From contig JASFAU010000019.1 of NCBI GenBank assembly GCA_039704465.1, forward strand, positions 496,001-560,000: a stretch of 64,000 nucleotides of DNA, given 5' to 3'. A program made the position numbers and the translations under genes. The stretch is from Plasmodiophora brassicae. Taxonomy: Eukaryota > Endomyxa > Phytomyxea > Plasmodiophorida > Plasmodiophoridae. Shown here piece after piece: positions 1-64,000 of the stretch (positions within the stretch are counted from its first letter, which is position 1; every line of letters starts with the position of its first letter). The notes beneath the pieces were generated by a model. That model was not told the DNA's origin. It saw only the letters and a program-made list of their open reading frames with translations, and did not search any database.

Positions 1-531
1 AACGTCCGCGTGCATTGTCGCGGCAATCATAGCTATGTCGTCCCGTGCACGTTTCGTGGACGCGACAGCGACCAAGAGCGACCGCATATCGAGGAAATCA
101 GCGGCGATCAACAGTCGGCACAGCGTATCGCCCGTTAACGCCGCCAACCTGTTCTCGACCCATTCCAAGGCGAGGTCGACCTATAAACCGGGATCATCCA
201 TCAGGGGGATCCTGGCGCAGAACTGCGAATGTGACAGAACCTCCTCGACAGCGGTTGCGTTCATGAACTCCACGATCAGCTGCAACTCGCTACTGGCAAT
301 GTTCGGCACCTGAACGCGACCCACGCGATCGCCAAGGTCGCCGATCAAACCGTCGAGCACTTTGGAATGGGACGCCGCCGTCCAGGCGTCCACGGCATAG
401 TCGACGTCAGCGTCGCTGGCCGAGCGCAGCGTGATGATCAACGCATCAACACGGCCACTGAGCCCGACGATGACCATGATCATGAAGGACACCGGTGTTC
501 CGGCCGGACGAACGGGCCTCCTGAACGACAT
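1..531 (-). CDS. Secreted SKP1/BTB-POZ-fold protein, 3' end beyond window
   Basis: Exons 531-241 and 180-1 (continuing off the left edge), joined across a 60-nt GT-AG intron (181-240) that holds an in-frame stop. The visible 157 residues start with a hydrophobic stretch (SFMIMVIVGLSG) that reads as a signal peptide or anchor. A SKP1-like domain follows: beta start LIITLRS, then VPNIASSELQLIVEF, and after the intron LCRLLIAADFLDM, which matches the SKP1 helix pattern with AANYLDI. The ATG at 531 was chosen because it puts the hydrophobic segment near the N terminus; an in-frame ATG at 675 is also open. A full-length paralogue lies at 47987-49622 with an intron at the same place. By analogy, ankyrin repeats probably follow off the edge. 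SKP1/BTB folds usually link substrates to cullin ubiquitin ligases; whether a secreted form does so is inference. Confidence 0.6.
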
Positions 532-1305
532 CCCAGGCACCCGTTGTTGCTTCTTGCGTCCGCCAGACACGTCCTCGCCGGCCAAACTGGCCCAGCAAAA
601 ACTCCGAGGGATGTCCCTACGGAATCCGAGACGTGCAGCACACTCCTCGTGCGCGGAATGCCTACACGGTCTCATGAAGCGGGCGCCGGTGCACGCTCAT
701 CGCATACGTAGATGTCAATACACTCGGGGGATACAGCAGCTTTCGACGAAATGGATGGCTCCCCGTGTACACAGCCTTGAACGGGGGCGCGTGGCCACAG
801 GTTGCTGGTCACGTGGAGACGGCAGTGTCATGGCCTTAGGTGATACGGCAGGCACAGCGCGTCTATCGCCATCGTCCTGATGTTGCCATGGGCCCATTCC
901 AAGTCGTGGTATCAGCCGTAACTAGATGGAGTTGCTCTATCGTCTCTGTGACGTCAGAACTTGTTCGCGACCTGGCTCGAGCTTGTCGAACCGGTTTCCA
1001 CTTCTACGCAACTACATAGGTAGGTGGGCGGTTCGAACGTCATGCGTTGCTAAAAATAGTTTCGCAGTTGTCCGTTCACGTCGGTCGACACTTCGGTCGA
1101 CACGAACCCCGTCCACGGCACAGACGGACATGACTGGCGCTGATCTAAAAACGGGTCTCGGTTCGACAATCCTATTTCTGGACACGCCAAGTGTCGGTCT
1201 GGACGGCCGCACTGGTCACGGCAAACGCCGCGCCGGACACGTTCAATCTGCAAATCGCTTCGTCTGTGCAACATCGATCGAAAGCCACCCCATTGACTAC
1301 ACGCC
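532..1305. other. Intergenic stretch, no gene recognised
   Basis: This lies between the divergent starts of the SKP1/BTB-fold gene and the secreted gene at 1306. Open frames exist on both strands, but none carries a family signature or a convincing splice pattern. Part of it should hold both promoters. A short direct repeat (GTCGACAC) sits near 1085-1105. Confidence 0.4.
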
Positions 1306-1857
1306 ATGTCGGCCATCAAGTTCCTGTTTGTCTTCGCCCTGGTCTTCGCCGCCGTTGCATACGCCGCCGATGATGATGCCGCGCCCCCGGCTGACCCGAG
1401 CAACGCTCCGGGCTTCTTCAGTAGGATTGGGACGGGGATTGGGAGGATTGGGACGGGGATTGGGACGAAGATGGGTTTGGTCAAGGACGACAGTACCGGC
1501 GAACTGGGCAACACTGGCGCTATCGACGGCGAGCCGGTAGCGGACCAGAACAAGTTCGTCAGCAAGAACATTCTGATGAAGGCAGGGCTGGCCACCGAGG
1601 TCGACGGGAAGATGCAGATGACACGGGCTGGTGCTATCGCTGCTGGCGCCGGCGCCGTTGTTGCTGCCGGTGCTACTGCTGCTGCTGTCGTCGGCAAGGA
1701 CGGAATGCAGAAAGGCTACGCCGCGATGAAGGACAAGGTTGCGACCTACACCGGCTACAAGGACAACGCGAAGGACGACCCTGCGAAGAACTCGGCGACG
1801 TCGGTGTACGTCGGTGCCACCGTGATTGCCGCAGCTGCCTTCGCCGTCCTCGCATGA
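1306..1857 (+). CDS. Small secreted protein, possible GPI anchor
   Basis: Intronless frame of 183 residues. It begins with a textbook signal peptide (MSAIKFLFVFALVFAAVAYA), followed by an acidic Pro/Ala-rich segment. A Gly-Ile repeat (IGTGIGRIGTGIGT) is encoded by a small DNA repeat at 1429-1468. There is an Ala/Gly-rich hydrophobic stretch in the middle, and the protein ends in a hydrophobic tail (YVGATVIAAAAFAVLA) with no following charge, which looks like a GPI-attachment signal. The middle hydrophobic stretch could instead be a membrane helix. No family is recognised. A candidate poly(A) signal AATAAA lies at 1896-1901. Being small, secreted and family-less, it is a candidate surface or effector protein; that is inference only. 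Confidence 0.7.
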   Translation: MSAIKFLFVFALVFAAVAYAADDDAAPPADPSNAPGFFSRIGTGIGRIGTGIGTKMGLVKDDSTGELGNTGAIDGEPVADQNKFVSKNILMKAGLATEVDGKMQMTRAGAIAAGAGAVVAAGATAAAVVGKDGMQKGYAAMKDKVATYTGYKDNAKDDPAKNSATSVYVGATVIAAAAFAVLA

Positions 1858-2032
1858 TCAGCCATCACTGTGGCCGTTCTGTTTGTCAATCTTCCAATAA
1901 ACGATTGATCGACCTCCCAAGCAACGAATCCAGCTGCGCCAGCAACGGGAATGTATTGTGGCCTTGTGCTATGCGTCCTGGTTGAGGGACTGTTGAGCAG
2001 CGGACGGTGACCGCGGCAAACCCAGATCCAGA

Positions 2033-2560
2033 TTACTGTTCTGCAGCGTAATGCACAGATCTGTCACTGGTACTCAGCGGAGAATATACCAGACGTATCC
2101 ATGAATACGTACAAACGACAGCGAATGACATGCCCGTGATGCAGGCAGGGACCACAAGGAGGAGCTCGACGCGCGTGAACCAATATATCACAGGAGACAT
2201 CATCCTGCAGGTGTCCGGTTCGGTGAACCAACCGTACAGAAGCAGGGCTAGACTAACCCAGGTGCACCGGTGCAACCACGATAACATGGTTGGCGGGAAG
2301 ATCCCCGTGTCGTCATGGCCGCGTTCAGTGCTCTTTACCAGCAACGGTAATACCCAGCCGAGCGATACGGTATCTCTGAAGGCGGTCAGGACCAGCAGCG
2401 CCCTGTAGTAATTCAGGAAGGCGTGACACGAGGACTCTTTCTGCGCCAGGACACCCAAGCAGACCGCCAGGTCGAACGCGTAAACGGCGGCGGCGTACAT
2501 CGGCATCCTCGATCGGTGCCCGACATAATCAGCATCGAGCATTGCTAACTGTTGACTCAT
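2033..2560 (-). CDS. Multi-pass membrane protein, unknown function
   Basis: Open frame of 175 residues from the ATG at 2560. About four hydrophobic segments are visible: around YAAAVYAFDLAVCLGVL, LNYYRALLVLTAF, WVSLALLLYGWF and ELLLVVPACITGMSFAVVC. The frame also runs further upstream without an obvious start. No family motif is recognised and there is no signal peptide distinct from the first helix. It converges with the secreted gene ending at 1857. It could be one exon of a larger gene. Confidence 0.45.
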   Translation of the reverse strand: MSQQLAMLDADYVGHRSRMPMYAAAVYAFDLAVCLGVLAQKESSCHAFLNYYRALLVLTAFRDTVSLGWVLPLLVKSTERGHDDTGIFPPTMLSWLHRCTWVSLALLLYGWFTEPDTCRMMSPVIYWFTRVELLLVVPACITGMSFAVVCTYSWIRLVYSPLSTSDRSVHYAAEQ

Positions 2561-2957
2561 GCGCCACCTGACACCGCGGTCACTGGCGCACGCTGGGACC
2601 ACCGGCGAACATGTGGACCGGCGCCGGACGTCGTGCTCGACCGGCCGCGGCACTGAGGTGCTCCTGACGACGTCGACGTAGTTGCTGGTCGATGGCGGTC
2701 GCCGTTCGTTGTGTCCTGATAGGCCCGAACGCTATGATGTTTCGTTGCGCGCGGAAATGCCATCTGGGGAACCGTAAAGCACGCCAAAGTACGCACGTAA
2801 ACGATGATTAAGGATCGGCATGCTTTACTAGTATAAAGTGCATGTATACGATTAGATCATGACGTTGATCAGGGGCTGGAGAATATAAATATTATTGGGG
2901 CGCAAGATATGATGAAGGAATTGCAAAGGGAGCAGAGTCGCGTCGCTTTCTCGATGC
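2561..2957. other. Intergenic stretch between tandem minus-strand genes
   Basis: About 400 bases with an AT-rich patch at 2800-2900 (TATAAATATTATT near 2884). It probably holds the 3' end of the gene at 2958-3536 and the promoter of the membrane-protein gene. No coding pattern is supported. Confidence 0.35.
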
Positions 2958-3536
2958 TTATTCTTTGGCGGGGCTTTGGGCGTCGTGCATTGCCGTCACG
3001 ACCTCCCTGAACGTGGCAACGTTCAGCTTGAACTGGTCGAAACCGATATACGCCAGGCCAGCGTCTTTGAGATTGGATACGTTGTCCTTGGCGCTGTTCC
3101 AGTACTCGTCGAACTTTTTCCTATTGACGATACGCAGGCCCATTAGGCCTAACGCCGCCACGAGCGTCGTCGGCATTACGACCTTCCTCGCCGCCCAGCC
3201 GATCGATTTTGATACAGCTCTCTTCAGTTCGTCAACCGCCAGAAGCGTGGCACCCGTACCTGCCGACAGCAACGCCAGTTTCGTGTACGACATGCTCAGC
3301 AGTTCAGGCGGCACTTGTGGATAGTATTTCTGGAGGTTCATAACGACCATGTTCTGGAGTCCTGCGATGCCAGTACTAGGCTTATCGTTATCTGTCATAA
3401 ACAACTCGGGGGTCAGCTCCAGTCCTGCGTTCGACCCCGTATACGCTGCGCATTTCGCACCTGCCGACGTCGACGCTTTCGTAATAATTACAGTCAAAGT
3501 CAGCAGCAGCGCTAGCACCACCAGCGCGGTCTTCAT
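2958..3536 (-). CDS. Secreted protein with internal membrane helix
   Basis: Intronless frame of 192 residues with a strong signal peptide (MKTALVVLALLLTLTVIITKA). A lumenal part contains one early Cys. A second hydrophobic stretch near residues 88-100 and another around residues 120-135 (VVMPTTLVAALGLMGL) follow, and the C terminus is charged. No family recognised. It diverges from the MADS-box gene, with about 390 bases between the starts. Like the gene at 1306 it is short, secreted and orphan, so the two may belong to the same functional class. Confidence 0.7.
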   Translation of the reverse strand: MKTALVVLALLLTLTVIITKASTSAGAKCAAYTGSNAGLELTPELFMTDNDKPSTGIAGLQNMVVMNLQKYYPQVPPELLSMSYTKLALLSAGTGATLLAVDELKRAVSKSIGWAARKVVMPTTLVAALGLMGLRIVNRKKFDEYWNSAKDNVSNLKDAGLAYIGFDQFKLNVATFREVVTAMHDAQSPAKE

Positions 3537-3929
3537 CGAGGGCTGTGGTTAGCGTTCCGTTGTCGCTTTCACACTGGCAGCATGACCCGGGTCACCGCGC
3601 AAACTGCGAGCTCTAATATCGGTCGGCCCATCTACGTACATAGCGCTCCGCCCCATACGTGCATGGCAAACTGATGGTCGACCGAAATTAGGTTCGATGA
3701 AGAGCACCTGCTGTTCTGGAAACGGAACCGGGATGCCCAAACCTCGGCCGTGGGACGAGCGGTTCTATTCTTGAATCGCTGTGGTCTAATTCGAGATCTG
3801 CGGCTGGGACCCCGGGGCCCATGATGGCCGTGGAAGCTGCGTGCGGCCCTTTCTATAATTAGGACCGACCACGGGTCTCGGGCATCGATTGCTCGTTGCA
3901 GCTCTGCTGGCGGGACTCATTCCGCAATC
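3537..3929. other. Divergent promoter region
   Basis: About 390 bases between the start of the secreted gene (minus) and the MADS-box gene (plus). No coding frame, repeat or recognisable element stands out. Confidence 0.35.
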
Positions 3930-4475
3930 ATGGTGGCCAAGAACGATGTGATCGTCGACGACCCGTCCCCGATTGCCAAACGACGTGACTCAACGTTCAG
4001 GAAGCGGAGGCATGGTCTAGTCAAGAAGGCGCACGAGTTAGCAACGCGTTCGTCACCGATGGCATTGCCCTGACTGATGCACTGCTAACCCATGTGCCCG
4101 ATCGTAGTGTGCGACTGCGAAGTGTCGGTGCTGGTAATCCCAAAGGATGGGTCGACGAACATCACCAAGTTCTCAAGTGGCGACTTTGACCAACTGTGGT
4201 CGTGCTTCGAGGAGTTCCGGGACAGGGGAGCGGCCGACGTTGGCAAGACATCGTCGTCACCCAGATCGCGCGAGGCCCACCCGCTGACGTCCTTCAGGCA
4301 CGCCTCCGACGAGACCTGGATGCACAGCCTGTTCAGCGAGGTTGACGCCGGCTTCCGGAAAGGATCCATCTCCTCCGGGGCATCCAGCTCCGTCCCGTCC
4401 GCCGCCGACGCCTTCTTCAGCAATGACGACCATACCACTGCTGTGCAACTCGACGACGAGTTCCTCGTCAACTAA
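3930..4475 (+). CDS. Short MADS-box transcription factor
   Basis: Exons 3930-4047 and 4108-4475, joined across a 60-nt intron (GT at 4048, AG at 4107, branch-like CTAAC). Splicing restores the MADS core: DSTFRKRRHGLVKKAHELA is followed by TLCDCEVSVLVI, the DNA-binding helix and first strand of the SRF/MEF2/MADS family. KRR, GL-KKAxEL and LCDCEV are all present. The product is only 161 residues: the MADS domain starts within about 20 residues of the N terminus, and a Ser/Asp-rich tail of about 90 residues has no recognisable K-box or MEF2 domain. The extreme N-terminal arm is unusual (VAKNDVIVDDPSP rather than the common GRKKI). It should bind CArG-type AT-rich sites as a dimer in the nucleus. 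Confidence 0.8.
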
Positions 4476-4743
4476 ATCGTACTGCAATCCCCGGCCCACT
4501 AATACATTATTGTCACGCATATACGTCCGTGCAGCTGCGTTCCTACATGGTTACACGCACACGCACCGGATCCGCACCCGATCACACGTTGCAACGCATG
4601 AATCATTCATCTGTTTGGGGCGGGCGTGAGCGGGTAGAAGGCGACGGGGCCGGTGGGACGGGATCCCGGGAATGTCAGTCGCGTTTAGAACGAGAGCTGC
4701 GCAGTAATTTTCTCCGCCCGTTACGGCGGGGTCGGCCCCCACA

Positions 4744-5492
4744 GTGGTCCGCCAGTCACAGATGCCGCGCACGAAGGCGCCGACCGTCGTCGACTCGGAC
4801 GATGGCGACGGCGACGGGGGCGACGGCGTGTTCGAGGTCGAGGAGATCCGCGCGACACGCAGACGGCACGGCGTCACCCAGTACCTGATTAAATGGCAGG
4901 GGTACCCGGAGTCGGAGAACACGTGGGAACCGGGTCGGTAGGCGCGCGTCGCACGTGCTGCGGCTCCGGGGGGCGCTCATCGTTCCACTCAGAGAGCCAT
5001 ATCCCTCCTGGTTTGATCGACGAATTCCGACAGATCCAGTCGGAGATGAAACCGCATAGAAAAAAGAAGTACGGGTCGCATGGTTCTCCGTCTTCTTTCT
5101 TCCCATTGAATGCGCGCAGGAAGCCCATCGTCAGCGATGCCGACAAGGAGCGATCCGGCAAAACGACGCCGACGAAGCGGAGAGGTCCTGCAACAAGCGC
5201 CAGTGAAGACAGCGGGTCAACGATCCACTCCCGTCGTAGATCGAAGAGCCCGCCCCGGAAGAAGGCGCACGTTGGCGAGGGGCCCCTGCGGCGCTCGCCG
5301 CCCGCGAAGCGCAGCGGTGCACGAACAGCGGTCGCTGATGCAAGCAAAGACGTCGAGGAACCGCCCAGGACGGCCGAGCAAGAGACGGGTGGCGACCTAC
5401 GTAAGCAGAGGTCGGGGATTCGTGCGGCGCTCGTCTGGCTGTCGTCGCTCGGCCACCAGTTCCTGAAACCGAACGCCGTCGACACCAACTGA
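4744..5492 (+). CDS. Chromodomain protein
   Basis: Exons 4744-4933 and 4993-5492, with a 59-nt intron at 4934-4992. The first exon ends the acidic N terminus and carries VFEVEEIRATRRRHG and YLIKWQGYPESENTWEP. Splicing adds ESHIPPGLIDEF, completing a canonical chromodomain (aromatic cage V-F, W, and the W of NTWEP). The remaining 150 residues are basic and Ser/Pro-rich with Lys/Arg clusters (KPHRKKK, SRRRSKSPPRKKAH) that look nuclear. No chromoshadow domain is visible, so this is HP1-like only in its first half. Translation could also start at the second ATG (4762); total length is 229 or 223 residues. It probably reads methylated histone H3. Confidence 0.85.
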
Positions 5493-5720
5493 CGCGAACA
5501 CGACCAGCAGCAGCAGCAGCAGACTTGATCGCCGAGTGCGCCCGCTTCTTCTATTTATACACGTTGTTATTCTATTCGACCCGCGAATGCTGTCGGCGGC
5601 GAGCGACAGGTCCTGTTCCTTCAGGTCGTCGGCCGTGAAGATGAACAGGTACCTGGTGACAATCAGGTTGGCCGGTCACTTGCACGCGGATCGGAGCTTG
5701 TCGCTGTATTAGTCGGAGCC

Positions 5721-6475
5721 TTACACGGCGTCAATCGCTGAGATCCGGTCCCGTCTCGGTCTGCCAGCTGGTTGCCGCTGTACCTTGGCGAGCGGTCGGC
5801 GCGGTCGCGCCCTCGAGTAGAACGCCGCGATGTGCCTGGACAGGGATTCGGGAGACAGGCCCGCGATCGGGAACGTGACCGCGCTCCAGATGACGGGATC
5901 CTGCGTGTCCATTCTGTGGCTGAACGGGGTGCCCAGTGTCACCCGATCGACGTGATGCCCGAGTCGTTCATAACACGCCACGTAATCCTGGACCACTGCG
6001 CGCGTGACCAATTAGCAAGCGTCTGTGCCGCGACGAGCAACGCGTCCTTTACAGGCAGTAACGGACGGGAAGTGAATGGGTCGGTACCCGAGCGATTTCT
6101 GCCTGCTGAGGCCCAGGGCACCGAATGCGCCGTCGGCTTCAAGCAGGCAGACGATGTGCCAGTAGCGTCTTCCATTGGCGACGCTGCGGAACCTGAGCGG
6201 GGATCGCACCAGGCCAGGTGTGCCACACGTGAGCACCATGGCGACCGCACACGCCTCCAGGCACTTAATCGGCAACGCCTCGGCCATGATGGCGTCGGCC
6301 ACCTGCGCCGTCGTCTGCATCGGATCCCGCTTATCGATCCTGCAGGAGGCAGTGCATGGGAAAGGGTTTGGAAACCTGGGGTTACCACCTACATGAAGAA
6401 CTGGAACCCGGTGTGGTTGTACTCGAGGGCGTCCAGGTAGTCTTGGATGGCGCGAACGCGATCCCGCACCGACAT
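5721..6475 (-). CDS. VASH: Vasohibin-like tubulin tyrosine carboxypeptidase
   Basis: Exons 6475-6393, 6339-6053 and 5995-5721; introns of 53 and 57 nt have canonical ends (GTAGGT..CTGCAG and GTAAAG..GCGCAG). The 214-residue product follows vertebrate vasohibin closely: IQDYLDALEYNHTGFQFF, then EALPIKCLEA with the catalytic Cys, YWHIV with the catalytic His, GALGLSR, and a final helical part (VQDYVACYERLGHHV). Family enzymes are transglutaminase-fold cysteine proteases that remove the C-terminal Tyr of alpha-tubulin. The protein is short, lacking the long basic N- and C-terminal extensions of animal forms. The animal partner SVBP is very small and was not seen nearby. It lies head-to-tail with the armadillo gene, about 100 bases away. 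Confidence 0.85.
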
Positions 6476-6571
6476 GTCTGGCGATAGAACAGGGCGTGGT
6501 AACGTCATGCTGAGTACGATGAATGGAGGGACACGTGCCATCATATTTCGAATATCATCCGGCAGAGTGTA

Positions 6572-8010
6572 TTACGCTTTGGCCGCAGGCAGCCGGTGCT
6601 CGTTCAGGATGCTTTCGACAAATACGGGAACGGGTGCCAGGCGGCGCTTGACGAAGAACGTGCTAAGTTCGGCGAGGGCAGGCGGGCACCGTGCGCATAG
6701 CTGCCGCAAACAGGTCGCCGCCTGATCGTTCCCGTTCGTGGCGCCGTTGACAAGGAACGGCACGATGCCCAGGCAGTCATACGCTGCCTGACACCCCTCG
6801 TCATCGTCCAGCAACGTTTGCAGCAACGACAGCACATTCGCAGTCGCCCGTCCCGTCTTCTCCTCCAGATGCCTTCGAATGGCGCAAGCCGATCCTCGAA
6901 CTCCCAACACCTGTTTGGCAGTCAGGGAACGTCCAGGCACGTGTTGCAGAACATAGCAGTGACTGACAGATCGAAGAATATATGGGCTGTGCTCTAGTAA
7001 TGCACTGGCGGTTGGTAGTGCGGTCTCGTTCTCCGCAATGTGGCGAAGGGCAATGGCCGCGTTCGTTCGAAGCGGTGTGGCGTCCGCTGTGTTGAGGACG
7101 ATGTCGCAGAGGGTTGATATTACGCCTGCGTTGGCAACTGCTGCCAGCTTGCCCTTCAGCGAGATCGACAGCGCCATGATGGCACCCGCCGCCCCCGACG
7201 CGATTGCTGGAACGTTGTACGTCAACAACTTTGTCATGACTGGGATGGCGCCGGCTTCGATTATGGTATCCTGTGGCCTAGCATCAGATTGCGCAAACGC
7301 GAGGCGAGTACGGCGGGAACCTTTGACTCGAGGCAATTGGACATGTTCCAGACGGCGCGAATCACGTCCAGCTTGTCGACATCGTTCGATACCGTCTCCA
7401 GCAGATTGAGCAACCGTTTGTAGTCTCGCAGCACAGCCTTCGTAGGGCGATCTATTCAGGAACGCATCAGATACCGCAATTAGCTGATTCGCCAAGGACG
7501 TGTACACGGCAGAAGGGAGGCAAGGCAGGCGGCCGCGCAGCACGCCACACGATCATCGTTGTCGAACAAGACGTTCAGCAACGTGGTGATAACGTTGTCG
7601 CTCTTGAGGAGGATCGCAAACGAATCCGGGGCCTCAGCCAGACGCCTGAGAGCGCGACCGACAGGCAGACGAATGCTGGGCGCATCATTGGCAACCCATT
7701 CCAGGACCAGATTGACGCCATCAACGCTGTTGACGAACGCATGGCGCCCGTCGAACATGTCCAGGAGGGCATCGATGATGAGAAAGATGTACACGATCGC
7801 GTTCTGATGCTGGCCGATGTCAGGAAGGGAGAGCCACCGGCGCAGGTCGGCGAAGACCCCGGCGTTAATCGCGATGACGTGGTTCGTCGGGTGGCCCAGG
7901 TACGAATGCAGGTCGGATAGGATGCCTGCCAGGTCGTCGAGCGGCAGGTCGGGGTTGTGCACCCGGTGGAGCAACGCGGTGAACGGGTTCAAAGCACGCG
8001 GGGACGCCAT
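6572..8010 (-). CDS. Armadillo-repeat protein
   Basis: Exons 8010-7506, 7451-7321 and 7270-6572, joined over introns of 54 nt (7452-7505) and 50 nt (7271-7320). The spliced protein is 444 residues of alpha-helical repeats. Typical armadillo signatures are SDNVITTLLNVLFDND, IRAVWNMSNCLESK joined to DTIIEAGAIPVMTKLL, and AGVISTLCDIVLNTAD with TNAAIALRHIAENE. This arrangement resembles the importin-alpha type Arm array, but the importin-beta-binding domain and the WxxxN ladder are not evident, so a transport role is not claimed. The start was put at the ATG at 8010. A region near residues 300-330 is less repeat-like and could hide another intron. Confidence 0.7.
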
Positions 8011-8239
8011 GTCAACGGCAATGCGGCCGACGAAGTGGGGGGTACTCGTCACGATCGTTCCAAGATGTTGATATAGTCCTGCGGCTGGAGGCACGCTCCA
8101 CTAGCGTGGAGTCAACATATGGCGCCGCCCTAATGTTCTCTAGGTAGGTCAGGTACATCCGCGGGGCTCGCAAATGGGATGATCCTCCTTCCCGGGAGGC
8201 ACTTACTATATGGCGGCCGCCCTAACCTGTGGGAAGCTG

Positions 8240-8260
8240 CGGAGTCCGTCGCGGAGTCCG
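8240..8260 (+). promoter_or_regulatory. Two-half-site motif upstream of RPL10A
   Basis: Half-site CGGAGTCCG occurs twice, spaced by TCG, ending 40 bases before the RPL10A start codon. The same layout occurs upstream of NOP2 (14875-14895) and RRP6 (57010-57030). It is either a shared transcription-factor site or a 5' UTR element. Confidence 0.55.
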
Positions 8261-8300
8261 GGACAGTGCGAGGCACAACACCAAGGGCTCTCGTGTTGCA

Positions 8301-9353
8301 ATGAGGTTCGGGGATTGCCCTGGCAGGATTCTATTTGGCGTGTGCTGACCGTGTCGCAGTAAGCTGTCGAGCGAGACCGTTCGCGACAATGTTCGCAAGA
8401 TCTTGGCCGAGGCCGAGGCCAAGAAGCGCAAGTTCACGGAGACGATCGAGCTGCAGGTCGCCCTGAAGAACTACGACGCCGCTCGTGACAAGCGTATCGC
8501 TGGTATGTGCCGGTGTTTCAACGTCGTGTGTGTTTGATGAGAAAACGATTTGCCCTCCATCGGACACCGATTGTGGCGATTAAATCATGGATAATTCAGT
8601 TTCTGACGCGTTTCAGTTGATCATTCTCGCCATCATTTCGTTGGACGTGCTCTGATTTCCGTCGATCTTAGGTCAGGTCAAGCTCCCGTACGTCCCGAAG
8701 CCGAAATCGCGCGTCTGCATTCTCGGTGATGCTCGTGCCTGTGACCAGGCCAAGGAGAAGGGCCTCGAGTTCATGTCCGAAGAGGATTTGAACAAGTTCA
8801 ACCGTAACAAGAAGCTCGTCAAGGTACAGTACGTTCTGCACTGTCTTTCGCGTCTGTTCATGATGAGTTTCTTGCTGTGTCGCCCCAATCGGATATTCTT
8901 TGTCGAGACCAACAGCTCTGATTTCTTCCGAGTGCTTTTCGTTGACGCGCGTCTCTATCGTGTTCTAATACGTTGCTGTCGCAGAAACTCGCCCAGCGCT
9001 ACGACGCGTTCCTGGCCTCGCCAACGCTGATCAAGAAGATCCCTCGTTTATTGGGTCCCACCCTGAACAAGGTCGGCAAGTTCCCCGGTGTCCTGGCGCC
9101 CAACTCCGACCCCGCCGAGAAGGTCGCTGAGATCTCCTCGACGATCAAGTTCAACCTTCGTATCAAGAAGGATCGCCCGATGTGCATGGGTACCGCCGTC
9201 GCCAACGTCGGCATGTCCGAGGACGAGATCGTCATGAACGTCAACCTTGCCGTTAACTTCATGGTCTCCCTGCTGAAGAAGAAGTGGCACAACTGCAAGC
9301 GCCTCTACCTGAAGAGCACCATGGGCCCTGCCCACAAGATCTACGGTTTCTAA
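8301..9353 (+). CDS. RPL10A: Large ribosomal subunit protein uL1 (L10a)
   Basis: Exons 8301-8305, 8360-8502, 8672-8823 and 8985-9353. The first coding exon is only five bases (ATGAG), so the second codon is split by the intron. The spliced product of 222 residues matches eukaryotic L10a throughout: KFTETIELQVALKNYD, NKKLVKKLAQRYDAFLAS, IPRLLGPTLNKVGKFP, STIKF, LAVNFMVSLLKKKW and LYLKSTMGP. The protein binds the L1 stalk of the 60S subunit. Intron 1 is 54 nt, but introns 2 and 3 are 169 and 161 nt, far longer than nearly all others here, and each contains a box C/D-like layout (see the snoRNA candidates). The start is fixed by homology and by the splice phase. Confidence 0.95.
8534..8606 (+). 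ncRNA. Candidate box C/D snoRNA in RPL10A intron 2
   Basis: Inside the 169-nt intron 8503-8671, TTGATGA at 8534-8540 resembles a C box (one base off RTGATGA) and CTGA at 8603-8606 a D box, 73 nt from end to end. CGTG upstream and CGCG downstream could pair as a weak terminal stem. A second CTGA lies at 8652-8655. No rRNA target was identified. Confidence 0.35.
8860..8921 (+). ncRNA. Candidate box C/D snoRNA in RPL10A intron 3
   Basis: Inside the 161-nt intron 8824-8984, a perfect C box ATGATGA lies at 8860-8866 and a D box CTGA at 8918-8921, 62 nt in all. Ribosomal-protein introns are classic snoRNA hosts, and the unusual intron length fits. The guide would be the bases before the D box (GAGACCAACAGCT). 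The rRNA target is unknown and the terminal stem is weak. Confidence 0.45.
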
Positions 9354-9949
9354 GCGGTCTCGCACAGCCGCGAACGGCAGTACCAATTAGGGTTCCAACG
9401 ACCCATTGGGAGCGAGAGCCCGCAACAATACACTGCTTGACTTTGCCATTTGTACGTAAATTGGCGTCGCGCTGGGTATGGCACCTACTGGTGGAGTTGT
9501 CCTCAACTGGGTTCACCAACAAACACCTGTGTCAAGCGACGCTGCCACTGCAACTGGGTCCCTGTACATTATCGTGTAGCACGGCAGAACTGACGGCGGG
9601 ACTGGGTGTAGGCTCCGTTCATTCGTCAAGAACGCGTGCTTCTGCCGCTCTTGAATGCGGACAACTGCTTGGGACGTGGAGCGGGCAGCTGCGCGTCCAC
9701 ATTGACCTTGACAGCGCCTTGGACACGGAGATCAGTCCTCTCTGCTCTTGTTCGCCCAGCTGGCCCACTCTGTCGGCACACTCGTGATCGTTCAGAACTG
9801 TACTAGCAAGTTGCTCTTGAAGAGAACGCGCCAAGGCTTTAACTGCCTGCGTTTGTTCATCCTCGATGCGAACTCATTAGATGAACCGCAGCAGGACATG
9901 ATCTGCGCGTCGATTACGACACAACCAAGTGCCGCGACATCATGTTCGA
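9354..9949. other. Intergenic stretch after RPL10A
   Basis: About 600 bases with no convincing gene. It holds the RPL10A 3' end and then leads into the outer, degenerate part of the inverted repeat at 9950-10545. Frames are open on both strands but carry no recognisable domain. Confidence 0.35.
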
Positions 9950-10242
9950 TAATTTCCTCCTGAAGAGGCACCACAAGAGCACTGATGTCAGCAAGTACCA
10001 GAAGGCGCCGACCCAGATCCTGAGGGATCTCAATATTGTGGGTATGTCCTACGTTATTCCGTCAGTCCTGATACTGACCTAATGATGATTTCATTTGGTC
10101 CTACAAGGTGAAGCGCTGGTCGATGTCCTCCTGGACATTCGATACCAGTTTGAAGATCACAGGAGCAACGGTGACGTATTCAACAACGAAGTGGTCAAGA
10201 GAACGGTTGCCAAGTACCTTACCAAGCGATTGACTGGAGAAG
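9880..10242 (+). pseudogene. Gene fragment in left arm of inverted repeat
   Basis: A frame reads RVDYDTTKCRDIMFDNFLL and continues to PTQILRDLNIV. A well-formed intron (GTATGT at about 10044 to ACAAG at about 10109, with branch CTGACCTAAT) then leads to GEALVDVLLDIRYQFEDH. No ATG or family is recognised upstream. A diverged copy on the minus strand in the right arm reads VPTQILWDLKML at the matching place, so both arms derive from one coding sequence. It is probably a decayed gene; a functional short gene cannot be excluded. Confidence 0.35.
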
Positions 10243-10545
10243 GGCGACGAGGCTTCCCCAGTCAATCGCTGGGTAAGATACAACCGTCCTCTGGACCACT
10301 TCACTGTTAGATACGTCACCGTTGCTCCTGTGATCTTCAAACGGTATCAAATATCCAGGAGGACACCGACCCGCGCTTCACCTTGTAGGACCAAATGAAA
10401 TCATCATTACACGTCGTATGGTCATTATCAGGACTGACGGAACAACGTAGCTCAACATTTTGAGATCCCACAGGATCTGGGTCGGCACCTTCTTCTCGTA
10501 CTTGCGGACACCGTTGCTGTTGTGGTACCTCCTCTACCCTATTTT
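9950..10545. repeat. Imperfect inverted repeat with ~290-bp arms, 10-bp loop
   Basis: The arm at about 9950-10242 is matched by the reverse complement of 10253-10545. Identity looks roughly 85-90% near the centre and lower outward, where indels appear. The loop is about 10 bases (10243-10252). Landmarks are TGATGATTTCATTTGGTCC and its reverse complement, and GATCACAGGAGCAACGGTGA in both arms. It could be an old inverted duplication or a foldback element. Confidence 0.75.
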
Positions 10546-10905
10546 CTCGTGGGCGCGGCGCCTCTTCTGGCCAATACCTGGCACAAAGGTCCATGGTCTA
10601 TGCCTCCAACCGTCGACGATAACTTACGAATACGCGTGTCCTCGAACGTCCACCGTTCGCCGGGTAAGCCAACGCTCTTCACACGACGAGCCGCTGGTGC
10701 AGGCGCTCACCGTCGAATACAGGACCCAGAATCTGGCCCTCGCTTGGACAGCAGTGCGAACGACAGCCAGACCACTGACGATCTGGCTCTGAGTCTGCTG
10801 CTGCGCCACTCCGGGGGCCCCGCTGCTCCCCGAAAAAAAAGGAGGGGCGCGCCATTACGATCTGCACGATTTTTTGGTGGCGCGGCGGTCGCGTCATTTT
10901 GGATC
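10546..10905. other. Upstream region of the p24 gene
   Basis: About 360 bases between the inverted repeat and the p24 start codon. A poly-A run (near 10836) is present; no coding domain or further repeat is seen. Confidence 0.35.
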
Positions 10906-11755
10906 ATGACGACGGGATGGCCTGCGGCCGTGGCCCTGGCGGCCGCCGTGCTGGTCGGCGTCGCCCGCCCGTACAGCACGACGATCCCGGCCAGCGGGTC
11001 CGAGTGCTTCTTCGAGACCGCCGACGTCGGCGATAAATTCCACTGCTCGTTCAACGTCTACGCCGGCGGCTTCCTCGACGTCGACGTCAAGGTTCGTCGC
11101 GCGCCGTGCCGCTGGCGAGCGGGAACCGCGCTAAACGTCGCGCCAGGTCTTCGACCCGGCCGAGAAAGTCGTGTTCGAAGAGGAGCGCGTTCAGACCGAG
11201 AGTTTCACGTTTACAGCGCAACTCGCAGGTATGCGCCTCGGTGACATGCGTCTGGATCACGGTTCCTAAATCGTGGTCGTCCCAGGGCGATACAAGGTTT
11301 GCTTCTACAATATCATGTCGACGGTGACGGCCAAGCACCTGACGTTCTCGATCGCTGTTGGCAATGCGCTGCAGGCGAAGGATGTTGCCAAGCAAGGTCC
11401 CGTATCGTCGCCGGTTTCGCGTTTGCGAGCCACGGTTTCTGAACCGATTTGGATGCTGCAGAGCACCTGACGCCCCTGGAGACCTCCGTTGTCATGCTTA
11501 GTCAGACGCTGCGTGGCGTCGCCGACGAACAGAAGTACCTCAAGGTGCGGGAGCGTGTCGCCAACGCCAGTAGGTGCCGCGTACCGCTTCACTCGCGTCC
11601 CAGTCCTAATTCCGCCATGCGTTACAGCGAACGAGAGCACCAACAGCCGTGTCCTGTGGTGGTCCATCCTGGAGACCATTGTCCTGGTGGCCGTCTCGCT
11701 GTGGAAGATCTACTACCTTCGCGGGTTCTTCGAATCCAAGCGCAACGCCGCGTGA
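10906..11755 (+). CDS. p24/TMED family cargo receptor
   Basis: Five exons: 10906-11091, 11147-11228, 11286-11396, 11462-11569 and 11628-11755, with introns of 55, 57, 65 and 58 nt. The 204-residue product has a signal peptide (AAVALAAAVLVGVA) and a GOLD domain with the paired Cys of the family (SECFFET and FHCSF) and GGFLDVDV. VCFYN follows, then the coiled coil starting EHLTPLE, TNESTNSRVLWWS, a single membrane helix, and a cytosolic tail LRGFFESKRNAA with the FF motif that contacts COPII. These proteins cycle between ER and Golgi. All splice phases agree with the family alignment. Confidence 0.9.
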
Positions 11756-11800
11756 TACAAATACATCCGGATATCATCGGGACCCAACTGCCGTTTGTAT

Positions 11801-12968
11801 TCAATTTGTTGTTCTCGCCACGATTAACACCTTCTCGTCCTCGTCTGCCACGTCTCGCAGCGCCTCGAACACGCCCATCACGGTCAGTCTGTCCGTTGTT
11901 TGACGTTCCTCGATCAGTTCTGTTTGCGTTTCAGGGTTCACCGTTCTCATTTCGCCAATGGGCGAACGCGTACCCATTCGCTGCAAACACACCATGGCGA
12001 ACGCGATGCTAACGGCCAGTGGCAGATCCTGCCTGTTCCTTGTCACATCGCCTGCCATCTTGTCCCACTCGTCGACAACCCTCTGCTTTGGCAGGCCACG
12101 TCTCCGATCGTCGTCGTCCATCGTGGCCGGGCACGATGCCGAATGCGCGCGGATGACGCCCATGAGCTCCTGGATCGACTGGTGCGAGAAATAGTTTATC
12201 CCTTGCTGTTCCAGGGCGGCCGACAGTTGCACGAACCTGTGCGAAGCGCGTTACACCACGATGGGTCAGCGCACTCTCGGCTGACTGACTCTTGCAGGCC
12301 CAGTAGCCCCGTGGCCTTTGGGTCGAACTTGTCGAACGTATCCAGGACGATCTGCCTGTTCTCGTCGATCGCGCTCGGGTCCGATTGCGCCGCCAGCGCC
12401 TTCTTCACCTTCTCGAACATTGACGCCAGCGCTTCGACGCAGCTCCTGTGCTGGGGCAGGGAACACGCGTCATCCCATGGCGGCAGGACACCTGGCGCGC
12501 GAGACGCACATCGTAGGGTTTGTTCAACAGCGGCGACACGAACCGGACCAGGTTCCTGATGCTGGACGCTCTGTGCTGGACCTTCCGCACCACTAACCGA
12601 TCGCACCGGTTCGCTATGCTTCACACGAGTCGGCTACAAAGTCGCGCTCTAATCCATACGACCGACGTTTGCAGGGTGTCCCCGTGAATGCCATCCGATG
12701 TCGCATGGACGACCGTGATACTGCTGCCGGTGAACGATCGTGGATCGACGTCCGGGCACAACACGAACCCGATCCTGTCGAGGAACGGGACGTCGAGATC
12801 GAGGCGCGGTGCGCCGAGCGGCGACCCCATGATCTTCATCGCCCTGGCCACGCTCGTCGGCATCCTGCACCCGTGCACGACCGTGCAACTGCCCATCAGC
12901 AGCAGGTCCCCATCTCGCAGGTCGGCCAGTGTGATCCGCGGGCGACCGCCATGGCGCTGCTGCAGCAT
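11801..12968 (-). CDS. NlpC/P60-like plus EF-hand protein
   Basis: Exons 12968-12638, 12592-12492, 12450-12290 and 12236-11801 (introns 45, 41 and 53 nt) give 342 residues. The N-terminal 130 residues (LADLRDGDLLLMG, MGSPLGAP, RIGFVLCP, ITVVHATSDGIHGDTL) resemble the permuted papain-like amidase fold of YiiX/LRAT-type NlpC/P60 proteins. The usual catalytic His before the IGFVL strand is replaced, so activity is doubtful. Further on, LDTFDKFDPKATGLLGLQEF reads as one EF hand with a weak loop, followed by an acidic helical tail. The start codon is only 55 bases from the end of NOP2, so the promoter is short or shared. The domain call at the N terminus is tentative. Confidence 0.6.
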
Positions 12969-13023
12969 AACGCGACCGTCGAGTACACTACCTAGACCGT
13001 CGTATCTCGGGATCGCTCCCCGT

Positions 13024-14854
13024 TTACTGCTTCTTTTGTCGCTTGGCGGCGCTCATCGCTGACTGCTTGCGTGCCCTCCTGTCGATCGCGTGCTGGGCGC
13101 GTTTGCTCAGCTCCGGCGCATCGCCATCGGCTTCCGGGACCACTTCTGCCGCTGGCCCCTGCTGCTCGCCGCTCGTCGCCTTCTCGCCGACGAACACGCG
13201 GGCGCCGTTCTCCAGCTTCTGCAGCTTGGCGACGAAGAACCCGTCCATGTTGTGGACGTGCGGGTAGACGCGTTTCGTCAACTCCAGGCTCGGGTGGAAC
13301 GCGAACCGCCCGCCCATCTGCTTGAACCCGTTCCGGCCGACCTCGATCCCCTACATAAACGGGTCAGCCGTTATGTGGCCGCGACGCAGACCCACGTCGT
13401 TGCTACCGTTGGGCAGATCTTCACGAAGCGCTTGCCGAGCGCGTACTGGACGACGGCCTCGTTCTCCTCGACGGAGATGGAGCACGTCGAGTAGACGAGG
13501 TACCCGTTCGGTTTCAGCATGTCGATGGCGGCCAGGATCAGCTCCTTCTGCAGCTTGGCCGACTTCTCGATGTCCGCCGCCGTCCTGTTCAGCTTGATGG
13601 ATTCGTCCTTGGAGATGACGCCCAGGCCCGAGCAGGGCGCATCCAGCAGGACGCGATCGACACCGCCGAAATGCTGCGGCAACTTCCTGCCGTCAAAGTT
13701 GACGACGACGACGTTCTGCGCGCCAAGACGATGCACGTTGCCGATCGTGGCCTTGAGACGGTCCTTGTTGGCGTCGTTGGCGACGACGACGCCCGTGTTC
13801 TTCATCAGCGCCGAGATATACGTCGTCTTGCCACCGGGGGCGGAGCACATGTCAACGACGGTCTCGTTCTCCTTCGGGGCCAGTGCCATGACCGGGAGCA
13901 GCGAGGAAGCACTCTGAAGCATGTAATGCCCAGCGAGGTATTCGGGCGTGGCGGCGACAGGGACTTGACTGGACGAGATCGTCAGGCCGACTTTGCTCCA
14001 GTCGGCGAGCGGGTCCAGGTTCACGCCACGGTTGATCAGTGCCTGGGCCAGGTCGCGTCGTCGGGCCTTGAGCGTGTTGGCGCGAATGCACATGGGGCGT
14101 TGGGCGGCGTTCGCCTCCAGGAATTCGACGCATTCCGCCGGCGAGAACATCTCCAGGAACTTGCTGATCAGGTCGTCGTTGTACCCGTAGTACAGGCCCA
14201 GGTCCCGTTTCAGGTTGTCGATGTATTCCGCGCGTGACACACCGTCCTGTCGCTGGTTCTTCAGGTCTGCAAGGACGAACAGCACCTGAACAGCCATCAG
14301 AATTGTCTAATGTAAACGAGTTCGTTGCGTTCCGGTACCTGGTTGATTCGTTGTTTGAGGACAACGAGGTCGGGGGAAGGCAGCAGGTTCTCCTTGGCGA
14401 GGTCATCCGATGTAGGAAGCGCGTACGACTCCTGGGCGCCTGCGCTCAGGTTGGTTCGCAACTCGGCTTCGGCATCGTCGGCTTCCGCGCGTCGTTCGGC
14501 ATCGACTTCGCGCGCCTTGCCGACGAGCTCGTCGTCACTGCCCCCATCCGATCCACTCAGCCAGCTGCCGACATCATCGTTGTCCTCGTCGTCGTCGTCT
14601 TCGCCTGCGTCTGACCCCATCTCAACGTCGCTGTCTACAAACTCATCATCGTCATCGAACGACGACGCGCTCTGTTCCGAGTCGTCATCGGGTTCGCTTG
14701 AATCGGGGACGTTTCGCCCCGCGACAGCCGTTTTAGGAGCGGCTCGCTCTCGCTTACTAGCAGCAATACGAGCATTTGTCGGGCTGGCTTCCTGGTCAGA
14801 TTCCGAGCATTCTTCAAAGACCACTGCTGGACCGCGACGGAGCGGCTTCCCCAT
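13024..14854 (-). CDS. NOP2: NOP2/NSUN1 rRNA cytosine-5 methyltransferase
   Basis: Exons 14854-14339, 14285-13407 and 13350-13024, with introns of 53 and 56 nt. The 573-residue product has an acidic low-complexity N terminus (SSFDDDDEFVDSD). The NOP2 family core follows: YYGYNDDLISKFLEMFSPAE, RANTLK, VGLTISSSQVPVAATPEYL, the SAM-binding loop MCSAPGGKTTYI, DAPCSGLGVISKD and YSTCSISVEENE with the two catalytic cysteines, then FHPSLELTKRVYPHVHNMDG. It methylates 25S/28S rRNA in the nucleolus during 60S assembly. The C terminus is basic (KRAQHAIDRRARK). A two-half-site motif lies 20 bases upstream of the ATG. Confidence 0.95.
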
Positions 14855-14874
14855 GGTTGTGAAGAGGTCTGCTG

Positions 14875-14895
14875 CGGAGTCCGTGACGGACTCCG
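14875..14895 (-). promoter_or_regulatory. Two-half-site motif upstream of NOP2
   Basis: On the coding strand, CGGAGTCCG and CGGACTCCG are separated by TCA, making an inverted repeat with a 3-base spacer. It ends 20 bases before the NOP2 start codon. The same arrangement is at RPL10A and RRP6. Confidence 0.6.
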
Positions 14896-15113
14896 CACGC
14901 GACTGACCACGGACAGTGCCGCATAGAAAACAGATCCGTTCAGGACGTGGCACGAACTGGCTGGCCAAGGAGAGCCGGCTCCCTCGAGGTGGCACGTGCC
15001 TGATATGGTGACTCGATGTACGTCCAGACGTAAACTGAAATAGGGCCTGCGGCGGGCGATTCACCGACGGTAGCGCGCTCTCGCGTTCAGTAAAGTTGCC
15101 ACTGACGAGGGCG

Positions 15114-15737
15114 ATGCCGACGATGACGGCTGTCACGACGCTTGCTGTTGTGGCGAGTCTTGCGTTCGGGCGAGCTGCGTTACTCAGGTCGACGGGTGCG
15201 ACGTCTACGTCGTGTACACTGGACTGTTACCACGAGGCTGGGTGCCTGTCCTCGACGTTATCCACAACTGGTGCGGGACATGTTTGCAACCTGTACTCGA
15301 CATGCGAAGAAGGCCGGACCTGCATTGTTGGGGATGCTGGTGCCACCGCCAACTGCCTCGACGCCTGTCAAAACATGGCATCCTGCCGTGCATTTCTCGT
15401 GGCCACCACTGGCATGGGGCATGCCTGCATTCTCGTGGCAAACTGCCTAGACCCGTCCACCACCTGTATCTCACGGACTCCATCTCAGACAGCTCCAGCG
15501 ACCTTACTACCGATCCCGGCGGTATCGCCAACCCTGCCAGGCTCCATGACGCCGACCCCGACCCGATTACCGATCCCACCGCCGACAACATCACCAACCG
15601 CAGCGCGTGTTGTTGCACCTGTCTCGTCTGACCCGCCGTCGACGTCGTCCTCGAACAGCAGTTTCACAATGCTCTGGGTGACGACTGCTCTGGCAATGGG
15701 GATGGGCTGTGGACTGTACTTGGCACGTGATAGCTGA
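15114..15737 (+). CDS. Secreted PAN/Apple-like Cys-repeat protein (short)
   Basis: Intronless frame of 207 residues. It has a signal peptide (TAVTTLAVVASLAFG), then two Cys-rich modules in the pattern SCTLDC...GHVCNLYSTCEEGRTCIVG and DACQ...TGMGHACILVANCLDPSTTC. A Pro/Thr-rich linker follows, then a C-terminal hydrophobic segment (MLWVTTALAMGMGCGLYLA). The modules resemble PAN/Apple domains, which bind carbohydrate or protein. The tail could be a membrane anchor or a GPI signal. The paralogue at 16397 shares every motif and has more modules, so the two are a tandem duplication. The start was taken at 15114; an ATG at 15123 is equally possible. Confidence 0.75.
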   Translation: MPTMTAVTTLAVVASLAFGRAALLRSTGATSTSCTLDCYHEAGCLSSTLSTTGAGHVCNLYSTCEEGRTCIVGDAGATANCLDACQNMASCRAFLVATTGMGHACILVANCLDPSTTCISRTPSQTAPATLLPIPAVSPTLPGSMTPTPTRLPIPPPTTSPTAARVVAPVSSDPPSTSSSNSSFTMLWVTTALAMGMGCGLYLARDS

Positions 15738-15879
15738 TTAAACATCAACCATGTCAATGTGCACATACCTTCGAGGCGTTCGCCAGCGAACGACCCACTC
15801 CGGACCGGGTTTGGAGAAACGCTGGTTACCTCGTGCAGTCCAGGTGAACAGACGCCCACCCGCCCGCTCTGCATCAATG

Positions 15880-16010
15880 GTGCTTTGTTACCGTCGAACA
15901 GGCTGTTTACGTTCAGGAGCTCAGCGGAGGTTCAACCCCTGTCCTCCCAAACTGAACGGTCGAAGAATGTTCCTGAAAACGCAACGACGTCTGTGTGGTT
16001 GCCCAACGTC
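15880..16010. repeat. Dispersed repeat, copy 1
   Basis: From TGGTGCTTTG through TACCGTCGAAC, CAGGAGCTCAGCGGA and GAAAACGCAACGACGTCTGTG this matches 23119-23250 in the same orientation with about 85% identity by eye. It lies downstream of a PAN gene. Confidence 0.7.
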
Positions 16011-16185
16011 GTGAGGCGACAGCGACCGCCATGCTGCTGCACTGCCACAGACGGCGCCGTGTGCCCGTCGGATACGAACTCCCGGTCCAGTGACATTCAC
16101 CCTGACCGTGGATCAACGCGTGTCACGCGACGGGCACGTGCCCCGCGGCCACACATTCGTGTACATGGATGTAGTGCACTGAAAC

Positions 16186-16276
16186 GGACGCGTGCCTGAC
16201 GAACGAAGCGGAGCGCGGCGCGTGCCTGACGAACGATCTAGCGAGGCGCGTGCCTGACAACGATCTAGAGAGGCGC
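16186..16276. repeat. Tandem repeat, three ~29-bp units
   Basis: Three units each begin GCGCGTGCCTGAC (first unit ACGCGTGCCTGAC) and continue with AACGA. A related single unit sits near 23970 (GCGCGTGCTCGACGAACGA). It lies just upstream of the second PAN gene. Confidence 0.7.
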
Positions 16277-16396
16277 GAAATTTGTAAGGGCGCGTGCCGT
16301 GACTCAACCATGCCGCCGATCCAACTCCACCCGTCGAGGCGACGAAGCAGAGCTCGCTCTCTTTCATTCTGCAAACCCGCCGACGAACAAGAGACG

Positions 16397-17542
16397 ATGT
16401 CGCCGACCACGAGCACGATGATGATGATGGCTGCTGCCCTGTTGAGCCGCATGGGCCACTCGGCGCTGCTAGGGACCACCGGGGCGGCATCGACGTCGTG
16501 TGCAATGGACTGTGCGTCGAACGTCCAGTGCCAGTCGTTCACGTACTCGTCAACGGGCATGGGCCACGCCTGCAACCTGTACTCAACGCCGGGTGAAGGC
16601 CAGACCAGCATTGTGGGCAGCGCGGGTGCCACAGCGGACTGTGCCGTCGCCTGCCGGAACACGCCGTCCTGCACTGCCGTCTTCGTCAAATCCACTGGAA
16701 TGAGCCACGCCTGCATCTTGCTGTCCAACTGTCTGGATCCGTCCGTCGGTTGCCTGACGCCGGCGCCAACCTCAGTGCCAGTGCTGCTGGGGACGACGGG
16801 CGCCGCTGAGACGCCATCGTGTGCAGTGGCCTGTGTGAAGAACGTGCAATGCAAGTCGTTCACGTACTCGTCCACTGGTATGGGCCATTCCTGCAGCCTG
16901 TACTCTACGCCGGATGCAGGCCAGACCAGCATTGTCGGGGGTGTGGGTGCCGGGTACGACTGTTCCGCCGCCTGCCAGAACTCGCCGACCTGCCAAGCTA
17001 TCGTCGTCACGTCGACCGGAATGGGCCATGGGTGCAACTTCCTGTCGAACTGCCTCGATCCGTCAATTTCCTGCATGAAGACGGCGGCACCGTCGGCGCC
17101 AGCTCCATCACCGACGCCGGTCCCCGTTGCGACGCACCCGACTCAGGCACCTGACCTGATCGCGCAGACCGGTGCCGGGACCTCGTGTGCCGCATCGTGT
17201 GCGAATACCGCTGGTTGCAAGGCGTTTACGATGACGACGACGGGCATGGGGCACGCGTGCAACCTGTACCGTTCCTGCGACCCGACTCGTACCTGCATCG
17301 TCGCGCAGACCACGTTGACGGATTGCAAGTCGTCGTGCGCGTCCACGTCGGGCTGCAAGGCCTGGGTGGACATGCTCCCGGCGATGGCCCACACATGCGT
17401 CCTCCTGTCTGACTGCCACAACGATGCGAACCTGGTGTGCGCCGCCGACACATCGTCGTCGAGCAGCGTCAGCAGTGTCTCGACGCTCTGGATGGTCACT
17501 GCCTTCGTCCTGACCGTTGGCGGCCTGTTCCTGATCCGCTAG
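16397..17542 (+). CDS. Secreted PAN/Apple-like Cys-repeat protein (long)
   Basis: Intronless frame of 381 residues starting MSPTTSTMMMMAAALLSRM, which acts as a signal peptide. Six Cys-rich half-modules follow in three pairs. Each pair combines SCAxxC...TGMGHACNLY with DCxxAC...STGMxHACILLSNCLDPS, and Thr/Pro linkers separate the pairs. The third pair is more diverged (SCDPTRTCIVAQT, LSDCHNDANLVC). A hydrophobic C terminus (VTAFVLTVGGLFLIR) suggests a membrane or GPI anchor. It is a paralogue of the protein at 15114. The upstream open frame has no better start. Repeated PAN-type modules fit a surface lectin or adhesin, by inference. Confidence 0.75.
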   Translation: MSPTTSTMMMMAAALLSRMGHSALLGTTGAASTSCAMDCASNVQCQSFTYSSTGMGHACNLYSTPGEGQTSIVGSAGATADCAVACRNTPSCTAVFVKSTGMSHACILLSNCLDPSVGCLTPAPTSVPVLLGTTGAAETPSCAVACVKNVQCKSFTYSSTGMGHSCSLYSTPDAGQTSIVGGVGAGYDCSAACQNSPTCQAIVVTSTGMGHGCNFLSNCLDPSISCMKTAAPSAPAPSPTPVPVATHPTQAPDLIAQTGAGTSCAASCANTAGCKAFTMTTTGMGHACNLYRSCDPTRTCIVAQTTLTDCKSSCASTSGCKAWVDMLPAMAHTCVLLSDCHNDANLVCAADTSSSSSVSSVSTLWMVTAFVLTVGGLFLIR

Positions 17543-17682
17543 AGCTGTTCATGTCAATACACCCATACCGTGCCCGCATTCCCAACCATACGTAAACGAT
17601 TCATTATTAGGCTGGCTGCACAGCGTGCATTGACGTCCAGACGTGGGAGCATCCCTTACATTCTGGTTGCCGACGTCTTGCG

Positions 17683-18697
17683 TTACGCTCCGGTGGCGAT
17701 GTCGAAAGGGAACTTCTCGGCGCCGGTGTTGTAGAACAGCCCAAAGTGCCTCTCGGTTTCCGCGGGTCCTTTCCAGGACTCGTCGAACGCCTCGAACAGG
17801 TACAGGTCCTGGACCTTGCTGGATGCCCTGGCGACACTGACGGCATGGCTGACGTACTGCCGAGCGTTGTCGATGGACGCGAGCGGCCCGCCTGCTGTCG
17901 GCCATCCAGTTTCCCCGACGATGATCGGGAGCGACCCGGGCGCACCGACTTTGCCCAAGGCGGCGCGGACGGCGTCCAGCACGTTCGACAGTATCGATGG
18001 ATTCGGGCCCCGACCCAGGGCCGGATCCAGCAGGGCGCCGTTACCGCCCAGAGCGAAAAACGGGTAGACGTTGATGCTGAACGCAGGAAGACTTGGCACG
18101 AATTGCTGGACGAGGTCGACAATCTCGGGATCGAAGATGGCGTTCTGAGGAGGATACGTGTTCGCTAGCGATGCCTCTAGACCAACCATTCAGGACGTCA
18201 ACGGCAAACCTTCAGGCGCCGATACATATCCGGTATGTCTGACCGCTTAAAGGGATGATGACCTTCGTGGCCAGTCCATTGCTGGAGACTAGCTGGCGCA
18301 CCTGATTGTATGCCGCGATCAGGTACGGACGTGTTTGAGCACGAGAGGCGGTATCGTGGAACGGCTCGTTGCTGATGGCGATCCAGCGCACCGTTCGGCG
18401 GCGCAGGGCTTGCACGATGACATTCTGGTACCCGGGGTCGCTGACAGCAGCGGCGAGGCGGTCGTTTGGGATCGCAATGGTGACTTCGACTGGGGCATTG
18501 GCGTAGACTCGTTCAACAGCGTCCAGAAACCCTGGGTCGAGGTTGAACGTCTTGATCAGCGACACGCCGTGGTTTCGAAGACGAAGTAGCTGTTCGTCAT
18601 ACGACAGCGCATCCGGAAACAGGCCAATGTCGACCCCGATACGTGCCTCGGCAACGACCACGATGAACAGAGACGTCGTCAACGCCAACCAATGCAT
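17683..18697 (-). CDS. Secreted GH17 glucan beta-1,3-glucosidase, no PAN tail
   Basis: Exons 18697-18244 and 18176-17683, with a 67-nt intron. The 315-residue product has a signal peptide (WLALTTSLFIVVVAEA) and a GH17 TIM barrel: IGVDIGLFPDALSYD, VTIAIPND, ISNEPF with the acid/base Glu, NVYPFF, and VGETGWPTAGG with the nucleophile Glu, then YLFEAFDESWKGPAETE. It ends soon after the barrel (FDIATGA). The close paralogue at 24460 continues into a Cys-rich PAN-type module that is missing here. The intron position is the same in both. Substrate is probably beta-1,3-glucan, outside the cell. Confidence 0.85.
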
Positions 18698-19391
18698 GAT
18701 AATTACTGAATGACGTCCAGGGACGAAATAAGACATCGTTGGGCCGACTGCTGCAGGATACAGAACGTCGTTCTAGAACGGCCGCCTGCAACAGATTCGA
18801 GACAAATCAAGAAGGTTGTGGTACGCTCCCGACCGGATCAGTGCCGTGTCCCGGTTCAGACGTCGAACGTCTCGAATTGGTACAGGGCCTTCACCTTGCC
18901 GGATGTCCTGGGCCGCGTCACCAATATGAATGAGATGGGAGCCCTGGTCGTTGACAACTTTGGGTCCCCATCGGATCGTTTGGATTTGACGCGTATGAAT
19001 GAGATGCGGATGTTTAGTGTTCGCAGCCAGGCCATGGGAAACTACGAGTTCCCAATCGGGATCGTTCGTTCTTACAGAATGTGTCTGGGACTCGATGCAG
19101 GGCGACGATTCTTCAGTCATCGGTGGTTAACACCCCAGCGCGTCGGTTTCGTCTGGGGCGACGTGAGGTTCTTCCTGTCGTCTTGACATGAACACGTCGA
19201 GCTCGATGGCCATTATGATCCGCGATGCCTCGTTCGTGCCGTCTTCGATCCATCGGCTTCACGCCCGGCATGATCAAACCATGAAGCTTCTACGATATTG
19301 TCAAATGCGGTGACACCTCGAGAGCACGACTGCCGAATTTCTGGAGAAGCCGGCCGCTTTCGGCTTCGGGTGGAAGTGCTCGTCATCTGAA
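18698..19391. other. Intergenic region with GH17 debris
   Basis: Upstream of the GH17 gene and leading to the palindrome at 19392. It contains a short GH17 remnant (18840-18920) and nothing else that can be supported. Confidence 0.45.
18840..18920 (-). pseudogene. GH17 gene fragment
   Basis: The minus strand reads RTSGKVKALYQFETFDV then a stop. This is a diverged copy of RTSGKVKDLYLFEAFDE in the GH17 gene at 24460-25697. Flanking sequence is not recognisably GH17, so this is a relic of a third copy. Confidence 0.65.
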
Positions 19392-20501
19392 AAATCGCCG
19401 ACGGTCCGGGTGGTCAAGTTGTGGTCGTCCGAGGTCGTTGGTGAAGCTATTGCTCGCCGTGTCAACCCAAGACGAGGGTATCGCGCGATCGTGGAGAAGC
19501 ACGTCCGCAAATCCATTGCCAGTTTCATCGCCTCTGAGCGCGAACGGTAAGACGTGATACGGTGTCCAGACATTGCCTGATGCCTATATTGCTCATAACT
19601 TTATTGTAGCGGCCTCGTCGACGGTCAGCACCCGACTCTCGACTTGCTGAATGACCTTCAGCATCGATTGATACCACCGGAGTCCCTTGTTGACGAAAGA
19701 CGCCCTCTGGGGGAGGCCGTCTTTCATGGTGCAACAAGGGCCCACCCTAACCGTCCGTGTGCCTAAGTCGTTTTTGACGTCCATTATATCTAAGCGTAAA
19801 CGTCGTGCCTCAGAAGACACATTGTGACCTGTCGCGGGTCCTGGCCATTCACTTCAGCGACCAAAACATGGCCTTGAAGGTCTGGTTCATCTTTACGTAA
19901 GCTACTTTGGCTACAGCATGGTCCCTAATGCTGACAGTGCTGTCTGTAGAAATGACAGAGGCATGGCGGTCGAGTAAACACCAGACGCAGGCGCAATGTT
20001 CCCCGTACAGCGACAAGCTGGCCGACATGTTGAAAGCATGTCGCTTCCACGACGTGCAAAGACCCGGGGACGTTATCTACATGCCTCCCAGCATGATGCA
20101 TGCAGTGTATACTGCGTATGCACCTGGGACCCCTCCGGGCTAGCAGTTCTGCCTGGCGGGTGGTTACCTGTTCTGTACTGCACAGGACCCACCCTACATG
20201 GTTCGGTTTCATGGCGAATGTCCGCAATGCTGCCCTGAACGATGGAACGAACAGAAGCTGGCGTCGTACGTGCTGCCCATCGGCGCCCGAGATTTCACCG
20301 AGAACCGCCGACGGCACATGGCGAAAATCCTGTCCTGTGCTGAACCTTGGCCAGAGGTCGTTCAACAGGTGCAGAGGGAGGGCACGCGCCGCAATTTGTC
20401 TAGGGAGGTTTAATCAGGATAACATAGCATGTCTTAGAGGCCGATCATTCGACCATGCCGCGGCGAATTGACCGCAAGAACTCCTTTCTTTCGTGGTGCT
20501 T
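19392..20501. repeat. Left arm of 2.26-kb palindrome
   Basis: The arm begins at AAATCGCCGACGGTCC and ends at CGTGGTGCTT. It matches the reverse complement of 20528-21649 almost base for base, with a few substitutions, one 12-base difference and single-base indels. The spacer is 26 bases (20502-20527). Confidence 0.95.
19421..20413 (+). pseudogene. Partial JmjC-like gene copy (left arm)
   Basis: Reading exon pieces along the plus strand gives LWSSEVVGEAIARRV, an intron (GTAAGA..TTGTAG) to GLVDGQHPTLDLLND, then KTHCDLSRVLAIHFSDQN with an HxD motif, and GDVIYMPPSMMHAVY with a distal His. The C terminus is YVLPIGARDFTEN onward, ending at 20413. The 5' exons present in the right-hand copy are absent: homology stops inside the intron before LWSSEVV. 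In this copy the final exon stays in frame, whereas the right copy has a one-base deletion (GCCGACGGC here, GCCACGGC there). Several exon joins are tentative. Confidence 0.45.
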
Positions 20502-20527
20502 CCGTGCGGCGCGTGCCCTTCGGCCGT

Positions 20528-21649
20528 AAGCACCACGAAAGAAAGGAGTTCTTGCGGTCAATTCGCCGCGGCATGGTTGAAAGATCGGCCTCTAAGCCAT
20601 GCTATTTTATCCTGATTAAACCTCCCTAGACAAATTGCGGCGCGTGCCCTCCCTCTGCACCTGTTGAACGACCTCTGGCCAAGGTTCAGCACAGGACAGG
20701 ATTTTCGCCATGTGCCGTGGCGGTTCTCGGTGAAATCTCGGGCGCCGATGGGCAGCACGTACGACGCCAGCTTCTGTTCGTTCCATCGTTCAGGGCAGCA
20801 TTGCGGACGTTCGCCATGAAACCGAACCATGTAGGGTGGGTCCTGTGCAGTACAGAACAGGTAACCACCCGCCAGGCAGAACTGCTAGCCCGGAGGGGTC
20901 CCAGGTGCATACGCAGTATACACTGCATGCATCATGCTGGGAGGCATGTAGATAACGTCCCCGGGTCTTTGCACGACGCACAACACGTCGTGGAAGCGAC
21001 ATGCTTTCAACATGTCGGCCAGCTTGTCGCTGTACGGGGAACATTGCGCCTGCGTCTGGTGTTTACTCGACCGCCATGCCTCTGTCATTTCTACAGACAG
21101 CACTGTCAGCATTAGGGACCATGCTGTCGCCAAAGTAGCTTACGTAAAGATGAACCAGACCTTCAAGGCCATGTTTTGGCCGCTGAAGTGAATGGCCAGG
21201 ACCCGCGACAGGTCACAATGTGTCTTCTGAGGCACGACGTTTACGCTTAGATATAATGGACGTCAAAAACGACTTAGGCACACGGACGGTTAGGGTGGGC
21301 CCTTGTTGCACCATGAAAGACGGCCTCCCCCAGTGGGCGTCTTTCGTCAACAAGGGACTCCGGTGGTATCAATCGATGCTGAAAGTCATTCAGCAAGTCG
21401 AGAGTCGGGTGCTGACCGTCGACGAGGCCGCTACAATAAAGTTATGAGCAACATAGGCATCAGGCAATGTCTGGACACCGTATCACGTCTTACCGTTCGC
21501 GCTCAGAGGCGATGAAACTGTCAATGGATTTGCGGACGTGCTTCTCCACGATCGCGCGATACCCTCGTCTTGGGTTGGCACGGCGAACAATAGCTTCACC
21601 AACGACCTCGGACGACCACAACTTGACCACCCGGACCGTCGGCGATTTA
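20528..21649. repeat. Right arm of 2.26-kb palindrome
   Basis: Reverse complement of 19392-20501. Relative to the left arm it carries an extra 12 bases near 20985 and lacks one base near 20717. Beyond 21649 the two sides are unrelated: this side continues into the 5' exons of the JmjC-like gene. Confidence 0.95.
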
Positions 21650-22388
21650 AGAATGCTTCCACAGTGTCCCTCACCAGTGAGTTATGCTTATCAACCAGTT
21701 TCTTCGATCGATGGCAGCTAATCTTCAGCTGACTGTCCACAGCCTCGTAGGACAGCTTGGCACGAATGGCCTCGTCAAAAACATCGACGGCGTCCGTGTC
21801 CAGCTCGTCAACGGCCACAGGGACCAGGCGTGAACTCATATGTTCCAGAAGGTGATCGTAAAGTGCAAGCTCGGCGATCTATGCGGCATCGTTATCCCGA
21901 CGCCAATCATCGAACGAATCTGTGTTTTCACGAGCTGCCATGCCGAGTAGTGCAGGTCGAATGTCGAATGGCTTCACGTGGGGTGCATCGTCAGGTCTTT
22001 CCAGTTCGAATTCTGGCGGGACGGCGCCATAGCCACCGGCACCTTCATTGTCGCGTCGTCGGATCCATTGACGCAGGAAATACTCGTTTACGTCGTCATC
22101 GCTCGGCGGATATGCCTCGCCGTCATCGTCATCGCTGGAGTCCAACCATTCCCGAAGAGCATAGTTGCCATCGACGTCACTCATGTCGGGCGACTTTGAG
22201 TCGACGTCACCCTCGGCGTGCCTCGCCCATTCCTGCCAGAAGTAGTCTCCCATGGCCTCATGATCGGCTGACGACGTCTCCTCCAGATCGACGTCCCCAC
22301 GACGACTTGACCTGACACCCGCGCACGTTGCGGAGTGCGTAGTTCGCCTTGCAATCAGAGCCTGGTCGAAGTGATGTTGGGTCGACAT
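20558..22388 (-). CDS. JmjC-domain-like protein (longer copy, possibly frameshifted)
   Basis: Start ATG at 22388. The N-terminal region is acidic and holds three repeats with an aromatic/Trp core (DYFWQEWARH, NYALREWLDS, EYFLRQWIRR). An in-frame TAG at 21879 must be removed by an intron (possible donor GTGAAG about 99 nt upstream). Next come ELALYDHLLEHM and KKLVDKHNSL, then a 53-nt intron (GTGAGG..TCAAG) to LWSSEVV. Downstream are THCD (HxD iron motif), LKVWFIF and IYMPPSMMHAVY (distal iron His), as in JmjC dioxygenases such as histone or protein hydroxylases. A one-base deletion in the last exon changes the C terminus relative to the left-arm copy. Family assignment rests on short motifs. 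Confidence 0.45.
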
Positions 22389-22429
22389 AATTTCGTCTCC
22401 TTCATCTGTGACGTTCCACTGTTCTCAAC

Positions 22430-22515
22430 TCCTTTTTCAAAAAGGAGCTCGAGGAGCTCCCTTTTCAAAAAGGAGACGAGAACCAGTCACAAAAGGCTGC
22501 GCAAAGGAGACGAGA
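22430..22515. repeat. Short hairpins and GGAGACGAG repeats
   Basis: CTCCTTTTTCAAAAAGGAG and CTCCCTTTTCAAAAAGGAG are near-perfect inverted repeats flanking GAGCTCGAGGAGCTC. AAAGGAGACGAGAA-like units then repeat at about 22475 and 22503. It lies just upstream of the JmjC-like start codon. Confidence 0.7.
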
Positions 22516-23118
22516 AGGAGGCGAAGAGTCAACGAGAGTCGATGCTCGTCACAGTAGGAAACGTTGGCGAAAAATACTTCGACCAGGCCCTCAGCCAGGG
22601 CCGGGATTGGATCCTGTAACCGGTTGCGGTAACTGCATGCACATCCAGATTGACGGGAAATTGGCGTCGCCTGTCATGTTGACCAGAATTTGACAACGAA
22701 TTTTTCCCAGTGATCATCCGACCCTGCGTCGAACCTTGCGCCCGCTGTCGACACGATCGTGCCATCATCCGCTGCTACCGACGACATCGTCGCACCGCTG
22801 ACGTCGACGTTAGCAGCATCGATCCCAATCGCGCCTACTGAGGTACCTCCCGCCGTCCTGAGATCGCCCCCTCGTTCCCAGCAGCGCGGGTGCCACAGAG
22901 GATAAGGAGGTCGACTCGAAGAAGCCACTCTGGATCGAATTTGCGAAACGGTGGCGTTGCGGAATGCCCTTGCAAATTACGGCGCACCCATTCGCATCGC
23001 TGGCCGGCGCCGCCCAAGCAAGCGTTTGTCGCGTCCGTCCGTCGCACACCCTGCGCGTCCGTTTCCGTTTCACATGCAGAAGTAGGCCTGCACCTGACCG
23101 CTCGTACGCGTCATCCAT

Positions 23119-23250
23119 GGTGCTTTGGTACCGTCGAACTGGCTGTTTGCGTTCAGGAGCTCAGCGGATCGGAGCCTCAATCCCTGTTCTCTCACACTGG
23201 ACGATCGAAGAATGATCCTGGAAACGCAACGACGTCTGTGTGTGTGTGTG
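23119..23250. repeat. Dispersed repeat, copy 2
   Basis: Same orientation and about 85% identity to 15880-16010. It shares TGGTGCTTTG, CAGGAGCTCAGCGGA and ACGCAACGACGTCTGTGTG, and runs into a GT microsatellite at 23238-23257. Confidence 0.7.
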
Positions 23251-23817
23251 TGTGTCGTGTGGCGCCAGCGACTGCCATGCTGCTGCACCGCCGCAGATCA
23301 TACCGGTCCACGGGATGCATTGGACGGCTCAGGTTTCAACATGCAGAACTGACCATGCAGAGTTCCGTCCGACTCGACCATACACCCAGACTCCGAGCGC
23401 GGACGGTACTTCAGCGTGTGACGATGCCTTTTCAGTTTGTCCATGGCCGAGGTTGCAGCGGCAACAACGTCGTTGCGGGGGTGCCACGTCGACGTGGCCC
23501 CCCGAAGCCAACGTCGCCGGTCATCGGCAACAACACCGTCATGCTTTGACGTGGAGCTTTCCGACCATTACTGCTACAACATGGACGCATAGTTGAAGGA
23601 GGAGAACAATGAGCAAGGGTCAGGAACTGATTAGCGCCACGTCAAACCATGACGGTGTCAACGTTGCCGATGACCGGGAATCGGGGCTTGAAAAAGGCAG
23701 GCGGACCCAGGAGACGGTTCGAATGGCCACACTGGTTCGGCGGGACGACGACGCGAAGAAGCCAAAGCTGAAGTCGGCCAGCCAGGCGGACCTGGCGAAA
23801 CGGGTTCGACAGCTGAA

Positions 23818-24270
23818 GGTGTGGACCCCAACCCGATGCTATGGCGCACGATCATGAACACGAACGTCATGGGCGGTGACGAAAAGGCGATCAGCAAACG
23901 GGCAACCGAATGCCGCTCTGGACGACGGCGAGTCACGCCAATGCCATGTGCACGCGTGGAGCGCACTGAAACGGGCGCGTGCTCGACGAACGAACGATCC
24001 GCTAAAGCTGTTCATATCAAACATCCAGCGTCTATTGACGTCCAGACGTGGGAACTTCCCCGACAGTTCGGTTGCCGTCTTGACTCGCATTCATCCGGCG
24101 CGGCATTCGTCGTCGTGCCCGTTGCTGATCGCCTTATCGTCACCGCTGTGGTTTTCTGCCCCAGTATGGTGCCATGAAGGAACGGCTGTACAGGCATCGA
24201 AGCGCTGGAATGTTCCAGAACATCGTTCGTGTGCGTGACGGTGCGGCACAGTATCGGACTGGGCCCCACT
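23818..24270. repeat. Inverted repeat pair upstream of GH17
   Basis: The segment 23818-23935 (CCAACCCGATGCTATGGCGCAC..., GAAAAGGCGATCAGCAA) matches the reverse complement of about 24100-24270. The second copy has roughly 70 extra bases in the middle. A possible 82-residue charged frame (23609-23857, MSKGQELISATSNHDG...) runs into the first copy; it has no family and is not called as a gene. Confidence 0.6.
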
Positions 24271-24459
24271 TGGCGAGAACGGACACCTTATCGACCACCG
24301 CGCCTTCGAGGGTGCCCCGTCGTTGTCGTTGCAGCCCCCGTGTCCCCAGCCAGTCGGAAATATCTCGTCGGCAACGTTACTCGTGGCCCATTGACACTTC
24401 AGGGCCTTGATCGGACACCTCACTCGGTTATCTCGTGGCGCGCCTCCAGCAGCAGGACA

Positions 24460-25697
24460 ATGGGCGTACGTAACGGGCTGTCGCTGTGTCTGATCCTGGT
24501 GATCGCTGCTATTGGCGAGGCCCGTGTCGGGGTCGACATTGGCCTGTTTCCCGACGCTCTCTCGTACGACAGCCAGCTCCAGCGCCTTCGGAACCGCGGC
24601 GTCTCGTTGATCAAAACGTACAACATCGACTCCGGCTTCCTCGACGCCGTCGATCGTGTCTACGCCAAGGCTGCCGTCGAGATCACGGTCGCGATCCCGA
24701 ATGACCGTCTGTCTGCTGCTGCCTACGATCCTGGATACCAAGGTCTGATCGTCCAAGCCCTGCGTCGCCGAACCGTTCGCTCCATCGCCGTCAGCAACGA
24801 GCCGTTCAACGGCGCCGCCACGCGGGCCCAGACACGCCCGTACCTGATCCCGGCCTATAACAAGGTCCGCCAGCTGGTCTCGAGCAACGGCCTGAGCACG
24901 AAGGTTATCGTTCCGCTGAGCGGTCAGTCGGTTCCGACAGCCCCTGGTCGTTGCCCTCATTCCTGTGTGATCTAGAGGCCAGCCTGCAGAACACGTATCC
25001 TCCACAGAACGCCAACTTCGACCCCGAAATTGTCGACCTTGTTCGGCAATTCGTCCCGAGCGTTCCTGAGTTCAGCATCAACGTGTATCCGTACTTCGCG
25101 CTCGTCTACAGTGGCAACAACGCTCTGGCGGATCCGGCCCTGGGTCGAGGTCCGAACCCATCGATTCTGTCGAACGTGATTGACGCCGTTCGGGCCGCCC
25201 TGAACAAGATCGGAGCGCCAGGCTCCCTCCCAATCATCGTCGGCGAAACAGGTTGGCCAACGACTGGCGGTTCCTACGCGTCCGTCGACAACGCGCAGCA
25301 GTACACGAGCACGGCTGTGACCTTCGCCAGGACATCCGGCAAGGTAAAGGACCTGTACCTATTCGAGGCGTTCGACGAATCGTGGAAGGGGCCCGCGGAG
25401 ACGGAGAAACACTTCGGGCTATTCGTCAACACCGGGACGGAGAAGTTCTCGTTCGACGTCGACACTGACAGCGCGCACCCGTGCTCGGTCTGGGGCTGGC
25501 GCTACTATGACTACGTGGACCTGTTCGGCGGCGATCTCACAACCAAGCCGGCCAGCAACCGCAACGATTGTCAGCCGCTATGCGGGCAGACCCCGGGATG
25601 CATCGGATACGCGTTCGCCTGGAACACCTGCTACCTCAAGAGCACCATCGGCAGTATCGTCCCGAACGGAAACGTGTACTCCGCGGTGCTTTGCTGA
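24460..25697 (+). CDS. Secreted GH17 glucanase with C-terminal PAN/Apple-like module
   Basis: Exons 24460-24922 and 24976-25697, with a 53-nt intron. The 394 residues comprise a signal peptide (LSLCLILVIAAIGEA) and a GH17 barrel: VGVDIGLFPDALSYD, VSNEPF with the acid/base Glu, INVYPYFA, VGETGWPTTGG with the nucleophile Glu, and LFEAFDESWKGPAE. After the barrel come VWGWRYYDYVDLFGGD and a Cys-rich module (CQPLCGQTPGCIGYAFAWNTCYLKS) typical of PAN/Apple-like adhesion domains. This is an enzyme plus binding-module fusion; the paralogue at 17683 lacks the module. It probably acts on beta-1,3-glucan in a cell wall. Confidence 0.88.
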
Positions 25698-26016
25698 AGC
25701 CGAATCTCTAAACGTGTGCGTCGACCTTCTCCGTTGGACGACCGAGGTCATAATGGAAGACAGTGCAGGTCTGCTCGGCGCCGGTTTTTCAGAGTACCAG
25801 TCACCTTGCGGGAAGCTGAGAGTAGGTACGCTCTGGTGGGCGATTCCGCGACGGCACTGCGGGCGCGGTTTTGGGGCCCCTCTGGGCGCCCGCGCTATTT
25901 CGGGACGGCGGCAGCCGCCTTCCAAGGGCGGCAGCTTGCGGCCTGGAGTTGGACGTGGGCGGCACTGGTTGCCGTCTGTGCGCGCTGAACACGGGTTGAT
26001 CGCTTGCGGAACTGAT
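25698..26016. other. Intergenic gap between GH17 and ankyrin genes
   Basis: About 320 bases. It presumably holds the GH17 3' end and the ankyrin-gene promoter. The ankyrin frame is open through it but without signal-peptide or domain character. Confidence 0.4.
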
Positions 26017-28971
26017 ATGGTGGGTGGGCAGATGGCCGCTCTCGCTCTCATCGTCAGCGTCGCAGCGCTCACGTCTTCGGCCTCCGCCGGGAACATTGCT
26101 GCAAAGCTGAAATTGCGCGGGCGGCCTGCACACGCGCGTACCACCTCGTTGAACGGGACATCCGCCGATTTCGTTGATGCCAACGGCAACACCAAATTGC
26201 ACATCGCCTGTGCGCAAGCGGACGAAGTCGTGGTTGACGAGATTCTCGCGCGAGGCGGTGCCGACGTGTGCAGGCAGAACAGCGCTGGGCAATCTGCACT
26301 TAGCGTCGCTGTCTCCACCTACAGGAAGGCCAAAGACGCCGACGACGACCGCGACGCCCGCCTGCTGAGGATTATCAGCGCCTTAGTGGATGCCGGATCC
26401 CCCTACGACGAACGAGCACTTGAGCGGAACTACATCTTCGACTTGAAAACCGTGGACCGTTTGTTCTGGTCAGAAGACGAGGGGAGACGCATAGCGTTGA
26501 TCCGTGCAATGGCCGTTGAGGAGGACCTGTTCAATGCCTTTATGCATGCAGATGTGCCACTAATCGTGGCCATTTGCAAGGACAATGCCAGGTGGATGAA
26601 CTGGACGTGCAATGATGAGGATACCATATCCCCATTCCAGTTAACGCTCTCTCAGGTATACATCAACAGCGACACGAACCCAAACGATGGGGCGGTCGAC
26701 AAAATCTTCCTGGACATGGCTCGACTCTTTGCCGCTCACGAGTACTCGGATGTCAGCAGGAACCTCTACACCGAATGGTCCGATAATGCATCACTTCCCG
26801 GCAGTGTCTCGCGGATCCCTCCACTTCATGCCGCAGCCGTTGCAGGCCCACGGGATCTGCTACAGATCATACTGGATCGGACCCCTGCCCAAATCGATGA
26901 CCTACACATGGGTACGACCGCCCTGGACTTCTGCGCTGCACATGTGCTGCCGGACGTGTTCGACATCAGCCTGACGTCAAGTCGCCATGGGAAGCGTCAA
27001 CGCATTGTCAAACGTTTGAACAAGGAACGCGTGCGAGACAATATGGACCTGCTGATCAAAACGGGCGCTGACATCTGGGCCAGTAGGGCCCCGCTGGCGT
27101 TCTTTGCTTCGTCTTCGGTGACGCTCACTGAGTTGTATCTGGAACGATCGAGCAACGTCAAGCGACTCCTCAGCACCCGCATAAGCTTCGATGACGACAA
27201 CGACCTGGCCAAGATCGTTGATGCGGACGGAGATGGTGCAACGGCCCTGTGGGTGGCGGTGCGTGGAGCAAACGACGATGTCGCGATGGCCCTGATTGAT
27301 GCTGGCGCTGACATCAATGCTCACTGGCGGCACCGCGGTGACAGATACGTCCTGATCGACGCGATCCACGACGGCCTCTCTGTTGAGTTGGTTCGCAAGC
27401 TGGTGTTGCACCCAGACACCCAGATCGACAAGGCCGACGAGAACGGCGAGACGCCGTTATCGATGGCACTCAAACGAGGCCTGCAGCGCCCCGAGGGCGC
27501 CTACTACAAGGACATTGTCGACCTCCTGCTCAACCATGGAGCCAGCCCTAACACTCCGAAAGGGCAGCCGTACGCCGACACGTTAGACACAAGTTCGCCA
27601 GCCTTCGAGGAGATGAAACGGCGGCTCCTGAAACGTCCACCGATCACGCCTTCCCGTTCAACTGCGCGCGTGGACCTGTTTCAAGGTATCCGAGCGTGCA
27701 ACGTGACTCTCGTCAGAAGGGTCTGTAGTCAGTACCCGTACTGGCATGCCTGGACGGACGACAACGGCGACACCCCGTTTGGTACCGTGTTCGACAATCT
27801 GAAAGCCACTGACACCCGGCGTGCCGTTGGTCTAGACCTGTGGGATGCCTTGGCCTACTATCTGTTCGACGCGCACCCGTATCCCGAACTCGATCTGCTT
27901 CACATGGCGGTCCGTTATGGGCTGCCCAGCCAAGTCGATTCCATCGGCTCTAGCAAACCCGCGCACGTCAATCGCACCGACGTGAATGGAATGGCCGCCC
28001 TGTCGTGGTGCTCCTGGGATCTCTACTGGAACCGGAGCTTACCGATCGCTGAGCGTCTGCGCGCCATCCGCGATACACTCGTCCAACGCTGGCAGGCAGC
28101 CATTGATCCAGTCTCGTTCATCGCTGCTGTCGACGTCGGCATCACAGCGGCGTACCTGGCGAGTCACCGTCACGACCCTGCCGCGATCAACGTCGCCGTC
28201 CGCCAAGCTGTGAACACGTTGATCCCGCAGGTGGTGCCTGCCGGCTCCCCTGGGCACACGGCGTTGCACATGGCCCTTCTCGATCGCTCGACCTGCAACG
28301 AGGAAATTGCCCTGTTCCTCATCGACCAGGGCGCTGACCTGACAGCTATCGATGATCGCGGTCGCTCGCCCCTGCATCTGGCCAGCCGAGGCGGATTTCC
28401 TACCGTTGTGGAGCGCATCCTGACGAAGGCCGGGCCAGACCTGGCGAATCGGCTCGTCAGCGCTCGCGACCATGACGGGATGACACCGGTGTCGTTCTCT
28501 ATCATGGACGCTGGCGCCGGTGACGCGTCCCGTAAGAGGTGCCTCGAGTTGGTGACAGGACCCCGAGAGGGCCAGGCAATCCTGCGACAGATTCGGAACA
28601 TGACTGTCCACGTTAGCAGGCCTGCCGGGTCATCCGGCCTACATCGCGCCAGGAGCCTGGTGACCGGTATCCTGCAGCCGCCGCTGGCCCTCGCTGGATT
28701 GTGCTTCTTGGCGACGCACGCTCGCAAGCCGAATCCTGTCGGCGAGGCTCACCGTCGGCAACATCCGCTGTCGGCTGTCGGCGAGGTGGCCATCGCTGCC
28801 GCTACTGCCGGTGCAACCGCAGCGGTGGCCACCAGGGTCCTTGCGCGTCAGCTGGATGGGCCCGCTCCCATCGCCTCGTCACCCCACCAGGACCCTAGCA
28901 GCGGTAGCAGACCACACGACATCGTGTCCGCTGCTCTGTGCCTCACCTTCGCTGTCTTTGCCATCATCTGA
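26017..28971 (+). CDS. Large secreted ankyrin-repeat protein
   Basis: Uninterrupted frame of 984 residues from the ATG at 26017 (the ATG at 26032 is also possible). It starts with a signal peptide (MAALALIVSVAALTSSASA). Ankyrin repeats appear early (DANGNTKLHIACAQADEVVVDEIL), in the middle (DGDGATALWVAVRGANDDVAMALIDAGADIN; DENGETPLSMALKRG) and late (GHTALHMALLDRS; DDRGRSPLHLASRGG; DHDGMTPVSFSI). Non-repeat spacers of 100-200 residues lie between them. The C terminus has hydrophobic stretches (PPLALAGLCFLAT, ALCLTFAVFAII), suggesting a membrane or GPI anchor. It is unusual in being intronless in an intron-rich window. Confidence 0.8.
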   Translation: MVGGQMAALALIVSVAALTSSASAGNIAAKLKLRGRPAHARTTSLNGTSADFVDANGNTKLHIACAQADEVVVDEILARGGADVCRQNSAGQSALSVAVSTYRKAKDADDDRDARLLRIISALVDAGSPYDERALERNYIFDLKTVDRLFWSEDEGRRIALIRAMAVEEDLFNAFMHADVPLIVAICKDNARWMNWTCNDEDTISPFQLTLSQVYINSDTNPNDGAVDKIFLDMARLFAAHEYSDVSRNLYTEWSDNASLPGSVSRIPPLHAAAVAGPRDLLQIILDRTPAQIDDLHMGTTALDFCAAHVLPDVFDISLTSSRHGKRQRIVKRLNKERVRDNMDLLIKTGADIWASRAPLAFFASSSVTLTELYLERSSNVKRLLSTRISFDDDNDLAKIVDADGDGATALWVAVRGANDDVAMALIDAGADINAHWRHRGDRYVLIDAIHDGLSVELVRKLVLHPDTQIDKADENGETPLSMALKRGLQRPEGAYYKDIVDLLLNHGASPNTPKGQPYADTLDTSSPAFEEMKRRLLKRPPITPSRSTARVDLFQGIRACNVTLVRRVCSQYPYWHAWTDDNGDTPFGTVFDNLKATDTRRAVGLDLWDALAYYLFDAHPYPELDLLHMAVRYGLPSQVDSIGSSKPAHVNRTDVNGMAALSWCSWDLYWNRSLPIAERLRAIRDTLVQRWQAAIDPVSFIAAVDVGITAAYLASHRHDPAAINVAVRQAVNTLIPQVVPAGSPGHTALHMALLDRSTCNEEIALFLIDQGADLTAIDDRGRSPLHLASRGGFPTVVERILTKAGPDLANRLVSARDHDGMTPVSFSIMDAGAGDASRKRCLELVTGPREGQAILRQIRNMTVHVSRPAGSSGLHRARSLVTGILQPPLALAGLCFLATHARKPNPVGEAHRRQHPLSAVGEVAIAAATAGATAAVATRVLARQLDGPAPIASSPHQDPSSGSRPHDIVSAALCLTFAVFAII

Positions 28972-29260
28972 ACCAGTTCTCGTATCAACGCACAGTTATT
29001 ACGCGAAGCGTCATCCGATGACGGCTGACCACCCCGTTCGAATAACGGGACACGCGTTTACAAATATAAACGGGAACAACGTGACCCATGTTGCTGGCAG
29101 GACGACGTCGCCGATGACAGTTGCACAGGGAGCCCGTCGACGTCGCCCCGTGCAAAAAAGTAGTGGCGCGACTCGCGAGCGTAACCGGTCGCGGCATGTC
29201 CAGTTGGCTGCAGAGGGCATTCGGATAAGTGGTGGGTGCCGGCGGGCCGCCACGCGCGAC

Positions 29261-32200
29261 ATGTCGAGCGTCGTGTCGTCGCCGGTGCCGTATCGCGGAA
29301 ACGCGTCCGCCGTTGACGTCGCTGCGGTCGACGAGGACGCGTACGCGGATGGCGACGAAGTCGCCGGCGTCCTATCGGTGCGCACGGGGCCATCTGGCGA
29401 ATGGCGCCCGCGGTACGTGCGCGTTCGCCCGGGAACGCTGTCCATCTCGGCGGCCAAAGTCGTATTCCCGAACGTCGTGTGCCCCACGTTCCTGTTCGAA
29501 CTGACGCGCGCTGGTCAGGGTGGACGGGCGATTCGGACGATTGCGCTGAACGGGTGTACGGCAGCTGAGAGAGCGTCGGATTCCGCTGGCCGCCCTTTCG
29601 CGCTCAACGTCACTTCGTCGTCGTTCGGCGAACTTGTCGACCTCGCTGCAGAATCCAGTTCGGATCAGACGCGGTCTGTATACTGCAGTTGATTGCCATT
29701 TGTGTCAGGTGGTAATTGACCTGGTAGATGGCTAAAAGCGATTGCTGATGCTGTGCCGCCGGCCTCGACGGTCTCTGACGGTACGCGCTATGAACGGCTC
29801 TGCCTGACGTACATTAACACGACGATAGACATTTCCTCGAGGCTCGAAGCGGAACTAACCCGAGTGCGACTCTCTGGGTGGTGTCGTGATTTAGGGATAC
29901 CTGATCGGTCGTCGCGCTGGCGCCACCCTTCGTCACTTGTGGGCATAGCGTCGAAGGCCTGCGAGCATCTTGAGGTTACACGAATGGACGATGACCTTCA
30001 GGTCTGTCAAGACATGTACCGTCCCTCAAAACGTCGTCGTCTCTGACTAGTAGTTTCCACAGTTGACGGACGCGTCTTGCATTGCCGTTCATAACTCAGA
30101 AGATCAAATCGCCATTGGGTCGTTGTCGGGCGGTCAACGTTCACCGGGTGCGTTCCCAACTTTGCATTCGCCGTTCCCGCTCATTCATACCCTGAATAGG
30201 GGAACTTCAAATCCTGTCGTTTGGCAGTGACGGCCAGTTCGAGCAACTGCAGAGGATGGAGCAGCCCGAGGGATGCACGTCAATGGGATGGAACTCGGAT
30301 CGGCTGGTTTGCGGTACAAGCGAGGGCAACGTGCACTTCCACAGATGCGATCCTGATTCCTCGGAGCGAAACGTCCCACTCGTGGCGACGTTTTCGCACA
30401 GCAAATGGGTCAGCGGCGAGAATGCGTACCGATCTGGACCTGGCATGTGGGCACCCTCGTCGCGAATCAACTGGACCGGGATCAACTACGCCGATATCGA
30501 CCTGTTTGCTGCAATCGAGAACCACAGGATGCACATCTGGTAACGGCAGCTCGCGTGCTCTCGTTGTCTTTGAAGTCATGGTGTCTGACCAGGAACTTTG
30601 AGCGGACCGATCAGCCGGTCTTTTCTGGGAAGGCGGCGGTTTCGACAGTGTTCGCCGGCGAGTGGTCTCCTCATCAGCCAGCGCACCTGCTCGTCGGTGG
30701 TTTGAGCCGAGGGTTGAAGCTGTTCGACATCCGAATGCTTTCGAAATCCCCGGAGCGATCGGTCCCATGGAAGCATGGCAGTGCCCATGACCGTCCCATT
30801 CGTGCGCTGTCTTGGTCTCCTCTGGTTAAGCACTGGTTCGCTAGTGCATCTGACGATGCCACAGTTAAGGTGTGGGACCTGCGCATGAACAAGGTTTGAG
30901 GGTGAATTACGCGGGTTCGCATGGCCTATACCTGACCGTAGCATAGGGTCCAATTCGTGTTCTCGGGGACCACATCAACGCGGCTCTTTCCGTCGCCTGG
31001 TCGAACACGCATGCAGAGGTTCTCGTCAGCGGGTCCGCAGACTGCAGCGTGCGACTTTGGAACCTGCGGCTGTCTCCTCGTTACATCATGAACACAAGTA
31101 GGGTGCCGAGTCTGCAAACGATGCTGATGGTTTGACTGTTGCCCAGCTGAGAACCTTGAGGACTTTGTCGTCGGGACCGCGTTCTCACCGAATAATCCTC
31201 TTGCAGTGTATTCGGTTACGTCGGCGGGTCGAGTCAGTATGAGCGAAATGTTGCCGAGGTTTACAGACAAGTAAGGACTGATCAGGCATGCTTTCTCCCG
31301 TTTTCACTGCTGTCGCACAGTTTCGTGTGTCATCGATTCTCTGAGTCGGAGCCTAGAGAACGCGACGTTGAAAACTGCCTTTACTCGAGAAACCTCGGAA
31401 CCGCCTACGAGAAGCTGGCTGATTTAGCAACACAGCTATGGGCCGATCAGCAATTCGATCAGACTGCGCGTCTCCTGACCACTGTCTCAAACACCATGTT
31501 CGAATCGTGCGTGAATGAGATTCCATCGTCCCAGGACCAGCTGATTCGCGACTTATCGTACTATATGTCCCCGCTTGCTACGTCTCGAACGTTGCCGTCG
31601 TCGAAGTCCAACGCCATAATCCAGGTGCCTCCCTGTGGAATCCAGCGTATAATTTCACTAACTTCCGTTAGATACTGCGAATTCGTTTGGCGCTGCGAAA
31701 GCTCTTAGAGCAGCAATCGTTCACCGAAATTCTTTCGCTTGAAGACGACATCTGCTCGCAAATGGTTGCCAACCCGGACGCTTTCGACAGCGAAATGCTC
31801 AAGGCGATTATACAAGCCATCCTACCACACGAGTACCCTATCTTAACTTCAATTTTGATTGATGCTGTAGCCGACGTCCGCTTCTCCTTAGGTACGTTTC
31901 CGGTCTTCGTCTCGCGCTGCGCCTCGGAGAGATTCTTCGAGACCATTCGCGGTTCAGCGATTTCATTAGCATCGCATCGATGCTGCTGTCTCCCACGGTT
32001 TACGATCCTCAGCCCGAATGTCCTGACCTCGCCGTTTCCTCTGTGCTGTCAAAGAAAGCCAGCGTTACTCTTGATCGGTAACCAATCTCCTTTCCTGTCG
32101 GTGGCGCTTTGTAACAACGTGCCTTAGAGACCTCCGCAATCCCAAAGTCGTGATCCCGCAACTGGAATTGCTCATACGCGTGCACATCGTGCTGTCTAAG

Positions 32201-32979
32201 CCGGAATCCGCATCGCATCTGATTGAGGTCATGGAAGACCAGCAGGGTCCGCGCGTCATGACCAGGTCTGGCGATCTGCTCCTATTCGTCATCGAACGCT
32301 CATCATCCGGTGCCTGCCCTCAGTTCTGTCCATCGTCTATACTTCAATGCGTTGCTGCTGCACAAACACTACGACAAATTCTTCATCCTTGCAACCCTGC
32401 TGGTGCAGCAGCTGGAAGGCTATCCGTTCGCGACCGTGTTAAACCAGATGATGAACGACGTCGCGTTTCCACGGCTGAATCGATTCCTGAAGCAGGACTG
32501 TCTCGATGGCGCTAGGAAAGGAAACGGTCACCCCGCAGTATATCCATTCCCCTTAGGCGTTGCTCATCACTGACAGATAGATATATCTCCGCTTATCGCT
32601 GGGTCGCTAACGGTCATCAATATGACCCAGAACTGCTCCATGCTACCCGCGTGTCTAGAGGTAGTGCTTGGGATCCTCGTCATGGTCTGGTCGTCTGACA
32701 ATCGCGATGCAGACGTCCCTGCCTCAGAGTTTGGAGAAATTCTGCAACGAACTGGACCAGTGCATGAGGCAGCTTCCGGACGACTCCGCTGGGGCGCACG
32801 CCAGCAAAGTCATCGAGCTGGTAACCCAGATTCGTGACGCCAAGCGCACCACTGCCGTCATCTGCAAGGACGAGCTGGCAGCTTTCACCAACATGCTGAA
32901 GAAGCATTCGTCGCGAGCGCCGCAGCAGAAGGCGCCCCCAGCAAGTCCCCTCAGTGTCTCTCAGTCAAAACCGGCATAA
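29261..32979 (+). CDS. PH-WD40-helical repeat protein, 14 exons
   Basis: Exons 29261-29673, 29728-30001, 30063-30132, 30200-30539, 30593-30893, 30947-31097, 31147-31270, 31321-31624, 31672-31891, 31930-32077, 32128-32266, 32325-32526, 32577-32650 and 32713-32979. Introns are 38-67 nt and all phases agree, giving 1008 residues. The N terminus is a PH domain (GVLSVRTGPSGEWRPRYVRV to RWLKAIADAV, completed by splicing). WD40 blades follow (ILSFGSDG, KLFDIRM, FASASDDATVKVWDLRM, VLVSGSADCSVRLWNLR). The second half is alpha-helical, solenoid-like. The PH and WD40 parts could be separate genes: an ATG at 29984 (MDDDLQ) lies in frame just before the joining intron and would give a 785-residue WD40 protein. 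No family name is claimed. Confidence 0.65.
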
Positions 32980-33005
32980 AGACAGGTCCAGGAACGATCT
33001 GCGAA

Positions 33006-33980
33006 TCATCGGTCCATGTGTACGGAATGCCGATCAATGATCGCCGACACGATACGCTGCTCCAGCCGTTGCGGGTCGTCGATCAAGTCGCAGGACTGAC
33101 CCGTGACGACGTACACCTGACGGTACCGGCTGTGGAGCAGGTTGCCAATGACCACATCGCACCCGTACGTCGCAAGGGCGGACCTCGCCTTGCCCATCAG
33201 CAGGTTCTCGTCCGTCTCCAGCTTGAACGAAACCAGAAACGCGGACGGCGCCCATCGCGCTTTAACATGGCCCAGCATCTTCGGCGTCGCCTTCAGCGTC
33301 AGCGTCAGCCCCTGCGGGCTCGACTGGATCTTGTGCTCGGGCAGGTCGCTCTCGGGAATGTAGAAATCCGATACGGCGGCGGCGCACACGACGCACGCCT
33401 TCGGGCCCGCAACCGCGATGATTGAACAGATGCTCGCCAGCAGCGACAGATACTCGTGCACGTCCTGAAACTCGACTACCAGCAGCCGGGATCGATTCGA
33501 CATGTACTCCCCGGCCACGTCAGTAACCGTGGCAAGCTGCTCTGGCGAGACCGACAGCCTGCCCGGGTCCCCACTAACAGCGTCCAGGAGCTGAAAGCCC
33601 TGCAGGAACGGCACACGTCGCAGCCAAGGCTACACAAACCCGTCGAATCAGGCGATCGTCGCCACATCACGGGCCATACCGTCACCAAGCAAACCTGGAC
33701 CGACCCGCGACGCGTCAGGAACACGACGGCGTACCGCGGATCGCAGGCAATGCCTTCCGCAATGGCAGCGCCGCGCGTCCCCGTGCTGAAGTTATCGATG
33801 AACCGGACCGTGGACCGCTCCAGCGGCACGGTCGTCCCGCCGGACGTCACCAGCGCCACCCGCAATCCCTGCACCCGTCGTCGTTCAGCACGCCCGTTCC
33901 ACGCCCATCAGCCACACACCTACGCCCGCGACGACCACGTTCTCCACGAAGCGACGCACGTCCACATCGCGGTTCGCCAT
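33006..33980 (-). CDS. PPCS: Phosphopantothenate-cysteine ligase
   Basis: Exons 33980-33924, 33868-33701 and 33629-33006, with introns of 55 and 71 nt, give 282 residues. Motifs follow eukaryotic [80 protein letters not shown] and a final [10 protein letters not shown]. The enzyme joins 4'-phosphopantothenate and cysteine using a nucleotide, the second committed step of coenzyme A synthesis, in the cytosol. It has only the CoaB-type ligase, as in other eukaryotes. It is divergent from the secreted gene at 34140, about 160 bases away. Downstream products of this pathway would serve the ACP encoded at 61393. Confidence 0.92.
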
Positions 33981-34139
33981 TTGCGCCGCGGGGGTCGGCC
34001 TCGGCGGCCGTTCCCGATGTAGGTCGACTTTATATACGTCGCCCGGCGCCGCAATGAGTCACGTTCCGAGACCAGGCGCGTAACTGACCCGACGTCCCGA
34101 CGGGACGCGGTCCAGAATTCCAAACCCGGGTGGATCGCT

Positions 34140-35129
34140 ATGGAACGTTGGCTGTGCTGGTGGGTGGCGGTGCTGGCCGGCGTCGTTGTGCACGGCGCGG
34201 AGACGCTGTCGTGCGAGGACGCGTTCGACCGAGGCGTGCCGCGCGGTATGCTGTCCGAGGACGCGCCCCGGTTCGCGAAAGGGGAGTCGCATTGCCCAGA
34301 TGTGGACCGGGTTCGACAGGCGCTGAAGGGCGACGGGTCCGATGCCAGCGCGTGCGAGGCGCGCGGGTACCAGGAAGGCCTCCGGATTCAGACCGGGGCC
34401 GTCCTCGCCGTCCTCGGATGCGACCTGTCGAAGTGGAACGACTGGGCCGAGGTCGACATGCACGGCAAGGAGCGGGTCGTCGTCACCAAGACGACGACGA
34501 CGACGTCGTCGGGCAGCGATCCGTTTTCGAAGACCGTCTCGACGATCAGGCAGCAGGCGACGTCGTCCAAGTCGGATAGCGACGACGAAACCGTGACGAC
34601 GTCGACAACGGGGAAGGCGCTGTCCGATGGTGGCACCACGAAAGAGACGACTGTCATGCAGGTGCCCCTGAACGACGACGTGGATTCCCTGACGTCAAGG
34701 TGCGGGACGTTGTCATGCGTTCTCGTGTGTGTGTATCGCGCTGACCGGTGTGGGACAGATGCCCTGCGCTGGTGGGTCCCGATCTGCTGAAATCCAAAGG
34801 AGGCGAATTCGCCCAAACGCTCGTTAAGTACAGCGTGGTCGGCATCCCGACGACGGTAGCCGAATGTGCCGGTGCCGCCGAGAGCATCCAGCAAACCATC
34901 GAGGCTAGCGGGTTGGACCAGTGCGAGCTGGTGCACCTCCAGGTATGTTGTCCAATGCCGCCGCGCGCTCGTTCATATGCCCACCTCATGATCGTGGCAG
35001 GCTGCTCTCCCCGCGATCTTGTACCCGGCATGCAGAATCGACGTGCGCGCCACATCGGCCGGCATGACAGTGTCGTACGAAACGCCGACCGGCATCACAG
35101 TGCCACAAGTCATCGGCACCGCAACATAA
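34140..35129 (+). CDS. Secreted Cys-containing protein, paralogue A
   Basis: Exons 34140-34699, 34759-34942 and 35001-35129 (introns 59 and 58 nt); 290 residues. Signal peptide MERWLCWWVAVLAGVVVHGA. The first domain reads CEDAFDRGVPRGMLSEDAPRF, then CPDVDRVRQAL and CEARGYQEGLRIQTGAVLAVLGC. A Ser/Thr/Lys-rich linker follows, and the C-terminal exons carry CPALVGPDLL and PTGITVP. Paralogue B at 38549 has the same length (290), exon phases and Cys layout (EYCQQQYDEGVRVGQLPAHAPMF, CPDVQAIR). No family known. The linker differs most, as if the ends are constrained and the middle free. Function unknown; secretion is inferred from the signal peptide. Confidence 0.75.
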
Positions 35130-35548
35130 AACACGGTTCACACCGTTCCGAACAGGGGACCACCTGCTTGCCGCCTTGGACCGATGCAACGCGCGACACG
35201 GCGTCGGTGAAGGGCACACGTGCACGCGGGCGAGTGGCGCAGTCAACATGAGGAGACAGTCGCGCATCAGTCACTGCACCGTTGCAGGATTGCAGCTCGC
35301 TGCTGCCACAGTGCCGCTGGTGCCACAGTGCCGCTGCTGCCACAGTGCAGCTGCTTCCACAGTGCCGCTGCTGCCACAGTGCAGCTGCTGCCACAGTGCA
35401 GCTGCTGCCACAGTGCCGCTGCTGCCACAGTGCAGCTGCTGCCACAGTGCCGCTGCTGCCACAGTGCCGCTGCTGCCACAACGGGGTGGCCCGACCAAAA
35501 TCGGCGCGGGGGCGGCGGTCATTCGGGTTTCGGGGCTGCACGGTCAGC
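35130..35548. other. Intergenic region with minisatellite
   Basis: Between the paralogue A stop codon and the MoeA-MogA start. It holds the 17-bp minisatellite and nothing else that is supported. Confidence 0.5.
35302..35482. repeat. 17-bp minisatellite, ~11 copies
   Basis: The unit is about CTGCCACAGTGCCGCTG with C/A variants. CCACAGTG recurs every 17 bases from 35306 to 35459, and the final copy is degenerate. Since 17 is not a multiple of three, all frames read as similar low-complexity peptides, which argues against coding. It ends about 65 bases before the MoeA-MogA start codon. Confidence 0.9.
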
Positions 35549-37508
35549 ATGGGGGCATCGCCGCGTGAATCGCCGTGGCCGATGGTGGAGATGGACGACG
35601 CGATCGCGGCGGTGCTGGACGTGGCGTCGCGGAACGCGACACGCGGCGTGGAGCGCGTGGCGCTGGGCGACGCGCTCGGCCGCCGGGCGTCCGCCGACGT
35701 TCGTAGCCCGGTGGGCCTGCCGGAGTGGCCGACGTCGATGATGGACGGGTACGCTGTGGTCAGCGCGGATGGGCCCGGCGTGTACACCGTCGTTGATGAG
35801 ATCACTGCCGGTCGCGCCTCTGACGCGGCGGCGCTCCGCCCGGGTCAGGTCGCGTACATCACTACCGGAGCTGCCGTCCCGCGCGGTGCCGATGCTGTCG
35901 TCATGGTAACCGTATTTCTGTATCTGTTCAGCCTCTACGGTTTCCATTGTTTCCAGTCGACCGCTCTATTAACAGTGCGCGTGCGTTAGGTGGAGAAGAC
36001 GGCACCAGGACCGCGCCCCGGTACCGTTGAGGTCTGTGTCGCATCCGACCCCGGCACATTTGTTCGGGACGCCGCGTCCGATATGGCGGAGGGCGACCTG
36101 CTTGTCGCGCAAAGCTGTACTGTCACGGCCAGCGAAATTGCAATGCTCGCCGCCGCTGGCGTTGGACACATTGACGTGTATTCGCGGGTTCGCGTTGGCG
36201 TCGCATCGACGGGTGATGAGATTGCGCGGGGCATCGTCCGGGACAGCAACCGGCCGATGCTCATGGCAATGTTATCGCAGTTACGCTATGTTCAGGTCGT
36301 CGACTGCGGCGTCGTCGCCGACGACGAGGCATCCGTTCGGGACCTATTCGCCGACGCTGTGTCTTCTCTCGACATGCTCGTGACGACGGGTGGCGTGTCT
36401 ATGGGATCGCATGACCTCGTCAAGCCAACGCTGGGCGAACTCGGGACGGTGCACTTCGGTCGCCTGCGCATGCGCCCCGGGAAACCGACCACGTTCGCTA
36501 CGATTCCCCGGCGGTCGGCAACCGACCTGTTGGTGCTGGCTCTGCCTGGAAATCCGGTCAGCGCGTTCGTCACATGCGAACTCTTGGTGCTCCAAGCGCT
36601 TTCCGCGCTGGCGCACGGGCAGTCGCATCCAGTGAAGCTCCAGTGCCGAATCGACACGGATATCAAATGCGATCCTGAACGCATGGAATATCATCGAGCT
36701 GTCGTCCGGTGGGATCCGGCATCACGCGGGCTGGTCGCATCGAGTACCGGTCGTCAATGCAGCTCACGAATTACGAGCTTGGCTGGCGCCAATGCACTCC
36801 TGTGTGTTCCCTCGCAACGGGATCCGCTATCGTCCGGTTCGATTGTGGACGCTCTTCTCATTGGGCCAATCGAGGCGTCGCAACGCCGCCCGATTTCACC
36901 AGACGTGTCGTCGAGTTCTGAGCAAAGCAATTGCCCGCATCATCACAAGCATTCCCGCTCACAGCAGCGCGAAATTCGAGTGGCCGTCCTTACGTGCAGC
37001 GATCGGGTCTGCAATGGAGCGTACGAAGATCGAAGCGGGCCTGCTGCTGTCAAATTCCTGCAGTCGGCCACTGCAGCGAAATTCATTGTCACCGCGGCCG
37101 ATGCCGTTCCCGACGAGCTGGACGAAATTCGTTCCAGGTTGATCCAGTTCAGCAGCGGGCCAGATCCCGTCAGCGTTGTGTTCACCCTGGGCGGCACTGG
37201 CCTGAGTTCCAGGGACGTCACACCGGACGCCACTGTTTCGGTTGTGCACCGGCAGATTCCCGCAATCACCACTGCGATGCAGATCGAAGGTCGCAAGCAC
37301 ACGCCGCATGCCATTCTCAGCCGTGCTGTTGCTGGTGTTCGGGACAAAACGTAACGTTCCCTACGATACTCTGTTGTACGCGCTAACTGGGATGTTTGCA
37401 TGCAGGTTGATCGTTAACCTCGTTGGAAGCCCCTCTGGGGTCGTGGAGAACCTCGAAGCCATCGTCGAATCCATCCCGCATGCTGTTGCGCTCCTATCCG
37501 GATCATAA
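35549..37508 (+). CDS. CNX1: MoeA-MogA fusion (CNX1-type molybdopterin insertase)
   Basis: Exons 35549-35905, 35990-37350 and 37406-37508, with introns of 84 and 55 nt; 606 residues. The N-terminal half is the MoeA/E domain: WPTSMMDGYAV, ITTGAAVPRGADAVVMVE, VASTGDEIARG, VTTGGVSMGSHDLVKP, MRPGKPTTFA and LPGNPVSAFVT. A His/Ser linker leads to the MogA/G domain: AVLTCSDRVCNGAYEDRSGP, FTLGGTGLSSRDVTPDAT, and the end LIVNLVGSPSGVVENLEAI. The E-then-G order is that of plant CNX1; animal gephyrin and the fungal fusion are G-then-E. It adenylates molybdopterin (G) and inserts molybdate (E). The start could also be the ATG at 35582. Confidence 0.93.
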
Positions 37509-37562
37509 ACGTCTGTCCGCGGTCGACGGTGGGCGTCGATGACCACCGCCTTGGGGACACGT

Positions 37563-38343
37563 TCAGTTATATTGGTCAGATGTCACATCATTCAGGACGA
37601 TCGCCTCGGCAGTGGCCAGGCACGGCCCGTCCCGGTGGCGGCTCGGGTCGACGCCCGCGAAGGCCGTCGCGAGAATGTTCAACGTGTCGCCGTGCGACAC
37701 GATGATGATGGTCGACCTGGCGTGCTCCTCCTCCATCGCCCGAATAAACCGAATCGTGCGAACCAGGACGGATCCGGTACTGTGTCGCAGACACTCAGCG
37801 CCCAATTGGATCGTGCGACCGCTCGCGTACCGACCTCTCGACACCACCGCCGCCACGATGCTCGTCCCCGGAACAATTCCGTCGGTCGCGCTCCCAGACA
37901 GTCTCGTACACCGTCTGGCAAGGCGCCCCCTCGCCATCTCCAAAGTCCCGTTCGATGAGGCCGTCGTCGCTGGCGATGACGTCGGGGCGGATCCGGAGGC
38001 GCTGCGCGATGATGGCCGCGGTCTCAGCGGCGCGCTTCAACGGCGAATGCCGGATCAGGATTCGGGTCGACGCCGGCAGCGTGTGCCGGTCGAGGCGGTC
38101 GGCGGTGCGCGACACCTGCTCCCGGCCCAGGTCGGTGAGCGCGTCCTCCGGGTCGCCCGGCCGGCTGTTCACGATCCCGAGGACGTTCGCCCGGCTCTGC
38201 CCATGGCGCACGGCGACGTACCGGTTGCGCAGGCGATGCACACGGATCGTACGACGACGACGGCAGTACATGGCGGATGCCACATGCACTGCAACGGTCC
38301 CCACGATCACCGTTAACAGCGGCACCGACGACTGCCACTGCAT
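37563..38343 (-). CDS. Histidine phosphatase (phosphoglycerate mutase superfamily)
   Basis: Exons 38343-37875 and 37834-37563, joined over a 40-nt intron; 246 residues. An N-terminal hydrophobic segment (VPLLTVIVGTVAVHVASAM) before an Arg cluster suggests a membrane anchor. YVAVRHGQSRANVLGIVNSRP has the phosphorylated His of the RHG motif, IRHSPLKRAAETA the second Arg and the SPL(x)RA signature, DFGDGEGAP is a typical mid region, and IIIVSHGDTLNIL has the second catalytic His. The substrate cannot be read from sequence. It lies convergently with MoeA-MogA (54 bases apart) and divergently from paralogue B. The intron is among the shortest seen here; its ends are inferred from the family alignment. 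Confidence 0.8.
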
Positions 38344-38548
38344 GTCGACGACGCTCGTCGTTCGGCTGCACGAGGCGCGACACGGGCTAGCGCGGCCCAG
38401 TTCGGCGTCAGATCGACTGGCGGTCTACGCTCGTGGACGCCGCAAACGATGCCCCACTGAGAAAGATGTCCCTCGTTTGCGAGTGAGTCACGCGCTGTCA
38501 GAGTTCCGACCCTCCGGGGCGCTCATTCTTCAAACTTGCCCAACGCCG

Positions 38549-39534
38549 ATGACAACGTGGGCCGTTGCTGTGCTGGCGGGCGTCCTGTGCTGCAGTGCTG
38601 TGGACATATCGGAGTACTGCCAGCAGCAGTACGACGAAGGGGTGCGGGTCGGCCAGCTGCCAGCGCACGCGCCCATGTTCGTGAAAGGGCTGACGACGTG
38701 CCCGGACGTCCAGGCGATTCGCACGAGCCTCCCGAAAGGCAACGACTGCCGATCGCAAGGCGTCCGGGAGGGCAGCCGGGTGCAGACCCTCGCTGTGATC
38801 GCAACAGTTGAAGGGTGCGATCGATCCCCGCCCAACTGGCCGCAGGAGGACCTGCACGAATCCATCTTCCAGCACGCCGGCAACCGGATCAAAGGCATCT
38901 TCAAGTCCAAGCTCGCCGTATCATCGTCGTCGGCGTCCGACGCGACAGCTGAAGGAGCACCCGAGAAGGCGGGCGTCTGGGCCCGCACGAAACGTTTCTT
39001 TGGCTTTCGGAGCAAACAGGTTGCCGAGGAGCAGGCCGTCGTCGTCCAAGGCGCCGCCCAAGGTTCGCCCGCTGCCGGGGCTGGCATGATCGCGACGTCA
39101 ACTAACGGCCAGCCCGACACGTACCGTTCGTGCCTGCCGGAACGGACGCGATCACGCTAACGGGTGGCCTTGTACAGGTGCCCGTACCTGAGCAACGCCC
39201 AGCTGAAGGCGTCCTGGGAAGGCGGTCTGGTGTCCAAGTTGCTGGAGCCGTTCGCTGGCAATCGGCCGTCGTCGGTTGCGACAGACCAGTACTGCCGGGC
39301 GGCGTTCGACCAGCTGTCCAAGGCGGTCGGCGACGGGACCGTCCGGCATTTGAACCTGGGTGAGTGCTCCCTGAAGAACCTCCAGGTAAGACGTTCGTCG
39401 TGCTGACGTGCGGGCACACACGCGCTGACCGGCGGAAACAGAGAGCGCTGACGCCCGTGTACCAGGACAGGACGAATTGCGTCCAGTACGCGATCCAGCC
39501 CACGCCGACAGGCATCGCCCTGCAGCGCTTGTGA
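38549..39534 (+). CDS. Secreted Cys-containing protein, paralogue B
   Basis: Exons 38549-39120, 39178-39385 and 39442-39534 (introns 57 and 56 nt); 290 residues, identical in length to paralogue A at 34140. Signal peptide TTWAVAVLAGVLCCSA. Shared anchors with A are CPDVxxxRxxL, SRVQTLAVIATVEGCD, CPYLSNAQLK at the same splice junction, LKNLQ before the second intron, and PTPTGIAL near the end. The central linker is different (KSKLAVSSSSASDATAEGAP, KRFFGFRSK). Exon 3 encodes one more Cys (NCVQYAI). No known domain. The pair flanks the MoeA-MogA and histidine phosphatase genes. Confidence 0.75.
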
Positions 39535-39583
39535 CGACGACCGCCTGGTCGAATACAGGAGTGATGGGACGACGCAGCCGCGT

Positions 39584-40548
39584 TTATCTGATCCAGGCCG
39601 TCACGGCGACACGTTCGCGATGCGCGGGAAGGACGGCATGGTCAATAGCGCCGCTGAGGAACAGGGCCAGGCGGCCGGCGCGCGGCTCAACGTCCATGCA
39701 GCGCGACCCGTTGTCGACGACGGCGCCGCCATCCGGCGTACGACCCGGGTCGTCGTCGTCGTCCACCACGGGGACGAAGACGCGCAGCGCCCCGCCGTCG
39801 TTCGCCACGTCCCATTCGTCGTCGTTCAGGTAGCAGATCGCGGTGACGCGCCTCTGCAGGTCGTCTTCGGGGTCGTCGATCGGCAACGCGTCCCGGTGCT
39901 TCTCGTACCGGCCACCAGGCGCGTACACGGCCAGCTGGTACTCAACCTGCGAACGCGCGCGTGTCAGCGCGCGCTCGCAGACGTCGTCGTCGCGCCAGCG
40001 CTTACCGTGCCACGTAGCGCGATCAGGCGGGACAGGTCGCGACGCAGGCACTCGAGACGCGCAAGAACGGCGTCGAGCGGATCGCCGCCGCCCTGGCCGG
40101 CATGCAGCCAGGCGATGACATCGTCGCGTGCATCGTTGTCGCGGTACTCGTCCAGGGCGCCGGCGTCGCCGTCAGCGACGCCGGCGCTGCGCGCCTTCGC
40201 GATCGCAGGCCGGGCCAGCACGCCGTCCGACCTCATCGACAGCGCCGAGTGCCGCGCGGACGCGACCGTCGCACCGTCGACGAACCCGTCGATGACAACG
40301 ACACCGTCGCGGTACAGCCGGTCGGCGTCGGCGGCCGACAGCACCTGCAGGCGGTGGCGTCCCGCGCCCGGCAGGAACAGGCGACGGCAGGTCAGCAGGG
40401 GGTTCTCGTTCGCGTCCAGCAGCGCCAGCAGCTCGGCCTCGGTGACGTCGACGACGTCCGCATCGTCGTCGTCGAACGCGGAGTCGCCGGCCGCCACCGA
40501 CGCTAACACGCTCTCACTGTTGCTCGGTGCCTGCTTCGTCATCCGCAC
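39584..40548 (-). CDS. 2-oxoglutarate/Fe(II) dioxygenase (prolyl 4-hydroxylase-like)
   Basis: Exons 40548-40006 and 39946-39584, with a 59-nt intron (GTAAGC..TCGCAG); 301 residues. The catalytic core is YQLAVYAPGGRYEKHRDALP with the HxD iron pair, RRVTAICYLN, GGALRVFVP, then LFLSGAIDHAVLP with the distal His and RERVAVTAW with the 2OG-binding Arg. The N-terminal half (LSAADADRLYRDGVVVIDGFVD) fits the helical region before the jelly roll. No signal peptide or ER-retention motif, so it is probably cytosolic or nuclear rather than a collagen-type hydroxylase. Target unknown. Confidence 0.85.
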
Positions 40549-40621
40549 GTGGCGCGCAGTCCGCGAGGCGACGCGACGTAACGCGCACTACACATGCGGT
40601 ATGTAAACCCCGCGCAGATCG

Positions 40622-41483
40622 TTATTCTTTCGTAGTGTCCGCCGGGTCAGCGGGCGGCCCCAGCTGCGGCGCCGGCGCCTCGTCCCAGATCGTCGCGATC
40701 TGCTTCGAGCGCAACTCGATGTCGTCGAGCGCGTCGCTGATGGCGGCCTTGCCGGTGGCGACGACGTCGTCGTCGTCGTCGTCGTCGCTGTCGACGTCGA
40801 TGCAGCCGTACCCGGGCGTGTATGCCGCCGCCTGGATGCGCGCCTCCAGCATGGCCGCCTGCGTCGGATACTCATCCCTCATGAACTGTAGCGTCGGCAG
40901 GTCCCCGTTGGGGATCGGGCGACCCCAGTCCAGTCCCATGCGACCCGTTTTCACGAACACGAACTTCTTGTACAGTTCCAGTTCCTGCTCGACTTTCTCC
41001 TGAAAGGCGCCGACCACGTTACTGCTGCTGCTGCGGCTCACCCGGTCCGGAGCGACAGCAAACCTTCTGTTCCGTGATCAACTCGATCTGCTTGGCGAGT
41101 CTCTGCCTGTCATCTCGGGCGTCGTCGACCGTTTTCTGGAGATCGGCAACCTTGGCTTCCAGTAGCCGCCTGGCGAAATGCACATCGCTGGTGGCCTTGT
41201 GTTTGCCAGCGTGCGCCTGCAATGCGACCTCCCTCGCGTTGTCGTCGTATCGACGGAAGACGTCTGCGACGAAGCGAGCGTACGCGGGCAGGTATAGTCC
41301 ATCGATGCGGAACAGGCCGTTCAGGCAGAACGCGTACAGGTTGCGCTTCTGCGCCAGGACCCCGTTGCGTGGCAGCATCTCGCTATTTCTGTCGAGCGCC
41401 TCGCTCTGCTCCCTCACCAGCGCTTGCAGCGCGGCAATGTCCAGAAGGATGCGAGCCGCGCGCCCAGGCGGAACCGCGGCCAT
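40622..41483 (-). CDS. Coiled-coil protein, unknown function
   Basis: Exons 41483-41064 and 40999-40622, with a 64-nt intron whose removal makes one continuous heptad-rich helix across the junction (IELITEQK joined to EKVEQELELYKKF). 265 residues. Distinct segments are NLYAFCLNGLFRIDGLYLPAYARFVADVF and, after the coil, GRMGLDWGRPIPNGDLPTLQFMRDEYP, then an acidic tract and LRSKQIATIWDE. No family recognised. The start is the first in-frame ATG, but the frame is open further upstream and a 5' exon is possible. It lies about 70 bases downstream of the dioxygenase gene's start, on the same strand. Confidence 0.55.
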
Positions 41484-42334
41484 GCCCGCGTTCTGCAGCT
41501 GACTGGCGTTCACCAGCTCCGAACGCGGACGTGATCGAACTCTGCAACGACCGTCGTCACCGACGATGGGTCAAACCTCGACGCATACATGGCGGTCATA
41601 CAGTTCAAATGCGTCCTGAAAGTGTTCCTCGGCGCGGCCGTCTACAGGTAAACGTACGGGTGAAGGAGGCGTTTGGGAAGGGTGATGCCCAGGGCGTCGA
41701 CGACGTCGCCGCAGAGCAGCAGCCGACGGCGAGCGCGACAGCATCGATAATGGCGATGCGGCACCGTGCTTGCTGACATCAATCGGGAACGCCGAGTGCA
41801 GGTCTAGGAGGCAGTGTCGGGAACGGCACGCCAGCATGCGACTGTCGGGACTCGGTTACCAGGCAGAGCGTGCAGAAGAGGGGTCGACTGCGTATGCAAA
41901 CGTTGCTGAATTGGCAGCAAGGCGCGACCGGCACCCATTTGACTACTGGTACCCTTCACCCGATCCAGTCGTAGCGTTCGAATGGCCATAGGGCAGCAGG
42001 ACTAGCGCGATTCAGTGCACATGTACCTCATCGCGTGCTTCGATGAAAACCGTCGGCTCGGGCCACGTCGCGCCCTTGAGACAATGACCTGGGCGTCCTG
42101 CGCTCACTGTAAGTAGCACTTCGTCGTACCCAATTTGCTTGCAGCATGAGCCGGATAGAGAAGCCCACACAAACCAGGTTCGGCGATTGGTTCAGTGCGA
42201 CAAGGAAACCTATTTATAGATTTTGTCCGCGAGTTCTGTTTAGAGCAGTGCGGTCAGACTGGATCGCGGGCGCCTTCCACATTGATAATTGGATGGTCGT
42301 GCCAATCGCAACAGACGGCAACAGGCTGCGTTCC
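41484..42334. other. Gene-poor gap
   Basis: About 850 bases with open frames on both strands, but no domain, signal peptide or coherent splice set. A minus-strand frame reading LLLCGDVVDALGITLPKRLLHPYVYL near 41660-41740 is mildly protein-like and could be a 5' exon of the coiled-coil gene or an independent short gene; not resolved. Confidence 0.35.
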
Positions 42335-44831
42335 ATGTCCGCCCTCAGGCTTGTCGCTTTCGTCGCCGCGGTCTCCGCATCCGTCGCGTACGCCGGTGCC
42401 AAGAACAGCAAAGGAGCAACGTGCGCGGCCGTCAACACACAGCCGTCGCAGCCTCGGGGCGCAGCTGTGCCTGCGTCTCAGGACACCCTTGTTCTGCCTC
42501 AGGTGAATTACCACGTCTACGTGCACTACATTGCTGACCTTTATAACTCATAATGGCATGCCCCAGGACACGCTTCAGGGCAAGTTGCAGAACGCGAATC
42601 ACGCCGCCAAGGACACGAAACCTGCGTTTGGTACCGCCGGCTGGCGAGCACAGCCTCCTGAGAAAATTGCAGATGTGTCGTCTCAGGGCGTATCGACCAA
42701 GATGCCCTCTCAGAGCCCGTTCGAGGGCATCTTCGAGGGCCTGCACCTGACTAAGCTTGAGAAGAAGACGTGTCATCAGGTCGCGTCCCATACTGGCACG
42801 GTTCAAGGGGCGCCCCAGGCGCCCACGTTCCAGGGGACGTTTCAGCTGGACACACCTGACAAAGCTGAGCCGCCCCTGCGCCGCCTCACCAAAGCGGGGC
42901 GACAACCTGCACCCAAGTCGTCGACCCTTACGCCGTTCACGTTCGTCTTGAACGTTAAGCCAACCCAAGAAGCGCTCGAGGGCAGGCCTCAGGACTTGGG
43001 CAGGCTTCAGGGTACATCGCAGGATACGTCTCATCAGCTGGAAACAGCTCACGCCTCCAAGCGCTCACGACGTACCGCCGGTCGACGCTCGAGGGCTCAG
43101 GGCACAGCTGACCCGCTCAAGGAAACGCTTGATCAGGGCACCCCTCGTGTGCCGTCTCAGTCCACCTCGTCGGTCGTCCTTGCACAGCCCGCGTTCATTT
43201 ACAGGGGCAAGCCCCAGGATACGTCTCGTCAGGACACAGCTGATCTGTACACGTCACAGGACACTCCCGATGCCACGAAGAACACCAAACTAGCGCAGGG
43301 GACCGCCCCAGGATCAGCAGATACGCATCAGGACACTCCTGTGCCGTCTCAAGCCACCCCATCGTTCATTATTGCCAAGCCCACGTTCACGTACACCGGC
43401 CTGCCCCAGCAGACACGTCAGGAGACGCCCCGGGAACCGCCGCAGGCCTCGTCCCGGACCGAGTTGCCGGCCGCCCTGCCCCAGCTGGCCACGTCTGATC
43501 AGGAAAAGCCTCAAGGCGTGTCCCACGGTGTGTGTCAGGGGACTCCCGACCAACCCACGTACCAGCGCGTGGTTCAGGACGCGTCCCGGCCGAGTGTGTG
43601 TCAAGGGGCGCGGCTCCCCGCCTCTGCTGGCTCCCTCGCGACGTCTGCGTCCAGCTTGGCGCCGAGCAGCACGTTCGCCAGTCATGTGCCGTCGTCCGAC
43701 ACCGAAGGCCACATCGTGTCCATCACTGCTTCGCCTGAGCATGCGGGTTCGTCCTTCGAGGAGTTACGCTACATGCACTACCAGGCGTCGTTGAGCACCG
43801 TATCGCACGATCAGGGCAGGCCCCAGGGCGCTCCACAGGACACGCTCCCGCTGCGGGCCAGCACGTCGCAAGGCACCGGCCTTGTGCTGCCGCCACCGAT
43901 CAGCTCTTCCGTGCTGCTCCAGGACGCTCCTGTGCTGGCTCTCGATCCTCCGCATCAGCAAGGGCCTGCCGGGCTCGGCCGTCGCATCATCAAAGCAGCG
44001 CGGCGCCGGCCTAAGGCGAAATCAGGCGCCGCGCTTCAGGGCACGCCCGAGGATCCCGACCCGGCACCCCCTCAGGGTACGCTTCCGGGCGCGCTCCTGC
44101 AGACCACCGACCTTTCGCCTCCTCAGGCACCCGTCGGCACTGTGCGCCCGCCTCAGGAAACGCCTCAGGGCACTCCCACGGACGTCACCGACCCTGCGCC
44201 TCTTCAATGTACGTTTCAGGGCACTTCCGCATCCCGTCCACCGCCCCCGATCAGCCCTTCCGTGTGGCTCCAGGACGCCCCTGTGCTGGCTCTCGATCCT
44301 CCGCATCAGCAAGGGCCTGCCTGGCACGGTCGTCGCATCGTCAAAGCAGCGCGCCGTCGGCCTAAGGCGATGTCGTCGGGCGCCGCGCTTCAGGGCACGC
44401 CCCAGGATCCCGACCCTGCGCACCCTCAGGGTACGCTTCCGGGCACGCACGTGCAGGGCACCGACCTTGCGCCTCCTCAGCCAACCGTCGACACTGGGCG
44501 TCCGCCTCAGGGAACGCCTCAGGGCACTCCCGCGGACGTCACCGACCCTGCGCCGCTTCCATGTACGTTTCAGGGCACGTCCGCATCCCGTCCAGCTAGG
44601 CGAACGACACGCGGCGGCGGCCTCGAATCGGTACAGCCGTGGGCCAGGCGCCGCACCAGTAAGGCGATGTTCGACGCCATCATTGCTCGTGGTGATGCGG
44701 CGTGCGCCTCGCTCAAGCGGGGGCTGCTCGCGTCCAGGATGCCCCGTCCGGCGATCTGCCTTTCGCCGGCGGCTGCTGGCGCGAACAACCCTCGGCACAC
44801 ACCCAGGACCGCTTCGCCGCAAATGCTGTGA
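42335..44831 (+). CDS. Secreted Gln/Gly/Thr-repeat protein
   Basis: Exons 42335-42502 and 42567-44831, with a 64-nt intron; 810 residues. Signal peptide MSALRLVAFVAAVSASVAYA. After the intron the protein is built from degenerate QDT/QGT units (DTLQGKLQ, QGTFQLDTPDK, SQDTPD, PQGTPQGT) rich in Gln, Pro, Thr and Ser. It contains basic patches (ASKRSRRTAGRRSRAQ, KAARRRPKAK). Near the end a 117-residue block (LLQDAPVLALDPPHQQGPA...) is present twice in tandem, a 351-bp duplication at about 43891-44592. Probably disordered; no enzymatic motif. The basic patches could be nuclear-import signals if it enters a host cell, which is speculation. Confidence 0.75.
43891..44592 (+). repeat. Two 351-bp tandem coding repeats
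   Basis: CGCCACCGATCAG at 43891 recurs as CGCCCCCGATCAG at 44242, exactly 351 bases (117 codons) later, and similarity continues through both units. They differ by substitutions and compensating codon-length indels. Confidence 0.85.
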
Positions 44832-44914
44832 GTAGGCGCTGAACGACGGTAGGCACGCCGAGCGACACAGATCGCGCGTTTGCAAATACACTGCCGCCCC
44901 ATGGTTCACCACGA

Positions 44915-46605
44915 CTACTTCTTCTTCTTCTTCTTCTTGGATTTGCCGCCCTTCTTGCCTTTCGCGCTGGACTTGCCGGCCTTGGCCGCGCTGTCGGCGT
45001 TCCCGTTCATGATCAGGCCTTCGCCGGCAATGGGGAACAGCTGGGCGCGCTCGACGGCGGACAGGTCCGCCATGGGCTCGACGAGCGCCCGCTCGAGAAC
45101 GGCACGACCGATGTGGACGCCTCGGCGCTCCAGTGTCGCCTTGATCTTGTCCACCTCGCGCATGTCGTCGCACCGGTCGACATGTCGGGAGCCGGCGACG
45201 CGCGCGTCCCCTTCGCCACGAACGACGACGTCGCCGTACGACATGTTGACCGTCAGAGCCGCCTGCGGGTTGAACAGCGACCGGGTCGACCCCTGGCGCT
45301 GGGCGATCATCTCCTGCACCGACAGGCGGTCGTCCTTGTGGATCGGGGCACCGCCGCCGGTGGCCCGCCAGGTGACGCCCGGCAACGTGGCCACGGCCGC
45401 CAGGTCGGGCGCCGGCTTCAGTTGCAATGCGGGCGGGTCGGCCACGCCCGGCACGTCGTGCCTGTCCTGGCTGACGGCCCACGGCCGCGTCGTCCCGTTC
45501 GCGTTCAGGCTCCACGCGTCCACCTTGAAGTGGTCGCCTGCGCCGCCCAGCAGCGCGGGCGTCGACGCTGACGCCTGCAACGCGTGCCGACGTGCATACA
45601 GGGACGACTCCTGGCGACGCGCGATCTCCTCTGCACCGGCGGCGGTCAGCGACGTCGAGCGCGGTGGGCACGCCCAGGTTACCGTCAACGCGAGCGCGAC
45701 GCGCGCCCCAACGCTGGAGCAGGGCGCGCATGTGCCGCTGGAGCTGGGCGTCGTTCGCCTCGCGCTCGCGCTTCTGCAGCCAGATGTCGTCGAGCGACGG
45801 GGACAGCGCCGTCCTCATGATGGACTGGTGGTCGTGGTGGTCGTCGTCGTGAGTCGCCGCCGACGACGCGGGCGACGCCGGCCTGGGCGCGTATCGCGAC
45901 GCGGCACGCAGCGCCTCGGCGACGAGGTCGGGCGTCGAGTTCGTCCTGGCCGCGTGCGACGCGACCAGGTCCCGGGTGACGACGCCCCGCAGCCGGGGCA
46001 GCGTTGATCGCTGTGCGACCGCCATCAGCCGACATGTGTGGGGCCTGCCCTGGCCACGACGCGCCTACCTCGATCATGTGGTCGCTGTAGTCCCTGAAGC
46101 GGTTGCCGGCGAGGCGCCCGAGGGCGCGGCCGGCGACGGCGCCGCTCTCGCCGCCCTGGCGGTGCTGCTCGAACCATCGCAGGGCGCCGGCCATCATGTC
46201 CGCCTGCGCCTTCACGTCGGGCAGGCGCAGCGCCTCGACGAGGACTCCTCTGAGGATGAAGAACGTGCGCAGGTCGGCGAGGGAGCAGAGCGCGTCCGCC
46301 TGCGTGCCGCAGAACTCGGTCATCTCGTACACCAGGCGCCGGTACGGCGCGCACGTCGCCATCAGCGCGTCGTCGCGAATGCCGGCCCCGTCCAGCGACG
46401 ACCGCAGCGCCTGGAGCGCTGACACACACACCGTTAAGGGGGCCTGCGTTTGCGACGACGGCTCCTCGACGTACTCGCGGTCGACACGGTCGACTTGGCG
46501 CGCAACGCGGCCGGGAGGCGCGACGCCAGCCGGAGCCTGTTCGCAATGTGATTCGCCCAGAGCGGTGTGGCGGGGGCGGCGTCGTGCGCGCTTACGCCAG
46601 GTCAT
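44915..46605 (-). CDS. Helical protein with poly-Lys tail, unknown function
   Basis: Exons 46605-46069, 46010-45683 and 45630-44915 (introns 58 and 52 nt); 526 residues. Helical segments include LYARRHALQAS and LDDIWLQKREREANDAQLQRHMRALLQRW. There is an orderly mid-domain (YRRLVYEMTEFCGTQADALCSLADLRTFFILRG) and NPQAALTVNMSYGDVVVRGEGDARV. The extreme C terminus is GKKGGKSKKKKKKK, suggesting nucleic-acid binding or nucleolar location. No family recognised. The first 45 residues are Arg/Pro-rich and may be mis-assigned: a 5' intron ending before SALQALRSSLDG is possible. It converges on the Gln-repeat gene with 83 bases between. Confidence 0.6.
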
Positions 46606-46732
46606 CGACGGACGGCGGCGCGGCGGCCGGGCTCTCGGCGCTCATGACGACGCCCCCCGCCGCCTATCACCACGTGGTACCGACCTGCGATCGACTAATG
46701 ACAGACGGTGCGACGACAGCACCGAGAGATAA

Positions 46733-47651
46733 TCAGCAGGCAACCTGCCAGGTCTTTATGATGTTGGAGCTGGTCGTGACCGGCATGGACCGGGGCGCCC
46801 GGTCGACGGCGTCGGGCGACGGGAACCACTGCAGGGCGAAGTCGTTGAAGGCGCAGTCCTCGTCGTCGAAGGCGGCGGGGCAGGGGTCGGTGACCCACGC
46901 GCCCCGCACCTCGCGGAGGAAACAGGAATCGCCGTCCTCGTCGTCCATCTCCAGGTACCGGTCCAGGCGGTTGCCCATGATGCAGATCCGCGACAGGTCA
47001 TGGGCGTTGGACCCGACGACGTTGCTGAGCGGTGGCGTCAGTGAATCGCACCGGGGGCGGGTGTCGCACCCGATCATCGCAACGTACTTGTAGAGCGCTC
47101 GCCCACAGTGGGGCATGAAGAACAGCGTCGGTCGGGTGACGGGTCGCCACCCTTCCTCGTTGCGGGCAACGTTCACGAAGCCGACCTCCTCGAGGTACGC
47201 CCGCTCGTTCACGTCGAGCATGGGGTCGTACACCATCACGGGCGACGCCAGGCGGCACTGTTCCGCCAGCAGCGACAGGAACGCGAACTGGTACTGCGAG
47301 ATTCGCGATCCGCCGAACCTGGACGCGGCATAGTCAGCGAGTCGGACGCCGTATCGCGATCCGGGCCAGCGCATCGATGTACCGTCCGATGCCATAGCAG
47401 ACGATGTCGACGGGCTGGGCGGTCAGGAACGCGCATCGCGAGACCCATCGGCGGCAGCGCGCGTGGAAGTCCGACCCGGCGAGCCTGGCGACGGCGACCG
47501 GGACGCGCTTGCGGATCAGGTCGAGCGGGTACGCGTCGGCGGTCGGCGCCGCCGGGGCCACCGTCGTCGTCCTCGTCGACGCGCGCCGTCGTCGACCCCG
47601 ACCCCGGCCGCGAACGACGCTCCAGTCCGTGCCGTCGTCCTCCAGGGCCAT
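46733..47651 (-). CDS. SRR1-like domain protein
   Basis: Exons 47651-47383 and 47318-46733, with a 64-nt intron; 284 residues. Splicing yields VDIVCYGIGRFGGSRISQYQFAFL, the GxG strand and helix opening the SRR1 domain. VMVYDPMLDVNERAYLEEVGF, TLFFMPHCGRALYKYV, ICIMGNRLDRY and a final NDFALQWFP match the family order in plant SRR1 and animal SRR1-like proteins. Plant SRR1 works in circadian and phytochrome signalling and yeast Ber1 in microtubule-related functions; the biochemical activity is unclear. The N-terminal 60 residues are Arg/Ala-rich. The tRNA-Ser gene lies 128 bases upstream. Confidence 0.82.
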
Positions 47652-47778
47652 CCGTCCGGCACGGCGTCAGCCTCTTCCCGGAAGGAGCGCGCCGCCGCGC
47701 GCAGTTTGCGACCAGCTGCGACGGCGGCGACAATCGAACCGTCATTGCCGTCGGCGTTAAGTCAGGTGCCACGGAATT

Positions 47779-47861
47779 GACTTCGTGGCCGAGTAGGTCA
47801 AGGCGGTTGCTTGCTAAGCAATTTCCCTTTGGGAGCGCGCGTTCGAATCGCGTCGAAGTCG
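47779..47861 (+). tRNA. tRNA-Ser(GCU)
   Basis: 83 nt. Acceptor GACTTCG pairs with CGAAGTC. The D arm has TGGCCGAGTAGG (A box). The anticodon stem GTTGC/GCAAT holds loop TTGCTAA with anticodon GCT. A class II variable arm (TCCC-TTT-GGGA) precedes the T arm GCGCG-TTCGAAT-CGCGT (B box GTTCGAATC). No intron and no encoded CCA. A long variable arm is diagnostic of Ser. Confidence 0.95.
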
Positions 47862-47870
47862 GATCGTTCC

Positions 47871-47877
47871 TTTTTTT
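47871..47877 (+). terminator. RNA polymerase III terminator of tRNA-Ser
   Basis: A run of seven T residues ten bases after the tRNA 3' end, the standard Pol III stop signal. Confidence 0.85.
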
Positions 47878-47986
47878 GGTGGTTTTGGCCGACCTGCCGC
47901 CGCCCTGAAGGAGGTGCATTACAATCCGGAACGGTGGGGGCCGCACGCAGGCAAGCGTTGTTCATTGTATCACAGAAGGTGGCGTG

Positions 47987-49622
47987 CTACGGTGGGCAGC
48001 ACACCCACCGGCTGCTGTCCCACAGGCACAGGTCCCATACGCAGGCGGCCAGGCGTTCCAGTAAGGATGCGGGGCGCCCGGACAACAGCGTCTCGATCTC
48101 GCGGTACCGCTTCATTCGGGCAATGTCCAAGGCGGTGCGGCGCGATGCGGTTCTCGCGTCGAGGTCGATGCCGGGGGCCGTCTGCAGCAGCTCGACGACG
48201 CGGCAGCAGCGATGCGCAGCAGCGAAATGCAGCGGCGTGTACTGGCGCTTGCTGCGAGCGTTCACATCAACGCCCGGGGCACCCAGCAGCAGTTCGAAGG
48301 CGCGCTTGTCCGCTGTCGCGACGGCCCTGTACAGCGCCGTCGCCCCGTACATGTCCCGGGCGTTGACGTCAATCCCGGGCGCCCGCAGGAGCGCCTCCAC
48401 GACGGAAACGTGCACCGCGTGCCTCGCGTAGTGCAGGGGCGTCCGCTGGTAGGCGTCGCGCGCGTCGACATCGATCCCGGGTGCACCCAGCAGCAGGTCA
48501 ATGAGGTCGGCGCCGCGCGGCGCGAACACGGCTTCGTGCAGGGGCGCCAACAGGTTCTCGCCGGGCGCGTTCACTTCGATCCCGGGTGCGTTCAGCAGCG
48601 CGCCGACGATGTCGCGGTGCCCCCGATGAACGGCCCGGTGGAGCGGCGTGCGCCCGTACTGGTCCCGCGCGTTGACCTCGATCCCGGGCACCGCCAGCAG
48701 CATCTCGACGACATCGCGGCTGCCCGAGTGGTCGGCAGCATCACGAGCGGTCACGTTGGCCCCGGGCGCCCTGACCTTCCGCACGGCTTCGTGCAGCGGC
48801 GTGCACTCGGATTCGTCGCGAACGTTCACGTCGATGCCCGGCAGGCTCAGCAGCAGCTGGGCAACCATCGCCTGGTCGTTCCGGATGGACCAGTGCAGCA
48901 GGTTTCTGCAACCGCCCACTGGTTTGCTGTTGACCAGCGTGACACTGCTGCCGCCGACCAGGACACGTCGGATCTCGCTCGCGACGGCGACCTGCGACAC
49001 CGTACGCGCCATCTGGCCGATTCGGGCGAGGCCCAGGACGCAGGGGAGCGCGTCCCGGGGTATGTCGATCTCGCGGGTCGCAACGAGGCCCGCCTGGAAA
49101 CGTCGCGAGTAGGCGATGGCGACCGTCAGGGCGGGCATGTCGAGGTAATGCGCGGCCGACAGCAGGCGGCACAACGCGCCGACGTCCGACGCTCGTATCC
49201 CGTCCTCGATCCATAGCGCGGCGCGCTCGACCTGTCGCCCGGACGCGTGCTCATCAGCAGGCGCGATGCGGCCGAAGCCTGGCGGACGTCGGTACCTCAG
49301 GCACTGCGACCGCGTTGATGAACGCCACGATCAGCTGCAACTCGGAGCTGGCGATGGTCGGCATACGAACAACACGACGACGATCGCGCCCTTCCGCGTT
49401 CACGATCCGGACGCTGTCGCGCTCGTCGCCGTTGTCGTTCGCGAACAGGTTGCGCAACGTCGCTGAATGCGAGAAGGCGGACGCGGCGACGTCGACGACG
49501 TGGTCAACGCCGTCGCTGGAGCGCAACGTGAGCGCGTCACCGAGGCCGGCGACAAGGGCGACAACGACGACGAGCCAGGACACCTGCACGCTGGCGCGGG
49601 CTCGATCGACCACGTTGCCCAT
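47987..49622 (-). CDS. Secreted SKP1/BTB-fold plus ankyrin-repeat protein
   Basis: Exons 49622-49296 and 49249-47987 (intron 46 nt, GTACCG..GATGAG); 529 residues. N-terminal signal segment VSWLVVVVALVAGLGDA, then a SKP1-like domain: LTLRSSDGVDHVVDV, MPTIASSELQLIVAFINA and, after the intron, LCRLLSAAHYLDMPAL. About seven ankyrin repeats follow, each ending LLxAPGIDVNARD (YGRTPLHRAVHRGHRDIVGALL, YQRTPLHYARHAVHVSVVEALL and so on). The C terminus is Cys/Trp-rich (CVWDLCLWDSSRW). The intron falls right after SSELQLIV-F-NA plus a few residues, as in the left-edge paralogue. The SKP1 fold suggests contact with a cullin, and ankyrins would bind a target; acting outside the cell or inside a host is inference. 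Confidence 0.75.
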
Positions 49623-49780
49623 CACGTCGGATCTGAAACGGGCGCCTCACGGAACGACGTGCGTCTTGCCAGGGGCCCAGGGGAACCATGATGCGCAGGC
49701 GCTGTCCCGGTCGCCACTCGGATCGTTCCTGTCGGGGATAGGGAGAGGCAACAGCAGTTTAGAGAAACGCGAACGCGTCG

Positions 49781-51307
49781 TCAGCGTTGGTCCGGGCGGC
49801 GCTGGCGCCTGGGCCGGCACGTGATCGTCTCCGGGTGCGCCTGCGGGTTCAGCACGCGCTGCTGGTACTCGAGCGTCAGGTTGTACATGGCCGACACGAC
49901 CAGCTGCAGCTCCTGCCTCGAGCGGACGCGCTCGCCGGCCCCCTCCCGGTCCAGCGTCTCGAGCTCGACCTGCTTCTGGTGCAGGTCGGCCCGCAGCCGG
50001 ACAACGTCGTCCTCCAGGTCCCGTTTGCCTTTCGACGTGTCGTCGTCGAGCAGCTCCCGCAGCGACGTGTTCTCGGCGCGGATCGTCGCCTGGCGCCGCA
50101 CGGCGTCGGCCAGCTCCGCCTCCAGGTCGCGAACCTTGCCGCCCAGGGCGGCGCTCCTCTCGCGCTCCAGCGCCAAGTCCTCGCGGAGGGCGCGCGCCTC
50201 GTCGTCCTCGTCGACGGCGGGTGGCGCAGCGGCGACGACCGCGGGCGGCCGCCGCTCGTCGCTGTCGAGGTCGTCGTGCAGCGACCGCTGCTGCTGCTGG
50301 CGCTCGCCGGGGGGCGGCGCGCGCTGCACGCTCTCCTTCAGCAGGCGGTTGTCGCGCAGGGCGCCCTGCAACTCGTGCTCGAGCGCCTCGACCTGGCGCT
50401 GGGCGGCGGCCGCCTGCGCCTGCGCCTGGACGACCGCCGCCGACTGCTCGGCGGCCGCCGCCCGGTACGCGTCCAGGCGCGCCACCTGCGCCCGGTACGA
50501 CGCGCAGCGCCCGTCCAGGTCGGCGAGGGCCTGGCGCGACGCGCGCAGGTCGCGCTCGGACGCCTCCAGGCGCTCCTGCAGGTCGTCGACGCCGTCGAGC
50601 TGCGCCTCGAGCGCCGCCAGCTGCGCGCGCAGCGCCGCCACGTGCTCGAGCTCGCCGCGCGCCGCATCCAGGTCGTCCTGCGCGGCGAGCAGCCGCTCCC
50701 GCAGGCGCTTGACGTCGGCCTGGTGCCCGTCCTGGTCCGCCTGGCGCGCCGCCCGGCACGCCTCGTACTGCGCCCGCCAGTCGGCGGCGCAATCCTCGGC
50801 GATCGTCAGGCGCGACGCGACCCGCTCCAGGGCGACGTCGTGGCGCGCCGGCCCGTCGTCCGCCTCGACGTCGTGCAGGTCGGCGCGCTTCACGATCGCC
50901 ATCAGGTCGCCCTGGTCGTCCGGGTCGAGCGTCGTGACCCAGGCGACGACGCGCTGTTTCAGGCGGGACTTGCACGCGCGGCAGAACAGCGCCTCGGCGA
51001 CCGCCTCGGGCGTGTCGTTCGGGTCGGGCGCGCCGACGACAACGTCCGCCGACAGGCAGCGCAGGCGCGCGCGGGCCATCGCCAGCAGCGCGCCGGACGA
51101 CGCCACGGGCGGCGGCGGCGCCTCCCGGTCGAGGTCGCCCGCGAACCGGACGACGGCGGCGTAGACGGCCGGGGCGGTCAGCACCGTCGCCGGCGCCGGC
51201 GCCACCCTCGTCGGCGCCGGCGCGTCGGTCAGCTCCCCATGCTGGATGGCGTGGACGAACTCGACCAGGGCGGCGCAGCTCGGTGACGGCGTCCCCGTCG
51301 TCGCCAT
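49781..51307 (-). CDS. Long coiled-coil protein, Hook-like
   Basis: Single frame of 508 residues from the ATG at 51307. The N-terminal 150 residues are globular (CAALVEFVHAIQHGELTD, FCRACKSRLKQRVVAWVTTLDPDDQ) and could be a diverged Hook-type calponin-homology domain. The remainder is almost all heptad coiled coil (LEHVAALRAQLAALEAQLD, VRDLEAELADAVRRQATI) with a disordered break (PPPGERQQQQ). It ends ELQLVVSAMYNLTLEYQQRV, reminiscent of the C-terminal segment in Hook proteins. Hook adaptors link dynein to vesicles. Coiled coils give misleading similarity, so the family call is weak. The region is extremely GC-rich and all frames are open, but this one alone has heptads. Confidence 0.55.
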   Translation of the reverse strand: MATTGTPSPSCAALVEFVHAIQHGELTDAPAPTRVAPAPATVLTAPAVYAAVVRFAGDLDREAPPPPVASSGALLAMARARLRCLSADVVVGAPDPNDTPEAVAEALFCRACKSRLKQRVVAWVTTLDPDDQGDLMAIVKRADLHDVEADDGPARHDVALERVASRLTIAEDCAADWRAQYEACRAARQADQDGHQADVKRLRERLLAAQDDLDAARGELEHVAALRAQLAALEAQLDGVDDLQERLEASERDLRASRQALADLDGRCASYRAQVARLDAYRAAAAEQSAAVVQAQAQAAAAQRQVEALEHELQGALRDNRLLKESVQRAPPPGERQQQQRSLHDDLDSDERRPPAVVAAAPPAVDEDDEARALREDLALERERSAALGGKVRDLEAELADAVRRQATIRAENTSLRELLDDDTSKGKRDLEDDVVRLRADLHQKQVELETLDREGAGERVRSRQELQLVVSAMYNLTLEYQQRVLNPQAHPETITCRPRRQRRPDQR

Positions 51308-51746
51308 CGCGCAGAAACGGCGCGCGCGCCGGTGCGTCGTCCTTGTTGGGCGTGCTCCGCTCTCTGCGCCTGTCGTCGTGGTCGATGTTGCACGCGTCCA
51401 CAACGCGCCGATGTGTACGGTGTGGGACAGCTACCTCGATCATTCAGTGTTCGACACGTCGTGACGTATCCAAACCGGAGGGTCTACCGTACCTCGCCCG
51501 ACCGCCGCCGCGCCTTCTGTACGGGATCCTGTGCGCGCCCTGTCGATCGTCGACACCATCGTTTCAACGCTCAAGCTGGTCAGCGTCGCTCCCTGACGTA
51601 CGAATACAGTGTGGGCCACTCTGGCGGGACGTTGTCCTTGTCACGTACCTGTTCCGGGCGGCTAAATCTATTCAGAGCAGACCGCGCGACACACCCCACG
51701 GACTTGTGAGCGCAGAAATTGCGTAGTCCGTTCGCGGTGGTTGACG
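51308..51746. other. Divergent promoter region
   Basis: About 440 bases between the Hook-like gene and the zinc-finger gene. AGTCCGTTCGCGG near 51724 resembles part of the two-half-site motif but lacks the second half. Confidence 0.35.
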
Positions 51747-52591
51747 ATGGAAGGCACGACGACGGGCGTGACGGCGCCCCTCCTGTTCCCGCCGTTGCCG
51801 TCCGGCGTCGTGTTCGCGCCGCGCCAGTTCTCGCCGTTCCAGTACCCGACGCGGACGGGCCTGCGCTGCCCCGATTGCAATAAGCGGTTCGCGCGACCGG
51901 TCGACCTGGAGCGCCACGAGAAGATCCATACCGGCAAGGGGCTGTTCACGTGCTCGAAGTGCCCCGGCCTGCGCTTCCCGTTGAAGGCGCAGCTGAAGAC
52001 GCACGCCCGCATCCACATGAAGCAGACGAAGCTGGTCGAACCCGTGTTCGGGTGCCCGCTCTGCCACAAGACGTTCGAGAACCGGTGGGGCCTGACTCGC
52101 CATCAGGTCATTCACAGCACCGAGAAGCCGCACCTCTGCCTGTTCTGCGACCGCGGCTACAGCCATCGATACCAGCTGTACGTCAAACGCCCCGGGGGCG
52201 CGTGGTTCCGATCTGATTCGCTGGCAGGACGCGGCACATGAGGAACAGCCACAAGTACGACCTGAACACGTCCGCCATGATCAAACCCGCTGACGACGAC
52301 GCTGCTGCTGGTGGCCAAGCGGACCCCGCGGCGGCCGTCCCCGTCGTGAAGACGGAGCCGTCCTCGGGCGCCGCCGCGCCGCCCGTGGTGAGCCCTGCGC
52401 GTACACCCGCCCGTCGATTGCTGGATCTGACCGCCGCCCCGCCCGTTAGGCTGCCGACGTTCACGCGCCGTCGACGTCGACCCAGGATGCCGCCTGATGG
52501 GCGCCGCGTGTGTGTGTCTGTGTATTTATATACGTTCGTCGTTGTCGTCGTTCCACTCGGACCAGTCCCTGGATTATTCGTCGTGACGTGA
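51747..52591 (+). CDS. C2H2 zinc-finger protein, four fingers
   Basis: Exons 51747-52177 and 52228-52591, with a 50-nt intron (GTACGT..GGCAG) that interrupts the fourth finger. Fingers are CPDCNKRFARPVDLERHEKIH, CSKC with RFPLKAQLKTHARIH, CPLCHKTFENRWGLTRHQVIH, and CLFCDRGYSHRYQL joined to TRHMRNSH, which gains its two His only after splicing. The 264-residue product has a Pro-rich N terminus and an Ala/Pro/Arg-rich tail (TRRRRRPRM) with a hydrophobic end that may not be the true C terminus. Likely a DNA-binding transcription factor. The second exon has no similarity beyond the finger. Confidence 0.85.
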
Positions 52592-52747
52592 TGTTCCGGC
52601 GCGGGCACCCGGCACACACGCGCTGTCACAGTCGCGCCCGGCCGGTTCTTCGTGCAACCTGCACCAGCCGACGGGCTGCATTCGGGCGCACGCTGCCGTC
52701 CTGTGACCACCCTGCCCGGGATCTCGTCGCTCGTCGCCGCTGCTGGT

Positions 52748-54622
52748 ATGTCGGCGGGCGCCAGCGTCGACGGGCTGGTGGCGCGTGCCCACGCCCTGCA
52801 CGCCGAGTTCGGGTGCCTGCAGAGCGCCATCGACCTGTTCGACGAGGCGATCGGGGTGCGCCCCGACCGCGCCGACCTGTACGCCGGCCGCGCCTACATC
52901 CACATGTACGCGCGGAAGGACGCCCAGGCGCTGCAGGACGCGAACCACGCGCTGCTGCTCGACCCGTCGCTGGCCCTGGCCCTGTACATCCGCGCCACCG
53001 TCCTGTTCGACACGACGCGCCGCACGCAGACGGCGTCGGGGCGGTCGTACCGGAACGCGCACGACGCCGAGGTGCGCCAGCGCGCCCGGGCCGCGTTCGC
53101 CCGCGCCGAGCACCTGTTCCGGACGGCGACCGCCGTCGCGCCCATCGACCGCGCCGACGCGCGCCTCCTGCTCGCGCGCCTCTACGCCCTCCGGCGCCTG
53201 GGCGGAAGCGGGAACGCGCTGGCGTTCCTCGAGGTTCGGCGGCGCGCGCCTACGACGCCTGCGCGTTCGTCGCTGACCTGTCCCTAGGACCTGCTCCGGC
53301 ACTGGCCGTCGCCGGCGATGCGCGTCTGGATCGACGTGGCCGCCGTCAACACGCTGCTGGAGCTGGGGCGGGCCGACGACGCCGCCCGCGTCATGCGGGA
53401 CGGGCAGGCGCGCATCGGGCGCCTGCCGCTGGCGCGGTCGTGGCTGATGTACAACCAGGCGCTGCGCCTGGACGCCAAGCGCGCCCTGCCCCTGTTCGTC
53501 GAGTCGCTGGCGCTGTTCGAGCGCGTCGACCACTCGGCCCGGTGCCGCCACGCCGTCGACTACGTGAACCGGGTCGCCGCCTGCTACGAGAAGGTCGGCG
53601 CCGTCGACAGCGCCGTCGCCGTCCTGTCGCAGGGCCTCGAGCGGTACCCGGGGACGGCGCCGCTGTTGCACGCCCGGGGCCTGCTCCTGTCCGACCGGGG
53701 CCGCACCGACGACGCCCTGCGCGACATGTACAGGGCGCGCGACGTCGACCCCGGGTCGATCACGCGGTACAACGCGATCATGGCGGTGCTGGGCGACGCG
53801 CGCCGCTTCCCCGAGATGTGGGCGGTGGCCCAGGAGTGCATGGGCGTGCACGGCGGCATCGGCGCCTGCACCGACGTCTGCTTCCTGTCCATGGTGGTGA
53901 TCGCGGCCACGTCCGAGGGGCAGTACGACACGGCCCTGGCCGCCTCCGACCGCATGCTGACCATGCAGGCGTTCCTGGCGCCCGGCGACATCGAGTACGT
54001 CGGGGCGCACCGCGCCCGTCTGTTCGACGCGCGCTGGAAGGCGATGCAGGGGGGCGGGGACGCGCGCCGCTGGCTGCTGACGACCGGGGCGCTGATGCAC
54101 CAGAAGCGCATCGTCGACCTGCACGCGCACCTGTGCGCCGACCGCGCCGCCATCGACCTGCCCGTCGCGCCCGACGGCTGCACCGCCCTGTTCTGGGCGG
54201 CCGCCGAGTGCACCGACCGGCCCGAGCTCGCCGAGCGCCTCGTCCTGCACGGGTACGCCCAGGTCGACCGGCGGAATTGCACCGGGCGGACGGCGCTGGC
54301 GTACGCGGTGCAGAACAACCACCCGAGGATCGCCCGCGTGCTGATCGGGCTCGGCGCCGACGCCGACCTGCGCGATTGCCATGGGCGCACGGCGCTGTCG
54401 TACTTCCCGGCGGGGACGGACGGGGCGGCCATGGCCCGGGCCTTCGCCGACGGCCACCGGGTCTACCGGGCCAGGCGACGCGCCCTGCTGCGGCACGCGG
54501 CCGGCGCCCTCGACCGCGCCGGCCTGTTCATCGACCGGCACTCGTTCGCCCTCGTCGTCCGGTACTGGGCGCCGGCGCCCAGCGACGTCGTCGAGTTCGT
54601 CAGGCAGTCGCTGGCCGGATGA
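52748..54622 (+). CDS. TPR plus ankyrin protein
   Basis: Exons 52748-53233 and 53288-54622, with a 54-nt intron; 606 residues. The first two-thirds are TPR-like helices (AIDLFDEAIGVRPDRADLYAGRAYIHMY, ALQDANHALLLDPSLALALYIRA, AVAVLSQGLERYPGTAPLLHARGLLLSDRGRTDDALRDMYRA). The C-terminal third has two to three ankyrin repeats (DGCTALFWAAAECTDRPELAERLVLHGYAQ, TGRTALAYAVQNNHPRIARVLIGLGADADLRD, HGRTALSYF). It ends DVVEFVRQSLAG. No signal peptide. A TPR-ankyrin scaffold; partners unknown. Confidence 0.78.
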
Positions 54623-54656
54623 CGCACACACCCCACTAGATATAACGGAAAAGCGT

Positions 54657-56987
54657 TCACCGCCGACCTTTACCACGATGGCGGGCGCCGTTCCGCTGCC
54701 TGGGCTTCGCGCCGCCGTACGGGTCGAAGACCGGCGGGGCCGGCTTAGCGGGCGCGTCGTCGTGGACGGGCGCCGCCGACCCGTAGTCGAACGGGACGAA
54801 CGCGACCGGGTCGCTCTGGGCACCCCCGTTCCGACGCCGTTTCGCCGCGTTGCCCTGGGCCGACGCCGGTTTCCTCTTCTCCCGCCCGCGGATCTCGTTC
54901 AACGATGGCGGGAGCGGCGCGTCGTCGTCGTCGTCGTCGTCGTCGGCATTGACAGACGGTTCGGGTTCCGATGGTGGGGACGCCGGCAGGTCGTCTTCGG
55001 GTGCCGCCGGGGACGTCTCAGCGTCGGGAGCGGCTTCGTCCGCAGGCGTTGCCGATGGCACCGCTGGTGGTGGTGGCCGCAGTTGGATCTCGTTGAGGAT
55101 CGCCTTGGCCCGCCGTTCCGCATCGGCATCGCTGTCGTCGTCGTCGTCCGACGACGACGAGCAGTCGAACATCCGGCTGGCGCTCTTCTCAGCGATCACA
55201 ACGGACGACGTCGTCGTCGTCGTCGTCTGCTGCTGCGCCAGACACAGGACAGGGACATCCGCCTTGTCCACAGGTACCGTCGCGGGCGAGAACGCGACCA
55301 CGACCGTGGACGTCGTCGTCGACGTCACCCGCTCGGCGAACGCCTCGGCAGCCGGCGTTGGCAGGTCCCTGGCATCGGCGATGACGCGCAGGAAGTCTTG
55401 GATCCGCTTGCGAACGGGGGCGGACAGGCCCGGGTAGATCGACAGCAGGGCGCGCTCTGTCGACGGGCAACGACGCGCGATGTTCATCATGGCGGCCGCT
55501 GGCAGGACGTACCCGCAGGACTCGTCGAGGTCGCGCGCCAGCGCGTCCCTCCATCGGTACAGCGCGCCGAGCACGTTCGCCTGCTGGCCGGACAGCGACA
55601 CGTCGAACTGCCTCAGCATCTTCAGGTGCGACGTCGCGTCGCAGACCGGCTTCGCGTACGTCTTCAGGCACAGGGCCCGGCTGCGCGCGAGCACGTCCTC
55701 GATGCCGTCCGGCGACCGGTTGCACAGCTGGTTGCGAAGGCGGTCGTAGATGTAGAGCAGGAAGTGTGTGTCGGCCCGGGCGTACTTGATCATGGCCGGG
55801 GGCACCGGCCGGATGCGCCAGTCGGCCATCTGGTACGCTTTGTCGGCCTTCACGTCGCAGTACACCTCCAGCAGGTACTTCAGCGAGAACGAGGGCAGCT
55901 CCAGGACGCGGGACGCCTGGCCCGTGTCGAACATGTTGACCAGGTACAGGGAGAAGTCCTTCTGCAGCCACTCGACGTCCATGTCGGCGCCGTGCAGGAC
56001 CTTGACGATCGCCGGATTCGTGAACGGGTCCAGCAGGCGATGCATGTGCGGGCGCAGGGCGAGCGTGTCGACAATGTAGTCGGCGGAGCGTGTCGAGATT
56101 TGCATCAGGCAGGTGAACCCGAGGTACGAATGGAAGCTGGTCATCGCAGACGGACCCAGTCAGCCTAATGGGGAGGGCGTCACAACGCAGGCCACGCACC
56201 TGTGGTGTTCGAGATCGATTGCGAATTCGGAAACGCCGTTCAGCGCCTCGACGAGTTCGCCGAGTTGCGACTCGTCGTCGATAAGGGTCAGCGGCGTGTC
56301 CTCCATGGACCTGAACAATTGTTCGGCACAAGGGCCGAGCTGGGCATCGAGGTACTCGAAGCCCATGATCTCCAGATGGTAGGGGTTGGCCGACGACGGC
56401 GTGCCCTGGCTGGTGCTGACACCCAGCCCTTCGATGTGGGACCGTAGGCAGGACGGGAGCTGGGGGGACGGGCAGGCCAGATCGCGGCCGAGCAGCTGAT
56501 TGGGCCTCGGGTTCGGCAACTTCGGGACCCATGGCCGATCCGGGCTGTTGTCGACTGGGTCGGCGAATTTCGACTGAGGACGCCCGCGCAACGACTGCCG
56601 AGCGTGGTTCCCAGCCGACAAGGTGCTGACGGCGACGTCCGGCGCTTCTTTGGGCGCACGCGCCTTGTCCAGCGCTTCGTCAACGTGCTCCAGCGCCATA
56701 TCGGTCGCCTCCACCGCGCAGGCGAACCGCTCCGCATCCGAGGACGACGACGGGAATTCGTTGGAGGGGTCCACGAGGCGGATGACCTTCCCCAGCGACC
56801 GCAGAATGCGGCTCTGCAGCACCGACAGACGATCCCGGAACGCCGGATTCGTCTGGTAATACAGATATTCGGCGCCGGACGGCAGGCGATTGCTGCGGCC
56901 AACGGCGTCCCCGAATCGCGTCAGGGCGTCGTTCATGAACGCCAGCCATTCGTCCGGCTGCGTCCCGGTAGTGGTGGTGGTCGTCAT
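54657..56987 (-). CDS. RRP6: Nuclear exosome 3'-5' exoribonuclease RRP6
   Basis: Exons 56987-56200 and 56136-54657, with a 63-nt intron that interrupts the first catalytic motif; 755 residues. N-terminal PMC2NT-type region (GAEYLYYQTNPAFRDRLSVL). The DEDD-Y exonuclease core is EFAIDLEHHS (Asp, Glu), LGFTCLMQISTR, VLHGADMDVEWLQKDF (Asp), and YARADTHFLLYIYD (Tyr, Asp). An HRDC domain follows (LYRWRDALARDLDESCGYVLPAAAM), then a long acidic and basic tail ending RNGARHRGKGRR. It trims 5.8S rRNA, snoRNAs and aberrant transcripts as part of the nuclear exosome. A two-half-site motif sits 22 bases upstream of the ATG. Confidence 0.95.
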
Positions 56988-57009
56988 GCCGCGCGCGTCT
57001 GCGATGGGG

Positions 57010-57030
57010 CAGAGTCCGTGGCGGACTCCG
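57010..57030 (-). promoter_or_regulatory. Two-half-site motif upstream of RRP6
   Basis: On the coding strand, CGGAGTCCG and CGGACTCTG are separated by CCA, 22 bases before the RRP6 ATG. It is the third instance of the layout found at RPL10A and NOP2. Confidence 0.6.
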
Positions 57031-57082
57031 TGACGGCCTTGCGCCCGACAGCGCGACTGATACAATGGCGTGCAGTCAGGGT

Positions 57083-59335
57083 TTACGCATTGCAGAGGGC
57101 GGCGATGGCTTTGACATCGGCGTACAGCCATATGTACTTGTCGGCGACCGTGGTGATCAGGTGGTTGAAGAAGGCGGGCTCCTCGACGTACTGCTTCAGG
57201 TGCTGCTCGCGCAGCTTCGGCAGGCTCATGCTGCTCCGGGCTGGCGTCATTAGCCGCGTGAGCTTGGGGACGCTGCAGACGGCGAGCCTGTGCGCCGGTT
57301 CGCCGCTGGACATCACGAGCGACTGCGCGAGATGGTGGGCGACACCGCGCAGCGGCTTCAGCGTATCGTTGAGGTACGCGATCTCCACGTCGTCGATGTC
57401 CTTCGTCGTGCGCAGCAGCTGGGACAGGTTGTCGGCGTAGATCGCCAGCGCGAGCAGGAATCGGTTCTGCGCCTCGGACGACTCGAAAATCGCCTCGTTC
57501 AGCGACACGACTTGCAGAAGCAGCCTGGCGCTGCTGGAGAGGGCGCCCGTCGTTACAGGGCTCTGCTCCAGGTGCCCCGCGGGCCACGCCGAACCGCTCG
57601 CCAGCATGCGACACACTCGAGTGCAGACGGCCAGCAGGGCGGCGTCGGACGACTTGGAACGCGTCTGCGCAGGGCACGTGTCAGACCTGGCACTCGCTGC
57701 GGCAATGGCCGCTCCCACCTGGAACTGAAACGCGACGAGTCTGTACACGATGTCCACCATGACGGTGACGTTCGCCAGGCCGACGGGATCCAGAGCGACG
57801 ACGGACTCGGGTATGGTCGCATGCAGGCAGTTGAGAAGGCCGACGATTAACGGCTGTGTGGCGCGTGCGGCGGGCGCCGTCTCGAAGAACAACAGGCAGG
57901 ACGTCGGGGACGACGCCTGGCACTGCAGAGTGTACAGCAGCAACCGCGACAGGATCGACCCGACAGGGTTCGCAGGTAGGAACCTGCAGCATATTCGGAC
58001 GAACTGTTGCAGCGTCCTGGGAAGCGTCCGAACGTGCACCTGCCCGGTCGGCGACTGCTGGATGCGCGCCGTTGTGATCCGGTTCAGCGGGTTCGAATGC
58101 TCCATGAAGTACAGCGACAGGACAGATACGGCCGTGGCGACGAACGTGTAACCCTGCTGGACCGCGATCGATTCGGGTGACGGACCTCGAGCGTCACCCG
58201 TTCGCGTTGCTGACGACCTGAAGAAGTCAACAATGGACTGGGCGAACGACGCGTCATCCGCGCGGACGAACACGCGCCGATCGTGGAGCGGGCCCATGGC
58301 GTCGAACAGCGCGGCGGTGCAATCTTCCCAGAGCTGGACTAACGTCGGGTTTGCCGATGAGAACCGCTCCAGGTGAATGTTCTGCGTGTCGTACCTGGAC
58401 GCGGACACGTCAGCAACTGGGGGGCCGGCCGGGAATCGCATGGCAACCCGCACCGTTGAAAGTGGAGGATGCAGATGACGAGGAACATCGCATGGGAGAC
58501 AGCGGTCGCCGATTCGGACGCTGGCAGCCGCTGCGATTTCTGCCTGCGCTGCAGGAACTTCATGACGGCGCTGAACACGGGCGCGGCGATGATATAGTCG
58601 GACATGAACATGTTCTGGTGCAGGTTCGTGGACGCCGTCGCCAGGAGGCAGAGCAGCAGCAACGCCGACTGGAACGCCCGTTCCGAGGTCGGCGTGTCGG
58701 TGCGATCTCGATGGCGCCGATCGTCGCGTATGAGGGCGACGCACGCGTCAACCAGCACCTGGATAGTGTCATCGTTCGCGGCGGAATCGGGCGACGTGAG
58801 CTGAGGAACGCTGTCAGGGCCGTCCCCGACTCGCACACGCGAAACGTACGCCGGCAAGAAACCGCTCGCCGCACACGACATTGACGAGCTGGACGGGACG
58901 TGTTTCGCCAAACGGGATCGGCGTTAATCGCGTGACGGCATACACGACGTCGATTAGCGTCAGAAGCGCGTTCTCGACCCGAACCAGGTCGATGTGCGTC
59001 TTCGCCGGGACGGACAGGACATCGGCACAGTGTCGGAACAGCCACTAACACGACGACGTTAGCGCTCGACGTATCGCCGAGCGGTTGCGTGCCCTACGGG
59101 AAGTTGGGGAGGCGATATCGGTGCGGCGCACAGCGCCTGCAGGCGCCTGCGATCCGGGGCGAGCAGCAGGACATCGAACCTGGACGACAGTACGCGTCAG
59201 CAGACTAACCCCGGCTGGTCGGCGGGTGCCCGCCATGCCCCACCCCTGCCGGTCGACGACTTTGGCATCGCTGCTGAGCAGCACGTTCTCGTACCATTCG
59301 GCGATGAGCGACCGATGTGCGCCGGCGCCCGTCAT
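57083..59335 (-). CDS. ARMH3: ARMH3-like armadillo-helical Golgi protein
   Basis: Five exons: 59335-59244, 59179-59098, 59044-58850, 58800-58454 and 58394-57083 (introns 64, 53, 49 and 59 nt), 675 residues, close to the human protein's length (about 690). The order of helices matches ARMH3 (C10orf76, DUF1741): WYENVLLSSDAKVVD at the start, WLFRHCADVLSVPAKTHIDLVRVENALLTLIDVVYAV, TSERAFQSALLLLCLLATAS, and the end EEPAFFNHLITTVADKYIWLYADV. In animals ARMH3 binds GBF1 and PI4KB and supports PI4P production at the Golgi. Similarity is in pattern rather than long identical runs, so a profile search is needed. The start is the first ATG consistent with the phases. Confidence 0.68.
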
Positions 59336-59819
59336 GCGCGTCCGCACCGTCTGCCGTAAGGAGGGCGACGTTGTCAGGAGGGACAACGCGCGAGCGTTCA
59401 CGCGGGCGCATTTTTCCCGCACCCGCTGTCGCGCAGAATTGTTATCTGCGCACGCGCGAACTACACATCCTGGCACGGGCGAACGTCGGTGGAAAATGTC
59501 GCATCCCACGCCAGTCGGACCAGCCCGGCCCTGGGAGGGGCGACAGCCGGGCCGACGACCCGCCCGTCGGGACGGTGGCAACAGGGGGCGATCCGGCCCG
59601 GCTTGGTATCCCCATGCTAAATTATAGGGCAACCGGGTGGTGGTGGTACGACGCGGTCGGCTCGGACTGCGTCCTTGGACCCGTGGCGACACGATGGTGG
59701 TCGCTCTGTCTGGCGCTGGGAAGATCTGCCCGGCTGCTGTCTGACGGTTGCAGGGGTGCATGCAGTCCCAGAGGCGCGGCCGTTTCAGCGCCCGGCCGGG
59801 ATCGTCGATCGGGATATTC
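59336..59819. other. Divergent promoter region
   Basis: About 480 bases between ARMH3 (minus) and the metallophosphoesterase (plus). No gene, repeat or clear element is supported. Confidence 0.4.
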
Positions 59820-61142
59820 ATGCGAGCGGCTGCACCGCTGCACCGCTGGGCACTCCTCGTCGTCGTCGTCTGCGTGTCGCGCGTCGCCCCGCTCAACCTC
59901 GTCGTGCTCGTCCTGATGGGCACCGGCGTCGTCGCGCTGCTCGCTGATGACATCGGCAACGCGACGCCACTCCTGTCGGACGAATCGACGACCGGCAACC
60001 TCGTCGTCGTCCCGCTCCCGGCCGGATCGCCGACGCGTAGGCCACGGCCCGTCGCCGGGGACCCGCACGACGGCAATGGAACGCCCGTTCACCAGCTTGC
60101 GATCTCCTCGCCGACAATGTCGCTGCTGACGCCGTCGAAGGTCGCCGGCGCCGACTCCTGGAACGTGCGCATGAGCCGCGATCTGGAACTGTCACAGCTG
60201 TCGCCGATCCTACCCGGCAGGCTTCGGTTCCAGGTCGTGTCCGACCTGCACATCGAGACTATCTGCGGGCATCGCAGCCTGACCCGGGACGAGATCGAGG
60301 ACCGCATCAACGCCATAATCGTCCCGTCGGCGCCGTTCCTGATCCTCGCCGGCGACATCGGGTGCCCTGGTTCGCTGCCAGGCGAGGAGCACTACCGCTG
60401 GTTCCTCGGCCTGCAATCGTCCCGGTTTCAGTAAGGCGACCCGCGTGCAACGCAGATGCGGCCGATCCGCTGCTGACCGGGTCTGGTGCCCAGGGCCGTG
60501 TTCCTGATCGCTGGCAACCACGAGTACTACTCGGAAATCTCGGGCGTGACAGGCACGTACCTGACGGCGCCCGAGATCCACCAGCTGATCAAGTCGATCG
60601 CGGACAGCTTCCCGAACGTCTACTACCTGGACCGGAAGGCGGTCCTGATCGACGACCTGCGCATCATCGGCGCGACGCTCTGGTCCGACATCCACTCGGA
60701 ACGCGAAGCGCAGGTCGAGGCGTGCGTCGCCGACTACCGACGGATACACGTGCCGATGTACCCCGGGTCCAAGTTCCCGAGCTCGAGGCCGGTCACCGTG
60801 AAGGACACCCGCATCTGGCACCGGTACGACCTGAAGTACCTGAGGCGACAGGTGAAGATCGCCGAGGCGAACAACCAGGACGTCCTGGTGGTCACACATC
60901 ACGCGCCGGTCCACGACGGCACGTCGCACCCCAGCCACGCCGGGTCCGCGCTCATGTCCGCGTTCTCCAACGACCTGCGCGCCCTGCTCGCCGACTCGCC
61001 CGCCATCAAGCTGTGGGTCTTCGGCCACACGCACCACTGCTGCGACATGGTCGTCCACGACACGCGCGTCTACGCCAACCAGCACGGCTACTGCAATGAC
61101 CGGGAGAGCGACTACCGTAACGATACCTATGTTGAAATTTGA
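59820..61142 (+). CDS. Calcineurin-like metallophosphoesterase, membrane-anchored
   Basis: Exons 59820-60430 and 60494-61142, with a 63-nt intron (GTAAGG..GCCCAG); 419 residues. The N terminus is hydrophobic (HRWALLVVVVCVS, LNLVVLVLMGTGVVALL), indicating one or two membrane segments. The catalytic dimetal motifs are in order: QVVSDLHIE, LILAGDIG, FLIAGNHEYYS (completed by splicing), VVTHHAP and WVFGHTHHCCD. The class is broad (phosphodiesterases and protein phosphatases), so the substrate cannot be stated. It begins divergently from ARMH3. Confidence 0.88.
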
Positions 61143-61392
61143 TTCATAACCGTCCCGCGTATAAACTATAACACACAACGGAACACGGAGTCAGCGGTGT
61201 GATGATGGACGCCGGGGGGCAAACCAAGTAGCAAAGGTTATTCGCCCCACCCAGCCACCCATACCTCGTCGTCTGCAGCAGGCAGCGCGGGAGGGACGCG
61301 AGCAGTTCAAAACGACGCGCGCGTGCGCCTGAAGTCCGTGACAGGTCGAGGGCGTCATTTGTGTCGGATTTGGGGATCGCCGCGCGTCGTTA
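61143..61392. other. Intergenic region upstream of ACP
   Basis: About 250 bases. It contains AGTCCGTGACAGG near 61332, a partial resemblance to the two-half-site motif; otherwise nothing supported. Confidence 0.35.
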
Positions 61393-61808
61393 ATGGCGTC
61401 GTCGATCTTTGCCCGTGCGCTGCGACCGTCGCGGGCGCTGCTGGCGACGATGGGGCGCTGCCGCTGGCTGGCGACCGAGTCGGCGTCGACGACGTTCCTC
61501 CCGCGGGATGCCGTCACCGACCGCGTCCTGGACGTGACGCGCCATTTCCCCAAGGTCCAGGCCAGCCAGGTACGCCCTGCTCGTCGTCGACCCGAGTGCC
61601 GCTGCCCGCGCTCATGTAACGATTGCGTCAGGTGAACGCGTCGTCGAACTTCATCAAGGACCTGGGCCTGGACAGCCTGGACCAGGTCGAGCTGGTCATG
61701 GCGCTCGAGGACGAATTCGCGATCGAGATCCCCGACGACGAGGCCGAGAGAATCACCACCGTCGAAGACGCCGTCCGTTACATTGCGTCGCACCCGATGG
61801 CGAAGTAG
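61393..61808 (+). CDS. Mitochondrial acyl carrier protein
   Basis: Exons 61393-61569 and 61632-61808, with a 62-nt intron; 117 residues. The Arg-rich, acid-free N terminus ([18 protein letters not shown]) fits a mitochondrial targeting peptide. The ACP fold follows: [15 protein letters not shown], then [23 protein letters not shown] with the phosphopantetheine-accepting Ser of [21 protein letters not shown] and a final helix. It serves mitochondrial fatty acid synthesis (lipoate supply) and complex I/ISC assembly through LYR proteins. The two exons have equal length by coincidence. Confidence 0.92.
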
Positions 61809-61928
61809 TTCAGCATGGCCAGCCCCGGTCCTGCAATACACAACACCACTGTCTCCCGTGCAATAATTCACAGCGTGTTCGGCGGTGGCGCTCGCGCGGC
61901 GACTGAGAGTGTATTCCCAAGGTTGCGC

Positions 61929-62617
61929 CTATTTCTTCGACGTCAGGTACTTCAGCATCGTGTCCGCATCCGACCTGTTGGTGCAACCGGGTATCAGTGG
62001 AGCGAACGTAACGACGACTGGCGGCTGACGACGTACACCTCGAATGGGTCACCGTCCTTGTCGGGCTCGGAGAAGATCTTCTCGACACGCCCGTCATTGA
62101 CGAACATGCTGTAGCGCCAGCTGCGCTTGCCGAATCCGAGGTGCGACTTGTCGCACAGGGCGCCAATCGCCTCCGAGAACTCGCCGTTGCCGTCGGGCAG
62201 GATCGCCACATTGTCGATGCCCTGGTCCTTCAGCCACGCGTTGCAGACGAACGCGTCGTTAACGGTGATGCAGGCGACCTGGTCGACGCCCGCCTTCTTC
62301 AGGTCGGGGATCAGCTCGGAGTACCGCGGCAGATGCGTGCTCGAGCACGTCGGCGTGAACGCACCCGGCAACTACACAAATTAGGTCGTGGGGCACCGAC
62401 GCAGAGCAACCATGGGCGCACTCACGCCGAACAAGACGACCTTCTTGCCCTTGAACACCTTCTCGGCCGGCAGGTCCACCCACTGGCGGTCGACACGGGT
62501 CTTGAACACGACATCGTACGGGACCTTATCGCCCTCCTTGATGGCCAGCGACGCGATCCAGGCCGACCGCCCGGCGACACGGCCGGGAACCCAGCGACTC
62601 ACCCGGGAGAACTGCAT
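61929..62617 (-). CDS. Peroxiredoxin-5-type peroxidase
   Basis: Exons 62617-62426, 62371-62037 and 61974-61929 (introns 54 and 62 nt); 190 residues. [15 protein letters not shown] opens the fold. Splicing gives [22 protein letters not shown] with the peroxidatic Cys, then [31 protein letters not shown] and the end [16 protein letters not shown], as in PRDX5/AhpE-like atypical 2-Cys enzymes. The N terminus ([18 protein letters not shown]) is Arg-rich and acid-free, suggesting mitochondrial import, although a 5' intron there cannot be excluded. It converges with ACP, 120 bases apart. Confidence 0.9.
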
Positions 62618-62821
62618 CGCGGAACCCCCCAAACAGAATCCACAATGAGTTGTTCCCCACGGACTGCGCCGGCGCTGCAGTTCTGGCAGTGGCTGAGCTC
62701 CCGGCGGCGACTGCTACAGTGGCGAAGGCTCTTAACACGTACCTTCGGAAACCATGTGGAGATATCCGGCAGTACACGGTGGGTCGATCGCCGGGCCACG
62801 GCGCATCATCGCTGACGACGG

Positions 62822-63220
62822 ATGGCGGATGCGGGGACGATGTCGCTGGCGGCGGTTGTGACGATTCAGCGGGCGTTCCGGCGAAAACGGGAGCGCGCCC
62901 GGGATCGGATACGGAAGAGCATTCGGCAGGTGCAGGAGAGCTGCGACGCGGACCTGGTGTCCAAGCTGATGTGCGGGAAGCCGCTACGGGGGAGCGTTCA
63001 CGACGAGATGCTGCAGAAGCAGGCGGACATCGTCGGCCAGCTACACAAGAAGCAGGCGTCGATGGACGACGTCCGAATGCGACGCCGGCACAGCAGCAAG
63101 GTCAACGCCGAGATCATTGCCGCGTACAGAGCCAAGACGAAGAGCGTCGTCAGCAACCAGCGCGACAAGCTGGAGGAGCACCTCCGAGCCAAGCTACTGA
63201 GCGCAGGGAAATCAACATGA
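62822..63220 (+). CDS. Small IQ-motif protein
   Basis: Frame of 132 residues. An IQ motif is visible near the N terminus (VVTIQRAFRRKRERARD), the calmodulin-binding consensus IQxxxRxxxxR. The rest is highly charged and helical (MLQKQADIVGQLHKKQASMDD, NAEIIAAYRAKTKS). No other domain. It is divergent from the peroxiredoxin, about 200 bases between starts. It probably binds calmodulin or a myosin-light-chain-like protein. Confidence 0.65.
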   Translation: MADAGTMSLAAVVTIQRAFRRKRERARDRIRKSIRQVQESCDADLVSKLMCGKPLRGSVHDEMLQKQADIVGQLHKKQASMDDVRMRRRHSSKVNAEIIAAYRAKTKSVVSNQRDKLEEHLRAKLLSAGKST

Positions 63221-63250
63221 AGGTGTGTAGGTGATGGGTTTATCGATGTG

Positions 63251-63511
63251 CTACGCGCTCTTGGCAGTGTCCTGAGCGGGTGTCTCCACGATCTTGTCGA
63301 GCGACGGCCGGAACGGCGTCGTTGCATCCAGGTCGAGCACCTGGAACACCGGCGACGGGTCGGCAGCGTCGACGGCCTTGTCCAGCGAACGCGATCGCGT
63401 CATTGCGGCGTCGAGGACGGCGAGCGCTGCGACCACAGGTGACGCCGGAGGAGGCGACACCGGCGTACGGGCGGGCGATCCGGAAGCCGGCGCCGACGTG
63501 TCAATGTTCAT
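63251..63511 (-). CDS. Small Ala/Pro-rich protein
   Basis: Frame of 86 residues from the ATG at 63511 (MNIDTSAPASGSPARTPVSP...). It has an ordered-looking end (LDAAMTRSRSLDKAV, LDLDATTPFRPSLDKIVE) with SLDK occurring twice in an Arg/Pro-Ser-Leu-Asp-Lys context. No family. It is convergent with the IQ gene, 30 bases apart. It could instead be a chance frame in GC-rich DNA. Confidence 0.4.
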   Translation of the reverse strand: MNIDTSAPASGSPARTPVSPPPASPVVAALAVLDAAMTRSRSLDKAVDAADPSPVFQVLDLDATTPFRPSLDKIVETPAQDTAKSA

Positions 63512-63832
63512 CGTGTCGTGTCGTGTGGGGCTGTTCCAATCGTCGGGCGTGATAACGGCGGGCGAACGTAAATTACTGGAATGACGCCAGCAGCGAGATC
63601 GACAGCGAGTGTGCATCGACCCTTAGCCGGTGAGTCATACTGGGCGAGCCCAACCGCCCGCAGTGCAGCGTCAACGCGAATCAGACGATGAATCAACAGG
63701 GCGCTGAGCCCCCACACTGAGCGCCATGGACGCCTGCCTCGGTTCCGGCGGGAGCGAGACTCGTCCGATTCGTTACACAGTGGATACCGGATGCTCTTGC
63801 CGACACACAGCGACGGTGGAAGCGGGGCGCGA

Positions 63833-64000
63833 ATGGACGGGCCGACGTTCGAGCAGTGGAACGAGGCGGCGGCCGCGTTCAACGACGAGTTCCAGAAGTC
63901 GGCCTCGATGGGCAACGCGACGCGCGCCGCCCGGGACTACTTCGCGTCGCAGGGGTTCGCCAACCCGCACGCGTACTCGAACAGGATCCTGGAGACCTGC
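63833..64000 (+). CDS. Gene cut by right edge, unknown product
   Basis: The ATG at 63833 opens a frame that runs to the last base (56 codons): MDGPTFEQWNEAAAAFNDEF, then TRAARDYFASQGFANPHAYSNRILETC. The composition is protein-like and helical, with no known domain in the visible part. The downstream exons are outside the window. Confidence 0.5.
   Translation, partial: MDGPTFEQWNEAAAAFNDEFQKSASMGNATRAARDYFASQGFANPHAYSNRILETC

Follow-up and report, generated by a model that had tools for sequence, protein, structure and literature searches.

A paired sequence element that lies a short distance upstream of the start codon very probably serves the genes of a ribosome-biogenesis regulon as their common cis-regulatory site in the plasmodiophorid Plasmodiophora brassicae (Rhizaria); judged from sequence, it is most likely a DNA-bound, start-proximal regulon element. 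It was initially seen in the window, by which we mean the whole analysed stretch of 64,000 nucleotides (62% GC), where an initial annotation had described two 9-base half-sites with a 3-base spacer ahead of three genes. Direct reading of the sequence confirmed the three copies, which are given here with the genes that they precede.

8240-8260, forward strand: paired element, direct form, CGGAGTCCG-TCG-CGGAGTCCG, 40 nt 5' of the RPL10A ATG
14875-14895, reverse strand: paired element, inverted form, CGGAGTCCG-TGA-CGGACTCCG, 20 nt 5' of the NOP2 ATG (14854-14852)
57010-57030, reverse strand: paired element with one mismatch, CAGAGTCCG-TGG-CGGACTCCG, 22 nt 5' of the RRP6 ATG (56987-56985)
8301-9350, forward strand: RPL10A (uL1), exons to at least 9350; Ribosomal_L1 PF00687, E 3e-25
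8301-8305, forward strand: exon 1 of RPL10A (ATGAG), followed by a short GT-AG intron, with exon 2 from 8360; splice judged by eye
13371-14854, reverse strand: NOP2 (rRNA m5C methyltransferase), PF01189, E 4e-64; more exons may lie below 13371
55080-56987, reverse strand: RRP6/EXOSC10, DNA_pol_A_exo1 and HRDC domains

All three distances agree with the 20-40 bases that had been claimed, and the domain matches uphold the three gene identities; a search of the RRP6 fragment against the protein database gave no match and is uninformative. Each half-site is a 9-bp near-palindrome, so that the window copies vary only in the central S and in one base. With up to three mismatches to the pattern allowed, the window holds the three sites and one three-mismatch place (58503), and the number of matches observed (7) was reached in none of 100 shuffles. 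When spacers of 0-15 were permitted, matches with up to two mismatches were found at the RPL10A, NOP2 and RRP6 sites only. Copies with at most one mismatch numbered 3 in the window, and none was seen in Markov resamples totalling 2.56 Mb. Single half-sites with at most one mismatch showed no excess in the window (71 observed vs 103 expected), and hence it is the pairing that matters; the weak half-sites reported before the zinc-finger and ACP genes are indeed present, as single one-mismatch half-sites (51722 and 61186), and prove nothing alone. Elsewhere in the window, an inverted repeat (19392-21648) has arms 96.5% identical on opposite strands and is flanked by two GH17-type genes (17693-18654 and 24512-25465), which are 76% identical and in mirrored orientation.

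P. brassicae e3 has been assembled into 20 nuclear contigs and one mitochondrial contig, 25.1 Mb in all, with TTTTAGGG telomeres, and the main text of the published genome paper does not contain the word 'promoter' (PMC6823432). The genome scanned here amounted to 25.3 Mb in 21 contigs, with three exact units of the T4AG3 telomere repeat matching once, at the end of contig C3. The exact pattern CGGASTCCG-N3-CGGASTCCG occurs at 70 places, compared with approximately 0.01 expected from the base composition of the window. Equal frequency at random places or at unrelated genes, which the initial annotation had named as the result that would count against a regulon, was looked for in part and was not observed, the reversed pattern having no genomic match at all. 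When one mismatch to the direct form is tolerated, the genome gives 139 strand matches (control, 0), and from the match counts we derive some 125 places with at most one mismatch to the direct or the S-variant form in 25 Mb.

The surrounding DNA could be read for 54 of the 70 exact copies, namely 53 sites in L001-L065, with the NOP2 site of the window as L044, and the RPL10A site. Coding segments were called with a codon-usage scorer trained for this work and identified by Pfam or PDB sequence search. A tool-supported ribosome-synthesis gene reads away from the site at 30 of the 54, a count helped by the fact that at several sites with coding segments on either side both were inspected and the better one was taken. 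These genes are RCL1, RRP9, bystin, UTP10, KRR1, RRP12, an L1-family protein, NMD3, NLE1/RSA4, IMP4, NOC4, BMS1, ESF1, UTP22/Nrap, TGS1, NOC1/MAK21, eIF6, PNO1, an exosome-type RNase-PH protein, NAT10, FCF1, NOP2, AATF, UTP20, RPA49, RPB12 (common to Pol I, II and III), MYBBP1A, LSG1, PRMT3 and RPL10A, with the choice among paralogues made in some cases by our own judgement (KH_KRR1_1st as PNO1, CBF as NOC1 or NOC4, and Brix as IMP4). Assembly factors, snoRNP genes and polymerase genes make up most of them, and RPL10A is the sole ribosomal protein. The nearest named relative of the bystin is from Spongospora subterranea (77% identity), and the first exon found of TGS1 lies 566 bp from its site. 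At several of the 30 sites an unrelated second gene stands on the opposite side, namely an FMN dehydrogenase (L009), Snf7 (L031) and mitochondrial bL25 (L045). A further 12 sites have other families only (TPR twice, FKBP-nucleoplasmin with WD40, Sina RING, NUDIX, MYCBPAP, TRM6, DEAD helicase, AAA ATPase, ankyrin, RanBP1 and LRR), and the remaining 12 have no identifiable gene.

The background comprised 28 segments of the window, of which 15 matched a family, and 9 neighbouring ones, of which 4 did so; ribosome-synthesis genes were found in none of these 37. One neighbour (L037:2186-2490, with its segment 2186-2380) resembles an LSG1-type GTPase by eye, with no tool match above the cut-off and one below it for the adjoining piece. 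The difference, 30/54 vs 0/37, is significant by Fisher's test (p = 1e-9), as it is when the count is limited to those with an assigned family (30/42 vs 0/19, p = 5e-8), both values being inflated by the larger number of tools with which the site genes were searched; restriction to Pfam-named genes gave 24/42 vs 0/19 (p = 6e-6). The proposal that the motif is an element of a ribosome-biogenesis regulon is thus supported by this contrast.

The association was also approached from the side of the gene families. The Brix family was picked first, and the element was found upstream of all five Brix genes detected in the genome. The copies found in these promoters and in those of L7Ae/Nop ribosome genes, whose names are our interpretation of the translations, were as follows.

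Brix, IMP4: exact copy
Brix, C10: one mismatch, the copy lying 184 bp upstream of the domain
Brix, C8: one mismatch
Brix, C9: two mismatches
Brix, C1: exact half-sites at spacer 12, lying 417 bp upstream of the domain
RPS12: two mismatches at spacer 3
SNU13, NOP56 and NOP58: three mismatches each at spacer 3
RPL30: four mismatches at spacer 3; a spacer-12 pair with two
NHP2: five mismatches at spacer 3; a spacer-1 pair with one

A copy with at most three mismatches is therefore present in 4/6 of the L7Ae/Nop ribosome genes, the test having been made without RPL7A (L071) and without the weakest L7Ae match (C2); ribosomal proteins among the promoters tested were few (RPS12 and RPL30). At spacer 3 and up to three mismatches, 6/8 ribosome-gene promoters (including Brix C8 and C9) and 1/7 controls carried the element (Fisher p = 0.03). 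The promoter stretches were 401-701 bp long, and random 481-bp pieces of the window yielded 0/2897 such copies. In the seven family-first and control copies the first ATG lies 38-106 nt past the element. None of the 6 proteasome promoters examined, a subset of the proteasome genes found, had a copy with three or fewer mismatches. The one control that did carry a copy was a gene chosen beforehand as a negative, a splicing factor that we judge to be PRP31-like (L075, C2:1181200-1181800), with a two-mismatch copy upstream. Either the regulon extends beyond ribosomes or this control was badly chosen; the copy hints that some other nuclear RNA or growth genes are taken in. TRM6 and RanBP1 are further members outside ribosome biogenesis.

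These data bear on the idea that the motif is a general core-promoter element, noticed at ribosome genes because such genes are easily recognised. Its tight position near the ATG, its occurrence at some non-ribosomal genes, PRP31 among them, and the tendency of annotation to favour conserved proteins would all suit that explanation, but the approximately 125 genomic places are too few for it, the six proteasome promoters examined lack the element, and in the window no further place comes within two mismatches and none of the 28 other segments is ribosomal. We regard it as very unlikely.

The anatomy of the element is more informative on its mode of action. Exact half-site pairs with spacers of 0-30 number 95, a few having a half-site in common; 70 pairs have a spacer of 3, 8 have spacers of 0, 2 and 4, 16 have 10-15, one has 18, and the others none. 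The corresponding centre-to-centre distances, 9-13 and 19-24 bp, are about one and two helical turns. Of the 25 pairs whose spacer is not 3, a single one lies outside these ranges, which leave two thirds of the possible spacers uncovered (p = 6e-11, or 5e-10 without two likely duplicates, both with ranges picked post hoc). The exact copies with spacer 3 comprise 56 of the direct, 9 of the inverted and 5 of the divergent centre type, a marked preference for direct repeats (p = 4e-7).

Orientation and ATG statistics were drawn from 46 of the 54 readable sites, with L001, L002, L003, L024, L030, L039, L059 and L063 excluded as having no one clear gene. The gene-oriented consensus of these 46 with its flanks is YYR-CGGAGTCCG-YSR-CGGAGTCCG-YRR, i.e. 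two 9-bp dyads with a 12-bp period; conservation of the flanks stops approximately 4 bp out, and the information is at background level 5 bp outside. On the coding strand the centres read GG at 30 sites, GC at 8, CC at 7 and CG at 1, so that the centre base of the dyad is strand-biased, being G in 69/92 half-sites (p = 2e-6). The first ATG on the gene side is mostly 8-51 nt downstream of the element (median 29 nt; within 51 nt at 43/46), whereas on the opposite side the median distance is 52.5 nt (p = 3e-4, gene sides having been assigned by hand from coding segments). In several genes the distance is only 8-15 nt, and the element must therefore overlap or flank the transcription start or be transcribed.

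The last of these options admits a role in the mRNA, where a hairpin or a single-strand protein site in the transcribed 5'-UTR would co-regulate the translation or stability of the ribosome-synthesis mRNAs by a TOP-like logic. A site often 8-20 nt from the first ATG may well sit in the leader, the centre base is strand-biased, and with the one spacer tried a hairpin of 8-9 bp forms on folding whichever of the four pairs of centres is used. Nevertheless, centres that make a perfect hairpin (G/C or C/G) occur in just 14 of the 70 copies despite their better folding (-15.1 vs -11.5 and -8.9 kcal/mol), and the favoured direct repeats are the weaker ones as RNA hairpins. Grouping of the spacers at one and two turns is a property of the double helix, and each half is already a dyad. 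The RNA hairpin is thus disfavoured by the scarcity of perfect-hairpin centres and by the helical spacing, and we consider an RNA role unlikely, keeping some weight on it because the site is possibly transcribed. The strand bias is equally compatible with a directional site in DNA and with one in RNA.

Two further features of the copies deserve mention. At L059:701-769 and L063:701-733 there are runs of six and three half-sites, respectively (at most one mismatch each), with a strict 12-bp period, which suggests array forms of the element. Among the matches listed, identical variants occur at two places each (C11:1155641 and C11:1179874; C15:705686 and C16:647595; C6:282733 and C6:287636), and these pairs are likely segmental duplications.

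One might ask whether the element is a dispersed repeat, a tandem repeat or a coding artefact, its 12-bp period reading as ..ESVAES.. peptides. The longer runs at L059 and L063, the position of the site in an open frame at some loci and the few variants that are identical at two places would be expected on this account; against it stand the loss of flank conservation at approximately 4 bp, a random frame of the ATG, and genes that are functionally coherent and spread over many contigs. A coding peptide was ruled out by the frame of the ATG relative to the site (16/14/13 among the 43/46 sites with an ATG within 60 nt) and by the unconserved flanks, and a mobile repeat by flanks that are unrelated between sites. 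The artefact account is refuted at most of the readable sites, and the chance that it holds appears negligible.

The build from two dyads, their phasing with the helix and the predominance of direct repeats speak instead for a protein on double-stranded DNA, which probably binds as a phased pair close to the transcription start. A sequence-specific DNA-binding protein would recognise the CGG-AST-CCG dyad, with the two phased half-sites bound cooperatively on one face of the DNA, and binding would take place at the transcription start or slightly 5' of it. The genes bearing the site may then be switched together with growth, for example at spore germination or during plasmodial growth.

With regard to the binding factor, Zn2Cys6 (Gal4-type) proteins prefer CGG, and CGG-AST-CCG resembles their dyad sites in being an inverted CGG pair; we know of no classical Zn2Cys6 arrangement in the form of a 12-bp tandem of two dyads. 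The genome has 31 matches to Zn_clus (PF00172) above the cut-off (best E 9.5e-7), and at seven loci two such domains stand some 45-65 residues apart in one open frame:

C10:659639-659878, paired Zn_clus domains
C10:661227-661457, paired Zn_clus domains
C6:625835-626083, paired Zn_clus domains
C6:1357925-1358185, paired Zn_clus domains
C19:63751-64038, paired Zn_clus domains
C18:616262-616498, paired Zn_clus domains
C18:233490-233732, paired Zn_clus domains

These frames are candidate double zinc-cluster DNA-binding proteins, and the matches, the seven paired loci and the general preference for CGG make them only a lead to the factor. As a speculation with a rather small chance of being correct as a whole, a rhizarian lineage may have evolved its own ribosome-biogenesis regulon independently. 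In it, the two CGG-AST-CCG dyads, in phase with the helix and located at the transcription start, would be recognised by a protein that has two DNA-binding domains of zinc-cluster-like type, or else by a dimer of dimers. About a hundred genes, as an order of magnitude, would thereby share a single growth switch, unrelated in sequence to the fungal and animal systems.

P. brassicae is a crop parasite and is hard to culture outside its host. The element would mark growth control in this parasite, is short and unambiguous enough to serve for the isolation of its binding factor, and hints at the functions of the unnamed genes that bear it. No ribosome-gene promoter element of this kind in protists, Plasmodiophora or Rhizaria was found in the open-access literature, judged by title and start of abstract among the matches listed.

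The role of the element had been likened to that of yeast PAC/RRPE, with a different sequence, and this comparison is supported. In the 46 site-bearing promoters the PAC core (GATGAG) is not enriched (6/46, shuffle mean 8.2) and RRPE (AAAWTTTT) is absent (0/46); likewise, CACGTG within 400 bp is not enriched (6/46, shuffle mean 9.1), nor are TOP-like and telobox motifs, and TATAWA is mildly enriched (10/46 vs 3.2). The factors of PAC and RRPE in yeast are Dot6/Tod6 and Stb3. The likeness to that system lies in short upstream elements at nearly the same set of genes (rRNA processing, assembly and Pol I), whereas here one dyad, different in sequence, recurs with a 12-bp period a short way upstream of the ATG. 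The yeast ribosome-biogenesis regulon is described as having short upstream PAC and RRPE elements, and paired modules have also been described in fungi (PMC2570694; PMC3612091). In Holozoa, the E(CG) box (CACGTG) of Myc:Max is reported as the core-promoter signature of ribosome biogenesis, only in Myc-bearing Holozoa (Brown et al. 2008, PMC2570694), and BYSL, RCL1, RRP9, RRP12, IMP4, NAT10, NLE1, PNO1, MYBBP1A, UTP20, PRMT3, ESF1 and BMS1 appear both in Table 1 of that work and among the genes at our sites. The P. brassicae element is similar in being a single recognisable element near the start site and enriched at ribosome-biogenesis genes, and differs in that the promoters bearing it are not enriched in CACGTG. 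It probably functions like the yeast and holozoan regulon motifs, without any defining sequence feature in common with them. How eukaryotes co-ordinate their ribosome-assembly genes is known chiefly from fungi and animals, in which the motifs used are unrelated (PMC2570694), and a rhizarian element would add a further independent point at which the regulon has been conserved and its switch replaced.
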